Shown here: positions 1 to 64,000 of the stretch, piece by piece | Position numbering within the stretch: the stretch's first letter is position 1 | Layout: the number at the start of each line of letters is the position of its first letter | Source of the DNA: Medicago truncatula | Taxonomy: Eukaryota; Streptophyta; Magnoliopsida; Fabales; Fabaceae | Assembly: GCF_003473485.1 (NCBI RefSeq) | Contig: NC_053045.1 | Span: 63,427,994-63,491,993 of the forward strand | Length of the DNA: 64,000 nt | Direction of reading: 5' to 3' | Translations under genes and position numbers: made by a program | Notes under the pieces: generated by a model | The model's input: only the letters and a program-made list of their open reading frames with translations | The model's database searches: none | What the model was told of the DNA's origin: nothing

Positions 1-193
1 TATTTTCTTAGACCGTTTTTTTGGTATAAATTGGATATCTTCTACCGACAACACAGCTGTAAAGACCGATCTCTCGAGTCAAATATGACTACAATTGATG
101 ACAAAAATTTCAAAAAAAAAAAGGCTTAAATGTACTTTCAGTCTACCTATTTCCAAAAAAAAATTAAGTTATGATCAAACCATTTTTTTTTTT
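1..193. other. AT-rich spacer at window edge
   Basis: No gene seen. It ends in the left target duplication (171-186) and the poly(T) of the SINE that follows. Confidence 0.5.
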
Positions 194-319
194 GGTCAAG
201 TAGCCTGGTGGCTAGAGCTCACACAATTTAATTGTGGAGAAGTGGAGTGTCCGGGGTTCGAACCCCGGCTCCTGCATATAATATGCAATATCCCTACCAA
301 CTGAGCTAAGCTCACGGGG
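187..319 (-). mobile_element. tRNA-derived SINE (family 1), full length
   Basis: On the minus strand the element starts with a tRNA-like head: an A-box (TAGCTCAGTTGGTAG) and about 35 bases later a B-box (GGTTCGAACCC). It ends in CTACTTGACC followed by poly(A), seen here as T's at about 183-193. A perfect 16-bp target duplication (ATGATCAAACCATTTT) lies at 171-186 and 320-335, which is what LINE-type target-primed insertion leaves. Related copies lie at about 9154, 15304, 56567 and 56906. It is a retroposon, not a working tRNA gene. Confidence 0.9.
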
Positions 320-405
320 ATGATCAAACCATTTTAAAAACTGAATTTTAAAATAGGGGATGAAAACTTCGTGTTTTTTGAAATAGGAGAAAACATCTTC
401 AGCAT

Positions 406-573
406 GAAACTGTTGTATGAGATTATCAATAATTGTTGTTTTTCGATTTCCTTCTTGCAAGTAAGATGAAGAGAGAGAAAGACACAATCTAACACAATAC
501 AAGATGGAAGACTTCCTTCTTGCTCAATGAGATTATCAATAATTGTTGTTTTTCGATTTCCAAACTGTTGTAT
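406..573. repeat. Short direct repeats
   Basis: A 35-bp sequence (TGAGATTATCAATAATTGTT...) occurs at about 417-451 and again at about 527-561. A 12-bp flank AAACTGTTGTAT occurs before the first copy and after the second. This looks like a local duplication of about 110 bp with rearrangement. No coding capacity. Confidence 0.6.
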
Positions 574-2214
574 TTGGATTTCCAATTCTATTATCTATTG
601 AAGTTGTTACTAGGTTGAGTCACGACCAGGTCGCTCTTTTAAGACGTTTCGTGGCACTGTCCAAAATTGTGCAAGACAGACTATCAACCACGCCACCTCC
701 AGGATAAAACAAGCCCAACTACAACTGTACGGTTAACTACTGCACTGTAGAAAACCGTTCGAGATTTACACCTTTGAATATGGTACTAAGACCACTCTTT
801 AATACTGAAACCACTTTAATATGGTATTGTTACCACTCTGTTATGGTGCTGAGACCACTCAAATATGGTGTTACCACCATTTCCACTTTTTAATTTCTCC
901 TCAATTAAAATATCGAAAGAATATTTATATACCGTTAAAATCATTCTTAATTCTGACGGGACATTATTATTCCAAAAAGGGACTATGATCTTAATAGTAT
1001 TCTTTATTCCGAAGGGACTTATATTATCGAATGGGCTATGTTTTTAAGACCATTCCTAATTTCGAAGGGACATTAAACCGAGAATGGACTATGGTCTTAA
1101 GAACACTCTTAATTCCGAAGGGACAGAAAAAAGGAGATGAAGAGAAGAAAGACTCGTCAACACAAGTCAAGAAAGGGATAAGAGAGAAAGAGCTCCCGAC
1201 AACTCAATGAAATTCTTTGGTGTGTTTTTTGAACTGAGTGGAGTCCTCTATTTATATAGAGATTCTGTAACTGTTTTAGCAAAAATTGCGACAGTAGTTA
1301 CTCTAATGGATGAGATTAAAATGGAGTTTATCTATTAATCAGTTCAACAACACTTGTGGATAGGATCAAAATAAACAAATTGGATTTGAATGAAGGAAAT
1401 ATAAGAAATTTAATTAAATTCTTATTCTTATCACAACCACCATAAGCTAAATTTATGGAAAGTAATATTCTCCAATAAAAATAATAATTGCTATTATTTT
1501 TATCATTATCAAGTATTTAAAATTAAATACCGCAATTTAAACACTACTAATGTGTGTGTTCTATTTTATGTGGGACCACCACACTCTATTTTTTTCAATT
1601 CACACAACATTAAATCAAAGTATAATTACTTGATGTTTAGTCTTCCAATTTTTCATCCAACATCACATCCAACAATAATCTATTTTGAAAAATAGATTAT
1701 TGAATTTGGGATGAACTGATTGTTTAGAAATTAGAACAAACAATTTACATGGTAAAAACTAGAAGCCTCCAAACAACCTCCTCACACCATGTCACCAAAC
1801 ATGTTAGAAATCCTTCTTAAATCAACTATTAGTTGAACTGAAGAACGAGGAAACTTTGTTGCTACAGAATCAAGTACATGTAGCTTTTTCCGTTGTACCA
1901 CAACAGTATGTTGTTAATGCTATGGAAACGTTCAAAGTCATATTTCTTTGGCAATATCATTTCTGACAAATAGGAAAACAAGGGATCTAATTATGATTCT
2001 TTTAACTCCAAAATATTTCTAGATAGACTAGTCAACTCTTTGGAGGGAAAGAACAACAAACATTCAAGGCGAAAGAGGGGTTGATGGATTTGGCTACTAA
2101 GCGCATCAAATTACATAGATCATTAACTTGATCGTGGCCAAAACAAGATGTGGCTCTAGTTAAAACAAGGAACTCAAACACTGGGTGAGAAAGCCTTAGG
2201 ATGGAATATGGTAT
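574..2214. other. Repeat-like intergenic region, unresolved
   Basis: No gene recognised. Between about 765 and 1130 short phrases recur (ATATGGT...ACCACT; TTCCGAAGGGACAT), a degenerate tandem pattern. At 1243-1262 there is a TATA-like CTCTATTTATATAGAG palindrome that could be an old promoter or the edge of a decayed element. I could not assign a family. Confidence 0.35.
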
Positions 2215-2400
2215 GGCAATATGTTTATAAGTAGAGACAGTCCTCACCTTACAAGTCGGTTTTGTAAGGTTGAGTTAGCTCAAGCCAAAATTCTAATATG
2301 GTATCAAAGTTTATTCAAGACTGTTGGGCCATCTAGTATTAAGTTTATCCAGTCCTAGGCATGATGGAGTGTGCTAAAGAGTCTCACATTGGATGAGATA
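2215..2400 (+). mobile_element. Small LTR-type fossil (TRIM/copia-like), fragment
   Basis: The phrase TGGTATCAAAG near 2299-2310 resembles the primer-binding site complementary to initiator tRNA-Met used by copia elements and TRIMs. It is preceded by sequence resembling a widespread legume short-LTR repeat (...CCTCACCTTACAAG...) and followed within about 80 bp by a second LTR-like start. The element is a decayed fragment with no coding region. Family assignment is tentative. Confidence 0.4.
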
Positions 2401-3130
2401 TACCAACATGTTATCGCAGTAGCTTGTGGTACTTGACCATTTGAATCTATGTAAGTATTGATCTTACAAGTAATCACTACAATAAGACTACCCTGGTTGA
2501 TATTTCTGGTGTGCCTTATGCTCTTGACTTGTGTTGAGTGTAACATGGGCACTAATTTTGTTTTTCCCAAATCTCTGTCAAGGGCTGGCTCTGTAGCAAT
2601 AACAGCTCCGCCCCTGGCAGCTTCATTGCCAGGGCTGTCTCTAGAGACTAATTTGAGTTTTTACTGTAATCATTTTTTCAATAAAAACAGTATATTTATT
2701 TTATTATTTCACAATGAAAAATTCTAAATATCCAGCGACTCCTTTTAGATAAAGGGGTCTGCAATTGAAAATTCTAAATTCTGAAACAAAATGGAGGTTT
2801 TGGAACAAGGATCCTGCAGTTTTTTTGTTTCCAGAAAGAGTCTGCAAAGGTAACGAACTTTATTGGCGCTATATCCTATGCGCAGATGAATGATAATATA
2901 TAATGACATAATATAAAGAGCAAAATGATGATGCCTGGACTGCACCAGCATCCATCCCAGAGTAAACTATGACAAGACTCCTTAGGAGATCAAAATAATT
3001 TAGAAACAGGTGCATGGAGCAATGCTTTTCTCCCTTTGACTCTGGTAGTAGCCTAGCCGCTCATCCTGTCAGTAAAACAAACAACATCTACTGCTGCTCC
3101 TACCTACTTGTAAGACATTGAATTGAACTT
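2401..3130. other. Spacer downstream of the dehydratase gene
   Basis: No independent gene seen. The 3' untranslated region of the minus-strand dehydratase gene must extend into the right part of this stretch. No clear polyadenylation signal could be fixed. Confidence 0.4.
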
Positions 3131-6100
3131 CTATACATGAGTATCCATAGGATAACAACCAAGAACTCGAAGAAATCTCGCAATTTCCTGAAATGTAAAT
3201 ACCAACACACAAGATGTTACCAACAATTTGAGATAGCATATGATCTGAAAGCAAAACATATGGTTGAAGTCGCAAAAGAAATATAACACCTTTAGTAAAA
3301 ACATGGTGAGGACTACAGAAGGGTTTTGTGATTATGTATGGATTCATTTATTGTAGCAAAAGGAAATTTAATAATGAATCATGCAACTGATATATGGAAG
3401 AAAATTAATCCACTGGGAAGCTGCTTAACAAGCAAAAGTTAAGGATGTGGCTTTCCTAGCAACGTTGTGGAATACGTTGGATTAATCAATTAGGAAAAAA
3501 ATATTGAGAAGAGATAAGGTGACTGGGTGGTTTGGCGGAGGGGCATAGAGGTTAGAATGATAAAGAGGTCATAGGTTAGACTCTCTCTGCTAACAGAATA
3601 ACAACTAACAACTAATATTGTCACTGTCTTTCAACAAAAAAAAAAAAAAAAACAGGGAAAAAAATATTAAACTGAGTTGATCATGAACGAACCTGCAACT
3701 GTCCTAAAGCATTTTGTGCTCGAGGTTCTGCCATTGAAGCTTCAAAGTCAATGTAAAAGAGGTAGTCAAAATACCTGCAACCACAAAACGCTTATTTCCG
3801 AATCATAGTTTTACATTTAACTGCCACGCAGAATATCAAAATCTTTAACAACAAATTAAAACTAAAACAATAGCTTTGAAAACTGAATCGGCTAGCTTAA
3901 CCAAAAACCGATCAGATATCAAGTCGTTTTAAACCAAAAGTTAGGCAATGTTCAGAACCAGTTTGAACCCGCAGTCAGGGGCGTCCCTGAGGGGGTGCAA
4001 ACAGCTCAAACGAGCTGGGCCTCCCTCAAGGATGGGCCTCATTTTTTTTTTATATTCAGTATAATGGTGGTTTCTTTTTAGGCCCCCTAAGATTATTTCA
4101 TTCCCTCACAAGGATGGGCCTCTTTTAGGATTATTAGAATTAGTTCCTCTTGATTTTGGTGTTAGGTGGGGGTTCCTCATGTATACGGTAGTCATTTTCA
4201 CCTCTGGGTGGCGGCACCTTGTATTTATCTTTTAAAAAATATAAATGGAACATTGCTCTTTTAAAAAAAATTATGTTTTGATTTTATCACTGGCCTCTTT
4301 TCATTTTCAGAGCCGAGCCTCCGAATTCTCAGGGACGGCCCTGCCCGCAGTTATTTTTATAATCCAGTATGAACTATAAAATACGTCCTCCCTTCTTTCC
4401 TATTAGTCTGTATAAGTTCAGACACCCATTATCTTCATGAATGTTGACTGGATATAGTATGCAAGCACTTGTCATTGTTCAATTTGTGTTTAAACTAAAA
4501 AACTTACACACTAAATTCAACTATGGAAAACCTCAAATAAGGAAAAAATTTACTCACTTGGCACTCCCTTCATTTGAATCATCAACAACCCTTAGCGGGC
4601 GCTGCTTCAGTGGCCGACTCTCTATCTGAATTAAAAATAGTTTTAAAAACAAGCAATGAATGAATGTGTGTTTTTAATTTCAAAAGTTCAACATCAAATT
4701 AATCAACTCACTTTTGCCAAATTAATATTCCTCATAGAAAACACTGAAAGAGCTTTGAATAGTACACCTGGACCTTCTTCTATACTGAAAACAATGCTAG
4801 TCTGAAGAAAAATCATGAACTCATCAGCGATTCAAAAAGTAAAATTATATTTAAACACAATTTGTATACCTTATAGGGCCGATCAGTTCCTGGAATTATA
4901 GGCTCCCTTGCAAGGACCAAGAAACGAGTAACGTTTGCATCATCATCCTATGAGGATAACAATGAAATGGTCAACTTTAATCTTAACTTAAACCAGCAAA
5001 AACTACTATACAACTGATTTCTGTCTCAAAAACTAAGAACTAGGTTTTTTTTTTTTAAGAAGCCAAACTAGCCCACCAAAATTGGCACCGAGGAGAATCG
5101 AACCTGAGGCCTTGAGGGAAGCACACTCCAATGTCACAAGCCAATACCACCAGGCCCAACCCAAGTGGGTTGAAAACTATTAACTAGGTTAAATAAGAGC
5201 CCAAAGTCATACTCATTTGTAGATGGGAAATGACGATCATGGTACATTTTTAAAGATTGGCTCATACATCGGGAAAATATTAAATAAACATTGTCCAATC
5301 CTAGCTCAGAAGGGAAAACAGTAATTTGGAAGAGGCATCAACTCATATTGCAATGCATGCAATAAAAACCATTTAGTGAAAAAACTGAAAACATAAGCTA
5401 CAGCTAAGTTCTTTAGCAGCTCATTCTTCAAAAACGTGTAAATGAATTATTACCTGAATTCCTTCTGCAAGAATGTCCAGACCATATATTTTTGCAGCTC
5501 GGGAACTTGCAATAGCTCCGTTGTGTCTTAGACAATTTATTGCCAGTGTCTGTCCACAAGATCCTATTAGTTAAGACATGTCACTTTAAAACCTAGTTGA
5601 TACATACTTTTAGACAAAAAAAAATATTGATAATATACTTTAGCAGCAGCAGCAGTATCATGTGCACCAATTTTGTCAACACCTAACTCATTCAGCACCA
5701 TCTCACACTGAGCAAGAGCCTGCATGTAAATGTATTATAACATCATTTTAAAATTTAAGAATATATTAAGGATTGGTATTTTGTTCTAAGGTAATATTAT
5801 TCTAGTGATACAATTTGCAGTCTCGGGAGTCTGCAATTGTCAACCAGGTTAAGACTAATCCCTATATAACTGATAGTAAAGACGGTTGATGCAATCCAAT
5901 AAATTGTATTAAAGTGAAGTCACTACAATTTCAAAGTATAATCACGCATATCTATGCAGTTGTGTTTGAATAGGAAACATAATGCATCATCTTTGTTCAC
6001 TCTTTACCAAAATGGCAAAGATAGAAGAGAGTTATACAAAATACATGTTACATAGTAGCCAACCTGAGGATGACTCACGACACTTTTGAGCTCCTCTTTT

Positions 6101-7944
6101 GCCACGCCAGGCAATCCTAAGAGACAATGGTTAACACGCAACTGCACTTCCCCAACAATGTGCAACCTATGTCGAAGAAGTAAGTCATAATTGCGGTGAA
6201 TGCTTCCATCTATAGAATTTTCAATTGGTAGAACAGCTTTATCCACCAACCACAATTCAACTGCCTACAGGAAGAATACAAATATGTCAATGCAACAGTT
6301 ATACTCATACATTAAAGCATCGGGTGGGGAGATGAAGAAGGCGAACATATCGGAACCTTAAATGCAGCTTCAAACTCGTCACAAGGTACGGTCTCACATT
6401 TTGGATATGCTTTCAAAGCCGCATCCTCACTATATGCTCCTGGAAGTCCCTGTATCGAGCAATTGACTAGTTAGCAAAGGAAATAATGACTAGAATGTTT
6501 CAGCTGAATAGGGTTTAGAACTATTAAGCATTATACCTGATAAGCCACACGCACCTTTGATCCATCGCTTGCAGAAGAAGAAACATCAATTGACGTTAAT
6601 GGCTCTGCAATTACACAAGTTACATAATCATACTAAAATGTGGGTAATATAGGAAAGGGAATTAAATCGCATTAATACGAACACCACTTTCTTAGCACGC
6701 ATACTGGCTATGGCAAGCATAGAATCATAAGTTGCATTGATTATATTACAAAATTGTGTCGATCTACATGTTCGCACATGTATGGTAGCACAAGTAGACG
6801 GTTCAACACGTAGTTTATGACAAGTAGGGTACAATCTTGCAGATTAAAAACATAACATTTAGACTTATTTACACTAATTTATGAAGCAAGATCAAGGTGA
6901 TGCATTATACAGTAACTCTCAATTATACTATACATTCAACGAAAACTATAATATAATTAGCATAGTATCATCAGACGGTAACAATGATCATTAAATTACA
7001 CATATAGTGTTTTTTTGTAAAACACGTATAATGTTCTGTCTTGGATCATTCATAATATCTGAATTAAGACTATGTAGCGCATGCTTGCACTCAAAAATCA
7101 AAGCCACTCACAGTTGACGCCATCACACCGTGTCGTCAACATTTCAGGCTTTCTCGCCCTACCTAAGTCCACTACGTATCGCCAAAATGACATAGGATGA
7201 ACATGGTTAACCAATAGAGAATCTGGTGTACTATAGCATTACTAATCTATTTTCTTTCTGCATATCTTACCTATGAAGCACTGACACAGACACTAGACAC
7301 GACACTGACACATGGGCACAGTAAAAATTTGAAAAAACTAATTAATTAAATGTAATCACATGTGTCAGTTATCGGTGTACGACATGGACACCAACACGTG
7401 TTGAACACCAAATACGTCTTCCATCAAAAGTGTCAGTGCTACATAATATCTTAGTAACACAAATGTCAGCAATTACATCACAAAATTATTTCCCCCAAAT
7501 GCTAATTGGATATACATTAGTTGATATAATAATAATGATCATAACTCAATGGTGATAGAGCAATGAATCAATGATAAGAAGCACAACACAGCACATGAAA
7601 ACAAGAATGGTCTAAATGATAGTTAAACATAATAAAAATTAAATTTGATATGATATGATATTATAAAATAACTCACTGGGAAGCATGTTGATGTCCTTAT
7701 GAAACCCTTTGTTGTGAATGTGGAGAAGGGCATTATCATCAGGAGGAGAATGAACCAATGGCTTCTCATCTTCAACAGGAATGGCAGCTTTCTGAGCTAA
7801 AACACTCAAGATAGTACATTTGTGAACAAGTTGATATCTGAGATTATCAGTCAACCCGCCAGAATGAGAATCCAATTGAGAATGAGGTTTTGAAGAACAA
7901 CCCCAAATGAATGCACCCTTGTGAAGAAAAAGATCAAAAGCCAT
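3131..7944 (-). CDS. ADT1: Arogenate/prephenate dehydratase, plastid
   Basis: The encoded enzyme decarboxylates and dehydrates arogenate (or prephenate) to phenylalanine (or phenylpyruvate), the last step of plastid phenylalanine synthesis. Eleven minus-strand exons: 7677-7944, 6537-6604, 6357-6449, 6064-6264, 5639-5719, 5454-5549, 4870-4947, 4712-4801, 4558-4625, 3693-3774, 3131-3187; together 1182 nt, 393 aa, the usual family length. Residues 1-90 look like a transit peptide. The PDT domain follows ([40 protein letters not shown]) with the catalytic NVTRF at about 274-278. A C-terminal ACT domain has the phenylalanine-sensing IESRP at 326-330, so feedback inhibition is expected. The many introns match the ADT1/ADT2 type, since ADT3-6 of Arabidopsis lack introns (from memory). 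Introns 1, 6, 9 and 10 carry transposon insertions. The start at 7944 is the first ATG leading into the homologous frame. Confidence 0.95.
3506..3655 (+). mobile_element. SINE-like retroposon (family 3) in ADT intron 10
   Basis: This 150-bp unit ends in an 18-base A run (about 3635-3652) and is flanked by a 13-bp target duplication GGAAAAAAATATT at 3493-3505 and 3656-3668. Its start (GGTGACTGGGTGGTTTGGC) and internal GGTTAGACTC could be weak pol III boxes. It shares no obvious sequence with the other SINEs in the window. Confidence 0.65.
3976..4343. mobile_element. Non-autonomous hAT element in ADT intron 9
   Basis: Terminal inverted repeats CAGGGGCGTCCCTGAG and CAGGGCCGTCCCTGAG (one mismatch in 16) bound 368 bp. 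An exact 8-bp target duplication CCCGCAGT lies at 3968-3975 and 4344-4351. The CAGGG start and 8-bp duplication are hAT hallmarks. No transposase is present. It lies between exons 9 and 10 of the dehydratase gene. Confidence 0.9.
5047..5172 (-). mobile_element. tRNA-derived SINE (family 2) in ADT intron 6
   Basis: Read on the minus strand it begins AACCCACTTGGGTTGGGCC, has an A-box-like GGCCTGGTGGTATTGG and a B-box GGTTCGATTCTC, and ends in poly(A) (T's at about 5047-5056). An 18-bp target duplication with two mismatches flanks it at 5029-5046 and 5173-5190. The sequence is distinct from the family 1 SINEs. Confidence 0.8.
7273..7445. mobile_element. Short inverted-repeat element in ADT intron 1
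   Basis: Ends ATGAAGCACTGACAC and, inverted, ATGTAGCACTGACAC bound 173 bp rich in GACAC/GTGTC phrases. Related sequence occurs in the first intron of the TDP2-like gene (about 35566-35725). It is a MITE-like repeat, with the superfamily not determined because no clear target duplication was found. Confidence 0.55.
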
Positions 7945-8290
7945 GAAAATCAAGCAAATGAATCAATCTACAACACTATAGTATCAATGAATCAAGTAAA
8001 TGAATGATAATAGATGGAAGACAAGCTCAATATTCAGTGTTCAGAGTTCAGAGGCATCCATGAGAATTGGTTGGTTGTTGAATGAACAGTGTGAATGTGA
8101 TGACCCTGGTTTGAGCTGAAATAGACAAACACAGACACACGTATAAGAATTTTAAACAATGTTTGAGAATTTGAGAAGACCACAATTCTTAAAGGTAGGT
8201 GAACTAAGGTAAGGTATGTATACTTACGTTTCTTAAGAGACACTCTGTAACCGACCCAACCAGTTTTGTTTTCTTTGTTTATATTTGTAA
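7945..8290 (-). promoter_or_regulatory. 5' leader of ADT with a leader intron
   Basis: On the minus strand a donor GTAAGT begins at 8227 and an acceptor (TATTTCAG) ends at 8116, giving a likely 112-bp intron in the 5' untranslated region. A short upstream ORF (M-D-A-S-E-L-stop) lies in the leader near 8040-8060. Leader introns and short upstream ORFs can modulate expression; no effect is shown here. Confidence 0.5.
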
Positions 8291-9153
8291 TAACGTGGGT
8301 GAATCAAAAACATAAACGACCACCTTTGATTGGTTGTTGTTGTTGTAAGAATAAAAAATTAAATTAAATTCTTGGAAAAGAGTGAGTTCATGTATTTTGT
8401 CTAAATTTTGGATCAAATACATAAATTTTTAATTAAAGAAAAAATTAAAAGATGTGAAAATTGGATTTACCATTTTAAGTTAAAAAATATGAGATGTACA
8501 CTACATACATTGTACATAATTGGGTAACCAAAAAAAAAATCAAAGCAAAAAAAAAAAAAGGAAAAAAAACTACATAGTTAGGTAGATTCAAAGGACCACA
8601 GTTTTACCAAAAATAAAAAGTGCAATGTATCAAAAATTGTTCAAAAAAATACAATGCATTTTAAAAAGTTAATGCAATTAATAAATATATTATTATATGC
8701 ATTAATACATTATATATTTTTTTTTGAAAGAAGAACTTTCTTATATATGAATTTATACTTTTTTAGTACATTATAAGTTTAGTATGTTTTACTGACGTTC
8801 AATGATATATTGTCACATCAATTAATGAATATGATAAACATGTGTTTTCATATTCATCAATTGACATGACAACACATCATTAGATACATGCGTAAAATAA
8901 TTGTAAAGTAAGAGAGCATACTAATTAGACTCATTGTATGATTGTAATTAATTTAAGCTACTTTAATTAATTAAAATTATATATATAATATGAAGAAGTT
9001 TTTTTAAGAGGAATATAAAGACGGTATTTGTTTTTCTTTGAGGGGAAGCTATTTATTTTTTATTTAATTAAATACTAAATTATATTATATTTGGTTTTAT
9101 TTATAAAAGATATTTGGTCAAAATTTAGACCAAATATATCCAAAAAAAAAAAT
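8291..9153. other. AT-rich spacer, promoter side of ADT
   Basis: No gene, RNA or clear repeat was recognised. The region upstream of about 8290 should contain the dehydratase promoter. Confidence 0.4.
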
Positions 9154-9280
9154 TTGTCAAGTAGCTTAGTGACTATAACTCACATATTTTAAATGTGGAG
9201 AAGTGGAGTGTCAGAGGTTCGAACCTCTGCCCCTACATAAATTATGCAATGTCCCTACCAACTAAGCTAAGCTCACCGGA
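9154..9280 (-). mobile_element. tRNA-derived SINE (family 1)
   Basis: Same structure as the copy at 187-319: on the minus strand an A-box (TTAGCTTAGTTGGTAGGGAC), a B-box (GGTTCGAACCTCTG) and the 3' end CTACTTGACA followed by A's. The flanking duplication is poorly preserved, so this copy is probably older. Confidence 0.8.
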
Positions 9281-10192
9281 ACCATATCAAATTTTATTAA
9301 CACGAATATCTTTTATAAATAAAAGAGAGGACAGTCTCTAAATTTAAATTTTATGTAAAGTATAATATTCACCATTTTGTAAAATATTAAAATTTGTCCC
9401 ATGACCATAATTTATTTGGTATAAACATCACATATAAGTTGTGGAGGTTCAAACTTTAAATTTCTCCCTTATTCACTTTATGGATGAGTTTCTAACAACT
9501 ATACTATTTGAATAAAATATTTATATTTAATTAAATAATTGTTTAAAAGACATTTGGACATACCACATCAACATCAGACCCTAATGTGAGCACATTTTAA
9601 TATAAAATATGTTTTAAAGGACTGATTTAATATAAAAAAAAAAAATAATGAAATGGTTATTTGATGGAAACCATGATTGGTGGTGGTTGTGTGATTCTTA
9701 GTTTTCATGGACCATCCTATGTGGTAATAGGTATCTCCCTTTTGATAACTGTAATTAAACAAAACTTTATGATTATTAGTTGCTTTAACTCTCTTCAACT
9801 GCTTTCATATGAAAGGTAAGTTATGTAGGTAGGAAGAATGCACAAATCACCTACCAGGTATCAACAACTACACCTTTTCTGGTCCAAATACAAATTAATA
9901 AATTACTAGTATTAATTTTAGTCAAAAGAAAACTAATTCAATTTAAAAAAAAAAAAAACTAATAGTATTAATTGTAGTTTGTAAAAAAATATATTAATTG
10001 TAACTAAGCAAAGCCAAAAGCAAAACGATGATTGTAATCTAAAATCACTTATTTCGGTCAAAAAGTGACCATATTTTTTACGCAAAAAGTGACCAATTTT
10101 AAAAATAAAAAAAAAAATTTGAACCAATATGTTGTGTAATGGTTGGCTAATAAGTCTCTCAAACATGTGATCATATATTTAGGTTAGGGATG
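9281..10192. other. AT-rich spacer without recognised content
   Basis: No gene or RNA seen; several long A/T runs only. Confidence 0.4.
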
Positions 10193-10980
10193 TCAATTTA
10201 TACTTGTAAATGAAGATTATCGTATGAGCATTGTCTCATTTGGAGTTCCAACGGGACAAGGATCAAAGATGGGAAAAAGACACCCCAATTTATACCATTT
10301 GTCCCTCAACAATTTACTAAAAATAACATTTGTATGTATATGTTCAAGTTTTTTTTTAGAAACAAAAATGGAATTTATAAACACAACAGTGCCTTTTTTT
10401 AGCATAAGATGTACTAAAAAGACCATCCCAAGATACAATCTGTCAGATAAGAATTACAAAAATAAAGGTCAGTCGATACCCAGTCAAAGTAACGGGTCCA
10501 ACCACCATCTCTGAGAACCATACACAAAAGTGGCTTTGTTAGCTTTCAGCCACGAATAAGAATGGAATTTAACTTTTTCAATAAGCTCTCTAATTGTAGT
10601 TTGGACGTTATTAAAGATCATGTTATTACGAGCATTCCAAAATATGTTCAAGTATTTTATATGTGATTTAAAGATCATGTTATTACGAGCATTCCAAAAT
10701 ATGTTCAAGTATTTTATATGTGATTTTTATTTTTGTCACAAGATAACAATAATATCATAATGCTTTATTTGTTTTATTATGGTTAAATTTTAAATTTTTT
10801 TACTACCATTTATTTAAATATAAATGAAATTTGACCTTTTTTTATGTTGATGGGATCCCCACAAAGATTATGGGGACGGGAAAACTTTTTGAAACGAAAA
10901 ATGAAAGAGTGTTGTTGCGATATTTTGACGGGTGGGGACAGAAAGCAGAGGAGTACCCCCACCGACCCCGTCGACAATTA
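10193..10980. mobile_element. Possible hAT-like element split by a LINE fragment
   Basis: The start TAGGGATGTCAATTTATACTT resembles the terminal sequence (TAGGGATGGCAAT...) of a common plant hAT-like repeat, also seen at 21745. GGGA/CCCC-rich sequence of the same style resumes at about 10850. The LINE fragment at 10350-10725 lies between. The right end was not found, so this is tentative. Confidence 0.3.
10350..10725 (-). mobile_element. LINE 3'-end fragment with a 57-bp tandem duplication
   Basis: Starts with a poly(T) (about 10349) and, read on the minus strand, encodes a LINE C-terminal segment (FWNARNNMIF..., SWLKANKATFVYGSQRWW) equivalent to the zf-RVT end of the longer LINE at 46968-48985. 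It is heavily 5'-truncated. A 57-bp unit at 10612-10668 is repeated at 10669-10725, doubling the WNARNN-coding part. Confidence 0.75.
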
Positions 10981-11565
10981 CTAAGGATATACTTATCTTT
11001 CGATCTAACTTCGAATTATTAAGATCCCCTTCTTCTAAAGACCTGAGGACTAACTGCAAAAGAAGAAGAAAAGTTTTTGATTGTGCTTAGATTAAATATT
11101 TATAAATTCACATTTTCTCTTTATTTATTTTAGTTCGTTTCAAATATTTCTTTATAATCTTTTCATTTCATCTCAAATACTCTCTACCTCACCTTTCTCA
11201 CATCTCTATCAATTTGTATACTCCATGCACTTTTATATGAATGCATATAAAATATAAATAATAGATTATGGATGCTTTCATCTCATTTCTTCAAATTGGG
11301 ATGAGATGAGATGTGGTTCCATTGCTAAAAGAAACTCACTATGTGACTGATCATAAATCAAAATATTAATAATAGTAGTAGATTAACATGCAAAAGGAGT
11401 GTTAAGTGTGCTTTAAAATAGATTATTACACAACCACATGAAAGTTAACACAATAATAAACATAATGATCGCCGATAAACATTGCGAGACCGTTTTATTG
11501 TTCACACAAGCACTACCCTAGTGTCACTACCTAGGACTGCTACTTATTTCTTGTTAGCTCGCTCT

Positions 11566-14500
11566 TCACTCCAGTTCCTTCAGGAAATCTTCATTGTCAA
11601 CCAACGCCTACACAAAAAAATTAAACATGATATTAGAAACCTATAGGCATTGATGCATTTGTAATGTGGTCGTTCACCGAACGACCGACCACTAAGGTTT
11701 TGTACGGGAGTTTGGAGGAAACACAAACTTACAGTTTTCCATCCATCTGGATCTAAAAAGGAAGTGACCTTTGTGTTAAGGCCAGGAATTGGCCCTGGTT
11801 GCAGAGTGATCTCCCCTCCAAGCTCTTGTGTGACTAGGTTGACTACATCAGCACTCTTGTAGACATCATCAGTACCAATGGCAATCTGTTATAGACACAT
11901 GAAACATATTTTACCATCAATGGTACATAAACACGAAGAAAGCTAGTTTAAGCTTCAAGGTCATATAATTTAACTTATGAACTAACCTGTGCATAAGCAG
12001 TTCCCTTAGAGTATTCGGTGACACCATAATTATATGTCAACTCCAACACAGTTGCGTCGTCCTCCTCTTTATACCCAAGTATAGCAATAGTGTACTGTAG
12101 GACATGCAACAAATTAAAACATGTGTTTCTATTGTAGTTGTATAATCTATGCTTTCTGATTAGAATGTCAGTCACATTGCAAAGAAAAAGGCATGAGGAA
12201 ACATCACCTTGTTCTCAGGATTATCAACCTTCCTCACCACCTTCAAGCCCAAAGCCTATGTAAATATGATCCATAAGAACATATATAGCATCGGTTAATA
12301 AACCACATTTGGTTTAAATAATGCATAATTAAATCATAACTCATCAAATACAATTCTCTGATTCTATTTTGTACATACAACCAAAAGCTATCAAATAGTA
12401 CAAGTACTAATCTTGACTCTTCGCACACAGGAAATCATATCATACTTGTTCTTCCTAGAATATCTTCGATTGTTACCTTTTCATAAAACTTTATGGCACG
12501 TTCTAAATCACCAACGCGAAGACTTATTTGACAGAATGGGTCGTGAACTATAGGTCTTTGGACAAGTGCAAAAGTGTAGCCATCAGGATCCTTCACAAAG
12601 GCAATAACAGTTGTCCCACCTTGAACTGGACCAGCCTCCCTTGTGATATTTCCACCTTTAGCACGAATGTGCTCAACCAATTTGTAAACCTAAAATAAAA
12701 ATTGAAGCAATGTTAATTACAATGTTCATTCTCTTCACAAATCACAAGCTTATGTGAAGTTAGAATACTCTTGTCTTACATCTTGAGTTGCAATTGCAAA
12801 ATGTCCAAAGCCATCTCCAACATCATACGAAGTCACCCCATAATCTAACAATTAATAAAATCGTATAATTAAACAGTTTACAAGAATTCAAAGAAAATAA
12901 ATCCATGTAGTAAAAAAAAAATAGTGATAATTAGGCTAGCAAAAATAACAATAGGAGTTAAATATGTTTTTATTTCTTATAAAATTCATCCATACAAAAA
13001 GTCCTTAGAAAATAGACGATTTTTCAAGTTTAGTCCTATTTTGCTAGACTGAAACACTCATTTTTGTCCAATAAATACAATTCAAATGATAAAAGACTAG
13101 AGAGACATTTGATCTGTTGGGAGAGAAGGTTATAATTCACGATTTTCCGTTTCTCTGCACTTAGTGTATGAGTTTTGTCACTAAGCTCTTTGAAAACACC
13201 CATCTTGTGTAAGTGACTAAAAACAATCACTTTTTGCAACAAAAAAAAAAGTGTTTTAGTCGAGCAAAATGAGTAAACCACCAAATTGGTCGTGTCTTTA
13301 TAAGTCACTTTCAATTTAGTCACTGACTCTATTAATATTTCAAAATAGTCATTGTCTTTGTCAAAAGTTTTTCAATTAAATCTCTTATCATGTGACAAAA
13401 AAAGAAGAGAAAGAAGTCTAATTGAGAAACTTTTGACAATATTTCAAAATAGTCAATGTCTTTGTCAAAAGTTTCTCAATTAAGTCCATATCCATGTGAC
13501 AAAAACATAGAGACGGGGAATTAATTGAGAAACTTTTGACAAAGACACAGACTCTTTTGAAATATTAATAGATTCAGAGACTAATTTGAGAGTCACTTGT
13601 AAAGACATGGACCAAATTGGTGGTTTGCTCCAAGCAAAATAGGGGACTAAAATTGAACAAAATTTATGTAGGACGACTATGTGTTAATTCAAGGTTTAAA
13701 TATGCAGTTTTCTCATTGCAATTTTGGCCTTCTAATAAAAAAATAATAATAATTCATCTATCTTTAGAGAAATGTACTCTTGCCTGTATCCCGAGAAGTC
13801 ATTTGGTTGAGAGAAACTCTCTTCAACCTCAAGGAACTCGGTTCGAGACTCGACACCAAGAAAAATATGCTCTTTTGACCCTCTAACTTTAGGAAAATAT
13901 GTTTTTTTACCCTTTATCTTTAGGGAAATAAGATATTTCGACTCTTTATCTTTACAAAAAGTTGCGATTTTGGCCCCATGTTCTTCTCATCAGCTTTGCA
14001 GCGTTTTATAAAATTAAGTGGTAAAATTTATTATTTTTTTTTTTAAGGGCCAAAATCAAAATTGTTAAGGGATCACAAATGCATTTATGCCTTAATTCAA
14101 TTTATAAAATTTACATATATAGGAACTAAGCTTAAACAGGAACTAAAATAAAAACATAATTAATCTTTTTTTTTTAACAAATCAAAATGATATATATAAT
14201 AAACAACGGTGAATCACCCCACACAAGGCGTGCAGAAAGAGAAACACTTGCAAATATTTACAAAGTGAGAGTCCGACAATTAAAAGCACCAACCAAAACA
14301 ATGAAACTAAATTACACACAAATGCCCATAAATAATGAAGAGAAATAATAAATATAAAAAGGAAATTAAAGGGTGAGTAGCTAAGTAACATACTATATGT
14401 TAATTCAACAGCAAAATGGGAATGTTCATCACCAAATCCAACAAAAGCGTTGGCATATTTCTCCTCAGGAACATCTCTCTGCCTCAAAAGTTTCATCCCA

Positions 14501-14720
14501 AGAGCCTCAGTATAAAACCTGAAAGAACCATATCCAAGACATGAATATGAATATGAATATGAATATGATTATGATGATGGTTTGTATTTTAAGCATGCAA
14601 TCAATAATCTAACAAAAGTTAAACATACTTAATGGTGCGTTCAAGGTCACCAACACGATAAACAACATGAAGCAAACGACGGTTGTCTTTCTTTGGCCAT
14701 TCCAAATCAATCTCAGCCAT
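11566..14720 (-). CDS. GLX1: Lactoylglutathione lyase (glyoxalase I), copy A
   Basis: Glyoxalase I isomerises the methylglyoxal-glutathione hemithioacetal to S-lactoylglutathione. Eight minus-strand exons: 14629-14720, 14394-14518, 12780-12844, 12477-12689, 12208-12255, 11987-12094, 11733-11885, 11566-11607; 846 nt, 281 aa, typical of the plant two-domain form. Domain 1 (about 14-140) carries [26 protein letters not shown] and [13 protein letters not shown]; domain 2 (about 148-275) carries [36 protein letters not shown] and [10 protein letters not shown]. No transit peptide is evident, so a cytosolic site is likely. Compared with copy B, the domain 2 segment reads GEITLQPGP instead of GKITRQPGP, and domain 1 reads [16 protein letters not shown] instead of [16 protein letters not shown], so copy B is closer to the family norm. 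Intron 2 is enlarged by two insertions. Confidence 0.95.
13271..13630. mobile_element. MULE-type foldback MITE in GLX1-A intron 2
   Basis: The 360-bp element begins GAGTAAACCACCAAATTGGT and ends with the inverse of GAGCAAACCACCAAATTGGT; the arms pair over at least 90 bp. Flanks CGAGCAAAAT (13261-13270) and CAAGCAAAAT (13631-13640) make a 9-10-bp target duplication with one mismatch. Copy B lacks it. A relative lies at 32791-33045. Confidence 0.8.
14165..14329 (-). mobile_element. LINE 3' tail in GLX1-A intron 2
   Basis: Poly(T) then sequence with a GATTCACCCC(A/G)CA..AAGG.GTGC-type phrase also found at 33718, which fits the 3' untranslated tail of a LINE on the minus strand. Copy B has an uninterrupted sequence at the same place (ATAATTAATC..AATGAAGAG at about 20235-20255), so insertion followed the duplication. 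Confidence 0.6.
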
Positions 14721-14920
14721 CTGCAACACAAGCAAAATCAATTAAGGCAATAAAACAGTGCAACACAAACACATTCACATAACCAAACCATAAATAAGCT
14801 CAAAAACATGCAATCAGCCAAGATAAACGTGTTAACTAACCACTGAACAGAGGAGTGAGTGAGTGAGGGATGTCTGTTGGTAAGGATAAATATCTTATCG
14901 CTAGTTTTTCTATATTTTAT

Positions 14921-15131
14921 GAGAAATTATATTTAAACAACCATTTTTTGTCAACTTTTATTATAATTTTCTCTCTCATATTCACATTGTCCTTTTACTT
15001 TCTCTCTTTATTACTTTGATTTTTGTGTCACTATCTAAATCCATTTATATAATTTAGTTGTATAAGAAGTTATCACAATAAAGGATTGTTCAAATAACAT
15101 TGCTCATTTTTTTTTTTTTAGAACATTGCTC
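14921..15131. mobile_element. MULE-type MITE upstream of GLX1-A
   Basis: Ends GAGAAATTATATTTAAACAA and, inverted, GAGCAATGTTCT, 211 bp, flanked by an exact 9-bp duplication ATATTTTAT (14912-14920 and 15132-15140). Copy B carries the empty site (CATTTTAT, about 20811) at the equivalent position. It lies about 200 bp upstream of the start codon. Confidence 0.85.
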
Positions 15132-15303
15132 ATATTTTATTATCAAAAAAGTTCACACCAAGTATAAAAAAATATTATTTTATAAGCCAACGTGTCAAAC
15201 GTAGCACCATGCCACCATCAATTATTTCAAAATATAATTATATTGTTATCAATATAAACGTTTCTCAAAAACGGCTGAGGTATTTTAAAAGTGATTGATA
15301 TTT

Positions 15304-15430
15304 TTTTTCGTTCAGTTAGTCTAATGGTTAGAATTCATCTTATAAGGTGAATATAGGATGTTCGGGATTCGAACTCCGACCCCTGCATATAATAATGCAT
15401 TGTTCTACCAACTGAGCTATGCTCACGGGA
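15304..15430 (-). mobile_element. tRNA-derived SINE (family 1) upstream of GLX1-A
   Basis: On the minus strand it has CATAGCTCAGTTGGTAGAAC (A-box) and GAGTTCGAATCCCGAAC (B-box), and ends with T's at about 15301-15308. An imperfect 17-18-bp duplication flanks it (15286-15303 and 15431-15447). It lies within the duplicated block but is absent from copy B. Confidence 0.8.
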
Positions 15431-15750
15431 TAAAAGATATGATATTTAAACAACATTTGAGACAATTTTTATGATAATTTTTTTCTATAAAAAAAAAAAT
15501 AGAGAGAAGAAAGGAAAAGAAAATATAACATATGTGTTACAGAGTTATTAAAAAATTATGTAAAAATATCATTTCTCAAATATGAACTAGACTCACGCAA
15601 CAGAACAAAACTTGTTTTAAGCTTCGGTTGGGATCGGTGTTGACATACTCGAGTGGAGAAAACATATGAAAATAATGGAGGTAAATTTACAACAATATTT
15701 AAGGAGAGTTCTTATTTACCATAAGAAAATGTTGGATACGGAACTCTAAC

Positions 15751-16019
15751 AATAAAATTCACCTTAAAGTAGTTGAATTCCCTCAAAATATTATATTTCC
15801 TCAAAACATTCATCCATCCAAACACACTCTAAAGATGGTAATTTTAATGAATGAATGATTTTGAATAGTGATTGATTGATGGAAACCATCCATTAAAAAA
15901 AATGTTCTTTAAAAAAATCCACTCTAATCTATTCATATAGAACTATTTGCTTAATCGGTTTGGAGATATAACAGGTAGATGTAAGACTTTATTAGTAATC
16001 CACAGTAATTATTATGTGT
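15751..16019. other. Spacer between duplication copies
   Basis: No gene seen; AT-rich, with weak similarity to MITE ends. Confidence 0.35.
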
Positions 16020-17800
16020 TTTATGTCAGGAGGCAAAAAAATAGGGTAGCTCATAACATTGCTAGAGTTTCCTTATCTCATCTCAGTGCTAAGTCAATAA
16101 TTGTAGGTTTTTAAGTGTTTATTTTAGTAGAATTTTATGTGTTTTAATTTCTTTTTAGAACTTTGGTACTTCAAATTTGTTTTTTATTTATTTATTTTCA
16201 GGATCACAAATGATGGATGATCAAGTCTTTGAACAAAAGAATGGATTAAGATGCATGATTGAAGCTTGTTTGAGATGAAAGCTAAAAAGAGGGAAATTTT
16301 GTCATATTTATGTGCTGATTTTGTGCATATTTATGTTCTCATTTGGTGCATATTTATGTGCTGATTTAGTGCAAATTTATGTTCCGATTTAGTGCTAATT
16401 TATGATGTTCCTCTCGCTATGAATTGAGGAGCCATCGGACTTGTTTATTCATCTTTGAATCTTGGGAATTCTCTACGACAATTATTTCTTTTGAATCAAA
16501 GTTCTTTTATTTTCTTGTTCTTTATAATTCTGCACTCTTACTTTCAGTTGTTTACTCTCATGTATTTCTTCTCCATCTCTTTAATCTCTTTGTCTACGAT
16601 GAATATGAGTGAGTAGATTTCCTTGTTTTGGGATTGTTGGATGAGTCTAATGACTTAATTCCTATCAAATCAAGCCTAGAACCCTAATCTTATTTAAATC
16701 TATTTTCTAATCTAATTTCATCGTTTTCAAACTCAGTAACAAGTATTAAACGAAGGACCGAAATGTGAAGTTTGATAGTTGTTAGAGCAATGATATTTGT
16801 ACACCTATTCCATAACAACTTTAGTGATAACCTTGTTTTTCTCTCTTCTTATTGGTCAAAAGCAATGGAGAGAGAAAAAGGAAGAGAGAGGATAAGATCA
16901 TCATGTGAGTATGAGAGATAAAGTTGTACAAAAGTTGTCACAAATTGGTTGTACAAATATCATTTCTCTAGTTGTTATTTCATCATCTCAAATATCAAAC
17001 GAAGGATCGAAAGATGAAGTTTGATATTGGAACAAATGAAATTAGACAAGACGACACAAAACTTGATGGGAACACCCCAAATGAATAGTCTTGTGAAGTA
17101 TTGAGGCAATAAGTTTCGCTATTAAAGGGTTTCAATAACAATCAACCATGAGAGTAGGCGTGATTGTTATTGAAACACAATCATGGATTCTGAAAGGAAC
17201 CATGAAATACATTAGAGAAACTTGTCTTTAGAAACGGATTTAATTTTAGAGGAAAATATAGGTTTGGATTGTGAGTAATTTGTCATTATGATGAACCAAT
17301 AATTCCGAGACGCTTTTTATTATTTTATAAACACCAAATTTGCTAAACTTCTAAACCTTAAACTTTTCAGCTTATCACAATTGAAAAGAAAATCAATAAT
17401 TACAATAACTCCCTGCGAAACTATACCTTTACTACTTTGATAAAACCGTGCACTTGCGGATTTTACACATCAAGTTTTTAGCGCCGCTGTCGAGGAGTTA
17501 GTAATATTGATTAACTTTTTAGCATCGGTTAGACTGAATTCCCTTTTTTTTCCTTTTTTTTTTTTTCTTTCAACTTTTGGAGTTTTTAATTCTAGAATAC
17601 GAAGAACCAAAAGTCTTAGAGAATTTGTTCCTGAGATTGAGAGGTTCTTCGACGAAAGAAGAAGAAACACACAAAAACAAAAACGATATGGCTGAGGAAC
17701 GCACTCCTAGAGAGTATGCAACCCCATCTAAGAAGCAGAGGAGTACCCCCATCGACCCCGTTGACATCCTTAGGTGTTGTTTGGAATTTGCATAGTACCT
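16020..17800 (+). mobile_element. Ty3/gypsy LTR fossil (Athila/Tat-like), truncated
   Basis: A long AT-rich LTR-like stretch ends before a primer-binding-site-like sequence (AGCGCCGCTGTCGAGGAGTT at about 17480), as found in Athila and Tat/Ogre lineages. A gag-like start (MAEERTPREYATP...) follows at about 17688. The rest of the element is missing and the sequence passes into duplication copy B at about 17800-17925. The outer left edge is approximate. It is broken and looks fairly old; a younger MITE (16785-16968) is inserted in it. Confidence 0.6.
16785..16968. mobile_element. MULE-type MITE nested in the LTR fossil
   Basis: Terminal inverted repeats GAGCAATGATATTTGTACA and GAGAAATGATATTTGTACA bound 184 bp. 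An exact 9-bp duplication TAGTTGTTA lies at 16776-16784 and 16969-16977. No coding capacity. Confidence 0.9.
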
Positions 17801-18268
17801 CCAATGTTGTTTTTAATCCGTTTAATTACTCACTCACACTTGAACTAAAATAAGTGGGAGTTATTAGTTCAACTTCAATTATAAATGGATTAAATGAATG
17901 ATTTATAGTATGTAACTTATATATATTCCATACACTTTTATATGAATGCATATAAAATAGAAGTAATGGATTATGGTTGCTTTCGTCTCATTCCTCCAAA
18001 TTGGGATGAGATGTGGTTCCATTGCTAAAAGAAACTCAATATGTGACAGATCATAAATCAAAAGATTAATAATAGTAGTAGATTAACATGCAGAAGGAGT
18101 GTGTTAAGTGTGCTTTAAAATAGATTATTACACAACCACATGAAAGTAAACACGATAATAAACATAATTGATCGTCGATAAACATTGCGAGACCGTTTTA
18201 TTGTTCACACAAGCACTACCCTAGTGTCACTACCTAGGACTGCTACTTATTTCTTGTTAGCTCGCTCT

Positions 18269-20607
18269 TCACTCCAGTTCCTTCAGGAAATCTTCATTGT
18301 CAACTAACACCTACACACAAAAAATTAACATGATGTTAGAAACCTCTAGGCATTGATGCATTTGTCATGTGGTCATTCACTGACCGAACACTAAGGTTTT
18401 GTACGAGAGTTTGGAGGAAAGGGAAGGTGAGGAATCTGAGGATAACAGGAGAAAGAAAGATTATGAGAATTTGAAAATAAATATACAATTTTACAAAAAT
18501 GAGGATGGAAGTAAAGAGGCTTTCCACAAATACAATTAAATAGATATAAATTGCAATCATACTCTTCAATAGAAGCAAAGGGAAAAATGAACTTACAGTT
18601 TTCCATCCATCTGGATCTAAAAAAGAAACGACTTTTGTGTTAAGGCCGGGAATTGGCCCTGGTTGCCGAGTGATCTTCCCTCCAAGCTCTTGCGTTACTA
18701 GGTTGACTACATCAGCACTCTTGTAGACATCATCAGTACCAACAGCAATCTGTCATAGACACATGAAACATATTTTACCATTAACAGGACAGAGCTGCGC
18801 AGAAAGCTAGTTTAAGCTTCAAGGTCATATAATTTAACTTATGAACTAACCTGTGCATAAGCAGTTCCCTTAGAGTATTCGGTGACACCATAATTATATG
18901 TCAACTCCAACACAGTTGCGTCGTCCTCCTCTTTATACCCAAGTATAGCAATAGTGTACTGTAGGACATGCAACAAATTAAAACATGTGTTTCTATTGTA
19001 GTTGTATAATCTATGCTTTCTGATTAGAATGTCAGTCACATTGCAAAGAAAAAGGCATGAGGAAACATCACCTTGTTCTCAGGATTATCAACCTTCCTCA
19101 CCACCTTCAAGCCCAAAGCCTATGTAAATATGATCCATAAGAACATATATAGCATCGGTTAATAAACCACATTTGGTTTAAATAATGCATAATTAAATCA
19201 TAACTCATCAAATACAATTCTCTGATTCTATTTTGTACATACAACCAAAAGCTATCAAATAGTACAAGTACTAATCTTGACTCTTCACACACAGGAAATC
19301 ATATCATACTTGTTCTTCCTAGAATATCTTCGATTGTTACCTTTTCATAAAACTTTATGGCACGTTCTAAATCACCAACGCGGAGACTTATTTGACAGAA
19401 TGGGTCGTGAACTATAGGTCTTTGAACAAGTGCAAAAGTGTAGCCATCAGGATCCTTCACAAAGGCAATAACAGTTGTCCCACCTTGAACTGGACCAGCC
19501 TCCCTTGTGATGTTTCCACCTTTAGCACGAATGTGCTCAACCAATTTGTAAACCTAAAATAAAAATTGAAGCAATGTTAATTACAATGTTCATTCTCTTC
19601 ACAAATCACAAGCTTATGTGAAGTTAGAATACTCTTGTCTTACATCTTGAGTTGCAATTGCAAAATGTCCAAAGCCATCTCCAACATCATACGAAGTCAC
19701 CCCATAATCTAACAATTAATAAGATCACGTAATTAAACAGTTTATAAGAATTCAAAGAAAATAAATCCATGTGATAAGAAAAAAATAGTAATAACATCAA
19801 TAGTACCTAATTCCGCATAACTAAGTTAACAAAATAAAATAAGACAAATTTTCAAGTTTAGTCTTACATAAATTTTGTTCAATTTTAGTCCTATTTTCTT
19901 GACTAAAAACACTCATTTTTGTCCCATAAGTACGGTTCAGGCTGGAGGGATGTTTGATATGTTGGGAAGCAAATTCTAATCCGCAATTCTCCACTTCTCT
20001 GCACTTAGTGTGAAACTGTTTCGTCACTAGATTCTTTGAAACCAAAAGAAAAAAACACTCATCTTTAAAAAAGGATAAACAAAAATTAAAAATAAAATAA
20101 AATTAGTAAGTGACTAAACACAATCATTTTTAAAAAGGATAAGCAAAATTAAAAAAAAAAAAAAAAAAAAAAAATTGCATAGGAACTAAGCTTAAACCAT
20201 CATAATTTTATAGGGACTAAAAAAAGTAAAAACATAATTAATCCTAAAACTAATGAAGAGAAATAAGGGCAAGTAAAGTGAGTGAGTGAGTAACATACTA
20301 TATGTTAATTCAACAACAAAATGGGATTGTTCATCGCCAAATCCAAGAAAAGCATTGGCATATTTCTCCTCAGGAACATCTCTCTGCCTCAAAAGTTTCA
20401 TCCCAAGAGCCTCAGTATAAAACCTGAAAGAACCATATCCAAGACATGAATATGAATATGATGATGGTATGTATTTTAAGCATGCAATCAATAATCTAAC
20501 AAAAGTTAAACATACTTAATGGTGCGTTCAAGGTCACCAACACGATAAACAACATGAAGCAAACGACGGTTGTCTTTCTTTGGCCATTCCAAATCAATCT
20601 CAGCCAT
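18269..20607 (-). CDS. GLX1: Lactoylglutathione lyase (glyoxalase I), copy B
   Basis: Same enzyme and exon plan as copy A. Exons: 20516-20607, 20299-20423, 19644-19708, 19341-19553, 19072-19119, 18851-18958, 18597-18749, 18269-18310; 846 nt, 281 aa. Both two-domain halves are intact, with the family-typical [18 protein letters not shown] in domain 1 and [14 protein letters not shown] in domain 2. Intron 7 is 286 bp against 125 bp in copy A because of about 170 extra bases at about 18419-18590. Exons 3-6 and their introns are almost identical to copy A whereas exon 7 differs at about 12 of 153 positions, pointing to gene conversion. Copy B keeps the compact introns and is probably closest to the ancestral gene. 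Confidence 0.95.
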
Positions 20608-21179
20608 CTGCAACACAAGCAAAAGTAATTAAGGCAATAAAACACAAACACATTCCTATAACCAAACCATAAATAAGCATTTGATCTCAGCTCAAACACA
20701 TGCAATCAGCAAAGACAAAAGTGTTAACTAACCACTACTAAGTGGGAGAGTGAGTGTGGGATGTCTGTCGGTAAGGATAACTATCTTATTGCTAGTTTTT
20801 GCTACATTTTATAATCAAAAAGTTCACACATATTAATATTTTATAAGCCAACGTGTCAAACGTGGCATACCATCAATTATGTCAAAACATAATAATACTG
20901 TTCTCAATATAAACGTTTGTCAAAAACAGTTGAGATATTTTAGAAGATAAATGACAATTACACTACCAAAAAAAATAGAAATGACATTTATACACCATTT
21001 TGTAACAACTTTCTCTCTTATATTTTTACTTTACACAAATTGTTGTTCAAATAACACACAATAACACACAAAATGTTGTTCACGCAAGAGAACAAAACAT
21101 GTTTTATGTTTCGGTTGGGACCGGTGTCGACATACTCTGGTGGAGAAAACCTATGAAAATAAGGGAGGTAAATAATTAT

Positions 21180-21372
21180 GAGTGGTGATACATGTACACC
21201 CCCATGTGGCAATACACCTCTTACACCCACACAAAATCCTGACATGTGGCAAGGAAAAGGGAGAGGAGATGAAAGAGAAAGTATGGTTGTGAGATGAATT
21301 TACCAAAATATCCTTAATGCATGGGGTGTACAATAGAGTGTATGATTAAAGGATGTTCATGTAACATTTTCC
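21180..21372. mobile_element. MULE-type MITE upstream of GLX1-B
   Basis: 193-bp element starting GAGTGGTGATACATGTACAC, with the inverted end GGAAAATGTTACATGAACAT, flanked by an exact 9-bp duplication AATAATTAT (21171-21179, 21373-21381). A sister copy lies at 30100-30282. Confidence 0.85.
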
Positions 21373-21537
21373 AATAATTATAACGAAACTAAATGCCACC
21401 TATAACAATATATAAGGAGGGTTCTTATTTACCATAAGAATTTTTATTTTTTTTGAAGGACCATAAGAAAATGTTGGTACATAATGATAAACTTTTAGCA
21501 AGTGTACAGAATGATAATTACTATTATTTATAAATCA

Positions 21538-21539
21538 TA

Positions 21540-21572
<33 letters not shown>

Positions 21573-21573
21573 T
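21538..21573. repeat. (AAT)n microsatellite
   Basis: About eleven uninterrupted ATA/AAT triplets. Confidence 0.9.
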
Positions 21574-21744
21574 TTACCCCTTTTCTCATTTTACTTAACC
21601 CCACAAAACTATTCTTCGTCGATTAGATATAGAATGTTGATCCCAAACCAAAAATAATCAACCATCGGAAGATCGCGATTCCTCTATATTTGCCGTTTTT
21701 AATACCAAATATAGAATTTGATCAAATAGGATAATGATGTCGCT

Positions 21745-22126
21745 TAGGGATGGCAATTGAACTTGAACATAATGGATACTCACAAAGAATATCCGCAATG
21801 GTAGGATGAAACTCCGCTTTTATGGGCTTAGGTTCTGGTAATTATTCGCAACTTTTAATGGGTATGAGTGTTGGTAAATACACTATATTGCACAACCCCA
21901 CAACCCGCATGTACTTATTTATATTATTTTATGAGTTAGATTTGAAATTTTTTGATTAATAATTTTATTTCAATTGTGGTGTTTTTTTTTTTTTTTATGT
22001 TTTCACATTTAAAGTGCTGGTAATGAATGACGATATGAACACTTAGCCGAAACTAATATTTTTTACAAACATGGTATGGAGATGGGCAATGTAGTACCAT
22101 ATCCATTGGTACCCATTGTCATCTCT
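21745..22126. mobile_element. Non-autonomous hAT-like element
   Basis: Begins TAGGGATGGCAATTGAAC and ends, inverted, AGAGATGACAATGGGTACC; internal phrases about GGGTAT and CCCA match the common plant repeat whose ends read GGGATGGCAATGGGT. No target duplication was fixed and no coding region is present. Confidence 0.5.
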
Positions 22127-23627
22127 TGGTTCATCTTTTTCCTCATTTTACCTCTGTATTTCGATGATGACCATGCCAATTACCACCTGCAAATCATTCA
22201 AATGATTGCTGATTTTTCGGCTATGATTTCCTTTTCTTTTTTATGAGGATTACATGTTTCAATATTTCAAGTAATAAAATTGTGTTAATGAAAACCAACA
22301 AAAATTAAAGCTTTTTATGAATTATTATTGAGGTTCGGTGATCAACAACAACAGAGAGTTGTTATTGGGTTCATTATTTTTTCTTTTCGTCGAGGGCTTG
22401 AATTTGAGTTTGCTTACGAACTATTAATTGACATTTGAGTTAACCGCAAAAAACTTGATGTACAGGAAATAATGTTTTGCAGGTGTGAAGTCAAATAGGT
22501 AAAATTGAAATTTTCTTATTTTTTGTAGGTAGGGGTGAAATCTTCCTAATTTGAGGTCCAAAGTGTTTGATTTAATCCAAATACAAGAAAATATACCGAC
22601 AACCCTTGTTTTTGCAATTCACGTGCTAACGTGTTGAAAAGTCGAATGTAAGTTAACTCACGTAATTAAGAACATGAGCAATTTTAAAAAGGAGAAGAGT
22701 AATTCTCAAATATATTTACATGTGTTCCTTCAAATCAATTATTTATGATATCTAAGATGACCAATCTAACAACATGTTAACAAGTCGTTTATGAGATTTA
22801 GAGAAGATAAATCAAAAGAAAAAAGGAAATGAAAAAATGAAAGTAATAGAGGGAAAAATGATAGATAAAAAAAAAAAAACAGAAAGAAAAAATTAAGCGA
22901 AAATAATAATAACACAGAAGTAAGAAAGAAAATTAAGTAAAAATATAATAATAATAACAAAGAAGTAAGAAAGAAAACAGAGAGAAAAAATAATACAGAA
23001 TAGAAAAATAAAATGACAATGAAGATTGTCTAAATAATAATACTTGATTTAACTGTGATCATGAGTTTAACTCCCCCTATCAGTTAACTATTAGTTTGAC
23101 CATATTGAACTTTAAGCCTAATTCATTTAAACTTTCTATAACTATATCTATGTAATTAAAAATAAAATAGATGGTAGATTACATCTTAAATTAAAATATC
23201 TACAGTACTTTAGAAAGGAAAAATCATGAAAGTCTGCTTTGTAATATACTAAATCGTGGCTTACTTTTATTAATTAGTCCTTTAATGTGGACTTTAAGTT
23301 GAAGGGTACTTTAGAGAAAGCATGAGCAACGAATCTTCAAGACTCACAAGAAAGCAGTATAGACTATAGACCAGTAGGAAGTTAGTGAGTACAATCCCTT
23401 CCCACTCCTCACTTGCCAGATCTTCTTAACCCTTTCTCTAGATCTTCTCCTCTTCTCTTCTTCTTCTGTTCAGCCACTCAAACCAAACATCATTAAATAT
23501 TTTATTTTTTTTATTCAAGAACTAAAAATAATATATTATTGATGAGAAATAATGCAAGGTTCTTTAGTTGAAGCAGAAGAAGTAGAGGATGAAGAACTGA
23601 ACAACCACACACTCCTTTTCAATTCCA
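22127..23627. other. Spacer and promoter region of the GH17 gene
   Basis: No gene recognised. From 22797 to 23005 one strand is almost purely purine (AGAGAAG/AAAGAAA runs). A CT-rich leader with repeated CTTCTTCT at 23390-23475 lies about 170 bp upstream of the GH17 start and is typical of plant 5' leaders. Confidence 0.4.
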
Positions 23628-26456
23628 ATGGCGAATTTTAACAATCTCATCCTTCTCTTTTCCATCCTCTCGTTTTCCTTCCTCTCCATTTCCATCCCAG
23701 GTATAATCAACTAATTTTCTCTTCATTCATTCAATTTTCTCTTAATCAAACAATAATCAACTCTTTTTTTTTTTTTTTTTTTTTTTTGCAGGTGAAAGTT
23801 CACATTTCCAGATAAAACTAGAAAATGAAGAACAAGAAAGAGGACCTTTCATTGGTGTTAACATTGGAACAGACGTAGAAAACATGGCATCAACTTCAGA
23901 CATAGTTTCATTTCTCAAGTTACAAAAAATAACACATGTTCGTATCTATGATGCAAATCCAGACATCCTTAAATCTTTGTCTGGTACCAAAATTCGTGTC
24001 ATCATTAGTGTCCCAAATAATCAACTTCTAGCAATTGGTTCTTCCAACACAACAGCAGCTTCATGGATCCAAAGAAACGTTGTTGCTTATTACCCTCAAA
24101 CATTAATCACTGGAATCTCCGTCGGTGACGAGGTTCTCACCACTGTTCCTTCTTCTGCTCCTCTTCTTCTTCCTGCTATGGAGTCTCTTTACAATGCTCT
24201 TGTTTCTTCAAATCTTCATCAACAAATCAAAGTTTCAACTCCTCATGCTGCTTCTGTTATTCTTGATCCATTTCCACCTTCTCAAGCTTTTTTCAACCAA
24301 ACCCTTGTGTCTGTTCTTCTTCCTATTCTCCAGTTTCTTTCTAAGACTGAATCTCCTTTGATGATGAATCTTTATCCTTATTATGTATTCATGCAGAACA
24401 AAGGTGTTGTTCCTTTGGATAATGCACTTTTTAGACCTGTCACTCCTAGTAAAGAAATGGTGGATCCTAATACTTTGCTTCATTATACTAATGTTCTTGA
24501 TGCAATGATTGATTCTGCTTATTTTTCTATGAAGAATCTTAATGTTACTGATGTTGTTGTTCTTGTTACTGAAACTGGTTGGCCTAGTAAGGGTGACTCT
24601 AAAGAGCCTTATGCTACTAAAGATAATGCTGATACTTACAATTCTAATTTGATTAAGCATGTTTTTGATCATAGTGGAACACCTTTGAATCCTGAAACTA
24701 CTTCTAGTGTTTTTATCTATGAGCTTTTTAATGAAGATTTGAGGTCTCCACCGGTTTCAGAGGCTAATTGGGGGCTTTTTTATGGCAATATGTCGGCGGT
24801 TTATTTGCTTCATGTGTCTGGAATTGGAACTTTTTTGGCGAATGATACAACGAATCAGACATACTGCATTGCGATGGATGGTTTTGATTCGAAGACATTG
24901 CAGGCTGCTTTGGATTGGGCGTGTGGACCGGGGAGGGCTAATTGTTCGGAGATTCAACCCGGAGAGAGTTGCTACAAGCCTAATAATGTTAAGAACCATG
25001 CTTCTTATGCTTTTGATAGCTATTACCAGAAAGAAGGGAAGGCTCCTGGGAGCTGTGATTTCAAAGGAGTTGCTATGATCACTACTACAGATCCCAGTAA
25101 GTGCTTACTATAATTTCTTTCTGCCATTTCATATTGACAAAATGTGGAAACTTGATGCATGATTAATTGAAATGTGTTGTTTCTAATTGATACATTTTGG
25201 TAAATTTGGGATTTCAATTCAATGTAGCATCAAATTTGACTTGATTTTTGAAAGGGAAGACCAATGTTGCTGCTTTTTGTTTGATGTGGCTATTCTGGGC
25301 CTCAAATTCATGTTGTTTTGCCTAATTAGCTTACTTTATGGTCCTAAAGAAGAATTAACTCTTTTGAGAGTAATAAAAGGCTTGTGACTACTGTAACAAA
25401 CTTTACTGATGATTTGAAAAAGGTTAATAATTTAAAAGTAGAACTATGACTAGGTATTGCTATGTTATGTAATGATTCATGAAATGAAATGCATTTCTGT
25501 GTGGAACCCCACACACTGCAAAGGAACTTTTAATTTGGCTCTAGTCTTATTTTATGTGAAATTTGAAATGAAAAGAGGAAACTGTAGTAGCACTGGCTCC
25601 CACTCTCCATGAGTTGGATGTTGGTTTGTCATAGAGCACCCTGTTTGTTTTTCTTGACAGTAGCAAAGATTCTGGACCATGTTTTTAGATTACCTTCACA
25701 TGTAGCAGAAATTTTTGAAACAACTGGGATTTGTGCTATCACAACCCCGTTTGATTGGACGCGGTCAAGTTAGCCACTTCTCGACCATCCGACTAAGATT
25801 GAACTGTTCAGATTTCAAGCTCGTATTTTATAATTAAAAAGAAAATTAAAATATGCATTGAAATCTAGACCGTTCAATCTTGATTGAATAGTCGAGATGT
25901 GGAGTCAAGTTGTACACAATCCAAATCCATAATGATCTTGCTTTGCATTTTTTTTAGTTTTGTATATTGTCTTGTATGTAGACTCATCCCAAATACTTTA
26001 TAGATTGTTGCATAGGTGTAAAATGGGCTCCACAATTTTGTATGTTTTTTTTTTCTTTTCCTTGTTGTGTCTATTTCAGGAATAAATAACACTTGTGATT
26101 GATATAATATTCGTGGGGAATACCTTTGCAGGTCACGGGAGCTGTGAATTTCCTGGAAGGTAATAAATATTGATCTGCCAACTTACCTTCTTGTTTTATT
26201 TATTATGCTTAAAATGTGAATACTTGAATTTTATTTATATAACAACTTGCATCTTTTATCTAAGTGTGAGTCTCATTTGATGTGATATTGCAGCAAGAAT
26301 GTAAGCAACAAGACAAAGGAAGTGGTTAACTCTACTCACACAAGCAGTGCTGGGGAGAAGTTAAGGTTCAGAAGCATTAAGATAAATACAGTTAACAATA
26401 TTTTGCGTATTCTCTTGACAACATGTATCCCCGCATTGTTGTTGGTCCTTTCATAA
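23628..26456 (+). CDS. GPI-anchored glucan endo-1,3-beta-glucosidase (GH17 + X8)
   Basis: The encoded enzyme hydrolyses callose (beta-1,3-glucan) at the cell surface, often at plasmodesmata for this clade. Exons 23628-23700, 23792-25096, 26132-26159, 26294-26456; 1569 nt, 522 aa. Residues 1-24 are a hydrophobic signal peptide. The GH17 barrel starts at FIGVNIGTDVENM; the acid/base glutamate is E138 in SVGDEV and the nucleophile E285 in VTETGWPSKG. An X8/CBM43 domain (about 382-465; TYCIAMDGFDSKTLQAALDW, CGPGRANCSEIQPGESC) binds beta-1,3-glucan. A Ser/Thr linker and a hydrophobic C-terminus (ILLTTCIPALLLVLS) indicate a GPI anchor. The usual VGNEV reads VGDEV, a substitution also known in relatives. 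Overall it resembles Arabidopsis At1g11820/At2g01630. The last two small exons encode only linker and anchor, so alternative splicing could give a secreted form: read-through at 25097 adds a stop within a few codons. Confidence 0.93.
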
Positions 26457-27180
26457 TTCAAAATTTTTCCATTATGGAATTTTGTGTTAGAGTTGAGGTT
26501 AAGATTGTAAGAGAAAAGGAATGATGATCTGTAGGTCTAATCTTAGACTTAGTGCTTATGATAGATACTCCCCTTTTTAATAATATTAATAAAGTATTGT
26601 GAATAAATTTTCACAGGGATCTTGTAATTAACGTATGTATTTGTTGAAATCACATTTGTTAATTAATTTGTTTAGTGTATGTATCACAATGTGACCTTCA
26701 TCATCATAATGTAATAATGTTGTAATAATGTATTATGACATAGTGTCCTCTGGGAAATGCAATTTTATAATGTTATCTTTAAAAGTTCAGGCAATTATAA
26801 GTGTACAAATAGAGATACACTTGCTTAAAAAGTGTACGAAAGTAGTTGTAGCACTTTAGGAAGCAATATTGTAGACAAAAACATCTTCCAATATAAGTGA
26901 ATGAATATCAAGTATCTTTGTTAGAGCTCTTTGTTAATAGTAACTATAGAAATAAATCCGTTTTGAATAAAAAAATCCAAAAGAAAAACAATAAAAACAA
27001 GAGAAATACTAACATGTATGGTACAGAGGCCGTGTGCGTGAATATTGAGTGATCAATACTATGGAAAGGGGTGATGGGAGAGAGCAAGAACGAAGGCACT
27101 GTTGGATAGGGAAGTTGGAAAATTGTTGTTCACATATGCGTTTATGCTGAAACACACATATAAAAGACCATAATGCCCCT
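26457..27180. other. 3' region of GH17 gene and spacer
   Basis: The AATAATATTAATAAAG stretch at about 26579-26594 may be the polyadenylation signal. No other content recognised. Confidence 0.4.
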
Positions 27181-29168
27181 CGGCAGTTAACTGCCGCCGG
27201 ATCCCTTTTTCATCAGCAGTTAACTGCCGATGCGTCCTGAAGTCCAGAATAATAAACTTGTTACACAACCTATTCCAATATTTTCACATCAACAACAATA
27301 ATAAATTATCAACATTTGATTCAAATAAAAATGTACCACGATAGCAAATTACCACGATAAAATATAAATGTACCAACATTAGTTAAAATACATAATGTGA
27401 ACCAAATACGAACCAAAGTTAACAATGTTTGAAAATGAAACTAACAATGCCTAAAACTAACAACATAACACTACTCCTTCTCCTGCTCCTGATCGGCATG
27501 TTGTCTCCTCGGCCTCCGGCCTCGCCTCTTGGTCAATATCGGTGTGATATGCTCCCTAATATGGTGCATGGCCTCAAACCATTGCTCAGGGTTCATCACC
27601 TCCTGACCCATCTGCTCATCAGCATAGGCAACAACACCACTAACCATGTCATAAGTATCAGGCGAGCCTCTCGCCTCGTACTACTCCCACTGTTGTGCAA
27701 TGATTTGCTCCTCATTAGCTGGCCTCGGAAGATATCCTGGAAGAAGTGGCAAAATCAGAGGGTGAGTCACCCTAGTGTACCATAGTACATAGCCATCCTC
27801 CATCCGCCATGTCTCCTCTTTTGTTGGCTCACCTCAATCGGGCTCCTTAATCATGTAAGTACGAAACTCAAGGAGTGCCTGCACAATCTGATCCGATCAC
27901 AGCTCAACAACATCAGTCGGATTCTAGGGATGTTCTGGACGTATTTGTACTGTCGCCTAACTCTCTCAGGCAAGTGATGATACACCTTAACAACACCGCA
28001 CGTAACCTAGCCTGAATACCAGAAAATCTCCTCAAAATCCTGAATGTCCCTGTGCTCTTCGTACGACCTCCACATAACGTCATCAAACTGCAAACGATCA
28101 AGTAATATGCGATACATCACCCCCTCTCCATGACCCTTTTGTAATGCCCACTTCGCCGCAACCAAATAGTTTTCCATATAGTTGTGATTTGGATCAACAC
28201 TGTAAAGGCCAAGAAAATAGGCCAAAAACCATCCCTGCACAAACCAAGCAAATCACATTTATAAGTTATTACGCACGAAAAATAAAACAAAAAAACAAAG
28301 TTAAGGTTAAAATGTGACAATTTCTTACAGTGAGCAGTGTCACGCTTCCCCCAAGAGCTCTCTCTCCATGCAAAGAGGCCTCAGATAGACAGTGGTATAG
28401 GTATGCCAATGTCATCCCTCCCCAAGAATAATTACGCATCCCCGTGTAGCCGTCTTCCATGGTCGTCAGACAGACCAACTCAATGCGTTTGTTGCTTTTA
28501 TCACCAAACAGCAAGCATCAAACCAAGTATAGGAGGTAACACTTCACACAAGCAGTCATAACCCTCTCCAGCTCCTGTGGATCCCCTAGATGCAACAATC
28601 TGGTAGCAGCATCAAGGTAGCCCTCATAATACTTCATCAGCACCTTATAACTAATGTAACCACCATACTCTTCATTGCAATTTTTCACTGCCTCCGCCCG
28701 CGTCACATCTAAGTGTCTCTCCATCAGTCTGAGGCATCTTCTTTGGATGGCTCAACATTCGCATTCATTTTGTCAAACATATTCAAATAATCTTCATCTG
28801 ATACCATTCAAAACCACATTGTACTTAAAACACATTCAAACATCAATTACAACAACTACATTCATTTATAAACTACATACAATCATCAAAATGTCAATTC
28901 CTACATCAACCTTAACCACATGCGAACTACCAAATTTTTTATAAAAAAAAAAACCTACACAAACTAACATTATGATTAAAAATCAGTCAAACTACTTACT
29001 TGTGATTAAATAAATTTGATTCGCTTAATTTTACTCCAAAATCGAATTGAAGAAATTAGAGAAGTTTTGGAAAAGTTGTTTGCAATGAAAACTGGGTTTC
29101 TGTTTCTACATATGTTGAGGACGCATCGGTAGTTAACTGCCGATGAATCCGGCGGTAGTTAACTACCG
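27181..29168. mobile_element. PMD-carrying transposon-like element with palindromic ends
   Basis: About 55 bp at the left end (27181-27238) matches the inverse of the right end (29119-29168). Each arm holds two copies of a 14-16-bp self-palindrome of the form GGCAGTTAACTGCC, joined by GCCGGAT..C.TCATC and followed by GATGCGTCCT. Between the arms lies a minus-strand plant-mobile-domain gene remnant. No transposase or target duplication was found, so whether these are true transposon ends is an inference. Confidence 0.55.
27441..28740 (-). pseudogene. Plant mobile domain (MAIN-like) gene, decayed
   Basis: Minus-strand reading gives PMD signatures in order: MERHLDVTRAEAVKNC, YLDAATRLLHLGDP, SWGGMTLAYLYHCL, then after a likely intron (about 28235-28330) GWFLAYFLGLYSVDPNHNY, WRSYEEHRDIQDFEEIFWYSG and LPERVRRQYKYVQNIP. 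These match the aminotransferase-like PMD family (MAIN/MAIL1), whose host members act in genome stability and silencing and whose relatives ride in transposons. The frame is interrupted at least twice, including a stop after YSG, and the N-terminal part is missing, so it is a pseudogene. The spliced structure argues for capture from a gene rather than a retrocopy. Confidence 0.7.
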
Positions 29169-30099
29169 AAGTTTCTCTTTGTGTCTGGTTGGGATACCTA
29201 TTTAATGTCTGTTCTTTGGTTGTTAGAATCACCATAGTTGGTGATTATTTGATGATTGTCAGTTCCTAGAGATTTATGAAGACATTGATTGTAACCATTA
29301 TTGTGGTAGTGGAAGTTTTTGGCTGGACTAGGTCTCATGGTTTTTATTCTCTCACATTGAGAGGAGTTTTCGTCGTTAAAACTTTGGTGTTCTCATTTAC
29401 AGTATTTACTCCTTTTTATTGTTGTTGCTGGTTGTGCTGGTAAATTAAGTCGTTCAAGTTCCACAAAAAGAGATAATTTAAACTTCTGCATATTGCGTTT
29501 TGCGCACTCTAATCCCAACATAAACAATTATTATTTTTTTGGTCAAGCAACAGAAACAATTCTAATGACATCATTATGATGAACGACATTATTCAGGATC
29601 GACCTTGAGAATTTTTGTGCTATGGACCAATTATAAAATAATGTTGTCCCTCGTAATTATGTCATTAGAGTTGTTTCATCAATGCACTATATTGGAGCTT
29701 GAACAAAAAATTTAGGTTTCAAATTTACAAAATAAAAATATAAAGAGTAATTAAAAGTCAAATTTATTAATATATATAATAACAATTGTACGTTTACATT
29801 TTGTTTTCCGGGAACCGGTAGGGTTCCATAAATAATCAGTTAATTCTCCCTTCAAATAAAATAAATAATCAATTAATTCTAAGAAACATCACAAATATTA
29901 TTAAAATTAGAGATCAAACTTTGATGCTCATAATCAATAATTTAATTTTGAGCTTGATATAAAATTGAGAATTTTATTTTTATGTTTTACAAATATTCTT
30001 AAAAAAGAGTGTTATGAATATTAATTGAAGAAAATAAAATATCACAGTTGATATGTCATTAAATTTGAATAAAAAATTAAATTTTGAATATTAGATAAA
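29169..30099. other. AT-rich spacer
   Basis: No gene or repeat with clear boundaries seen. Confidence 0.4.
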
Positions 30100-30282
30100 G
30101 AGTAGTGATACATAGACCACCTTAGGTGGCATGTACCACTTGTACACCCACACACAATTTTGACAAGTGTCCTTGTGGTCCCCCCACACACAAAAAAAGT
30201 CACATGTATTGTCTCTCACACATTCTCACATGGAGTGGTACAATGTATGTATGGAAAAAAGTGTGTACATGAAACATTATCC
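30100..30282. mobile_element. MULE-type MITE, sister of 21180-21372
   Basis: Starts GAGTAGTGATACAT and ends GTGTACATGAAACATTATCC, with internal TGTACACCCACACACAA shared with the copy upstream of GLX1-B. TAGATAAA is repeated at 30092-30099 and 30283-30290 as target duplication. Confidence 0.75.
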
Positions 30283-30518
30283 TAGATAAATCACATATAA
30301 TTGATTCACCTTTGTTCGCATGCATAAAATATGATTTTTAGAGTCATACATTTCAGTCTTAGAAAACACCATCAACTACGTAACTCCATCATTATCAAGC
30401 AATTAAATACGACTCTCGCATTCATGCATGGTGTATGATTGTAAATATTATATATGCAAGAAATACAAAGTGATTATAAATTTTAACTATAATTACACTT
30501 ATGTATCATGTATCATTA

Positions 30519-31482
30519 GACTGGTGCTAGTCAAATCCAAAAAAAACAAGTTACACCCCAGAATGATTAATATACCCTTTAACTAAAATAAAAATTTCAA
30601 ATTAACTAAATTTACATTAACGTAAATTGAACATAAGTAAACTTAATTTACATTAACCTAAATTGAACATAAGTAAACTTAATTTACATTAACCTAGATT
30701 GAAGGTAAGTAAACTGAATTTACAAACTTAATTTACATTAACCTAGATTGAACGTAAGTAAACTGAATTTACATTAACCTAGATTGAACGTAAGTAAACT
30801 TAATTTACATTAACCTAGATTGAACGTAAGTAAACTGAATTTACATTAACCTAGATTGAACGTAAGTAAACTGAATTTACACTAACCTCTTATATACATA
30901 CGTAAACTGAATTTACATTAACCTAGATTGAACGTAAGTAAACTGAATTTACACTAACCTCTTATATACATACGTAAACTAAATTTACATTAACCTAAAT
31001 TGAACATAAGTAAACTTAATTTACATTAACCTAGATTGAACGTAAGTAAACTGAATTTACACTAACCTAAATTGAACATACATAAACTTGAATTTACATT
31101 AACCTACATACGTAAACTACACTAACTCATTTTATATACATACACGCAAACTTAATTTACATTAACCTCTAACTTAAAATCAAATTGACAGACATATCTC
31201 ATACCAAAACAAACAATAAATAAATAGAAACTCATCGAAAATGAAATTCATGAAATTCACTAACCTTTATGAATATAGTACAGATCAATAACAAAGATGT
31301 TGATTCAGATATTGGTTGCACATCTATGGTGATTTGTGGATGAAAGAGGTAAGGGTTCAGAATGATCATAAAATATGGGTTTTTAAAAAATTACATGAAG
31401 AGGGCAATTTTGGTATTATTGTAAAATTTTAAATAAATTTAGATGTAACTTATTTTTTTTTTAGGTGTGACTAGCACCAGTC
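30519..31482. mobile_element. MULE-type element carrying a minisatellite
   Basis: The 964-bp element starts GACTGGTGCTAGTCA and ends with its inverse (TGACTAGCACCAGTC); the arms continue to pair through the AAGTTACA phrase. An exact 9-bp duplication GTATCATTA lies at 30510-30518 and 31483-31491. Its interior is mostly the minisatellite at 30609-31170, followed by about 200 bp of unique sequence. No transposase. Confidence 0.85.
30609..31170. repeat. 36-bp minisatellite with two unit types
   Basis: About 14 full units plus partial ones. Type 1 reads AATTTACATTAACCTAGATT + GAACGTAAGTAAACTG (36 bp); type 2 keeps the ends but has CTCTTATATACATAC in the middle (also 36 bp). Types alternate near 30880-31000, so blocks larger than one unit were duplicated. 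The array sits wholly inside the MULE-type element. Confidence 0.9.
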
Positions 31483-31491
31483 GTATCATTA

Positions 31492-31870
31492 TCTATCAAA
31501 TTATTGATTTATAATTGAATAATCACATGAAAATTTTTAACAACCCATTATTTTAAGGACAAATTAAAAATCACATCACTTACCACTTTAAACTTTAATA
31601 CATAACATCATCAACAATAATTATTTGTTTAATTACTTGCTGTCTTCATCTATCATTGATCCAATTAATTTTTAAGAAAATTTCTCTTATAATTTTGAAA
31701 AATATAAATAGCCTAAGGTGTTTCGCGTTGAACTAGAGAACCCCCAAAACAAGACTTTTGAATTATATTTTTTGAAGAAAAAAAAAAAAGACTTTTAAAT
31801 TATATGGTTCCAAATTCCAATGTTTTACTCGTAAGATGGCTCTATTTTTTTCTAAATTTATAATTCCCTT
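31492..31870. other. AT-rich spacer between two MULE-type elements
   Basis: No gene, RNA or bounded repeat seen. Confidence 0.4.
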
Positions 31871-31879
31871 TTTAAATAA

Positions 31880-32420
31880 GGGTTAAATATATTTTTTATC
31901 CTTATAAAATTGAGGCCTTTTAAATTTAGTCCTTACTTAATTATTTAATAGCTTTTTTAGTCCCTATAAAATCATTTTGCATTTAGTTTTAGTCTATTCT
32001 TAATCCAAATTTGTTTAATTATGCTTAAATTCTTGAATTTTTAAACAATCTTTTGTACACCTATTAAGAACATTACGAAAAGTCCCTCTACAAAATATTA
32101 ACTCAAAATTTGATTTCTACGTTCAGATTTTTGTTACTCTTTTCTTGAACTTTTGTCGTTTAAAAAAATCATATTTAAATCTTCTCCTATTAAAAAAATC
32201 TATTTTTTAGCAAATGAACATTTTATAATGTTCTAAACATGTCTCCTAAAAATCGTTCAAAAATTTAAGAATTCAAGAATAATTAAACAAATTTAGTTTT
32301 TAGAAGGACTAAAATTACATGTTATTTTATTTTTGTAGGGACTAAAAATATTATTAAAATTAAGTAAAGACTAAACTTAGAAGTTTCCAATTTTATACGG
32401 ACCAAAAACATATTTAATCC
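31880..32420. mobile_element. MULE-type MITE, long inverted repeats
   Basis: 541 bp starting GGGTTAAATATATTTTTTAT, with inverted end GGATTAAATATGTTTTTGGT; the arms pair over about 100 bp (AAATTTAGTCCTTACTTAAT). Exact 9-bp duplication TTTAAATAA at 31871-31879 and 32421-32429. This is a very common legume repeat type; degenerate pieces also occur in the glyoxalase intron 2 (about 12956 and 14160). Confidence 0.9.
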
Positions 32421-32790
32421 TTTAAATAATTAACCATTCATTATTTTTTTCATTTTTTTAGAAAGAGACAATTTATTATTAATAAAAGTGACAATAATAA
32501 TTATTTTACATCTGTTCCCTAAAAAAAAAGAAAATTTACATCTATCATGAGCGAATTTAAATTGTTGTTTATTACATATTACATATTTGTACAAATATAT
32601 TGAAATGTTTGCACATTAATGTGATTTCAAACCAGACCCGAACCGGTCTTATCGGGAATCACATTTTGAAACCATTTTTTAATCACGTTTTGGAATCAAA
32701 ACATTCATAAGCACATCATTATCTAGTGATAAATTGTTTATTGGAATAAAGGAACGCCATTAGAACCAAACAAAAGCAATATATTTTTTT

Positions 32791-33045
32791 TAATAAACCA
32801 CTAAATTGATCTCTGTCTTTGTAAGTCACTATCAAATTAATATGTGATGCTATTAATATTTCAGATTACTCCCCTCTTTGTCAAAGTTTATCAATTAGGT
32901 CTCTCATCATGTAACAAAAACATAAAGATAAGGATCTAATCGAAAAACTTTTGGCAAAGACAGAAACTAGATTGAAATATTAATAGAATTAGAGACTAAT
33001 TTAATAATGACTTATAAAAACATAGACTAATTTGGTGGTTTACTC
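32791..33045. mobile_element. MULE-type foldback MITE, relative of 13271-13630
   Basis: Ends TAATAAACCACTAAATTGAT and, inverted, GAGTAAACCACCAAATTAGT; shared internal phrase AGAGACTAATTT. Flanking T-rich 9-mers may be the duplication. Confidence 0.7.
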
Positions 33046-33717
33046 ATTTTTTTAGGGCAGACATAATTAATAACAACAACAAAATAAGGAATAATATTTT
33101 TTTTATAAATGCAACCTTTTTTTTATATATATAAAAAAAAAAGCATAAACATTAAGAAGTTTATTATCTTCATCTTCTTTCTAGACCCTAGAAAATTAAA
33201 AACTGCAACATAAACCCTAAAAATTGGAATTTGAAAGCGAGATTCCGTGAATTTTTGAAAAATCGACACTAGCTCAATTTTGAAACGGAAGCGAGACTAC
33301 ATGACTTGAAGATTGAATGTTTTACTTCTTGATATCTTCTTGATGGTCTTGTTCCTTGTTTGATATCGGCGAGAAGAGTTTTGGGAACGGGGTAGATTCA
33401 CAGCGTGCCACTGAACTTGGCGCCATTTCAGTCACAATATGATTTTTTTTTTTCTCCTTTGTTTAATAGTAGATGTTAATTAATAAAAAGTCAAACGTAA
33501 AATAAATGCATAAATCCTACTCATTGTATATAAAGAATAAGTTTGGTGACATTGACGATATCTCTCCTAATCAATCATACTTTTGTTTATATATTGTGTT
33601 AATAAAAAACATCAATCATGTTACAAATAAATTGTCCAATTTTCCTAGAACATGAAAAAATTGAGCCCTTGAAAAACCAAAATCCAATTTTAGTCTCTTA
33701 ACATAACTTCTTAACCA
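33046..33717. other. AT-rich spacer
   Basis: No gene seen. TTTATATATATAAAAAA at about 33121 is a low-complexity palindrome. Confidence 0.4.
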
Positions 33718-34063
33718 TTTTTTTTTTTTTTTAACAAATCAAAATAAAATATATTGCTGAAAATAATAGTGATTCACCCCGCATAAGGTGTGCTAAAAGT
33801 GGTGAAACATTAAAAATCTGTTACAAAGAAAATGGCACCTATCAAGAGGCCGCCATCAGCTGACAAAGAAGAAACTTACAAAACACCCATACAAAGAAGC
33901 GGGTTTCGCCACCAATCATGATAACGAAAGTTTAACAGAATTTTACTCAAAAACAATCATAAAAAGGAATTCAGCTTAACTTTTGCAAGAATATTAAGGG
34001 GATTGGTGACCGCATTTCTGAAGACAAGATGGTTCCATCCTTCCATACTGCTCATGTACAAGC
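33718..34063 (-). mobile_element. LINE 3' tail fragment
   Basis: T run (33718-33732), then GATTCACCCCGCATAAGGTG, similar in layout to the tail at 14165 and to the 3' end at 46968. Flanks TTAACCATT (about 33711) and TAAACCATT (about 34064) could be a target duplication. Non-coding. Confidence 0.5.
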
Positions 34064-34758
34064 TAAACCATTCTTGTTTGTTAGAAATTCCTCTCATTTG
34101 GTTTTAACCAAAAAAAAAAGAAAATCTCTCATTTCGTACATCTTGTTGAAACTGCATTATCCTTAAGCAACACATTCCTCTCTTTAGTTTTATCCAAATT
34201 TTATCTCATTTGAAAACCTATTCTTTAATCATAGTATTTATCATCGTAAGAGATTATTTTGATGAACGAAATGCACAATCAGTAACTATTTTTTATAATT
34301 TTGTTAGTGCGGATGTTCGTTACACATTCAGAGACAAAAACAACTATATATCCATTTATTTTATTTTTTAAAAAAGTTGATTAAAAATAAAAAGATATAG
34401 TTAGATCTTACGAAATAAGTAAACAAGTAAGGTACAACTATATCATGGCCATAGACTTACACTCATTATCATACGTGATTCCTGTGAAAACGAACGCTAC
34501 CCATTATCAACCCTATTAATTTTTCCTTTAGTTTTATAAGAAAAAAGTTATTGTGAGCATTGGTGACTACTTTAACATCATAAACTATTTTGATTAATGA
34601 CATGCACTATCAACAATGCATCCGGTAACTCGGCCACCATAGAAAAGACAAAAAAAAAAAAATTGAGTGATATAAAAGGTGCCGTTGGATTTCAACGAAT
34701 GTCATTCGTATTGAACGTAGTGCAAAGAGCGGTGCGAATTTTGAAATGAGAAACACGA
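34064..34758. other. Spacer and promoter region of the TDP2-like gene
   Basis: No gene seen. A TATAAAAG motif (about 34671-34678) lies some 85 bp upstream of the first ATG and is a plausible TATA box. Confidence 0.45.
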
Positions 34759-36897
34759 ATGGTTTCGTTCTTTACCCTTTCCCTTTCTTCACGCTCCACT
34801 CTTATAGTAAACCCTAGAATTTTAAATTCCAATTTCAAACGTTACCACCATTCCCAAAATTCAAACTTTCTTCAAATTCAATCATCTCCAATGTCTTGGT
34901 CATGCAAAAAATGCACTTTCGTCAATCCACCTTCTCAAATATCTGAATGCGAAATCTGTTTTTCATCCCCTCCACACCCCTCTTCTTCTTCTGCTACTTC
35001 TTCGTCTTCGTCTTCTCCAAAATGGTCCTGCAAATCATGCACACTCTTTAACTCTTACAAAAACCCTATTTGCCATCTCTGCGGTACACGTAACACCGTT
35101 CTTTCCATTTCCAGCTTCAACGATATCAACGACATCGATGATGATTCTTCCGTTGGCTCTGTTTTCTGGCCTCTTCGATCGTGCAAGAGGAAAGCAGTAG
35201 ATTCGCTTGAAGATTCTGTTCAACCGTTAGTAGCCAAGGAATCCAAAAAGGCTATTGATTTCGTTGATTTCTCTGAAGATTTTGATCAACCGTTAAAAGC
35301 CAAGGATTCCAAAAGGGCTGTTGATATTTTTGATTCCTATGAACATTTTGCGAAACCACTAGAGAGGGTTGATTCTGGTAAAGGTGTTAGTTCGTTGAAG
35401 ATTTTGAGTTACAATGTTTGGTTCCGTGAGGATTTGGAGTTGGAGAAGAGGATGAAAGCTATTGGTGATCTTGTTTTGATGCATTCCCCTGATTTTATCT
35501 GTTTTCAGGTTTCTTTATCATTACATATTACTATATTTAAAATCTCTCTAGCATCAATACTTCTGGTAGAAAGCGTGTACGATGTTTGACACATGTCAAT
35601 ATCCAACACCAACACGACACTGACCAACACATGTGATCACATTCAATTATGTCAATTTTCGAAATAATTACTGGTTTCAAGGTGTCAGTGTTAGTATGCG
35701 TCTGATGTCTGTGTCTATGTTTGTGCTTAATAGTTTACCATAAAGCTTTTTTTGCATTTTATATTTGTGTGGCTTTGTTTGATTTTGTTCACTTGTGTCG
35801 CAGGAGGTTACTCGTGACATATATGACATTTTCAAGCTATCTACATGGTGGAATGTATATCATTGTTCAGTTTCTTCTGAGAAGGCTTATTCAAAAGCCT
35901 ACTATTGTATGCTGGTAAATTTCACAACCTTCTTATCATTTTGTGATGTAATCTGCCTGATATAGTGGTATGTGCAACAATCTTTCTTTATAATCCAGTT
36001 TTACTTTTGACCACAGTGACTCATTTGTTTTGATGATTATCATAGTTTTTGTATATCAAATTGAACTCTGTTGTCATTTCATATATGATTGGCACCACTG
36101 TTATATTGTCTGCTAGCATGAAATCTCTTCAGAAGAGCTCCAAGCTTCGTGCTAAATAACTGTATGCCAATGTTATGCTAATATCTATGATCACTGTTAC
36201 AGTATTCTGGGTAAAGCTCATCCTGTTTTGCTTGAAGTATTTTTTAGACCGTTTTATTTGGGAAAGAGGGTGTTATTCACATGTACTGAAATATCTGTCA
36301 AATTAATTTCAGTTAAGCAAACTGCCGGTGAAATCTTTCTCCGCCAAATCATTTAGCAACTCTATAATGGGAAGAGAACTTTGCATTGCTGAAGTGGAGG
36401 ATGTGGGCGGCAAGTCGTTTGTTGTGGCCACTAGCCATCTCGAGAGTCCTTGTCCGGCCCCTCCAAAATGGGATCAGATGTTCAGCAAGGAACGAGTGGA
36501 GCAGGCTAATGAGGCTCTGAACATTCTCAAAAGGCACCCTAATGTTGTTTTTGGGGGTGATATGAACTGGGATGACAAAAAGGATGGTCAATATCCTTTG
36601 CAAGACGGGTGGCTTGATGCCTGGTCTGTACTAAGACCAAATGAAGCTGGTTGGACATATGATACCAAGTCAAACCAAATGTTGACAGGCAATCGTACTC
36701 TCCAAAAGCGATTGGATCGTTTTGTTTGTCGTTTACGTGATTTTAAGATAAGCAATATTGACATGATTGGGATGGATGAAATACCTGGTGTTTCATATAA
36801 CAAAGAGAAGAAAGTAAGAGGCGAGATCAAACAACTGGTATGCCCTGTTTTGCCCAGCGATCACTATGGTCTCCTTTTGACACTTTCTAGCAAGTAG
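34759..36897 (+). CDS. TDP2: TDP2-like tyrosyl-DNA 5'-phosphodiesterase with RanBP2 zinc fingers
   Basis: Exons 34759-35508, 35804-35914, 36313-36897; 1446 nt, 481 aa. Two RanBP2-type fingers (WSCKKCTFVNPPSQISECEIC and WSCKSCTLFNSYKNPICHLC) are followed by an acidic low-complexity linker and an endonuclease/exonuclease/phosphatase domain. The TDP2 signature motifs are present: SYNVWF (about 217-222), FQEV (about 249-252), SHLESP, GDMNWDD (about 369-375) and PSDHYGL (D470, H471). TDP2 removes trapped topoisomerase II from DNA 5' ends. A 44-residue N-terminal extension rich in Ser, Arg and Asn precedes a second in-frame Met (34891, MSWSCKKC); the upstream start may give an organelle-targeted form and the second a nuclear form. 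Closest match from memory is Arabidopsis At1g11800. Which ATG is used is unresolved. Confidence 0.92.
35566..35725. mobile_element. GTGTCAGTG-type repeat in TDP2 intron 1
   Basis: Contains GACACATGTCAATATCCAAC, CAACACGACACTGA and GGTGTCAGTGTTAG, the same palindromic vocabulary as 7273-7445. Boundaries uncertain. Confidence 0.45.
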
Positions 36898-38956
36898 TTG
36901 TCCCTTTGGAAAATCCTAATGGTGAACCCCTTATTCACACTGTGCTATTGTTGGGTCTAAGGCATGCAGTGCAGTTTTGTACTATAGACCACATGAAATA
37001 TGTGAAGTTTTTTTGTTTTTTTTGAAGATGTAAAGGGGTTATTGAAATTGACAGGTTGTTCATGGGTACAGGATGCAAACTTTTTATCTACTGTTTTGCG
37101 TATTAATATTTGTCTTTTTTTCAATTTTCAAATTATTGGATTAGCTTTGTCTTTATGTTCATAGGCTTTGTGCTGTTCTCTAAGTCTCTTGCCTCTAATC
37201 TTATTGTATTTTTGGGTGTTGTTATCTGAATATTTTAACATAAAATCGGTTTAAGGCGACGCTAGTGTTAACAGTTGGTACTTGGTAAGGCCAATGTTCA
37301 GGGCTGATATATCCCCTAATTCGTCACTGGAAATGTCAGGTGTGTTTTCCAAGCATTTTTTCCCACCTGAATCTTGTCATATATTAAAGCAGCATTGAGA
37401 ATTTAGCTAACAAGGAAGGATCTGTGCCAATGGTTCATTGTGTGACTTGTTAATGTTTTAATTTAATGATGAACTCGTGCTTGGAAACTCATTTTTCTTC
37501 ATTAGTTTTCCCCCTTTGTAATTGATTTTGCATTTGTATATGTTCAATGATTCTGTGACTTGCGTGGATTGTGTATATTTGCCTCGAGATCCAAATATAT
37601 TGCCTCACATTTGATTTCAAAGGTTTCTAATAGCACTTTTAAATGATGTGTACTATATAGTTAACATGTGTTTGGTTTCAATTCTTTTCGCCGCCACAAC
37701 ACGTCTAGCGTCCCATTTTCCGTGAAAACAAGAAGCTAAGAATAGTAACTTTAAAGTGTGTGCCTAGCCTCGTGCCCTCATCCCACTGTGGTTCCGAACA
37801 CATTGTTAGTTGTGGCGGAAGTTCTCAAGCAATGCATTATTGGATTTAGGACCAAGGCTTGTATGGTCACAAGTCTTGCTCTGGATTGAGATCAACTTAT
37901 GAATGGTCATTGTAAAGTCGAAAGATGACCGATGACCATCAACCAAATAAGCTCGTTCAGTTCACTATTGAGGGTGATATTCAATTTGAACCTAAAACAA
38001 CAATTCTGATGTTTGGGAGCAGGTATGAGGTTTGGGCTTAGTGTTCTAATGGTGACAGCATATACTAACATGAATTAAGCCAGCAAAGCCACTCTGTAGC
38101 ACTGTAACGCACTCTTTAATTAATTATCATGCCAACAAATTAAAAATTGATTAAGCCGAATAAGGATAATTGACACGGGAATAAGAAACTCGAATACCTA
38201 ATTTGTGTGGAGTTGATTATCAAATTCGTCCTTAACTTTGTGAAATACTCTTAAATAGATCTTTGATGTTATGAATATTTCAAAAAAGGTCATTGTATTA
38301 GACTATGAAGTTGGTTGTTATAATTAAGAATTTACTATCAATAAAGGCTTCTTGAAAAGATTCATAATTTTAAGACCAATTTCAGAGGGTCGAAATTGGT
38401 AGTTTACTCAATCAATTTGTGAGACAGCAAGTAACCCAATAGAATACCAACCTAGAAAGTGTAGAGGTAGAATTGTATTTTGTCGGTGTATTTTGTTGGA
38501 GCAAAATAGGAGGGCCATTGCCCTGTTCTTATTTTAAGGAGCACTCATTAATACTGTTCTATTTTGTAGGACCTGTCCTGCAATCTATTGAATTGGAAAG
38601 AATGGTTTTTACTGCAATTATATTGTATTTACTGTTGTGCTCGCCGACGGTATCTGCTTGTCCTTTTTTACCTGTCTTCTAATGTTGTACATTCAATCTC
38701 TCAAAGCCAATTGGTTTCTGCAGCAGCAGCAGTAAAAGAGTGATATTTTGTATTTGTACCTTTGGTGACTATAATAATTGTAGTGTTATTATTATGAGAC
38801 AAACCAAGCTGTTTCTCTGAGGATACTCTGTCTGGGATTTATTCAAACGTGATATTACATTACATAGTATTTAATAAGAATCTACACCGATCCATCTTGC
38901 TAGCATCTATGCATTTAATAAAACAATAAATAGTTAAAAAAGTGAAGAAAACAAAA
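36898..38956. other. 3' region of the TDP2 gene and spacer
   Basis: No further gene recognised. The first few hundred bases should be 3' untranslated region. At about 38215-38410 there is sequence similar to the AAACCACCAAATT MITE family (TTGGTAGTTTACTC end), degenerate. Confidence 0.4.
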
Positions 38957-38981
38957 TGCGGTGAGCGTGGATCGAACACGC

Positions 38982-39024
<43 letters not shown>

Positions 39025-39029
39025 CCCGC
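38957..39029 (-). tRNA. trnF-GAA: tRNA-Phe (GAA)
   Basis: The minus strand gives a complete 73-nt cloverleaf: acceptor GCGGGGA / TCACCGC with discriminator A, D-arm with A-box TAGCTCAGTTGG, anticodon loop CTGAAGA with GAA at 38996-38994, and T-arm B-box GGTTCGATCC-like (TGTTCGATCCACG). No intron. A TTTTGTTTT run follows on the minus strand as pol III terminator. The sequence is the standard plant nuclear tRNA-Phe as I recall it. Confidence 0.97.
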
Positions 39030-39301
39030 AACTTATTTACATTGCAATTGTCTACGTATTTATCATATTGCTATATTACATTTTAGTCAATATCGCAAAT
39101 GCTTTCCCGTCATTCAAAATATTAGATGTGATGCAATCATTTTTTGAGCAAGTGATGTTTTTAATAGAGATCTTCACCGATATTTTTTTAAAGAATTGAC
39201 GTTATTTTTAATGCACATTTTAAGTAGGAAGGATAACTTCAAGGCCGCAGCAGCAATTATGGCGTGTGAATCATCAATATTTATCACTTTCATATATCTT
39301 A

Positions 39302-39900
39302 GGCTTTGTTTGGCTGGCAAAAAAAAGTTCAAGGAAAGAATGCAAGAGGAAAGATGGTAAAAGAAAAGATTGAGAGTGAAAAGTGAGAGGATTGTTTTAG
39401 TGGTTTGGTATGAGAGAAAGTGAATAGAAAATGGAAGGAAATAATGATGTGTATATTTGTAAAAGGGCAATTACATCCTTAAAATTTTTTAACTACATAT
39501 TTCATTTTAAATTAAATATTCTATCTATACATTTAAATATATTTTAATTTAGATATAACAAGTTAAGGATTTATTTTAAGTTGGGAGAAGAAATGTTATG
39601 TCAAAATCATAACTTGCCTAACATGCTTGTACAAAGACATGATGCAAAACGTTAATATGCTTGGCACAATGCTATAATATATTATATTAGGGCTATTTTG
39701 GACTTTTTGTCATAAAGTTGGTGCCTTCTCCATGTTTCTTTCCATGGAGGTGCAGAAAGGTTTTGAGCGTGGGTCCCACCTCAAAACTTTCTTTCCTCTT
39801 CTTCTTGAAGTGCTGCCAAACAGTGGAAAGTCACTGTATCCACTCATTTTCTTTCCTTATTCTTTCTATCCTTTATCTTTCACCTATTCCAAACAGATCC
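39302..39900. mobile_element. Tourist-like (PIF/Harbinger) MITE
   Basis: 599 bp bounded by GGCTTTGTTTGG and, inverted, GGATCTGTTTGG, with TTA duplicated at 39299-39301 and 39901-39903. GGN-GTTTGG ends and a 3-bp TTA duplication are the Tourist pattern. No transposase. Confidence 0.8.
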
Positions 39901-40136
39901 TTAGTCCATAAATTTTTAGAATTTTTACAACAAAAATGTAATGGGGGAGTGATTTTACTTATTACTCAATCTCTTCCTTATTAGATGACCTGTTTGATAA
40001 TATACAATTTTGACCTGATATGTTTTGACTATATTTTTGTACTAATATACAAAGATAAATAATATTATATAAGATGTTGGATTCATCTCGACGAATATTT
40101 TCAAAATATTAAATTTTCATAATTTTTTTAAGGGAA

Positions 40137-40991
40137 ATGTTAACCAGTGCCCTCAGGGCAATGATTAAGGAAGCAAATATAGTAATTTTGCATTGAAACT
40201 TGTGCATTAAACTTCTCAAAAATATAAAAAATGATATTTTCAACCTAAAACTTTCTTTTTTTAGTTTTTTTTTTTTTTTTAGTTTCCTTAACCATTGTCT
40301 TAATGGTGTGTTTGGTTCTCAAGAGAAACTCTGAAGAGAAAAATAGCTAAGAGAGAAATATATGAGAAATATGATAGATTTGAGAGATTGTTTGGTATAA
40401 AAGAGAAAAAAGAGAAATAGAGAAGAGAGATAAAGACTAATTTTATGAATTGACAAATAAGTTCCTAACTAATAAAAATAGTTCAACTTTTTTTCTGACG
40501 AAAAAAATAGTTCAACTTAAAAATAAGTTTACTCCCTATCAATTTTTTTTTTTTTTAAAAAGAAACAACCATTAATTATTATACCAAAAAAAACTAACAA
40601 CCAGTAATTTACTTAACATAGTGCCGTGATTTTTTTTATTATTGTATCACAACATATTGATTAAAGAAAAAAAATTAAAACGTAATCCTCCTCTAGAAAA
40701 AAAATAATTCAAAACGTTATCCTGACTAGTGACTTGGTGTTGCTATTAACATGGTCCATGTGTCGTGGGTAATGATAAAGTGGATAAAACTGTAATTTTG
40801 GTGGTTCATTGATACTTTTTCAGCTTTCTTCGCAAGATAGAGGAGAAACCAAAAAGTAAGAATTTGGTCTCCTCTAGTTCTCTCTCTTCAACTTCTCTCA
40901 TGCATCAAATTGAAGAAAGTTACTCTCTATTCTCTATTTCTCTCTTCTTTATTTCTTTAGAACCAAACAAAGTGTAAGGGCACTGGTTATG
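40137..40991. mobile_element. MITE interrupted by a Tourist-like element
   Basis: Left end GTTAACCAGTGCCC with AGGGCAATGATTAAGG pairs with the right end, read as CCTTAACCATTGTCTTAA plus GGGCACTGGTTA, when the insertion at 40304-40974 is set aside. Other degenerate members follow at about 41155-41335 and 41352. Confidence 0.65.
40304..40974. mobile_element. Tourist-like MITE nested in the previous element
   Basis: Ends TGGTGTGTTTGGTTCT and, inverted, CACTTTGTTTGGTTCT; TAA duplicated at 40301-40303 and 40975-40977. AGAGAGAAAT-rich arms pair with TTCTCTCTT-rich sequence near the right end. Confidence 0.8.
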
Positions 40992-41003
40992 TAATATCAA
41001 ATA

Positions 41004-41150
41004 CTTCCTCCGGTCCTATTTACAAGAGAAATTTGACTTTTTAGATACATTGAATAATGTATATATCTAGTCGAGAACCTAAATCAAATACATAAATTAT
41101 TTAATGTATCTAAAAAATAAATTGTTTCTTGTAAATAGGATCAGAGAGAG
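41004..41150. mobile_element. Stowaway-like (Tc1/mariner) MITE
   Basis: 147 bp with ends CTTCCTCCGGTCCTATTTAC and CTCTCTCTGATCCTATTTAC (inverted), flanked by TA on both sides. CTCCCTCCGTTCC-type ends with a TA duplication are the Stowaway hallmark. Confidence 0.85.
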
Positions 41151-42894
41151 TATTTCTCTAAGGGTAATGGTTAAGGATATCAAAAATAGAATTTTTTCAT
41201 TAAAAACAACAACTTTTTGATTTTCATAAAATTAAACATTTCAGTTTTCACCAATTTTTAATACATAATTTCTATATTAATCTTCTTAACTAGTGTGCTT
41301 AGAACATTAGTTAACATTTCACTATCTTTAATTATCTATTTAAAAAAAGGGTTATGTTAACCGGTGCCTAGGCACGGGTTAGCAAAATCTTTAAAGATAT
41401 TAAAAATAAAAAATATGTTTCAGAATAACTAAGGTCGTGTAATAAGTAACAGAGTGACTATATTGTTGTTAAATGAAAATGTCAGAACTGAGAAGCATGT
41501 GAATGTATTCATCAACTTCAATAATACAGTGTTAAATTAGTCACAAGCAGAAGAGCTTGAAGATTAAAAAATGAGACACAATTTGTGGGGGGCTGTGGAG
41601 TAGTGCGTACCCAAAATAGGAAGTAGGAACTGAGTGATCCACTGCTATTGTTGTTAGTGGGGACCACTTCAAAATTCAAACCATGTGAATGTGATGAAGA
41701 CGGTCAATTATTGGGCAATTGCATACAACTCATTCTATCTTTCATTGCTTTCGCATCCAAACAAAAATTCCGGGCACTGCCCTTTTCACGAGAAAGTTAC
41801 TCCGTGTGCTAGTAATTTTGTATGCTTTCTTCTTGTTATAAGTTAAACAGAGGAAGTGCCTTCCTTGTCCAACTCAATATCCAACACATGTTATACGACA
41901 CATATGTTCTTCAACTCGGAACTCACATTTTTAAGATTTTGAACACGCTTGTCCTTTGAGCCACATTTTAAAGGAGATCCAAACCAGGAGGTAATGGGGT
42001 GGTGACGATTTTTACCTTTCCATTCCCATACACTACACCCAAATACTTAATCAATGACCCTATTTATATTCAATGGAGATGAAAAATCTCATCTCATCTC
42101 TATCCCTGATGGTTTGAGTATCACCGCACCATTCACATCTCCGTAGTGGATAACTTTTTTAATAACAAATATTTTTCAACCTCGGACTCAATGTTGCAAT
42201 GTTATTATTCAGAAAATAGATGATAACGATTGATGTTTATGATGATAGAGAAGAGAGAGACCGATTGTGTGAGATGTGGAAGGAGAAGAGAGACAACTTA
42301 GAGAAGTGAGTGTCTTCTAACAGAATGAGACTTTGATTGTGTGAATTAAATAATTATTGTTTGAGTTTCTATTTATATAAAAAAAAATATCCAACTTACA
42401 ATTCAATATAATTCTACTTTATATTTATGATAAACAAGAATGCACCAATTCTTATCAAAGACACTCAAAACAAATAATAGAAAATAAATACTACGTACAA
42501 ATCTTTAGGCATAAATGCATATGAATTAAATCCATTATTAATTAATTAATTTATGAATTGATATAATGTAACTTCCGTGTACTGTGATGTTGACAAATTC
42601 GATATAACACCACCGCATTCACCTGTCGTAGTATCAGCGTTCCATTAACGCAAAAATTATGGACAAGAGAATAAAAAAATAATAACAAAAATAACATAAC
42701 ATAAAAGGACGAAGGAGGACTAGAAAAGTGAAACATTGTTTAGTTGTCGTAGACTTGGTTGTGTTGTGGGTTCTGTCTTCTGAATCTAACTAACAACAAA
42801 CCAAAGAAGCATAGATAGATCTATATCTATCTAAATCTATTAGTACAAGTTACAAAAACGGAACATAGTTTCAGTTTAGTACTATAAGCAAAAT
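41151..42894. other. Spacer and promoter region of the SKS-like gene
   Basis: No gene seen. Degenerate MITE pieces at about 41155-41335. Promoter elements of the downstream gene were not identifiable by eye. Confidence 0.4.
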
Positions 42895-45800
42895 ATGAAA
42901 TCATATTACAATGTTGTTTCTTCTCTCTTTCTTGTCACAATATTATTATTATTTTTTACATCTGTCAAATGTGAAGACCCTTATAGATTCTTCACTTGGA
43001 AAATCACATATGGTGATATCTATCCTCTTGGTGTTAAACAACAGGTAACTGCTGTTTTCTTTCTTTCTTTCTTTCTTTGTAATAATAAATAATAACTGTC
43101 ATTGTTGAAGTTCTCTCTTTCTTTTTGTTTTGTAGGGGATCTTGATTAATGGCCAGTTTCCAGGGCCTCAAATAGATGCTGTTACCAATGAAAACTTGAT
43201 TATCAGTGTCTATAATTACCTCACTGAACCATTCCTCATTTCTTGGTACGTACTGTACTACTACTACTACTACAATTTCTTGGAACTATTTGCTATTATC
43301 AACATGTTTGAAAAAATGCCAGATTTACTACGGAATCTATGTTTAAAAGTTTCTCTCTTTTTTGTTTTTTCTACCAAACAAATCTATATTTATTTTTTAT
43401 TTTTTATTATTACTTTAGACCACATGACTTCATTCTTTCTTTTACAGGTGCAATTTTTTTCTTCTTATTTAGAATATAAAGGTGTGTATGAGATAAAGAA
43501 CAAACATAACATAAATTTGACATATTGGATTTAGTTCATTGGGTGGTTAGTGCGGTAATAATTAAACAAAATCTAATAAAAGGGGGATCTTGCAATAAAT
43601 AGAAGTATGTACCCTTGCTTTTCTGTGTTGTCTTTTTGGGCTTTTTGTCCAATTGCTTTTTACTTTAATTAGATGTTGTTAGCTTCATTTTTAAACGGAG
43701 ATGCATGGTCCATTCTCAGTTATACATTGATTAATATTTCTACTATGATGGGTTGGGATCATAAACAATGTTCTCTACTTGATTAACTTGCAATTATTCA
43801 TTGACTGTACCAATCCATTACTATGCAGTGCTATAAAATTGCCAGCTAACAGACTGTATGTGTTTTAATTGCAACTGCAGTAAAATTTATTGCTGTGGTT
43901 GAGTATACTATACACTCCACAAATCACATACCGTATGAGCTGGAGAAAGTTAATTTTTTTTTTTTAATTATCACAACATGGATTGATGTAATGTTTTTAA
44001 CATCAAGAGTTTTAATTTCCTAATTTCAATGCTTTTTTATGTAATTTGATTTTATATGTATCATTTGATCATGTCCCTTTTGTAACAAAGTGCCAAAGAG
44101 AAGTTTGTTAATGCTTTAGATTTACAATCCTTAAGTGAATGGTCTAGTTTATTCATTTAGCATAAGTAAATTGTTTTAGTTTGTTGGAATTTTATGGTTT
44201 CAAACATATCTTCTGCAGGAATGGCATACAGCACAGGAGGAACTCATGGCAGGATGGAGTTTCTGGCACAAACTGTCCGATCCCGCCTGGGAAGAACTTC
44301 ACTTACACTCTCCAGGTGAAGGACCAGATCGGTACCTACTTCTACTTCCCATCACTTGGAATGCATAAAGCTGCTGGTGCATTTGGTGGCATCAGAATTT
44401 GGAGCCGTCCTCGCATTCCTGTTCCTTTTCCTCCTCCTGCTGGGGACTTTACCTTACTTGCTGGTGATTGGTCCAAGCTAGGCCACCGCGTAATCAAATT
44501 CTTTGCATTCATTTCAATTTCTTATTTTTTCTAGTCAGTGTCTCCTAAGTCCTTTCTCAATACTTATTACGTACCCTCTGATGTTTTAGAGATTGAGACG
44601 AGTCCTGGAGAATGGCCACAATCTTCCCTTCCCTGATGGCCTTCTTATCAATGGCCGTGGTTGGAATGGAAACACATTCACTGTCGATCAAGGTTGGTAG
44701 AAAAAATAACTTGTGATAGTAGTAGTAGTACATTTTGATTTTAATGCATTGCTTAAATGTTGCTTAATGCATTGTTTAAATGTTGAATTTGCAGGTAAGA
44801 CATATAGATTCAGAATATCAAATGTTGGGCTCGCAACATCCATCAACTTCAGAATCCAAGGACACTCATTGAAACTTGTAGAAGTAGAAGGATCTCATAC
44901 CCTCCAAAACACTTATTCTTCACTCGACATCCATCTCGGGCAGTCCTATTCTGTGCTGGTCATGGCTAACCAGCCTGTCAAGGATTACTACATAGTTGTC
45001 TCTACGCGATTCACCAGACGAGTACTCACAACAACTTCCATTCTTCATTACAGCTATTCACGCATCGGGGTATCTGGTCCTGTTCCTCCGGGCCCTACTC
45101 TTGATGTTGTTTCATCTGTCTTCCAAGCCAGAACAATTAGGTGCTCTTTTGTTTCCCTTATTGCCCCTTTTCTTATTGAAGCTTAGTTTCATTATTATCG
45201 AGATTTTCATGTATATACATTGCTTTCTTATGGCAAACTCTATTTAGTGTATTATTATGTTTTATAATGTCGAATCAAATTTTGAACTATCCAAGAAAGA
45301 TCTGTTTCTCACAAAGTCCTCGAGTAAAAAGAAAGTGATTACTTTTTAATTACTTTTTCAGTTAAAAATTTATGTGTTATTGCTCCTGAAACCAGGTGGA
45401 ACCTGACAGCAAGTGGACCAAGACCAAACCCTCAAGGATCTTATCACTATGGATTGATCAAGCCGACTCGAACCATCATGCTTGCAAACTCTGCTCCTTA
45501 CATAAATGGCAAGCAGAGGTATGCTGTCAACAGTGTATCGTATATTGCGCCAGACACTCCATTGAAACTTGCTGACTACTTCAACATTCCCGGAGTTTTC
45601 TATGTTGGAGGCATCTCTACCTCGCCCACCGGAGGCAATGCCTACCTCCAAACTGCTGTCATGGGTGCTAATTTCCATGAGTATGTGGAGATTGTGTTCC
45701 AAAATTGGGAGAATTCTGTGCAATCATGGCATATTGATGGCTATTCCTTCTTTGTTGTAGGGTAAGCTTATAATACATAGAAATATTGCTATTTAACCGA

Positions 45801-46373
45801 CACTTAAATCTTGATACACTGACAGTTTTAAAACTTTTACACTGTTAGCAAATCACAATCAATATGATTAAATAAACTTTTAATGATCTAACGATTATGA
45901 ATAAGATTAGTTTGCACTGACAGTATATATGAATGAAACCATTTAATAAATTCAATTTTTAGCCTAACACAACTTTATGAAATGAATAGGTTTGGTAGTG
46001 GGCAGTGGACACCTAATAGTAGAGGACGCTACAATCTGAGAGACACTGTTGCTAGATGTACTACTCAGGTATAAAAAAGTATTGCAGTTATTAATTTAAT
46101 GAATGCTTTTAATAGATTAGTAAGTTTTTGCATTCTAAATTCGTATTTGAATGCATGCAGGTTTATCCGAGGTCATGGACAGCAATATACATGGCTCTTG
46201 ACAATGTTGGAATGTGGAATATAAGGTCTGAGAATTGGGAAAGGCAGTACTTAGGACAACAATTCTATCTTAGGGTATACACACCTTCCAAATCATTGAG
46301 AGATGAATATCCAGTCCCAAAGAATGCTCTTCTTTGTGGCAGGGCAAGTGGTCGTGTCACAAGGCCTTTCTAG
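42895..46373 (+). CDS. SKU5-similar (SKS) multicopper-oxidase-like secreted protein
   Basis: Exons 42895-43044, 43136-43245, 44219-44489, 44590-44692, 44795-45140, 45396-45761, 45990-46068, 46161-46373; 1638 nt, 545 aa. A signal peptide (about 1-26, LLLFFTSVKC) is followed by three cupredoxin-like domains: ILINGQFPGPQIDAVTNEN, GTYFYFPSLGMHKAAGAFGG, FPDGLLINGRG, and the last with VYPRSWTAIYMALDNVGMWN. It resembles the pollen NTP303/Bp10 and SKS clade, cell-wall proteins in tip growth and cell expansion. The copper ligands of true ascorbate oxidases are mostly replaced (YFYFPSLGMH; WHIDGYSFFVVG; no HCHIEPH segment), so catalysis is doubtful. No C-terminal GPI signal is seen (ends GRVTRPF). The donor of exon 3 (CACCGC before GTAATC) is less typical than the others and could be off by a few bases. 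Confidence 0.92.
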
Positions 46374-46967
46374 TTTAATTAGGATAGTTTATAGTATATA
46401 TATATAACATGATGTCACGAGAGGGTGGCATAATGTTTATATCTATATGACAACTTTCTTCTTCTACTGAGTGAGAGTATACACGCGGGAAATTCATTAT
46501 TCAAAGCTAGCTCACCTTGAGCTTCCACTGTTAGTCTCATTTTTTTTTAAACAAGTGAATGATGAAGTATATGAATATGTAGTAAGTATGAACTGTCATC
46601 ATTTTTTCAAGTATTAATAAGATTAGTTCATTCTGTACTCTTTACTAGTATTCCTAGTATGTAACCCATGCCTCCTAAGGGTATCTTTATCTGTATTTTT
46701 TTTTTTTTTGGTTACATCTTTATCTGTAATTGATTGTTACAGAATGCATTTTTTTAAAATGATTGTATCAAAATACATATTATCGTTAGTAATATTTATT
46801 GTTTTAAATGTGGTATATTGATATCAATCATATTTATAAAGTCTATATTTTGTTGTTTTAACATAGAAATATTTTTGAAGAGAATCAATTTTTTTTTTTT
46901 AAGGAATTTTTGAAGAGAATCATATCAACATGTTATTAACTATATAGTATGAATCATAATATTTTTT
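46374..46967. other. 3' region of the SKS-like gene
   Basis: AT-rich. A duplicated phrase TTTTTGAAGAGAATCA (about 46870 and 46906) brackets a T run, perhaps a tiny insertion footprint. Confidence 0.4.
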
Positions 46968-48985
46968 TTTTTTTTGAACAAGCCAAAATGGAATTATATA
47001 CGAATTAGTAGTTCCAAACGCACAAGGTGTGCCTTTAGAGACTACCTCAGAAACCAAGAGTTACAACGATTACATACAAAACACAACAGAAAAACCTTAG
47101 CCAATACCCAAACAAACAAGAGGGCTTGACCACCACTGCTGAGTCCCAAAAACAAAGGTAGCTTTTTTAGCTTTCAACCAACCTAGAGACAACAACTTAA
47201 TCTTATCAAGTAAACAGGGGATAGGGGTAACAACATGATTAAACATACGGTTATTACGTTCATTCCAAACAACCCAGGCACAAAGAAGCCAGATTAGTTG
47301 CATAAAAGAACGTGCAGCACCACCACCTATCAAATGAGTGAACTGTAAAAAATGAGCTGAAATATTATCTGTGTCCACCCCAAAGCAACCGATCCAATCA
47401 CGCACCAAATGCCACAGAGAACCAAAAGTATCACACAATAAAAATAGATGTCGAGCCGATTCAGGATGACCGCAGCCAGCAACACACGAAGACATGTCAG
47501 ACGACAACACCCGTCGAGCAATCAAATTTGTCCTTGTTGGTAAACGATCACGGAGGAGCCTCCACGCAAAAACGGAAACCTTCAAGGGAACCTGTTTGTG
47601 CCACACCAAATCCAGATCATCGACGGCGACCGGAGGTACCTGAGAGATTAACAAACTATATGCACCTCGAACTGTGTAACCACCAGATGGGTCCGGAAGC
47701 CACACCCAGCTATCTGAAACAATAGGATTCAAGGAAACATCAAGAAGTAAAGCCCTACACTCATCTAGCAACTCCTCCTCCCACTGCCATAAACTACGTC
47801 TCCACCTCCACACCTCCCCCCACCGCTCCGAATCAACAGAGAGCAAGTCGGCAACGGACATAGACTTATTCTCTGTTAACTCAAACAACCGCCTAAACCG
47901 CATACAAAGAGGAGCCTCACCTATCAGACCAAAACGAAGTAACAACCCCATCACCAACTCTCCTCAACACCTGATCCCCAAACCACCCGCTACCACCATC
48001 GCCTACCCCATCCCTAAGACGCCTCACCTCCGACCACCAGCAAGAAACACTCCGGCCCCCAACCTCCAACCTGCCACCTAATTCGCCATACCTGGCGACT
48101 AAAACCCGATACCACAAACCACCTCTATCCACCAACATCCGCCAACACCATTTTCCTAACAAAGCTAAATTAAACTCCTTCAATTTCCGCACCCCCAAAC
48201 CGCCACACTCCTTTTTTAAACAAACAGTTTGCCAACTTAACCAAGAAATTTTCCTATTATCCTCACTCCCCCCCCCCCCCCCCCCCCCCCCAAAAAAAAA
48301 TTAATAAACAAAGAATCAATAGAGGAGATTATACCTGTTGGAGCTTTGAAGAAGGAAAGTGCATAGACAGGCAGAGAGGTCAAGACAGATTTGAGTAGAA
48401 CCAAGCGACCACCAAAAGAGAGAAACCGACTATTCCAACCCGACAATCTAGATTTAATACGATTCACAATAGGTTCCCAGAAACACAATCTTCGAGGGTT
48501 ACCACCAATAGGCATATCTAGGTACAAGAAAGGGACAATTCCAACTTTACAACTCAACACGGATGCAGCCTCATATAACCAGGACGACCCAATATTCACC
48601 CCCACCAGCATACTCTTATGAAAATTCACTTTCAAACCCGACATAGCCTCGAACAACACAAGGGCCGCCCTCAACGCGCGGACATTGGCCCAACTTTTAG
48701 ACCCTAACAATAAAGTGTCGTCAGCAAATTGGAGGTGAGAAACAACAATCGGATTAGCGGCCCCAATGCTGTAGCCAGAGAACAATTGGGCCTCAACCAA
48801 AGACTTCATCACAATATTAAGGCCCTCTGCCGCCAACAAGAACAAAAAAGGAGATAAAGGGTCGCCTTGTCTTAACCCTCTCTTCAACGGGAATTCATCA
48901 GTTGGGCTTCCATTAACTAAAACAGACGCTGTGGCAGTGCTGACACATTCTTTGATCCATTTTCTCCAAAGAACAGGAAAAAATT
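46968..48985 (-). mobile_element. LINE (L1-like) retroposon, 5'-truncated
   Basis: Poly(A) tail seen as T's at 46968-46977, then minus-strand coding sequence for the C-terminal part of a plant L1-type ORF2. From about 48985 down: RKWIKECVSTATASVLVNGS, GLRQGDPLSPFLFLLAAEGL, the reverse-transcriptase catalytic FADDTLLLG, and LSFGGRLVLLKSVLTSLPVY; then GVRKLKEFNLALLGKWCWR; then the zf-RVT region (VPLKVSVFAWRLLRDRLPTR; VVWNERNNRMFNH). The endonuclease half and the start of the RT are missing. The reading frame changes near the C run (48270-48291) and again near 47940, so it cannot act on its own. No clear target duplication. Confidence 0.9.
48270..48291. repeat. Homopolymer C run in the LINE
   Basis: About 22 consecutive C's followed by nine A's inside former LINE coding sequence, where glycine codons would run on the minus strand. 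It may be a real expansion or a sequencing artefact. Confidence 0.8.
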
Positions 48986-50578
48986 TGAAATACTTTGTGT
49001 TACACGAATTTGTGTGGACTACAAAATGAACCATAAATTTTAATTATACCAGTTTGTGTGGACTAAAAATAGAAATACTATTTTGATTTGAAAAAATGCA
49101 AATGAATTAAAAAACAAATTCTTATCTCGTGTTTTTTTTTACATTTATCGGTGTAAAATATCTATTATCTATCTATTATATATATAAATGGAGGATAGTT
49201 ATGCAACCTTAATTATCATTTTTTGTCATCTCATGCCAACTTTGCCCTCCATTTTTTGCTATATCATACTAATTTTGCCCTTCCACTCACAATGAAATTG
49301 TATTGAGCTGATAATGTCCATAAGGTAAAAAAAACATACACTTATTGATACACTAAACCGTCAGAGTGCGACTGTTGGACAATTATGGTTTTAGTAATAC
49401 AATTATACAATCCAACCATAACAATGGTAATGCTTTGTAATGCAACTGTACATAAGCCATCAACCTATAATAAAGACGTGGAGATTAATGAGTTGGTTCA
49501 AAATATGTTTTATGATAGAACATTTTGAAGTAATTTGATCCATTTAATTAAATCTATTTAGTGGGATAAAGCTCGTTTGTTGTTGTTTTATTTTTGAAGG
49601 AGGCTGGCTGTTGTTGTTGTATTAATGAATTAATGGATGACTTTAATCCACTCGACATTTTGTCACCATAATCCGATCCTTATATATATATTTTTTGGCG
49701 AAATCATTATTGTCATCTCGTAACCTAATTTTAGATAACAATTCCATCCTTTCACGTCATTTTGATCGGTTTGCATATGAATTTTTAAGATTAAAATCTA
49801 TTGTTTTATTTTGATGAGTTTTTAGCGTTTAAATCTATCGTCATTCACTCATATTTTTATATGAATTTTAGATATGATGCTTGAAAATACATATAAATAT
49901 GACAATGGGTCAAAAAGACAAAATAACGTGAAAAGAAGATAAATAAAAAAATTATTATCTGAAGTTATCGAATATTAAAGTTAAAAAACGATAAATATAA
50001 TTTGACTGTTTCTTTTTCCACCCTATTAGGTTCTCACATGTCCTATGCGGTTCAGATTCTAAAATTCGAACGGCATAAAAATCTCATAAAATCTCTAAAA
50101 ACACGTTGAAATATTTGGATTTTAGAATCTGAATTGAGGACGCGATAAACTCATATGGTAGAAAAAGTAACAACCATATAATTTTGTCTTTTTTTTCCTT
50201 TTTAAGTCAAACGCACACAGACACACAATTATTGCTCTTCTCCCATATGTTTTTGCTCGTTCCCGTCAAAATATTCGAGTGTGACTGCATGAGTTAGCTC
50301 ACGCATGTACATTTTCAACGTGAGTTGACTCACATAAGTGTATTTTTCAGCGTGAGAATAAGCAAAAACAGATAGCATAGGAGAAGAGCAATTCTCCGGA
50401 CACACTCCCATCCCATGAGGCCCAAGTTGATGTATGGGCCTAGTGATATAAGAGGTCCAACTAAATCAAAAACCCTTCTTCAACCTCAAACTCAAAACTG
50501 TTGGAAACTCTTAAAATATTGCAAGATATTATTCGGCGCAGCCCCTTCGACGGTGGCCGTAACCCTAAACGGTGAACC
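48986..50578. other. Spacer and promoter region of UTP6
   Basis: No gene seen. A phrase TTTGTGTGGACTA is repeated at 49009 and 49051 next to the LINE 5' end. AACCCTAAAC about 20 bp before the UTP6 start (50562-50571) resembles the telo-box (AAACCCTA) common in plant ribosome-biogenesis promoters. Confidence 0.45.
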
Positions 50579-53500
50579 ATGGCTGACATAGTGCAATACA
50601 AGCTAGAGCGCATGTTCGACGAGTTCGAAGATCTCGAGCAACGCGGCCTATTCAACAAGCGAGAAATCGCCGAGATTGTTAAACAGAGGCGAAAATTCGA
50701 GTACAGGCTGAAAAGGCCGTGTCCGTTGAAGGCGGATTTTGTAGCGTACATAGACTATGAGACGCAGCTCGATGCACTACGTAGGTTACGGAAGAAGTCG
50801 GTGGCGCGTGAGTTGAAGAAACAAGGGAATAAGAATTTGAAGAAATCGAAATCTGATTTTGCTGGGTTGATTAGGATTATTGATACTTATGAGCTTGCTT
50901 TGAAGCGTTATAAGGGTGATATTCAACTTTGGTTTCGTTATCTTGAGTTTTGTAGGGTTCAAAAAAATGGCAGAATGAAGAAGGTAACTTTTTTCTTTCT
51001 TTCATCACGTTGTTGTCGTCGTTTTTGTTGATATTATTTGTGAAGCAAAGAGAATGTGATTTTGAAAAGAACGGGTATCAGTGCCCTGTTTGGATAAATA
51101 GCTTTATAGCAAATGGTAAAATTAAATTAAATTATCTTTGTATATACTATAAGCTGTTATCATAAGCTATGTTGGAAAACTTATGAAAATAAGCTGAAAA
51201 AAGCTTACGAAAATTGTCATAAGCTGTTTCTATAAGTTTTCCGGAACAGGCTCACAAAACTTATGCCATTAGATAAGCTAAAATAAGCAAATCCTAACAG
51301 GCCTATAGCATAAACACGTATCAGATAAGTACTTATTTTTAAACTGTTTTCATAAGCTGTACTAGAGAGCGTATAATTATAAGTTGAAAACAACTTGGTG
51401 ACTTGTTATAAGTTCTTTCTGTAAGCTCTCTCAAACAGTCTCAGGTTATTATGTCCGTTGATAAGCTCAAATAAGCCAGTTCAAAGAGTCCGTATAGTGT
51501 TGACAATTTAAATTGTTTTGGTGGTACTATGGTAGAGTATGAATGTAGGAAACAAATTACTCAATGAAAGAATAGCTAATGAAAAGAACAGACGTTACAG
51601 GTAAACTTCAGTTAATCAATACGTTTAGGAGGGTGTATTGAATCATGATTTTAAGGGATTTTAGAAGACTTTTTTATAATGAAAAAGTGTTATGGTATTC
51701 AATCAAGACTCTTTTCAATTTAAAAAAAGTCTTGTGTTTTTCAATCAAGATTCTTTGTCATTTTAAAAAAGTCATGTGGTATTCAATCAAGACTCTTAAT
51801 CACTTAAAAAAAGTCTAGTGGTATTCAAAATCATTCAAATTTCGAAGGATTGTTTAATAAATCAGATTTTGATGGATATTGTGGGATTTTCTAGTGAAAT
51901 TTTAGCATGAAAAAGTCTTTCATGAAAACATGAGATTTCTTAAGATTGTTGTTTTTTTTCTTTTAAGATTTTACTATCTCTCCCTCTCTCCTCCCTTCTC
52001 TTACTCTCTCTTTTCCTCTCCTCTCTCTCTCTCCTTCCTTATCTCTCTCTCTCTCTCTCCAGCTCTAGCTCCCCCGTCCAATACACCCTTAAACTTGAGG
52101 TTTTTATAATTCTGCAATAGTTATGCCTTCACTAAACTCATTCCAGCAGGTTTTAGATTATTGAAAGGTGGCCGAGATTAACTTCTAACATGTAGAGCAA
52201 ATAATTCACCTTCATAAGTTCTGCATTGCATTGGCACTAAGATATTTGGATTTGGATCATTTACTTATTGGATTTTTTGAACATTTTGTTTTTGAATTTT
52301 TGCAGGCACTTGCAAAACTTGTTAGGTTGCACCCAAAGGTTCCGGGAGTTTGGATTTATGCTGCAGCTTGGGAGTTTGATCGTAACTTAAATGTTGTGGC
52401 CGCCCGTGCTTTAATGCAGGGAGGTCTCAGAGTTTGCCCAACATCAGAAGATCTTTGGGTGGAGTATCTTCGGATGGAACTCACATACATTAACAAGTTA
52501 AAGGCTAGGAAGGTTGCCTTGGGTGAGGATGAGGGAACTCTTACTCGTGATCCTAGAACCGTGGAAGAAAAACAATGGAGAGATGAAAACAAAGAGTTGT
52601 TTATGACCCTTGATGAAAAAGAGGAAAACGACGTTGCAAATGTTGAACCAGATGAATCAAAGAAGAACAAAGAATTATTTGCTGAGCATGGTATGAACCT
52701 TTTTCGAACTGTTTATGGTGGAGCAATTGAAGCCGTCCCTTCGAGTCTCAATCTTAGAAAGAGATTTTTTGAAATATTGGAGGGGACAGAATTATCACAT
52801 TACGAAGATATGTGCAAGGAGATGCTGAATGACATGAAGAGGGATTTTTCAACTGAACCAGAATTCTGGGACTGGCTTGCAAGACAAGAATGCAATGTTG
52901 AAGCTGTTCACGAGATTAACCAAGAAATTATAATTCCTCAGGTGCAAAAGGCAATTCAGGTACGAATATGTAGGATCTACTGAACCCATTGGGCTCATTA
53001 TCTTTTCCTTGATGTGTTTTATGGTGGCTGAGATTCATGAATGCTTTAACATGAAACTAGGAAAATTCATCATGTTATGGGTTTGTAATTTACTATGGTA
53101 ACCCATTTTTCCGTGTTTAAGTATTGGGATGGTGAGATAGAGGGAGCCACGGCATTTTTCAGTGCCTCCTTTTTTCTTGTGCCTATATTGATCTAACAAA
53201 TCATTGGGTTCTGGCTTTGATCTGTTGCAGGTTTATGAAGAGGCTTTGAAAAGTGTGCCTTCAGGAACTATGTTTAGTTTGTATGCAAATTTTCTAATGG
53301 GTATTGTAGCTCCTAAAGATGAAGAACCCAATATAGATGGCCCATACATATCACATCTCCTGTCAATATATGAAAGGGCTGAAAGCATGGGAATCATCAC
53401 TGATGATCTTGCTTGCAAGCATGTCTCCTTACATTTGCAGTTGAGACATTTGGATGAGGCCAGGAAACTGGTAGCAAAGCTTTGCAGCGGAAAACTTGCA

Positions 53501-56177
53501 GAATCAGTGCAGTTATGGGAATTAAGGGTTTCTATAGAAATTACATGCATTACACAAAGTTCTTTGTTGCCCAGTGATACTGATCTGTCATCCCTTTTCG
53601 AACTCCTTAGACAAATTTTGACCAAATTTCATGTTTCAAAATCAGAGAACTTGTGGCTAAGGGTATGTTGTCACCACTTATCTCTTATTTTTGTTGCCAT
53701 GTCTTGTATCAAATGTGCTCCAATCAAAAGGAATAAACAACATATTTTATAAATTAAACACTAGTGTCAAGTCAATCAACCTCTTGCAAATGCAAGATGT
53801 GACTAATAATAGATCTGTGATGGGTTTAGAACACCTGGTTCTCTTTTATCCCTTGATCATTGGATTTTTGAGCAATTTCCTGCATAGAATTACCTGACTT
53901 ACTTTTTACATATGGTGTCCCAATGCTTTCCCAGTTGAATACTAAATGCATTGTTCTATATTTTTTAGCTTAATTGCACTTTTAACCCCCTAGTCTATCA
54001 ATTGTGATTTTGGCCCTCCACATTTACCCCATTTCTGATTTTCTAACCCCCCCACACCACTCAGATTTTAACTTATATTAGCTGACATGTGATTTTAATG
54101 ACATGTTTCATTCCTATTGGCCAGAGTGGGGCATTTAAAAAAAATATCTAAAACAAAAGTATTAATAATCAAATATCCTCATGTGATTTGTTTTCTGCAA
54201 AACAACAAAAAACCAAAAAATGAAACATTTGAAAGTAGTCCTTTGATAACCAACTCAAGATTCAAGTTGAAGGATATAATGTGAATGAAAGGTTAACGAA
54301 GGCAAGAAGCAAGGTGCTCTCTGCATTGTCTATCAATGAGGTTGATGGAAGAGTGAATTACTCATCCAGTGAAATATATCTATCAATGAGGCTTATGGAA
54401 GAGCGAATTGCTCATCCAGAGAAATATATAGATGAGGGGAAAAGCCCCTAAAGTTAATATTTACCACTCTGTTTTCTCAGACAATGTTGTAGTTGCGTCT
54501 GTTGTGGTTAACTCAACATCAAAAAATACAAAGAAACTGTAGAACCATGTACGTGTGTCGGTCACAACATGAAACACGCTTCCACGGTTCCTTTGCATTC
54601 TTTGTTGCCGAGTTAACCACTTCAAATTCAGCTATAAGATTGTTTGAGAACAACACAGTGGTAAATATTAACTTCAGGAGGAGTAGGCTTTCCCTCATCT
54701 ATATATTTCTCTGGATGAGCAGTCCGCTCTTCTATTAGCCTCATTGATAGACAATGCAAGCTCTTTGTAATGGACTTGTAGGCAATCAAACTTAAGAAAG
54801 CACCTTGCTTCTTTGCCTTCATTAACCGCTCATTCACATCACATCCTTCAACTTCTAAATCTTTAGCTGGTTATCCCAAGACTCTTCCATTGTTGAACAT
54901 TTTTTTTTTTGAAGGATTGTTGAACATTTTTTGTTGTTTTGTAAAAAACAAATCACGCGAAAGTATTTAATTATTAATACTTTATTTTTGTAATATTTTT
55001 TTTTTTAAATATTCACTCTGGCCAAAAAGAACGAAACACATTTCATTCAAATGAGACATCAGCTAATCCAAAGTCAAAATCTGAGTGGGGGATAAAAAAT
55101 CAGAAAGAGATCAAATGTGGGGGGCCAAAATCGCTCAATTGAGGGCAATTAAACCTTTTTTTAAGTTGGATTTTGATTAATTTTTCTTGCATTAACAAAG
55201 TATTTTCCATTTGAAACCAAAGTTGGTGTTTGTTTCTCGATGTCTTATTTTCTATAAAACAATAAATTTCTTTCTGCCTTGACTTGTATGTATTTAAAGA
55301 TGATGCATCTTCATTATGTTGAAAATATTTGTGTTTACCCCCAAAATTCTGTTATTAATTATGCATGCATTTTGAATTTATTCACTTCAGCCTGAATTTA
55401 GTTTTCCTTCACCTGAATTATTTTGTATAGTGTTAAAAGTTTGAAGTTCCTAAATTTGTTCATCTCTCTAACTGTAACTCAATACAGGCCCTTAAATTTT
55501 ATGCAAGTCATAGACGATACTTTGATAAGCTGGTGGAGATTTCTGTTCTTTCTTTGGCTAGAGATGGTGGCAGTGAAAGTGGATTTTCGCTTTCATCTGC
55601 CATTGTTAGTTTTATACTTCAAAAGGATGGAATTCACAAGGCCAGAGATATCTATAAAAGGTATGAGCAGTGGAATCGGTGCAGGGTATTATTTTCCATA
55701 GTATGCTGTATGGGATTTCTATCTTGTATCTGTTATAATTCCTCAACTATTTTACATTGCAGATATCTAGCTTTACCGCATCCCGGCCTTGCATTATATA
55801 GGAAGTGCATTGAGCTGGAAGCAAACCTTGCATCAACAGGAGATAAAAATAGTCTCGTAAATGCCAGGAAATTATATGAATCTGCACTAGCAACTTATGA
55901 CCAAAATGTTGACTTTTGGCAAGACTACTATCGCATGGAGGTCAAGGTATCAAAATACATGTATTTAATTGGTCATGTATTTAGTTTTTAATTACTTGTT
56001 GGATTTCTTTTGTACCTGGATAGTTTATTAATCAAATCAAATAATGCATATATACCTTTTTATTGGGTTTTGATCTTGCAGATGGGAACATCACAACAAG
56101 CTACCGCTGTCTATTGGCGTGCTAGGAAAATACTTAAAGATGCCAGCGAATTTATTGCTTCCCCAGATTTGCGATAA
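50579..56177 (+). CDS. UTP6: U3 snoRNA-associated protein 6 (UTP6) homologue
   Basis: Exons 50579-50983, 52306-52959, 53231-53662, 55488-55660, 55763-55946, 56082-56177; 1944 nt, 647 aa. UTP6 is part of the small-subunit processome in the nucleolus and acts in 18S rRNA maturation. The N-terminal UTP6 domain is clear (MADIVQYKLERMFDEFEDLE, LFNKREIAEIVKQRR), followed by HAT-type helical repeats (LWFRYLEFCR, VWIYAAAWEFDRNLNVVAAR, LWVEYLRMEL, LYANFLMGI, VDFWQDYYRMEV, AVYWRARKIL). The start is the only good ATG upstream of the conserved domain. A telo-box-like motif just upstream fits co-regulation with ribosome biogenesis. Intron 1 (1.3 kb) and intron 3 (1.8 kb) contain transposons; the intron 3 insert is a 1.2-kb inverted repeat. 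Confidence 0.95.
51083..51303. mobile_element. Probable MITE in UTP6 intron 1
   Basis: CCCTGTTTGGATAAATAGC at the left is roughly inverted at the right (GCAAATCCTAACAGGCC). Repeated ATAAGCT phrases inside. No clean target duplication. Confidence 0.45.
51628..52088. mobile_element. PIF/Harbinger-like MITE in UTP6 intron 1
   Basis: Ends GGAGGGTGTATTG and, inverted, GGGTGTATTGGA, with TTA at 51625-51627 and 52089-52091. Inside are three to four copies of a roughly 43-bp unit (GGTATTCAATCAAGACTCTT...AAAAAAGTC, about 51690-51830) and a CT microsatellite (about 51970-52060). Confidence 0.75.
53970..55153. mobile_element. Foldback transposon in UTP6 intron 3 with captured GAUT fragment
   Basis: The 1.18-kb insert is one large inverted repeat: arm 53970 to about 54550 pairs with about 54590 to 55153, leaving a loop of about 40 bp. 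Outer parts carry transposon-like ends (TTAATTGCACTTTTAACCCC; inverted TTTAATTGCCCTCAATTGAG). Inner parts derive from a galacturonosyltransferase gene: the right arm, read on the minus strand, encodes KKQGAFLSLIAYKSITKS, LHCLSMRLIEER, HPEKYIDEGKPTPPEVN and NSATKNAKEPWKRV, matching the segment before the GT8 domain of GAUT proteins. The left arm has a later 50-bp tandem duplication (54330-54379, 54380-54429). Arms agree at roughly four of five positions by eye. The superfamily (Pack-MULE-like) is inferred. Confidence 0.8.
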
Positions 56178-56566
56178 TTTTTCAATTAAGAGCATTACTA
56201 TCCGAGTTCAATTTTGACAACAAATTAAGTTCAATTTGCCTTTTCTTTTTGACAAGTCTAGCTAGACTAAAATGTGTTTTCCTACTCGAGTGAGGATGGA
56301 ACTTCCCCTGTATTTTTACGTAAGGTATTGGTAATGAGAAATATGTTAAATGTATCATGTGTATTCTTATACACTGGAGCCAGATACTGAGTTTTTTTGA
56401 ATGTGATTGTATCATGTTGCATTTGTAGGCATCATCAGTTGCAGGAGGAAAAATAGTGTAAGTGAATCGTTTAATACGAAAAGGAAATTTTTAGGGTAAT
56501 GGATTTTGAAGATTAATTTTAATGAAACAATTCTTTTTGTTGCTTGGATCAACTGATAGTTATTTA

Positions 56567-56665
56567 TTTATTTTGGTCAAATAGCCTAGTAACTAGAAAT
56601 TCACCTCTTAAAGGTGAATAACCGAGATGTTTGGAGTTCGAACCCTAACCTTTGCACATATAATG
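56567..56665 (-). mobile_element. SINE (family 1), truncated
   Basis: Shares the 3' part (TAGCCTAGTAACTAG on the plus strand) and the B-box region (GGAGTTCGAACCCTAAC) with the full copies, but lacks the A-box end. It lies about 400 bp after the UTP6 stop. Confidence 0.7.
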
Positions 56666-56905
56666 ATTTTTACTTTACTGGCATTACTGCATAACAAATT
56701 ATGAAATTGTTCTTAAAAAAACAATTGTACGAAATTGAACTAAAACATTGATATACATAAAATACATGTTTCTTTTCTTTTGTATGAAAAAAATAGGAAA
56801 AATACTTGACTATTTATTTTTTCAGTTTTTCTTCATAATAATCCCATTTGATACTTATTGTTATCCTAGCCAGCAAATGTGAAACACAGCTCTACATGGA
56901 TTGTT

Positions 56906-57034
56906 TTTTTTTTTTTGTCAAGTAGCCTAGCGGCTAAACTTTAAAGGCAAATAAGTGGGGTGTCTGGGGTTCGAATCCTGATCCCTGCATAAATTATGCA
57001 TTATCCTTTACCAATGAGTTAAGTTCATGGGGAC
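56906..57034 (-). mobile_element. SINE (family 1), full length
   Basis: Exact 16-bp target duplication CTCTACATGGATTGTT at 56890-56905 and 57035-57050. The 3' end and poly(A) point toward 56906. The SINE starts 48 bp after the stop codon (57083) of the minus-strand gene and runs in the same direction, so it probably lies in that gene's 3' untranslated region. Confidence 0.9.
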
Positions 57035-57082
57035 CTCTACATGGATTGTTGAGAAAAGGTAAACATGATCTGATCTGATTGT

Positions 57083-59253
57083 CTATACTCTTGGCCACTG
57101 TGGACTTACTACCTGCAACATCGAATTCAAGTTTATTATCATATCTGGTAAGTGTATAGACATATGGTAACCATTGTTATGCAAATAAGTTTTCTAAATA
57201 TCATAGTGACTACAAAATGTAAATTACTGACCTCAAGTGTGCTAAAGACTAATCGCATTCGGCCAGCAACAATTGACGGTGTCTCAGCTTCACCCATCAC
57301 TGCTGTTTGCTCTAATTGAAGAGTCTTTACAGGAAGCCTTCAGTAAACACATAGTAGCCAGGTAAAGAACAATTCACCCACTAAGTGTGAAAAAAACATG
57401 AAATTCAAGCACTGTATCTTACCAAGCCATTCCCTTCATAAAATATGCATTTGCTATGAGAGCACAAAATCCTTTCCACTGAAGTCTCACTTCATCTGAC
57501 ACAGGAGTTGTTGATGACCATCTAACAATAGTTGGTGGGGGTGTACACAAGATGGTGATGAATATGATGCTTAACCACAGAATGCACTCATCAATCTGCA
57601 TCACACAAAAAGCATGCCAAATAAGGTAACTCAGATTTCTAGCTGAATTCATGACTTTAGAAAATCATCTGTAGCAACAAAGTAAGAAGTGATTAGAATC
57701 ATAGACCTCATTGGATATGATTTTAGATTTCAAGCTTGTGCTCCCACCGTAACTTTGCATTGCTTCAATTTCAAAGCCAGAGTCCTTCATGTCAGTAAGC
57801 TCTTTCCTTAATCCTTCATCAGTACACCCAAGTTCATATGCATTCACCCCAGCAGTGATGAAATCCTGAAAACGAAAAACGTAAATCGCCTCTTATTGGA
57901 ATATAGGGAAAGAACCAACCAGCAAAAGGTGTAAAGGAAGCGTGTGAAGTGAGCATGTTGAGTTACATAGGAAAGTGATAACTATAGCTAAATCAGTTTG
58001 TTCTGTAAACTATTGTTAAGATAGAAACAAGAGTAAACAGAAACTATAGAAGAACACAGAAGAAGAATGCACACAACGATTTTATGTGGTTTATCAAATA
58101 TAATCTAACACTACTAGAAAAAGCAAAATTAGCGAGGGAAATTAGTGACGGAAAAAAATGAAATTCCTCACAAATTCCTTGGTCGCAAAATTTAGTGACG
58201 GAATTAGAGAGGGATTTTACGTTTTCCCTCACTAAATTTCCCTCACTAATTTTTGTTTTTTTAGTAGTGTAACTTAACAAAGTGTCTATAAGTGCATGTT
58301 TAGATTGACAGTGAATGTGGCATACATATCCAAACATAGAGTTTTCTATTGCTTTGCCAGAGAACTAACTAATTAGAGAGTTCAAATTCGGCATGACACA
58401 ATGTGCAATCAATCCTATTACACTTAATTAAACCAGCTCAAAACTACAAGGAATGCATAAAAATGGGGTTGAACTGCAAAATATCAAGTCTCATTACAAT
58501 TTGGGTCTGCCTATTATAACAACGTACAACGTGTTGTATATCAACTGGTGTACAATTCATTTGAAAATAAGAAATAATTTTTCAAAATCTTAAAAATTTA
58601 TAGTTGAATATTTTCAATTATGATGCTAGAGGCAGTGGACATACTTTTAGATTGTCACCTCCACCACGATCAGTGAAATTCCTATATCTCCTGAACAAGG
58701 TGATGGCTATGTTGCGTGAGGAACGGTACTCGTCATTAGATGACATTGAGTCATGTGATCCACACTGCTGCAATATATATCATGCCAAAAGCATATCAAT
58801 CACCAAAAGAAAAGACTAACAATAAAATATCAAATGGACCAAAGTAGATGAAGAATTGAGATAACATAGCATGCTTAATTACCAGGCATTTGTGTCGCTT
58901 TTCACAATTCCAAGAGAAGGATGAACTAAGAAATATGTTACTACAAGGACTTCCATAAAGTTTAGGAAAAGCAGGATGGAAATTTATGAAATTAACATTA
59001 TTGATCTTGTATGAATAATATGTTTGTTGCGTTGAAGATGAGTCTTGGTATAGATGGAAGTTTAGAATAGCTCTTGGAGCATAAATCGTTAACATGTTTG
59101 AACCATGATATAATATGATATTGCTCCCTTCAAAATAACCAAGAAATGAATTAATAGAAAGAAGTGGTTTAACTATTAAGAGAAATATAACAAAGATATA
59201 AAAACATAAGGAAGAGGGATGATATACCTGTTTGATGGTAAGCATAGGCTTGA
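57083..59253 (-). CDS. Conserved plant protein of unknown function (N-terminus uncertain)
   Basis: Five well-supported exons: 58645-58767, 57707-57865, 57423-57595, 57232-57337, 57083-57112. They encode in order QCGSHDSMSSNDEYRSSRNI..., DFITAGVNAYELGCTDEGLR..., IDECILWLSIIFITILCTPP..., LPVKTLQLEQTAVMGEAE... and a C-terminus VVSPQWPRV. Two upstream pieces, 58883-58925 (SSFSWNCEKRHKCL) and about 59227-59253, fit as 5' exons giving a Ser-rich, transit-peptide-like N-terminus, but no start codon could be fixed. The hydrophobic ILWLSIIFITILC is a possible membrane segment. I recall similar plant-specific proteins ending VSPQWPRV but cannot name them. A CACTA-type MITE sits in the intron at 57866-58644. 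Confidence 0.7.
58109..58269. mobile_element. CACTA-type MITE
   Basis: 161 bp with ends CACTACTAGAAAAA and, inverted, CACTACTAAAAAA; TAA duplicated at 58106-58108 and 58270-58272. Internal AGTGACGGAA and CCCTCACTAA phrases are typical subterminal repeats. Confidence 0.9.
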
Positions 59254-61880
59254 GCTGAAATAAGGAAAAAATGTAAAGTTGGATGGGAAAGAAAATAGAG
59301 AAATATGAATGAAACGGGGAATAAACAGAACCACAAATTGTATGCTTATAAAGAAGAAGAAAAAACCACGAATTGTATGAATGGTTTCTGGCCCTGGCCG
59401 CCAAGGATCGTTTTCATCTCCCTCGATAGATATATTTTCCAATTTAAGTTTCTTGGAACTATCCACCACTCTTTTCAATTTAAATTTCTAATATAATGAA
59501 TATTAACTATATGAAATCTGTCAATTTAATTCCTTTTTTTTTTTTCTCTAAGTAGTATGTTGATAAGAATTTTACTCTTTAATATGAATAAGTGGAAAAA
59601 TCTTTTCTCAAAAAAAAAGAAAAGGTGGAAAAATCTGAATTTAAACTCCAACCTCTTAAGTATTACAACACGTCTACCAACTGAATTATGTTTAGTTTGT
59701 TTACGTGACTAATCGTTACATTTTAATAACAAAGGTTAAATCGTATTTTATATATTTATAGATTACATATTATATTTATATGGTTTAATGAAGAAAAAGT
59801 GATGATAATTTATGTTATTATTTCTTGCTGCTTTTATATCCATGCCACTCCTATAGACAATAGTTACGTGTACTGTACCTAAACAATCGATATTTCCTTT
59901 TTAACTTCTCTTCTGCCATGATTAAGATTTAAGAGGACTTGACAAAGTGTTATTTTCAACCTATTTTTTATTTTCAACCTATATCTAGTTTTTATTACAT
60001 ACTCTACGTTTTTTTTATAAGAGAAAAATATCATTCTCTATTTTTTTTTAGGAAAGGTAAAACTAATTCATTTAATTAAAGAATAATGGGTACAATGTAG
60101 ATGGTGCATTATGAAAAATAGGGGGGTTATCGTGAGAGAATAAAGCTCTAGTTATGTTATAAGCTATCCTAATTGCTTGCCTCCTAACATAACTTACAGT
60201 AAAATTATTGCAAGATGACAATAAATCCTTACATCTAGAAACAATGACCAATATTTATTTATATTTTCGTAAGAGGGTTGTGTAACTTTAACTAATAGAT
60301 TACATGAAAAAATTATTATCAATATCAACTAATTAAAATACGTAATATCTTTGAAATTTTATAAATATTTCTCTAGGCATTATCAACCATGAATTTTTTT
60401 TTCAGATTAACCCTCAGATTTTTGGGAGAAGTGAACCTTGATAATTTAAGCTTCAATTAAAATGCTAAAGATTATTTAAGTTAAAATTAAAATTTAAATT
60501 CTTTTAAACGATTCATGATTAACCTTGAATAAAAATACATGTGCTCAATGTGTATCAAGAATATGCTTTTTTTAAGCATGTAACGAAAACATGTTACTAT
60601 TAGATTTTTGTATTAGTATTCTAAAAAATATATATAATATTACAATGAAGTGTTATACATGATTGAATGTCTCTAAAGTTATTTACTTCTTGGTGCATGA
60701 TTATTAAATTCAAGAAAAAAGTATAATTTTTTTCCACTTATTTTATCGTGTGACATTTCAATTCGAAGTAACAAAGTTCATTTGTGTTTTGCTACGTCAA
60801 GATGGCAATTTTTTTTTAGTTTTTTTTTTATGGTTTCTTTCTCGATACTGCTGGTTCTCATGCATCATACAAATTTCAAACTATACAATCAAGAAAATAT
60901 AAAATTACGTTAAAAATACCCTCCAACTTTTTAGATTTCAGACGCAAGTGTGGAAAAAACAAATAGATTTGTGCTCATTATTCAAATGGAATCGCTCATT
61001 CCCAAAGTAAATATCCAAAATGTCCATGAACATATTAACATGTGTAGCATGATTTAAGTTGCGCTAGTTATAAGAGGAACGCAACTTAAGTCATGCAGCT
61101 TGACTTAAGTTGCGCTACGTGACTTGAGTCACACTACGTGCTGTTATTAGCCGAGACAGAACCTCATCATGTATTATTTTCAAACACAACACACACACAC
61201 ACACAAATCTCAATTTTCTCTCAAATTACCCAACTCCAAAATTCCTTCAATTTCAAATCAAACAATACTCCAACAAAAAGAACAAATAAGCTTTCACTTA
61301 ATCTAGAGTTTTTTAGGTTTATTGTTTTGTTAAAATTTAATTTTTTTTTAGATATTATGTTAGATTTTATACACTTAGATTTGATTTTTTTAGATTTAAA
61401 GTTTGTTTAATTTTTTTTTGCAAGATATGATCCAATATTACGTGCAAATGAGTAATATTGCTTAATTATTTAGGTAAGAAAATACACTAGCGTAGGTTAA
61501 CATGCACATGAATATTTTGGACATTTATTATGAGAATGAGCGAATCCGTTTAACTTGAATGGTTTGATGAGAAATGAATAGTCGAGAATAATTAGAACGT
61601 GTGCGGGTGAGAGAGAGTGTGGTTGATCAATCTCAATCTCAATCTCAATCTCAATGGGATGGCAAAAAAACAAGAGGTGAACCGTTGGATCGGAGAAAGC
61701 AAAGCATGGATGGAGAAAAGAAATGAAAGGGTAAGGTAATGGTGATGATGATGTTGTTACCACTCACTAAGGATTGGGTATCCCTCGATTTGGGACACTC
61801 ACTCACTAAAAAGATGACGTCAAGTGAACTCATCTTACACTCACCAACCCATTCTTTATTTAAATTATTTAATTAATATA
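59254..61880. other. AT-rich spacer
   Basis: No gene with support. 59394-59480 could hold a first exon of the minus-strand gene (frame EGDENDPWRPGPETIHT), but no ATG is in frame. At 61045-61140 the phrase AAGTTGCG/CGCAACTT recurs in both orientations. A (TCAATC)n stretch lies at 61626-61656. Confidence 0.35.
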
Positions 61881-62417
61881 TAACATTGTATTTCTTTTAT
61901 GACCAAATCTCTTCTTCTTCATCTTCATTGATTCCGAACACAACCATGTCAGTGCTCTCTTACCTCTTTTTTTCTTTAATTACTACTTTACTCCCATTTT
62001 ACTATCTGCTTTGCTTTGCATATCATATCATATTTTTATTCAATTTAGATCTACACAATTCATTTTTATTGTGATTTATTTATTTATTATTCTCCAAATA
62101 GTTAGTTTTATTTATTGCTGCATTACATACATTAATCCGTTGATGCGCGTCGATTCTCATTTTCTGTTTCTGTTTTTCTTACTTAAAACAAACAAGAACT
62201 TGCATTTTATGATATTTTTATTAACGCTGACAGACACTAGTCTGCGAAATATGAGATTTGAACTCCATCTTCAAATTTCAATCTCAACCTCACTCTTACC
62301 ACTCAGCTCAGCTGACACCGAATTTTAATTATTTCAATATTTACATCGAAATTTTGTCATGTTAAGTTAATGTATGTAATTTCATTATCCTTCAATCCCT
62401 TGCTACTGCAGAACAAA
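61881..62417 (+). promoter_or_regulatory. 5' leader region of the T-protein gene
   Basis: CTTCTTCTTCATCTTC at 61911-61926 looks like a plant leader. CTACTGCAG at 62403-62411, six bases before the start ATG, is a good acceptor, so a leader intron is likely. An upstream ATG at 62370 would be removed with it. Confidence 0.45.
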
Positions 62418-63862
62418 ATGAGAGGGGGCTTGTGGCAACTTGGCCAATCAATCACTCGCCGTCTCGCCCAAGGAGATAAGAAGGCTGTTGCTAGGAGATG
62501 TTTCGCTACGGATTCTGACCTGAAAAAGACTGTTCTTTATGACTTCCATGTTGCTCATGGTGGTAAGATGGTTCCATTTGCTGGATGGAGCATGCCTATT
62601 CAGTACAAGGACTCAATCATGGATTCAACCTTAAACTGTAGACAGAATGGTAGTCTTTTTGATGTTGCCCATATGTGTGGTTTAAGCCTCAAGGGAAAAG
62701 ATGCTGTTTCTTTTCTTGAGAAACTAGTCATTGCCGATGTTGCTGCACTTGCACCTGGAACTGGGACATTGACTGTTTTCACTAATGAAAAGGGTGGGGC
62801 TATCGATGATTCCGTCATTACTAAGGTCACGGATCATCACATTTACTTGGTTGTCAATGCTGGTTGCAGAGATAAAGATTTGGCTCATATTGAGGAGCAT
62901 ATGAAGGCATTCAAGGCCAAAGGTGGTGATGTGTCGTGGCACATTCATGACGAGAGAACTCTACTTGCTCTACAGGTCATTTATTACTCTATTGTACATT
63001 ACCATCATGCAAGCAAAACACACACTTTTAACTTGTCTTTTTGTTTTGTTTGATATATAGTACCTATCTCTTGCTGCTGTTGAGTTTTCTCATCATTTCC
63101 CTATTTGCACCTCTTAATTTCAATTTTTAAGATCTATAGCATAGTGGAATTATTCTTTCAAGTGTATTATACTTCTTAGAACAAAAAGTGTTTCAACTTT
63201 TTCTTCAAACTTTTTTCTTGTAAACTTTCCTCCATCTGTTTCACTCAAAATGGCTGTAATGTGCTCTAGAGTCTAGACACTAAAGCAATTATTATTAGGA
63301 GTTGATCCAGTACAATCTAAGGTGCCCTGCGCCATAACCTGTGTCTCTTTTGGTGCAGTCAGTGTTGTCAAATAGTGACTATAGCACATTGAAATTTGAA
63401 CAAATTGCTATTGTTCTGCGATATGCTAATTAGTACAAAGTGTTATCAAATGGCGATGCTATTGCATTGTTGTCTAGCAGTTGTCTAGCAGATTTGAACA
63501 TACTTTTGTAATTCCGCGATTGGCAGCATTGACTGTAGTATGATACATACTTTGTTTCGTCTGGTCATTAAATGATTCCAATTTACTTCAGGTGGTCTGT
63601 ACCCATGTTAATGTTGAAAATATACTTCAGGTGGTCTGTACCCATGTTAATGTTGAAAATAAATTGAGAGACTTCTAAACTAATGACTTGTACCTCACTG
63701 TAACGAACATCAATGAAGTTTTTCTTACTGTCTTTGGAAGCAGGGTCCCCTTGCTGCCCCTGTTCTTCAACATCTGACAAAAGATGATTTGAGCAAGCTA
63801 TACTTTGGGGAGTTCCGTGTGTTGGACATCAATGGCTCGCAGTGCTTTCTCACACGAACAGG
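62418..63862 (+). CDS. GLDT: Aminomethyltransferase, glycine cleavage T protein (partial, runs off window)
   Basis: The T protein transfers the aminomethyl group from H protein to tetrahydrofolate in the mitochondrial glycine decarboxylase complex, central to photorespiration. Exon 1 62418-62975 (186 codons), exon 2 63744-63862; further exons lie beyond 64000. An Arg-rich presequence ([19 protein letters not shown]... up to about FATDS) fits mitochondrial import. The folate-binding domain follows: [67 protein letters not shown], then [20 protein letters not shown] and FLTRTG. The motif usually read FDVSHMCGL has Ala for Ser, a mild change. The start ATG lies six bases after a leader-intron acceptor. 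Confidence 0.95.
63585..63662. repeat. 39-bp tandem duplication in T-protein intron 1
   Basis: Two almost identical units beginning ACTTCAGGTGGTCTGTACCC at 63585 and 63624. Non-coding, about 80 bp before the exon 2 acceptor. Confidence 0.85.
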
Positions 63863-64000
63863 GTAATGCTTCCTTTTTTTTGTGTGTGTGGTTTTCTTCT
63901 ACCAAAGCTAGCAGTTTATTCTTAGAAGTTCATCTGAGTTACAATTATGTTTCCTTAAATTGCTTCTTGTGTCACTTTGACTATCTTGTCTTTCCTATCA

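Follow-up and report, generated by a model that had tools for sequence, protein, structure and literature searches.

A probable Mutator-like relic with an inverted galacturonosyltransferase exon fragment in a UTP6 intron of Medicago truncatula

Is a long palindrome in an intron of the UTP6 gene of Medicago truncatula, both arms of which hold a piece of a galacturonosyltransferase (GAUT) gene involved in pectin synthesis, a hairpin that silences its source gene, or is it what a transposon has left behind? The question arises in a window of 64,000 nucleotides (C4:63427994-63491993), which is the whole stretch of DNA analyzed here and in which the palindrome lies at positions 53967-55155. An earlier note on this window had suggested that UTP6 transcription produces a hairpin which may feed DICER-LIKE enzymes and touch a GAUT gene. 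Our searches covered the genome as 42 contigs with a total of 429,922,655 bases. The locus is very probably an old, immobile, non-autonomous Mutator-like copy with a GAUT exon capture of about 460 bp inverted in its extended terminal inverted repeats (TIRs), probably spliced out with the intron and decayed without visible constraint.

Host gene and structure of the inverted repeat

The hosting intron (53663-55487, plus strand, GT...AG) is 1825 bp long as judged by eye from the flanking open frames and splice dinucleotides, and the element occupies 65% of it. In the upstream exon (53231-53662, plus strand) the Pfam family UTP6_C (PF24892) was matched in 53234-53662 with an E-value of 3e-9. A second UTP6_C match was found downstream at 55764-55946 with an E-value of 2.8e-4, which is below the curated cut-off. 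The location within a UTP6 intron, as proposed before, is thus supported by exons on both sides, above the cut-off upstream and below it downstream. The upstream exon has only one match in the genome, and because it is single-copy a paralogous empty site does not exist.

The end motif described below is present at both ends of the element and sets its limits at 53967-55155 (1189 bp). The inverted repeat previously placed at 53970-55153 was therefore recovered with its limits shifted by at most three bases. It extends over nearly the full length: self-BLAST on the minus strand gave 828 identities in 1181 columns (70%, gaps counted), with the outer edge pairing 54006 with 55132, and the same inverted match appeared in the genome search with an E-value of 2.5e-169. 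The left terminal and subterminal inverted repeat (53967-54236, plus strand) begins with AGCTTAATTGCACTTTTAACCCC and contains a motif match at 53970-53989. Its right counterpart (54886-55155, minus strand) finishes with ...GCAATTAAACC and has a deletion near the tip; the two are 76% identical over 249 columns. Between them lie the two GAUT fragments and a palindrome centre of 23 nt (54551-54573), which separates the innermost arms 54474-54550 and 54574-54650. The earlier estimates of about 570 bp for the arms and about 40 bp for the loop were roughly right, with about 590 bp for each arm and 23 nt for the loop found here. The divergence between the arms had been put at about 20%, which is too low, since their GAUT parts share 233 of 312 ungapped columns (75%, K2P 0.317) and differ by many indels besides. 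The old age that had been assumed for the repeat is upheld.

Folding of the element as RNA resulted in a predicted energy of -537.6 kcal/mol compared to -253.0 +/- 9.2 kcal/mol in 60 dinucleotide shuffles (z = -31). A single hairpin holds 431 of the 461 predicted pairs, and the longest uninterrupted stems comprise 34, 22, and 18 pairs. The same 64 kb contain 4 other palindromic stretches of 157-557 alignment columns. Hence, hairpins as such are not rare in this region.

Captured fragment and donor gene

In the genome search the best gene match of the arms was C7:25560429-25560779 with 80% identity over 351 columns. It lies within a 417-codon exon that matches the Pfam family Glyco_transf_8 (1.4e-54) and, below the cut-off, GAUT_1 (0.069); a comparison of this exon with the PDB returned no chain at E-values up to 1e-10. 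We take the gene to be 'GAUT9-like'. No closer donor than the C7 gene emerged, the next gene (C6:6070656-6071120) sharing only 70% identity with the C7 stretch. Both arms had been said to hold a GAUT-derived segment, and the earlier note had proposed a genome search for the donor as a check and the lack of GAUT homology in 54262-54860 as a counter-argument. The segment is present in both arms, the donor search led to the C7 GAUT gene, and the DNA search detected the homology in this interval. As for the peptides reported for both arms, HPEKYIDEGK is readable in both, whereas an intact NSATKNAKEPWK occurs in the right arm alone, on the minus reading, and its left copy is degraded.

The left-arm fragment (54237-54550, plus strand) is in GAUT sense on the plus strand with the 5' side of the gene outward. 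It is broken by indels, is 71% identical to the C7 gene over 341 columns, and includes a 50-bp tandem duplication (54329-54428, plus strand, direct repeat, 90%). The right-arm fragment (54556-54885, minus strand), which would be transcribed with UTP6 in GAUT-antisense orientation, shares 80% identity with the C7 gene over about 350 columns. It also harbors the longest exact match to the GAUT gene, 29 nt at 54737-54765 (minus strand), which does not coincide with the region of best pairing in the predicted hairpin. These segments do not look like a GAUT gene in place: each arm has about 350 bp of one exon, broken by indels, and the one frame of 54262-54860 on the minus strand that was translated contains 16 stops.

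In relatives of the element the captured stretch extends from about C7:25560320 to 25560780, which corresponds to about 460 bp of one exon, and the window copy retains about 350 bp of it per arm. Because the stretch falls in a single exon, capture via DNA and capture via RNA are indistinguishable. The arms differ from the C7 gene at 35 near-fixed sites, 25 of which are third codon positions. When polarized by the C6 gene, 11 of these sites appear to have changed in the C7 gene and 12 on the side of the arms, with 12 being unclear. These near-fixed differences suggest either that the capture is old or that the fragment may have been taken from a now lost relative of the C7 gene.

Transposon family and target site duplications

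Long TIRs together with target site duplications (TSDs) of 9 bp are features of the Mutator superfamily. The ends of the element (GGYTTAATTGCACTTTTGG...) place it in a family that has about 2,900 end sites. Allowing for up to three mismatches, the 21-base motif TTTAATTGCACTTTTGGCCCC was found genome-wide at 1464 forward and 1462 reverse sites, compared to 1 and 2 sites for the reversed motif. At the right end of the window element a deletion lies just interior to the motif, which is present at both ends. The end motif was also observed on short MITE-like elements.

TSDs of 9 nt are typical for MULEs (PMC4486113). We inspected 15 pairs, namely 13 inverted motif pairs that were not a random sample, having been chosen among the listed sites for closely spaced matches, and in addition L015 and L016, which came from the search with the element. 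TSDs located immediately outside the three bases preceding TTAATTG matched in 9 of 9 positions in 5 of the 15 pairs and in 8 of 9 in 7 pairs, one of which had only 8 readable bases. The remaining 3 pairs gave no clear result by script: L059 is flanked by a T run, L060 showed no duplication, and L066/L067 matched in 9 of 9 positions by eye. No clear TSD is seen in the window copy, where agreement by eye reaches 5 of 9 positions at the motif-defined ends and at best 7 of 9 with shifted ends, in T-rich flanks. MULE transposase domains as a class are abundant in the genome, all 150 scored out of 923 candidates being matches.

Because the element is one of several copies of a mobile lineage, its arms are best read as extended TIRs of a Pack-MULE-like transposon and not as a one-off hairpin.

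Related copies and origin of the inversion

At least five loci combine the GAUT fragment with related subterminal repeats, and in all of them the fragment is inverted. Besides the window copy (C4) these are C3a (about 54910239-54913214) and C8 (about 45583079-45584319), both with inverted GAUT arms, C6 (about 4114624-4115390) with a truncated left arm, and C3b (about 49246146-49252857), a 6.7-kb element with only the 3' part of the fragment, at both of its ends. Among the matches listed in the genome searches, no single-arm GAUT copies were found besides genes.

Shared indels divide four of these elements into two subfamilies. In the alignment, the left and right arms of the window element (C4L, C4R) and C6R have a 7-bp deletion in common, and a 4-bp and a 1-bp deletion are common to C3L, C3R, C8L, and C8R. 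Larger gaps overlap these diagnostic positions in C3L and C8R at the 7-bp site and in C6R at the place of the 4-bp and 1-bp deletions. The two groups also differ in polarity. In C4 and C6 the 5' side of the gene points toward the TIR and its 3' side lies at the centre, which is opposite to the arrangement in C3a and C8. Because the arms of the two subfamilies join at opposite ends of the fragment, its inverted pairing probably arose at least twice.

The phylogeny was calculated from seven long arms, with the short left fragment of C6 excluded. All seven group together to the exclusion of the C7 GAUT gene (ultrafast bootstrap 95), and the tree is weak inside this clade, with values of 63 for C4 and C6 and 75 for C3a and C8. 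In the best tree C4L is joined to C6R (77) and not to C4R, and arms of the same element are not nearest kin. Pairing of the arms within each element is not rejected (AU p = 0.14; model TPM2u+G4 in the AU test, TN+F+G4 chosen by BIC for the free tree).

These relationships would be accounted for most simply by one capture of about 460 bp from one exon of the C7 GAUT gene or a close relative, followed by at least two inverted dimerizations at different breakpoints, after which each inverted form would have spread. The window copy would have reached the UTP6 intron by transposition, although its own TSD is not a clear one (5 of 9 positions, T-rich flanks). Its RNA is probably removed with the intron.

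Decay of the arms and alternative explanations

Between the arms, differences amount to 523 of 2558, 477 of 2519, and 578 of 2500 at donor codon positions 1, 2, and 3 (0.204, 0.189, and 0.231; 21 arm pairs). Differences are thus spread almost evenly over the codon positions, as would be expected of non-coding DNA. Private changes in the window element number 49 in the left arm and 19 in the right (p = 0.0004), and K2P distances are 0.317 between the arms, 0.192 between right arm and donor, and 0.362 between left arm and donor. The arms are thus less similar to each other (75%) than the right arm is to the donor (83%), and for this reason nothing appears to have kept the whole duplex intact. 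Contrary to the prediction of plain decay, the window arms have an identical run of up to 30 columns (p about 0.009 in 5000 permutations), and the same test gave p values from 0.21 to 0.98 for 4 other arm pairs. The 50-bp tandem duplication or local conversion could be the source of this run.

These data bear directly on the possibility of a silencer similar to Mu killer, in which UTP6 transcription would give rise to the hairpin, DICER-LIKE enzymes would process it, and a GAUT gene would be repressed by siRNAs derived from the right arm. The right arm does have the appropriate antisense orientation within the UTP6 transcript, the predicted fold is very stable, and the one identical run beyond chance lies between these arms. 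Among 21-mers of the minus, GAUT-sense reading, 107 match the donor gene, 9 exactly, 27 with one mismatch, and 71 with two, and the longest exact match reaches 29 nt, compared to 3-5 mismatches at best for 20 random stretches of the window. Furthermore, 32 of 563 right-arm windows combine at most two mismatches to GAUT exon 2 with at most two unpaired bases, and the reversed exon 2 used as a control gave 4 mismatches at best. However, no 21-nt window among the 563 combines an exact match to GAUT exon 2 with at most four unpaired bases, the K2P distances indicate free divergence of the arms, and the element is intronic. Intronic RNA is normally spliced and then degraded. Silencing of GAUT is possible in principle, but is unsupported by the evolution of the arms; we consider a silencer very unlikely and infer that the element is inert for GAUT. 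An intronic hairpin can look as if it had been built for silencing and still be explained by the anatomy of a transposon. Captured sequences in maize are described in a review as sources of siRNAs able to affect donor genes (PMC13317346), and elements with diverged TIRs may stop folding back into siRNA sources (PMC4858842). A microRNA gene born by inverted duplication of its GAUT target would likewise show an inverted gene-fragment duplication and uninterrupted stems of up to 34 pairs. This origin is most improbable, since the arms are part of a multi-copy transposon lineage, no Rfam family was detected in 53600-55600 at E-values up to 1, and the best stem (54407-54440 paired with 54690-54723) lies apart from the exact GAUT match.

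Local production of 24-nt siRNAs and methylation are plausible and compatible with an old transposon relic. We regard it as possible, though doubtful, that such siRNAs methylate the intron and mildly tune transcription or splicing of UTP6 or chromatin looping. The hairpin structure, the intragenic position, and the end motif shared with short MITE-like elements are consistent with this role, and a precedent exists in MITE-type repeats close to genes of Arabidopsis and sunflower, in a review which describes 24-nt siRNAs from gene-adjacent inverted repeats (PMC12595863). C>T and G>A changes are in excess (73 of 843 GC sites compared to 60 of 1494 AT sites for the reverse), as ordinary mutation bias would also give, and the 16 CG sites are too few for a judgement on sequence context. 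Finally, two independent elements might have inserted head to head in one intron. The unequal numbers of private changes, as if the arms had separate histories, the grouping of C4L with C6R (77) and not with C4R, and the unclear TSD of the window copy would fit this scenario. It is nevertheless quite unlikely, because the 7-bp deletion of the subfamily is present in both arms, which also join at one and the same position within the fragment, and the other 4 GAUT-bearing elements are likewise inverted. The single foldback relic described at the outset remains our preferred reading.

Comparison with known systems

The element is of a known kind, combining properties of Pack-MULEs and foldback elements; its odd feature is the recurrent inversion. 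MULEs acquire gene sequences, and acquired sequence may become part of extended TIRs (Ferguson and Jiang 2012, PMC3310237). With the Pack-MULEs described there the UTP6 element shares the Mutator type, the lack of its own transposase, the 9-bp TSDs of its family, and a host exon fragment. Unlike these, it consists almost entirely of one palindrome, and its fragment is inverted in two polarities among the copies. It also resembles the foldback MULEs MuTAnT of Medicago truncatula and FARE of Arabidopsis, whose long TIRs extend nearly to the centre, whose TSDs are 9 nt long, and which are often located near genes (PMC4486113). In contrast to our family, MuTAnT has the TIR GGGGTTTGCTAGAACA, and the copies seen here lie outside TA microsatellites (PMC4486113). 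The string 'captur' is absent from the main text of that paper, as is Medicago from the main text of a Pack-TYPE survey (PMC8903248). Three 16-mers of the TIRs used as text queries had no match in the literature, and among the papers listed in the literature searches none dealt with a transposon that had captured a GAUT sequence.

Turmoil-1 of C. elegans, a DNA transposon of an animal, likewise has two host coding fragments within its inverted terminal repeats (PMC2572040). Mu killer of maize is similar in that it comprises a coding segment and TIR sequence duplicated in inverted orientation. It targets mudrA and its silencing effect has been shown (PMC3440606), whereas any silencing by the UTP6 element would act on a host gene and would have to come from arms that diverged by about 25%. 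Some inverted-repeat and MITE insertions close to genes change siRNAs and chromatin loops (PMC12595863); they share with the UTP6 element that an inverted-repeat copy of a DNA transposon resides in or near a gene.

Other captured fragments in the lineage

The set of copies of one captured exon, in two polarities and of different ages, provides material on how captures become inverted repeats. It could be speculated that the lineage habitually inverts what it captures and thereby generates gene-directed hairpins as candidates for siRNA precursors or proto-miRNAs, and that the UTP6 copy, under a steady promoter, still makes small RNAs touching GAUT; we consider this unlikely. If small RNAs were found from the element, they would connect gene capture by transposons with the origin of hairpins that target genes.

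Three presumed captures were encountered in the lineage, namely the GAUT fragment, a coiled-coil stretch, and an FBD domain, and all of them are inverted. The coiled-coil stretch is found in C3a, where a second inverted pair of 974 columns at 84.6% identity lies between the GAUT arms. Its reading frames look like coiled coils, with no Pfam family above the cut-off. The genome places resembling it are C4:24641677-24642678, C5:271469-271994, and C8:26130084-26130174, among which no donor gene was identified. The FBD domain is represented in the 6.7-kb element C3b by alternating inverted copies of the corresponding stretch, with 3 stop-to-stop frames scoring above the cut-off of PF08387.

Arm divergence and predicted fold of the UTP6-intron element

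Despite their location in one intron, the two arms of the element differ in the number of private changes, i.e. changes peculiar to one arm. The left arm (window 54237-54550) carries 49 of these vs 19 in the right arm (window 54556-54885), a ratio of 2.6. In the predicted RNA fold, an uninterrupted stem of 34 pairs is formed between window positions 54407-54440 and 54690-54723, within arms that are elsewhere 25% diverged (permutation p about 0.01). This stem may be a conversion tract tied to the 50-bp tandem duplication.

Related elements and further inverted repeats

The C3b element, which belongs to the same lineage, spans 6.7 kb (L074, the stretch fetched around it, about 197-6908; C3:49246146-49252857). 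Between its GAUT-bearing ends lie copies of an FBD-domain stretch, inverted alternately, and three frames in the element exceeded the PF08387 (FBD) cut-off. In the relative C3a, a second inverted pair (fetched stretch L009 3277-4244; C3:54911276-54912243) is nested between the GAUT arms. Its copies share 84.6% identity and contain coiled-coil-looking reading frames; a genome search for similar places identified no source gene for this pair.

Matches to the end motif in C2:8691314-8709408 recur about every 4.3 kb (8691314, 8695671, 8700004). This spacing suggests a tandem array holding 1.55-kb elements of the TIR family of the window element.

Four further palindromic stretches were present within the same 64 kb (window 13271-13630, 31878-32422, 32794-33042, and 40999-41155), with arm-to-arm identities of 71-76%.
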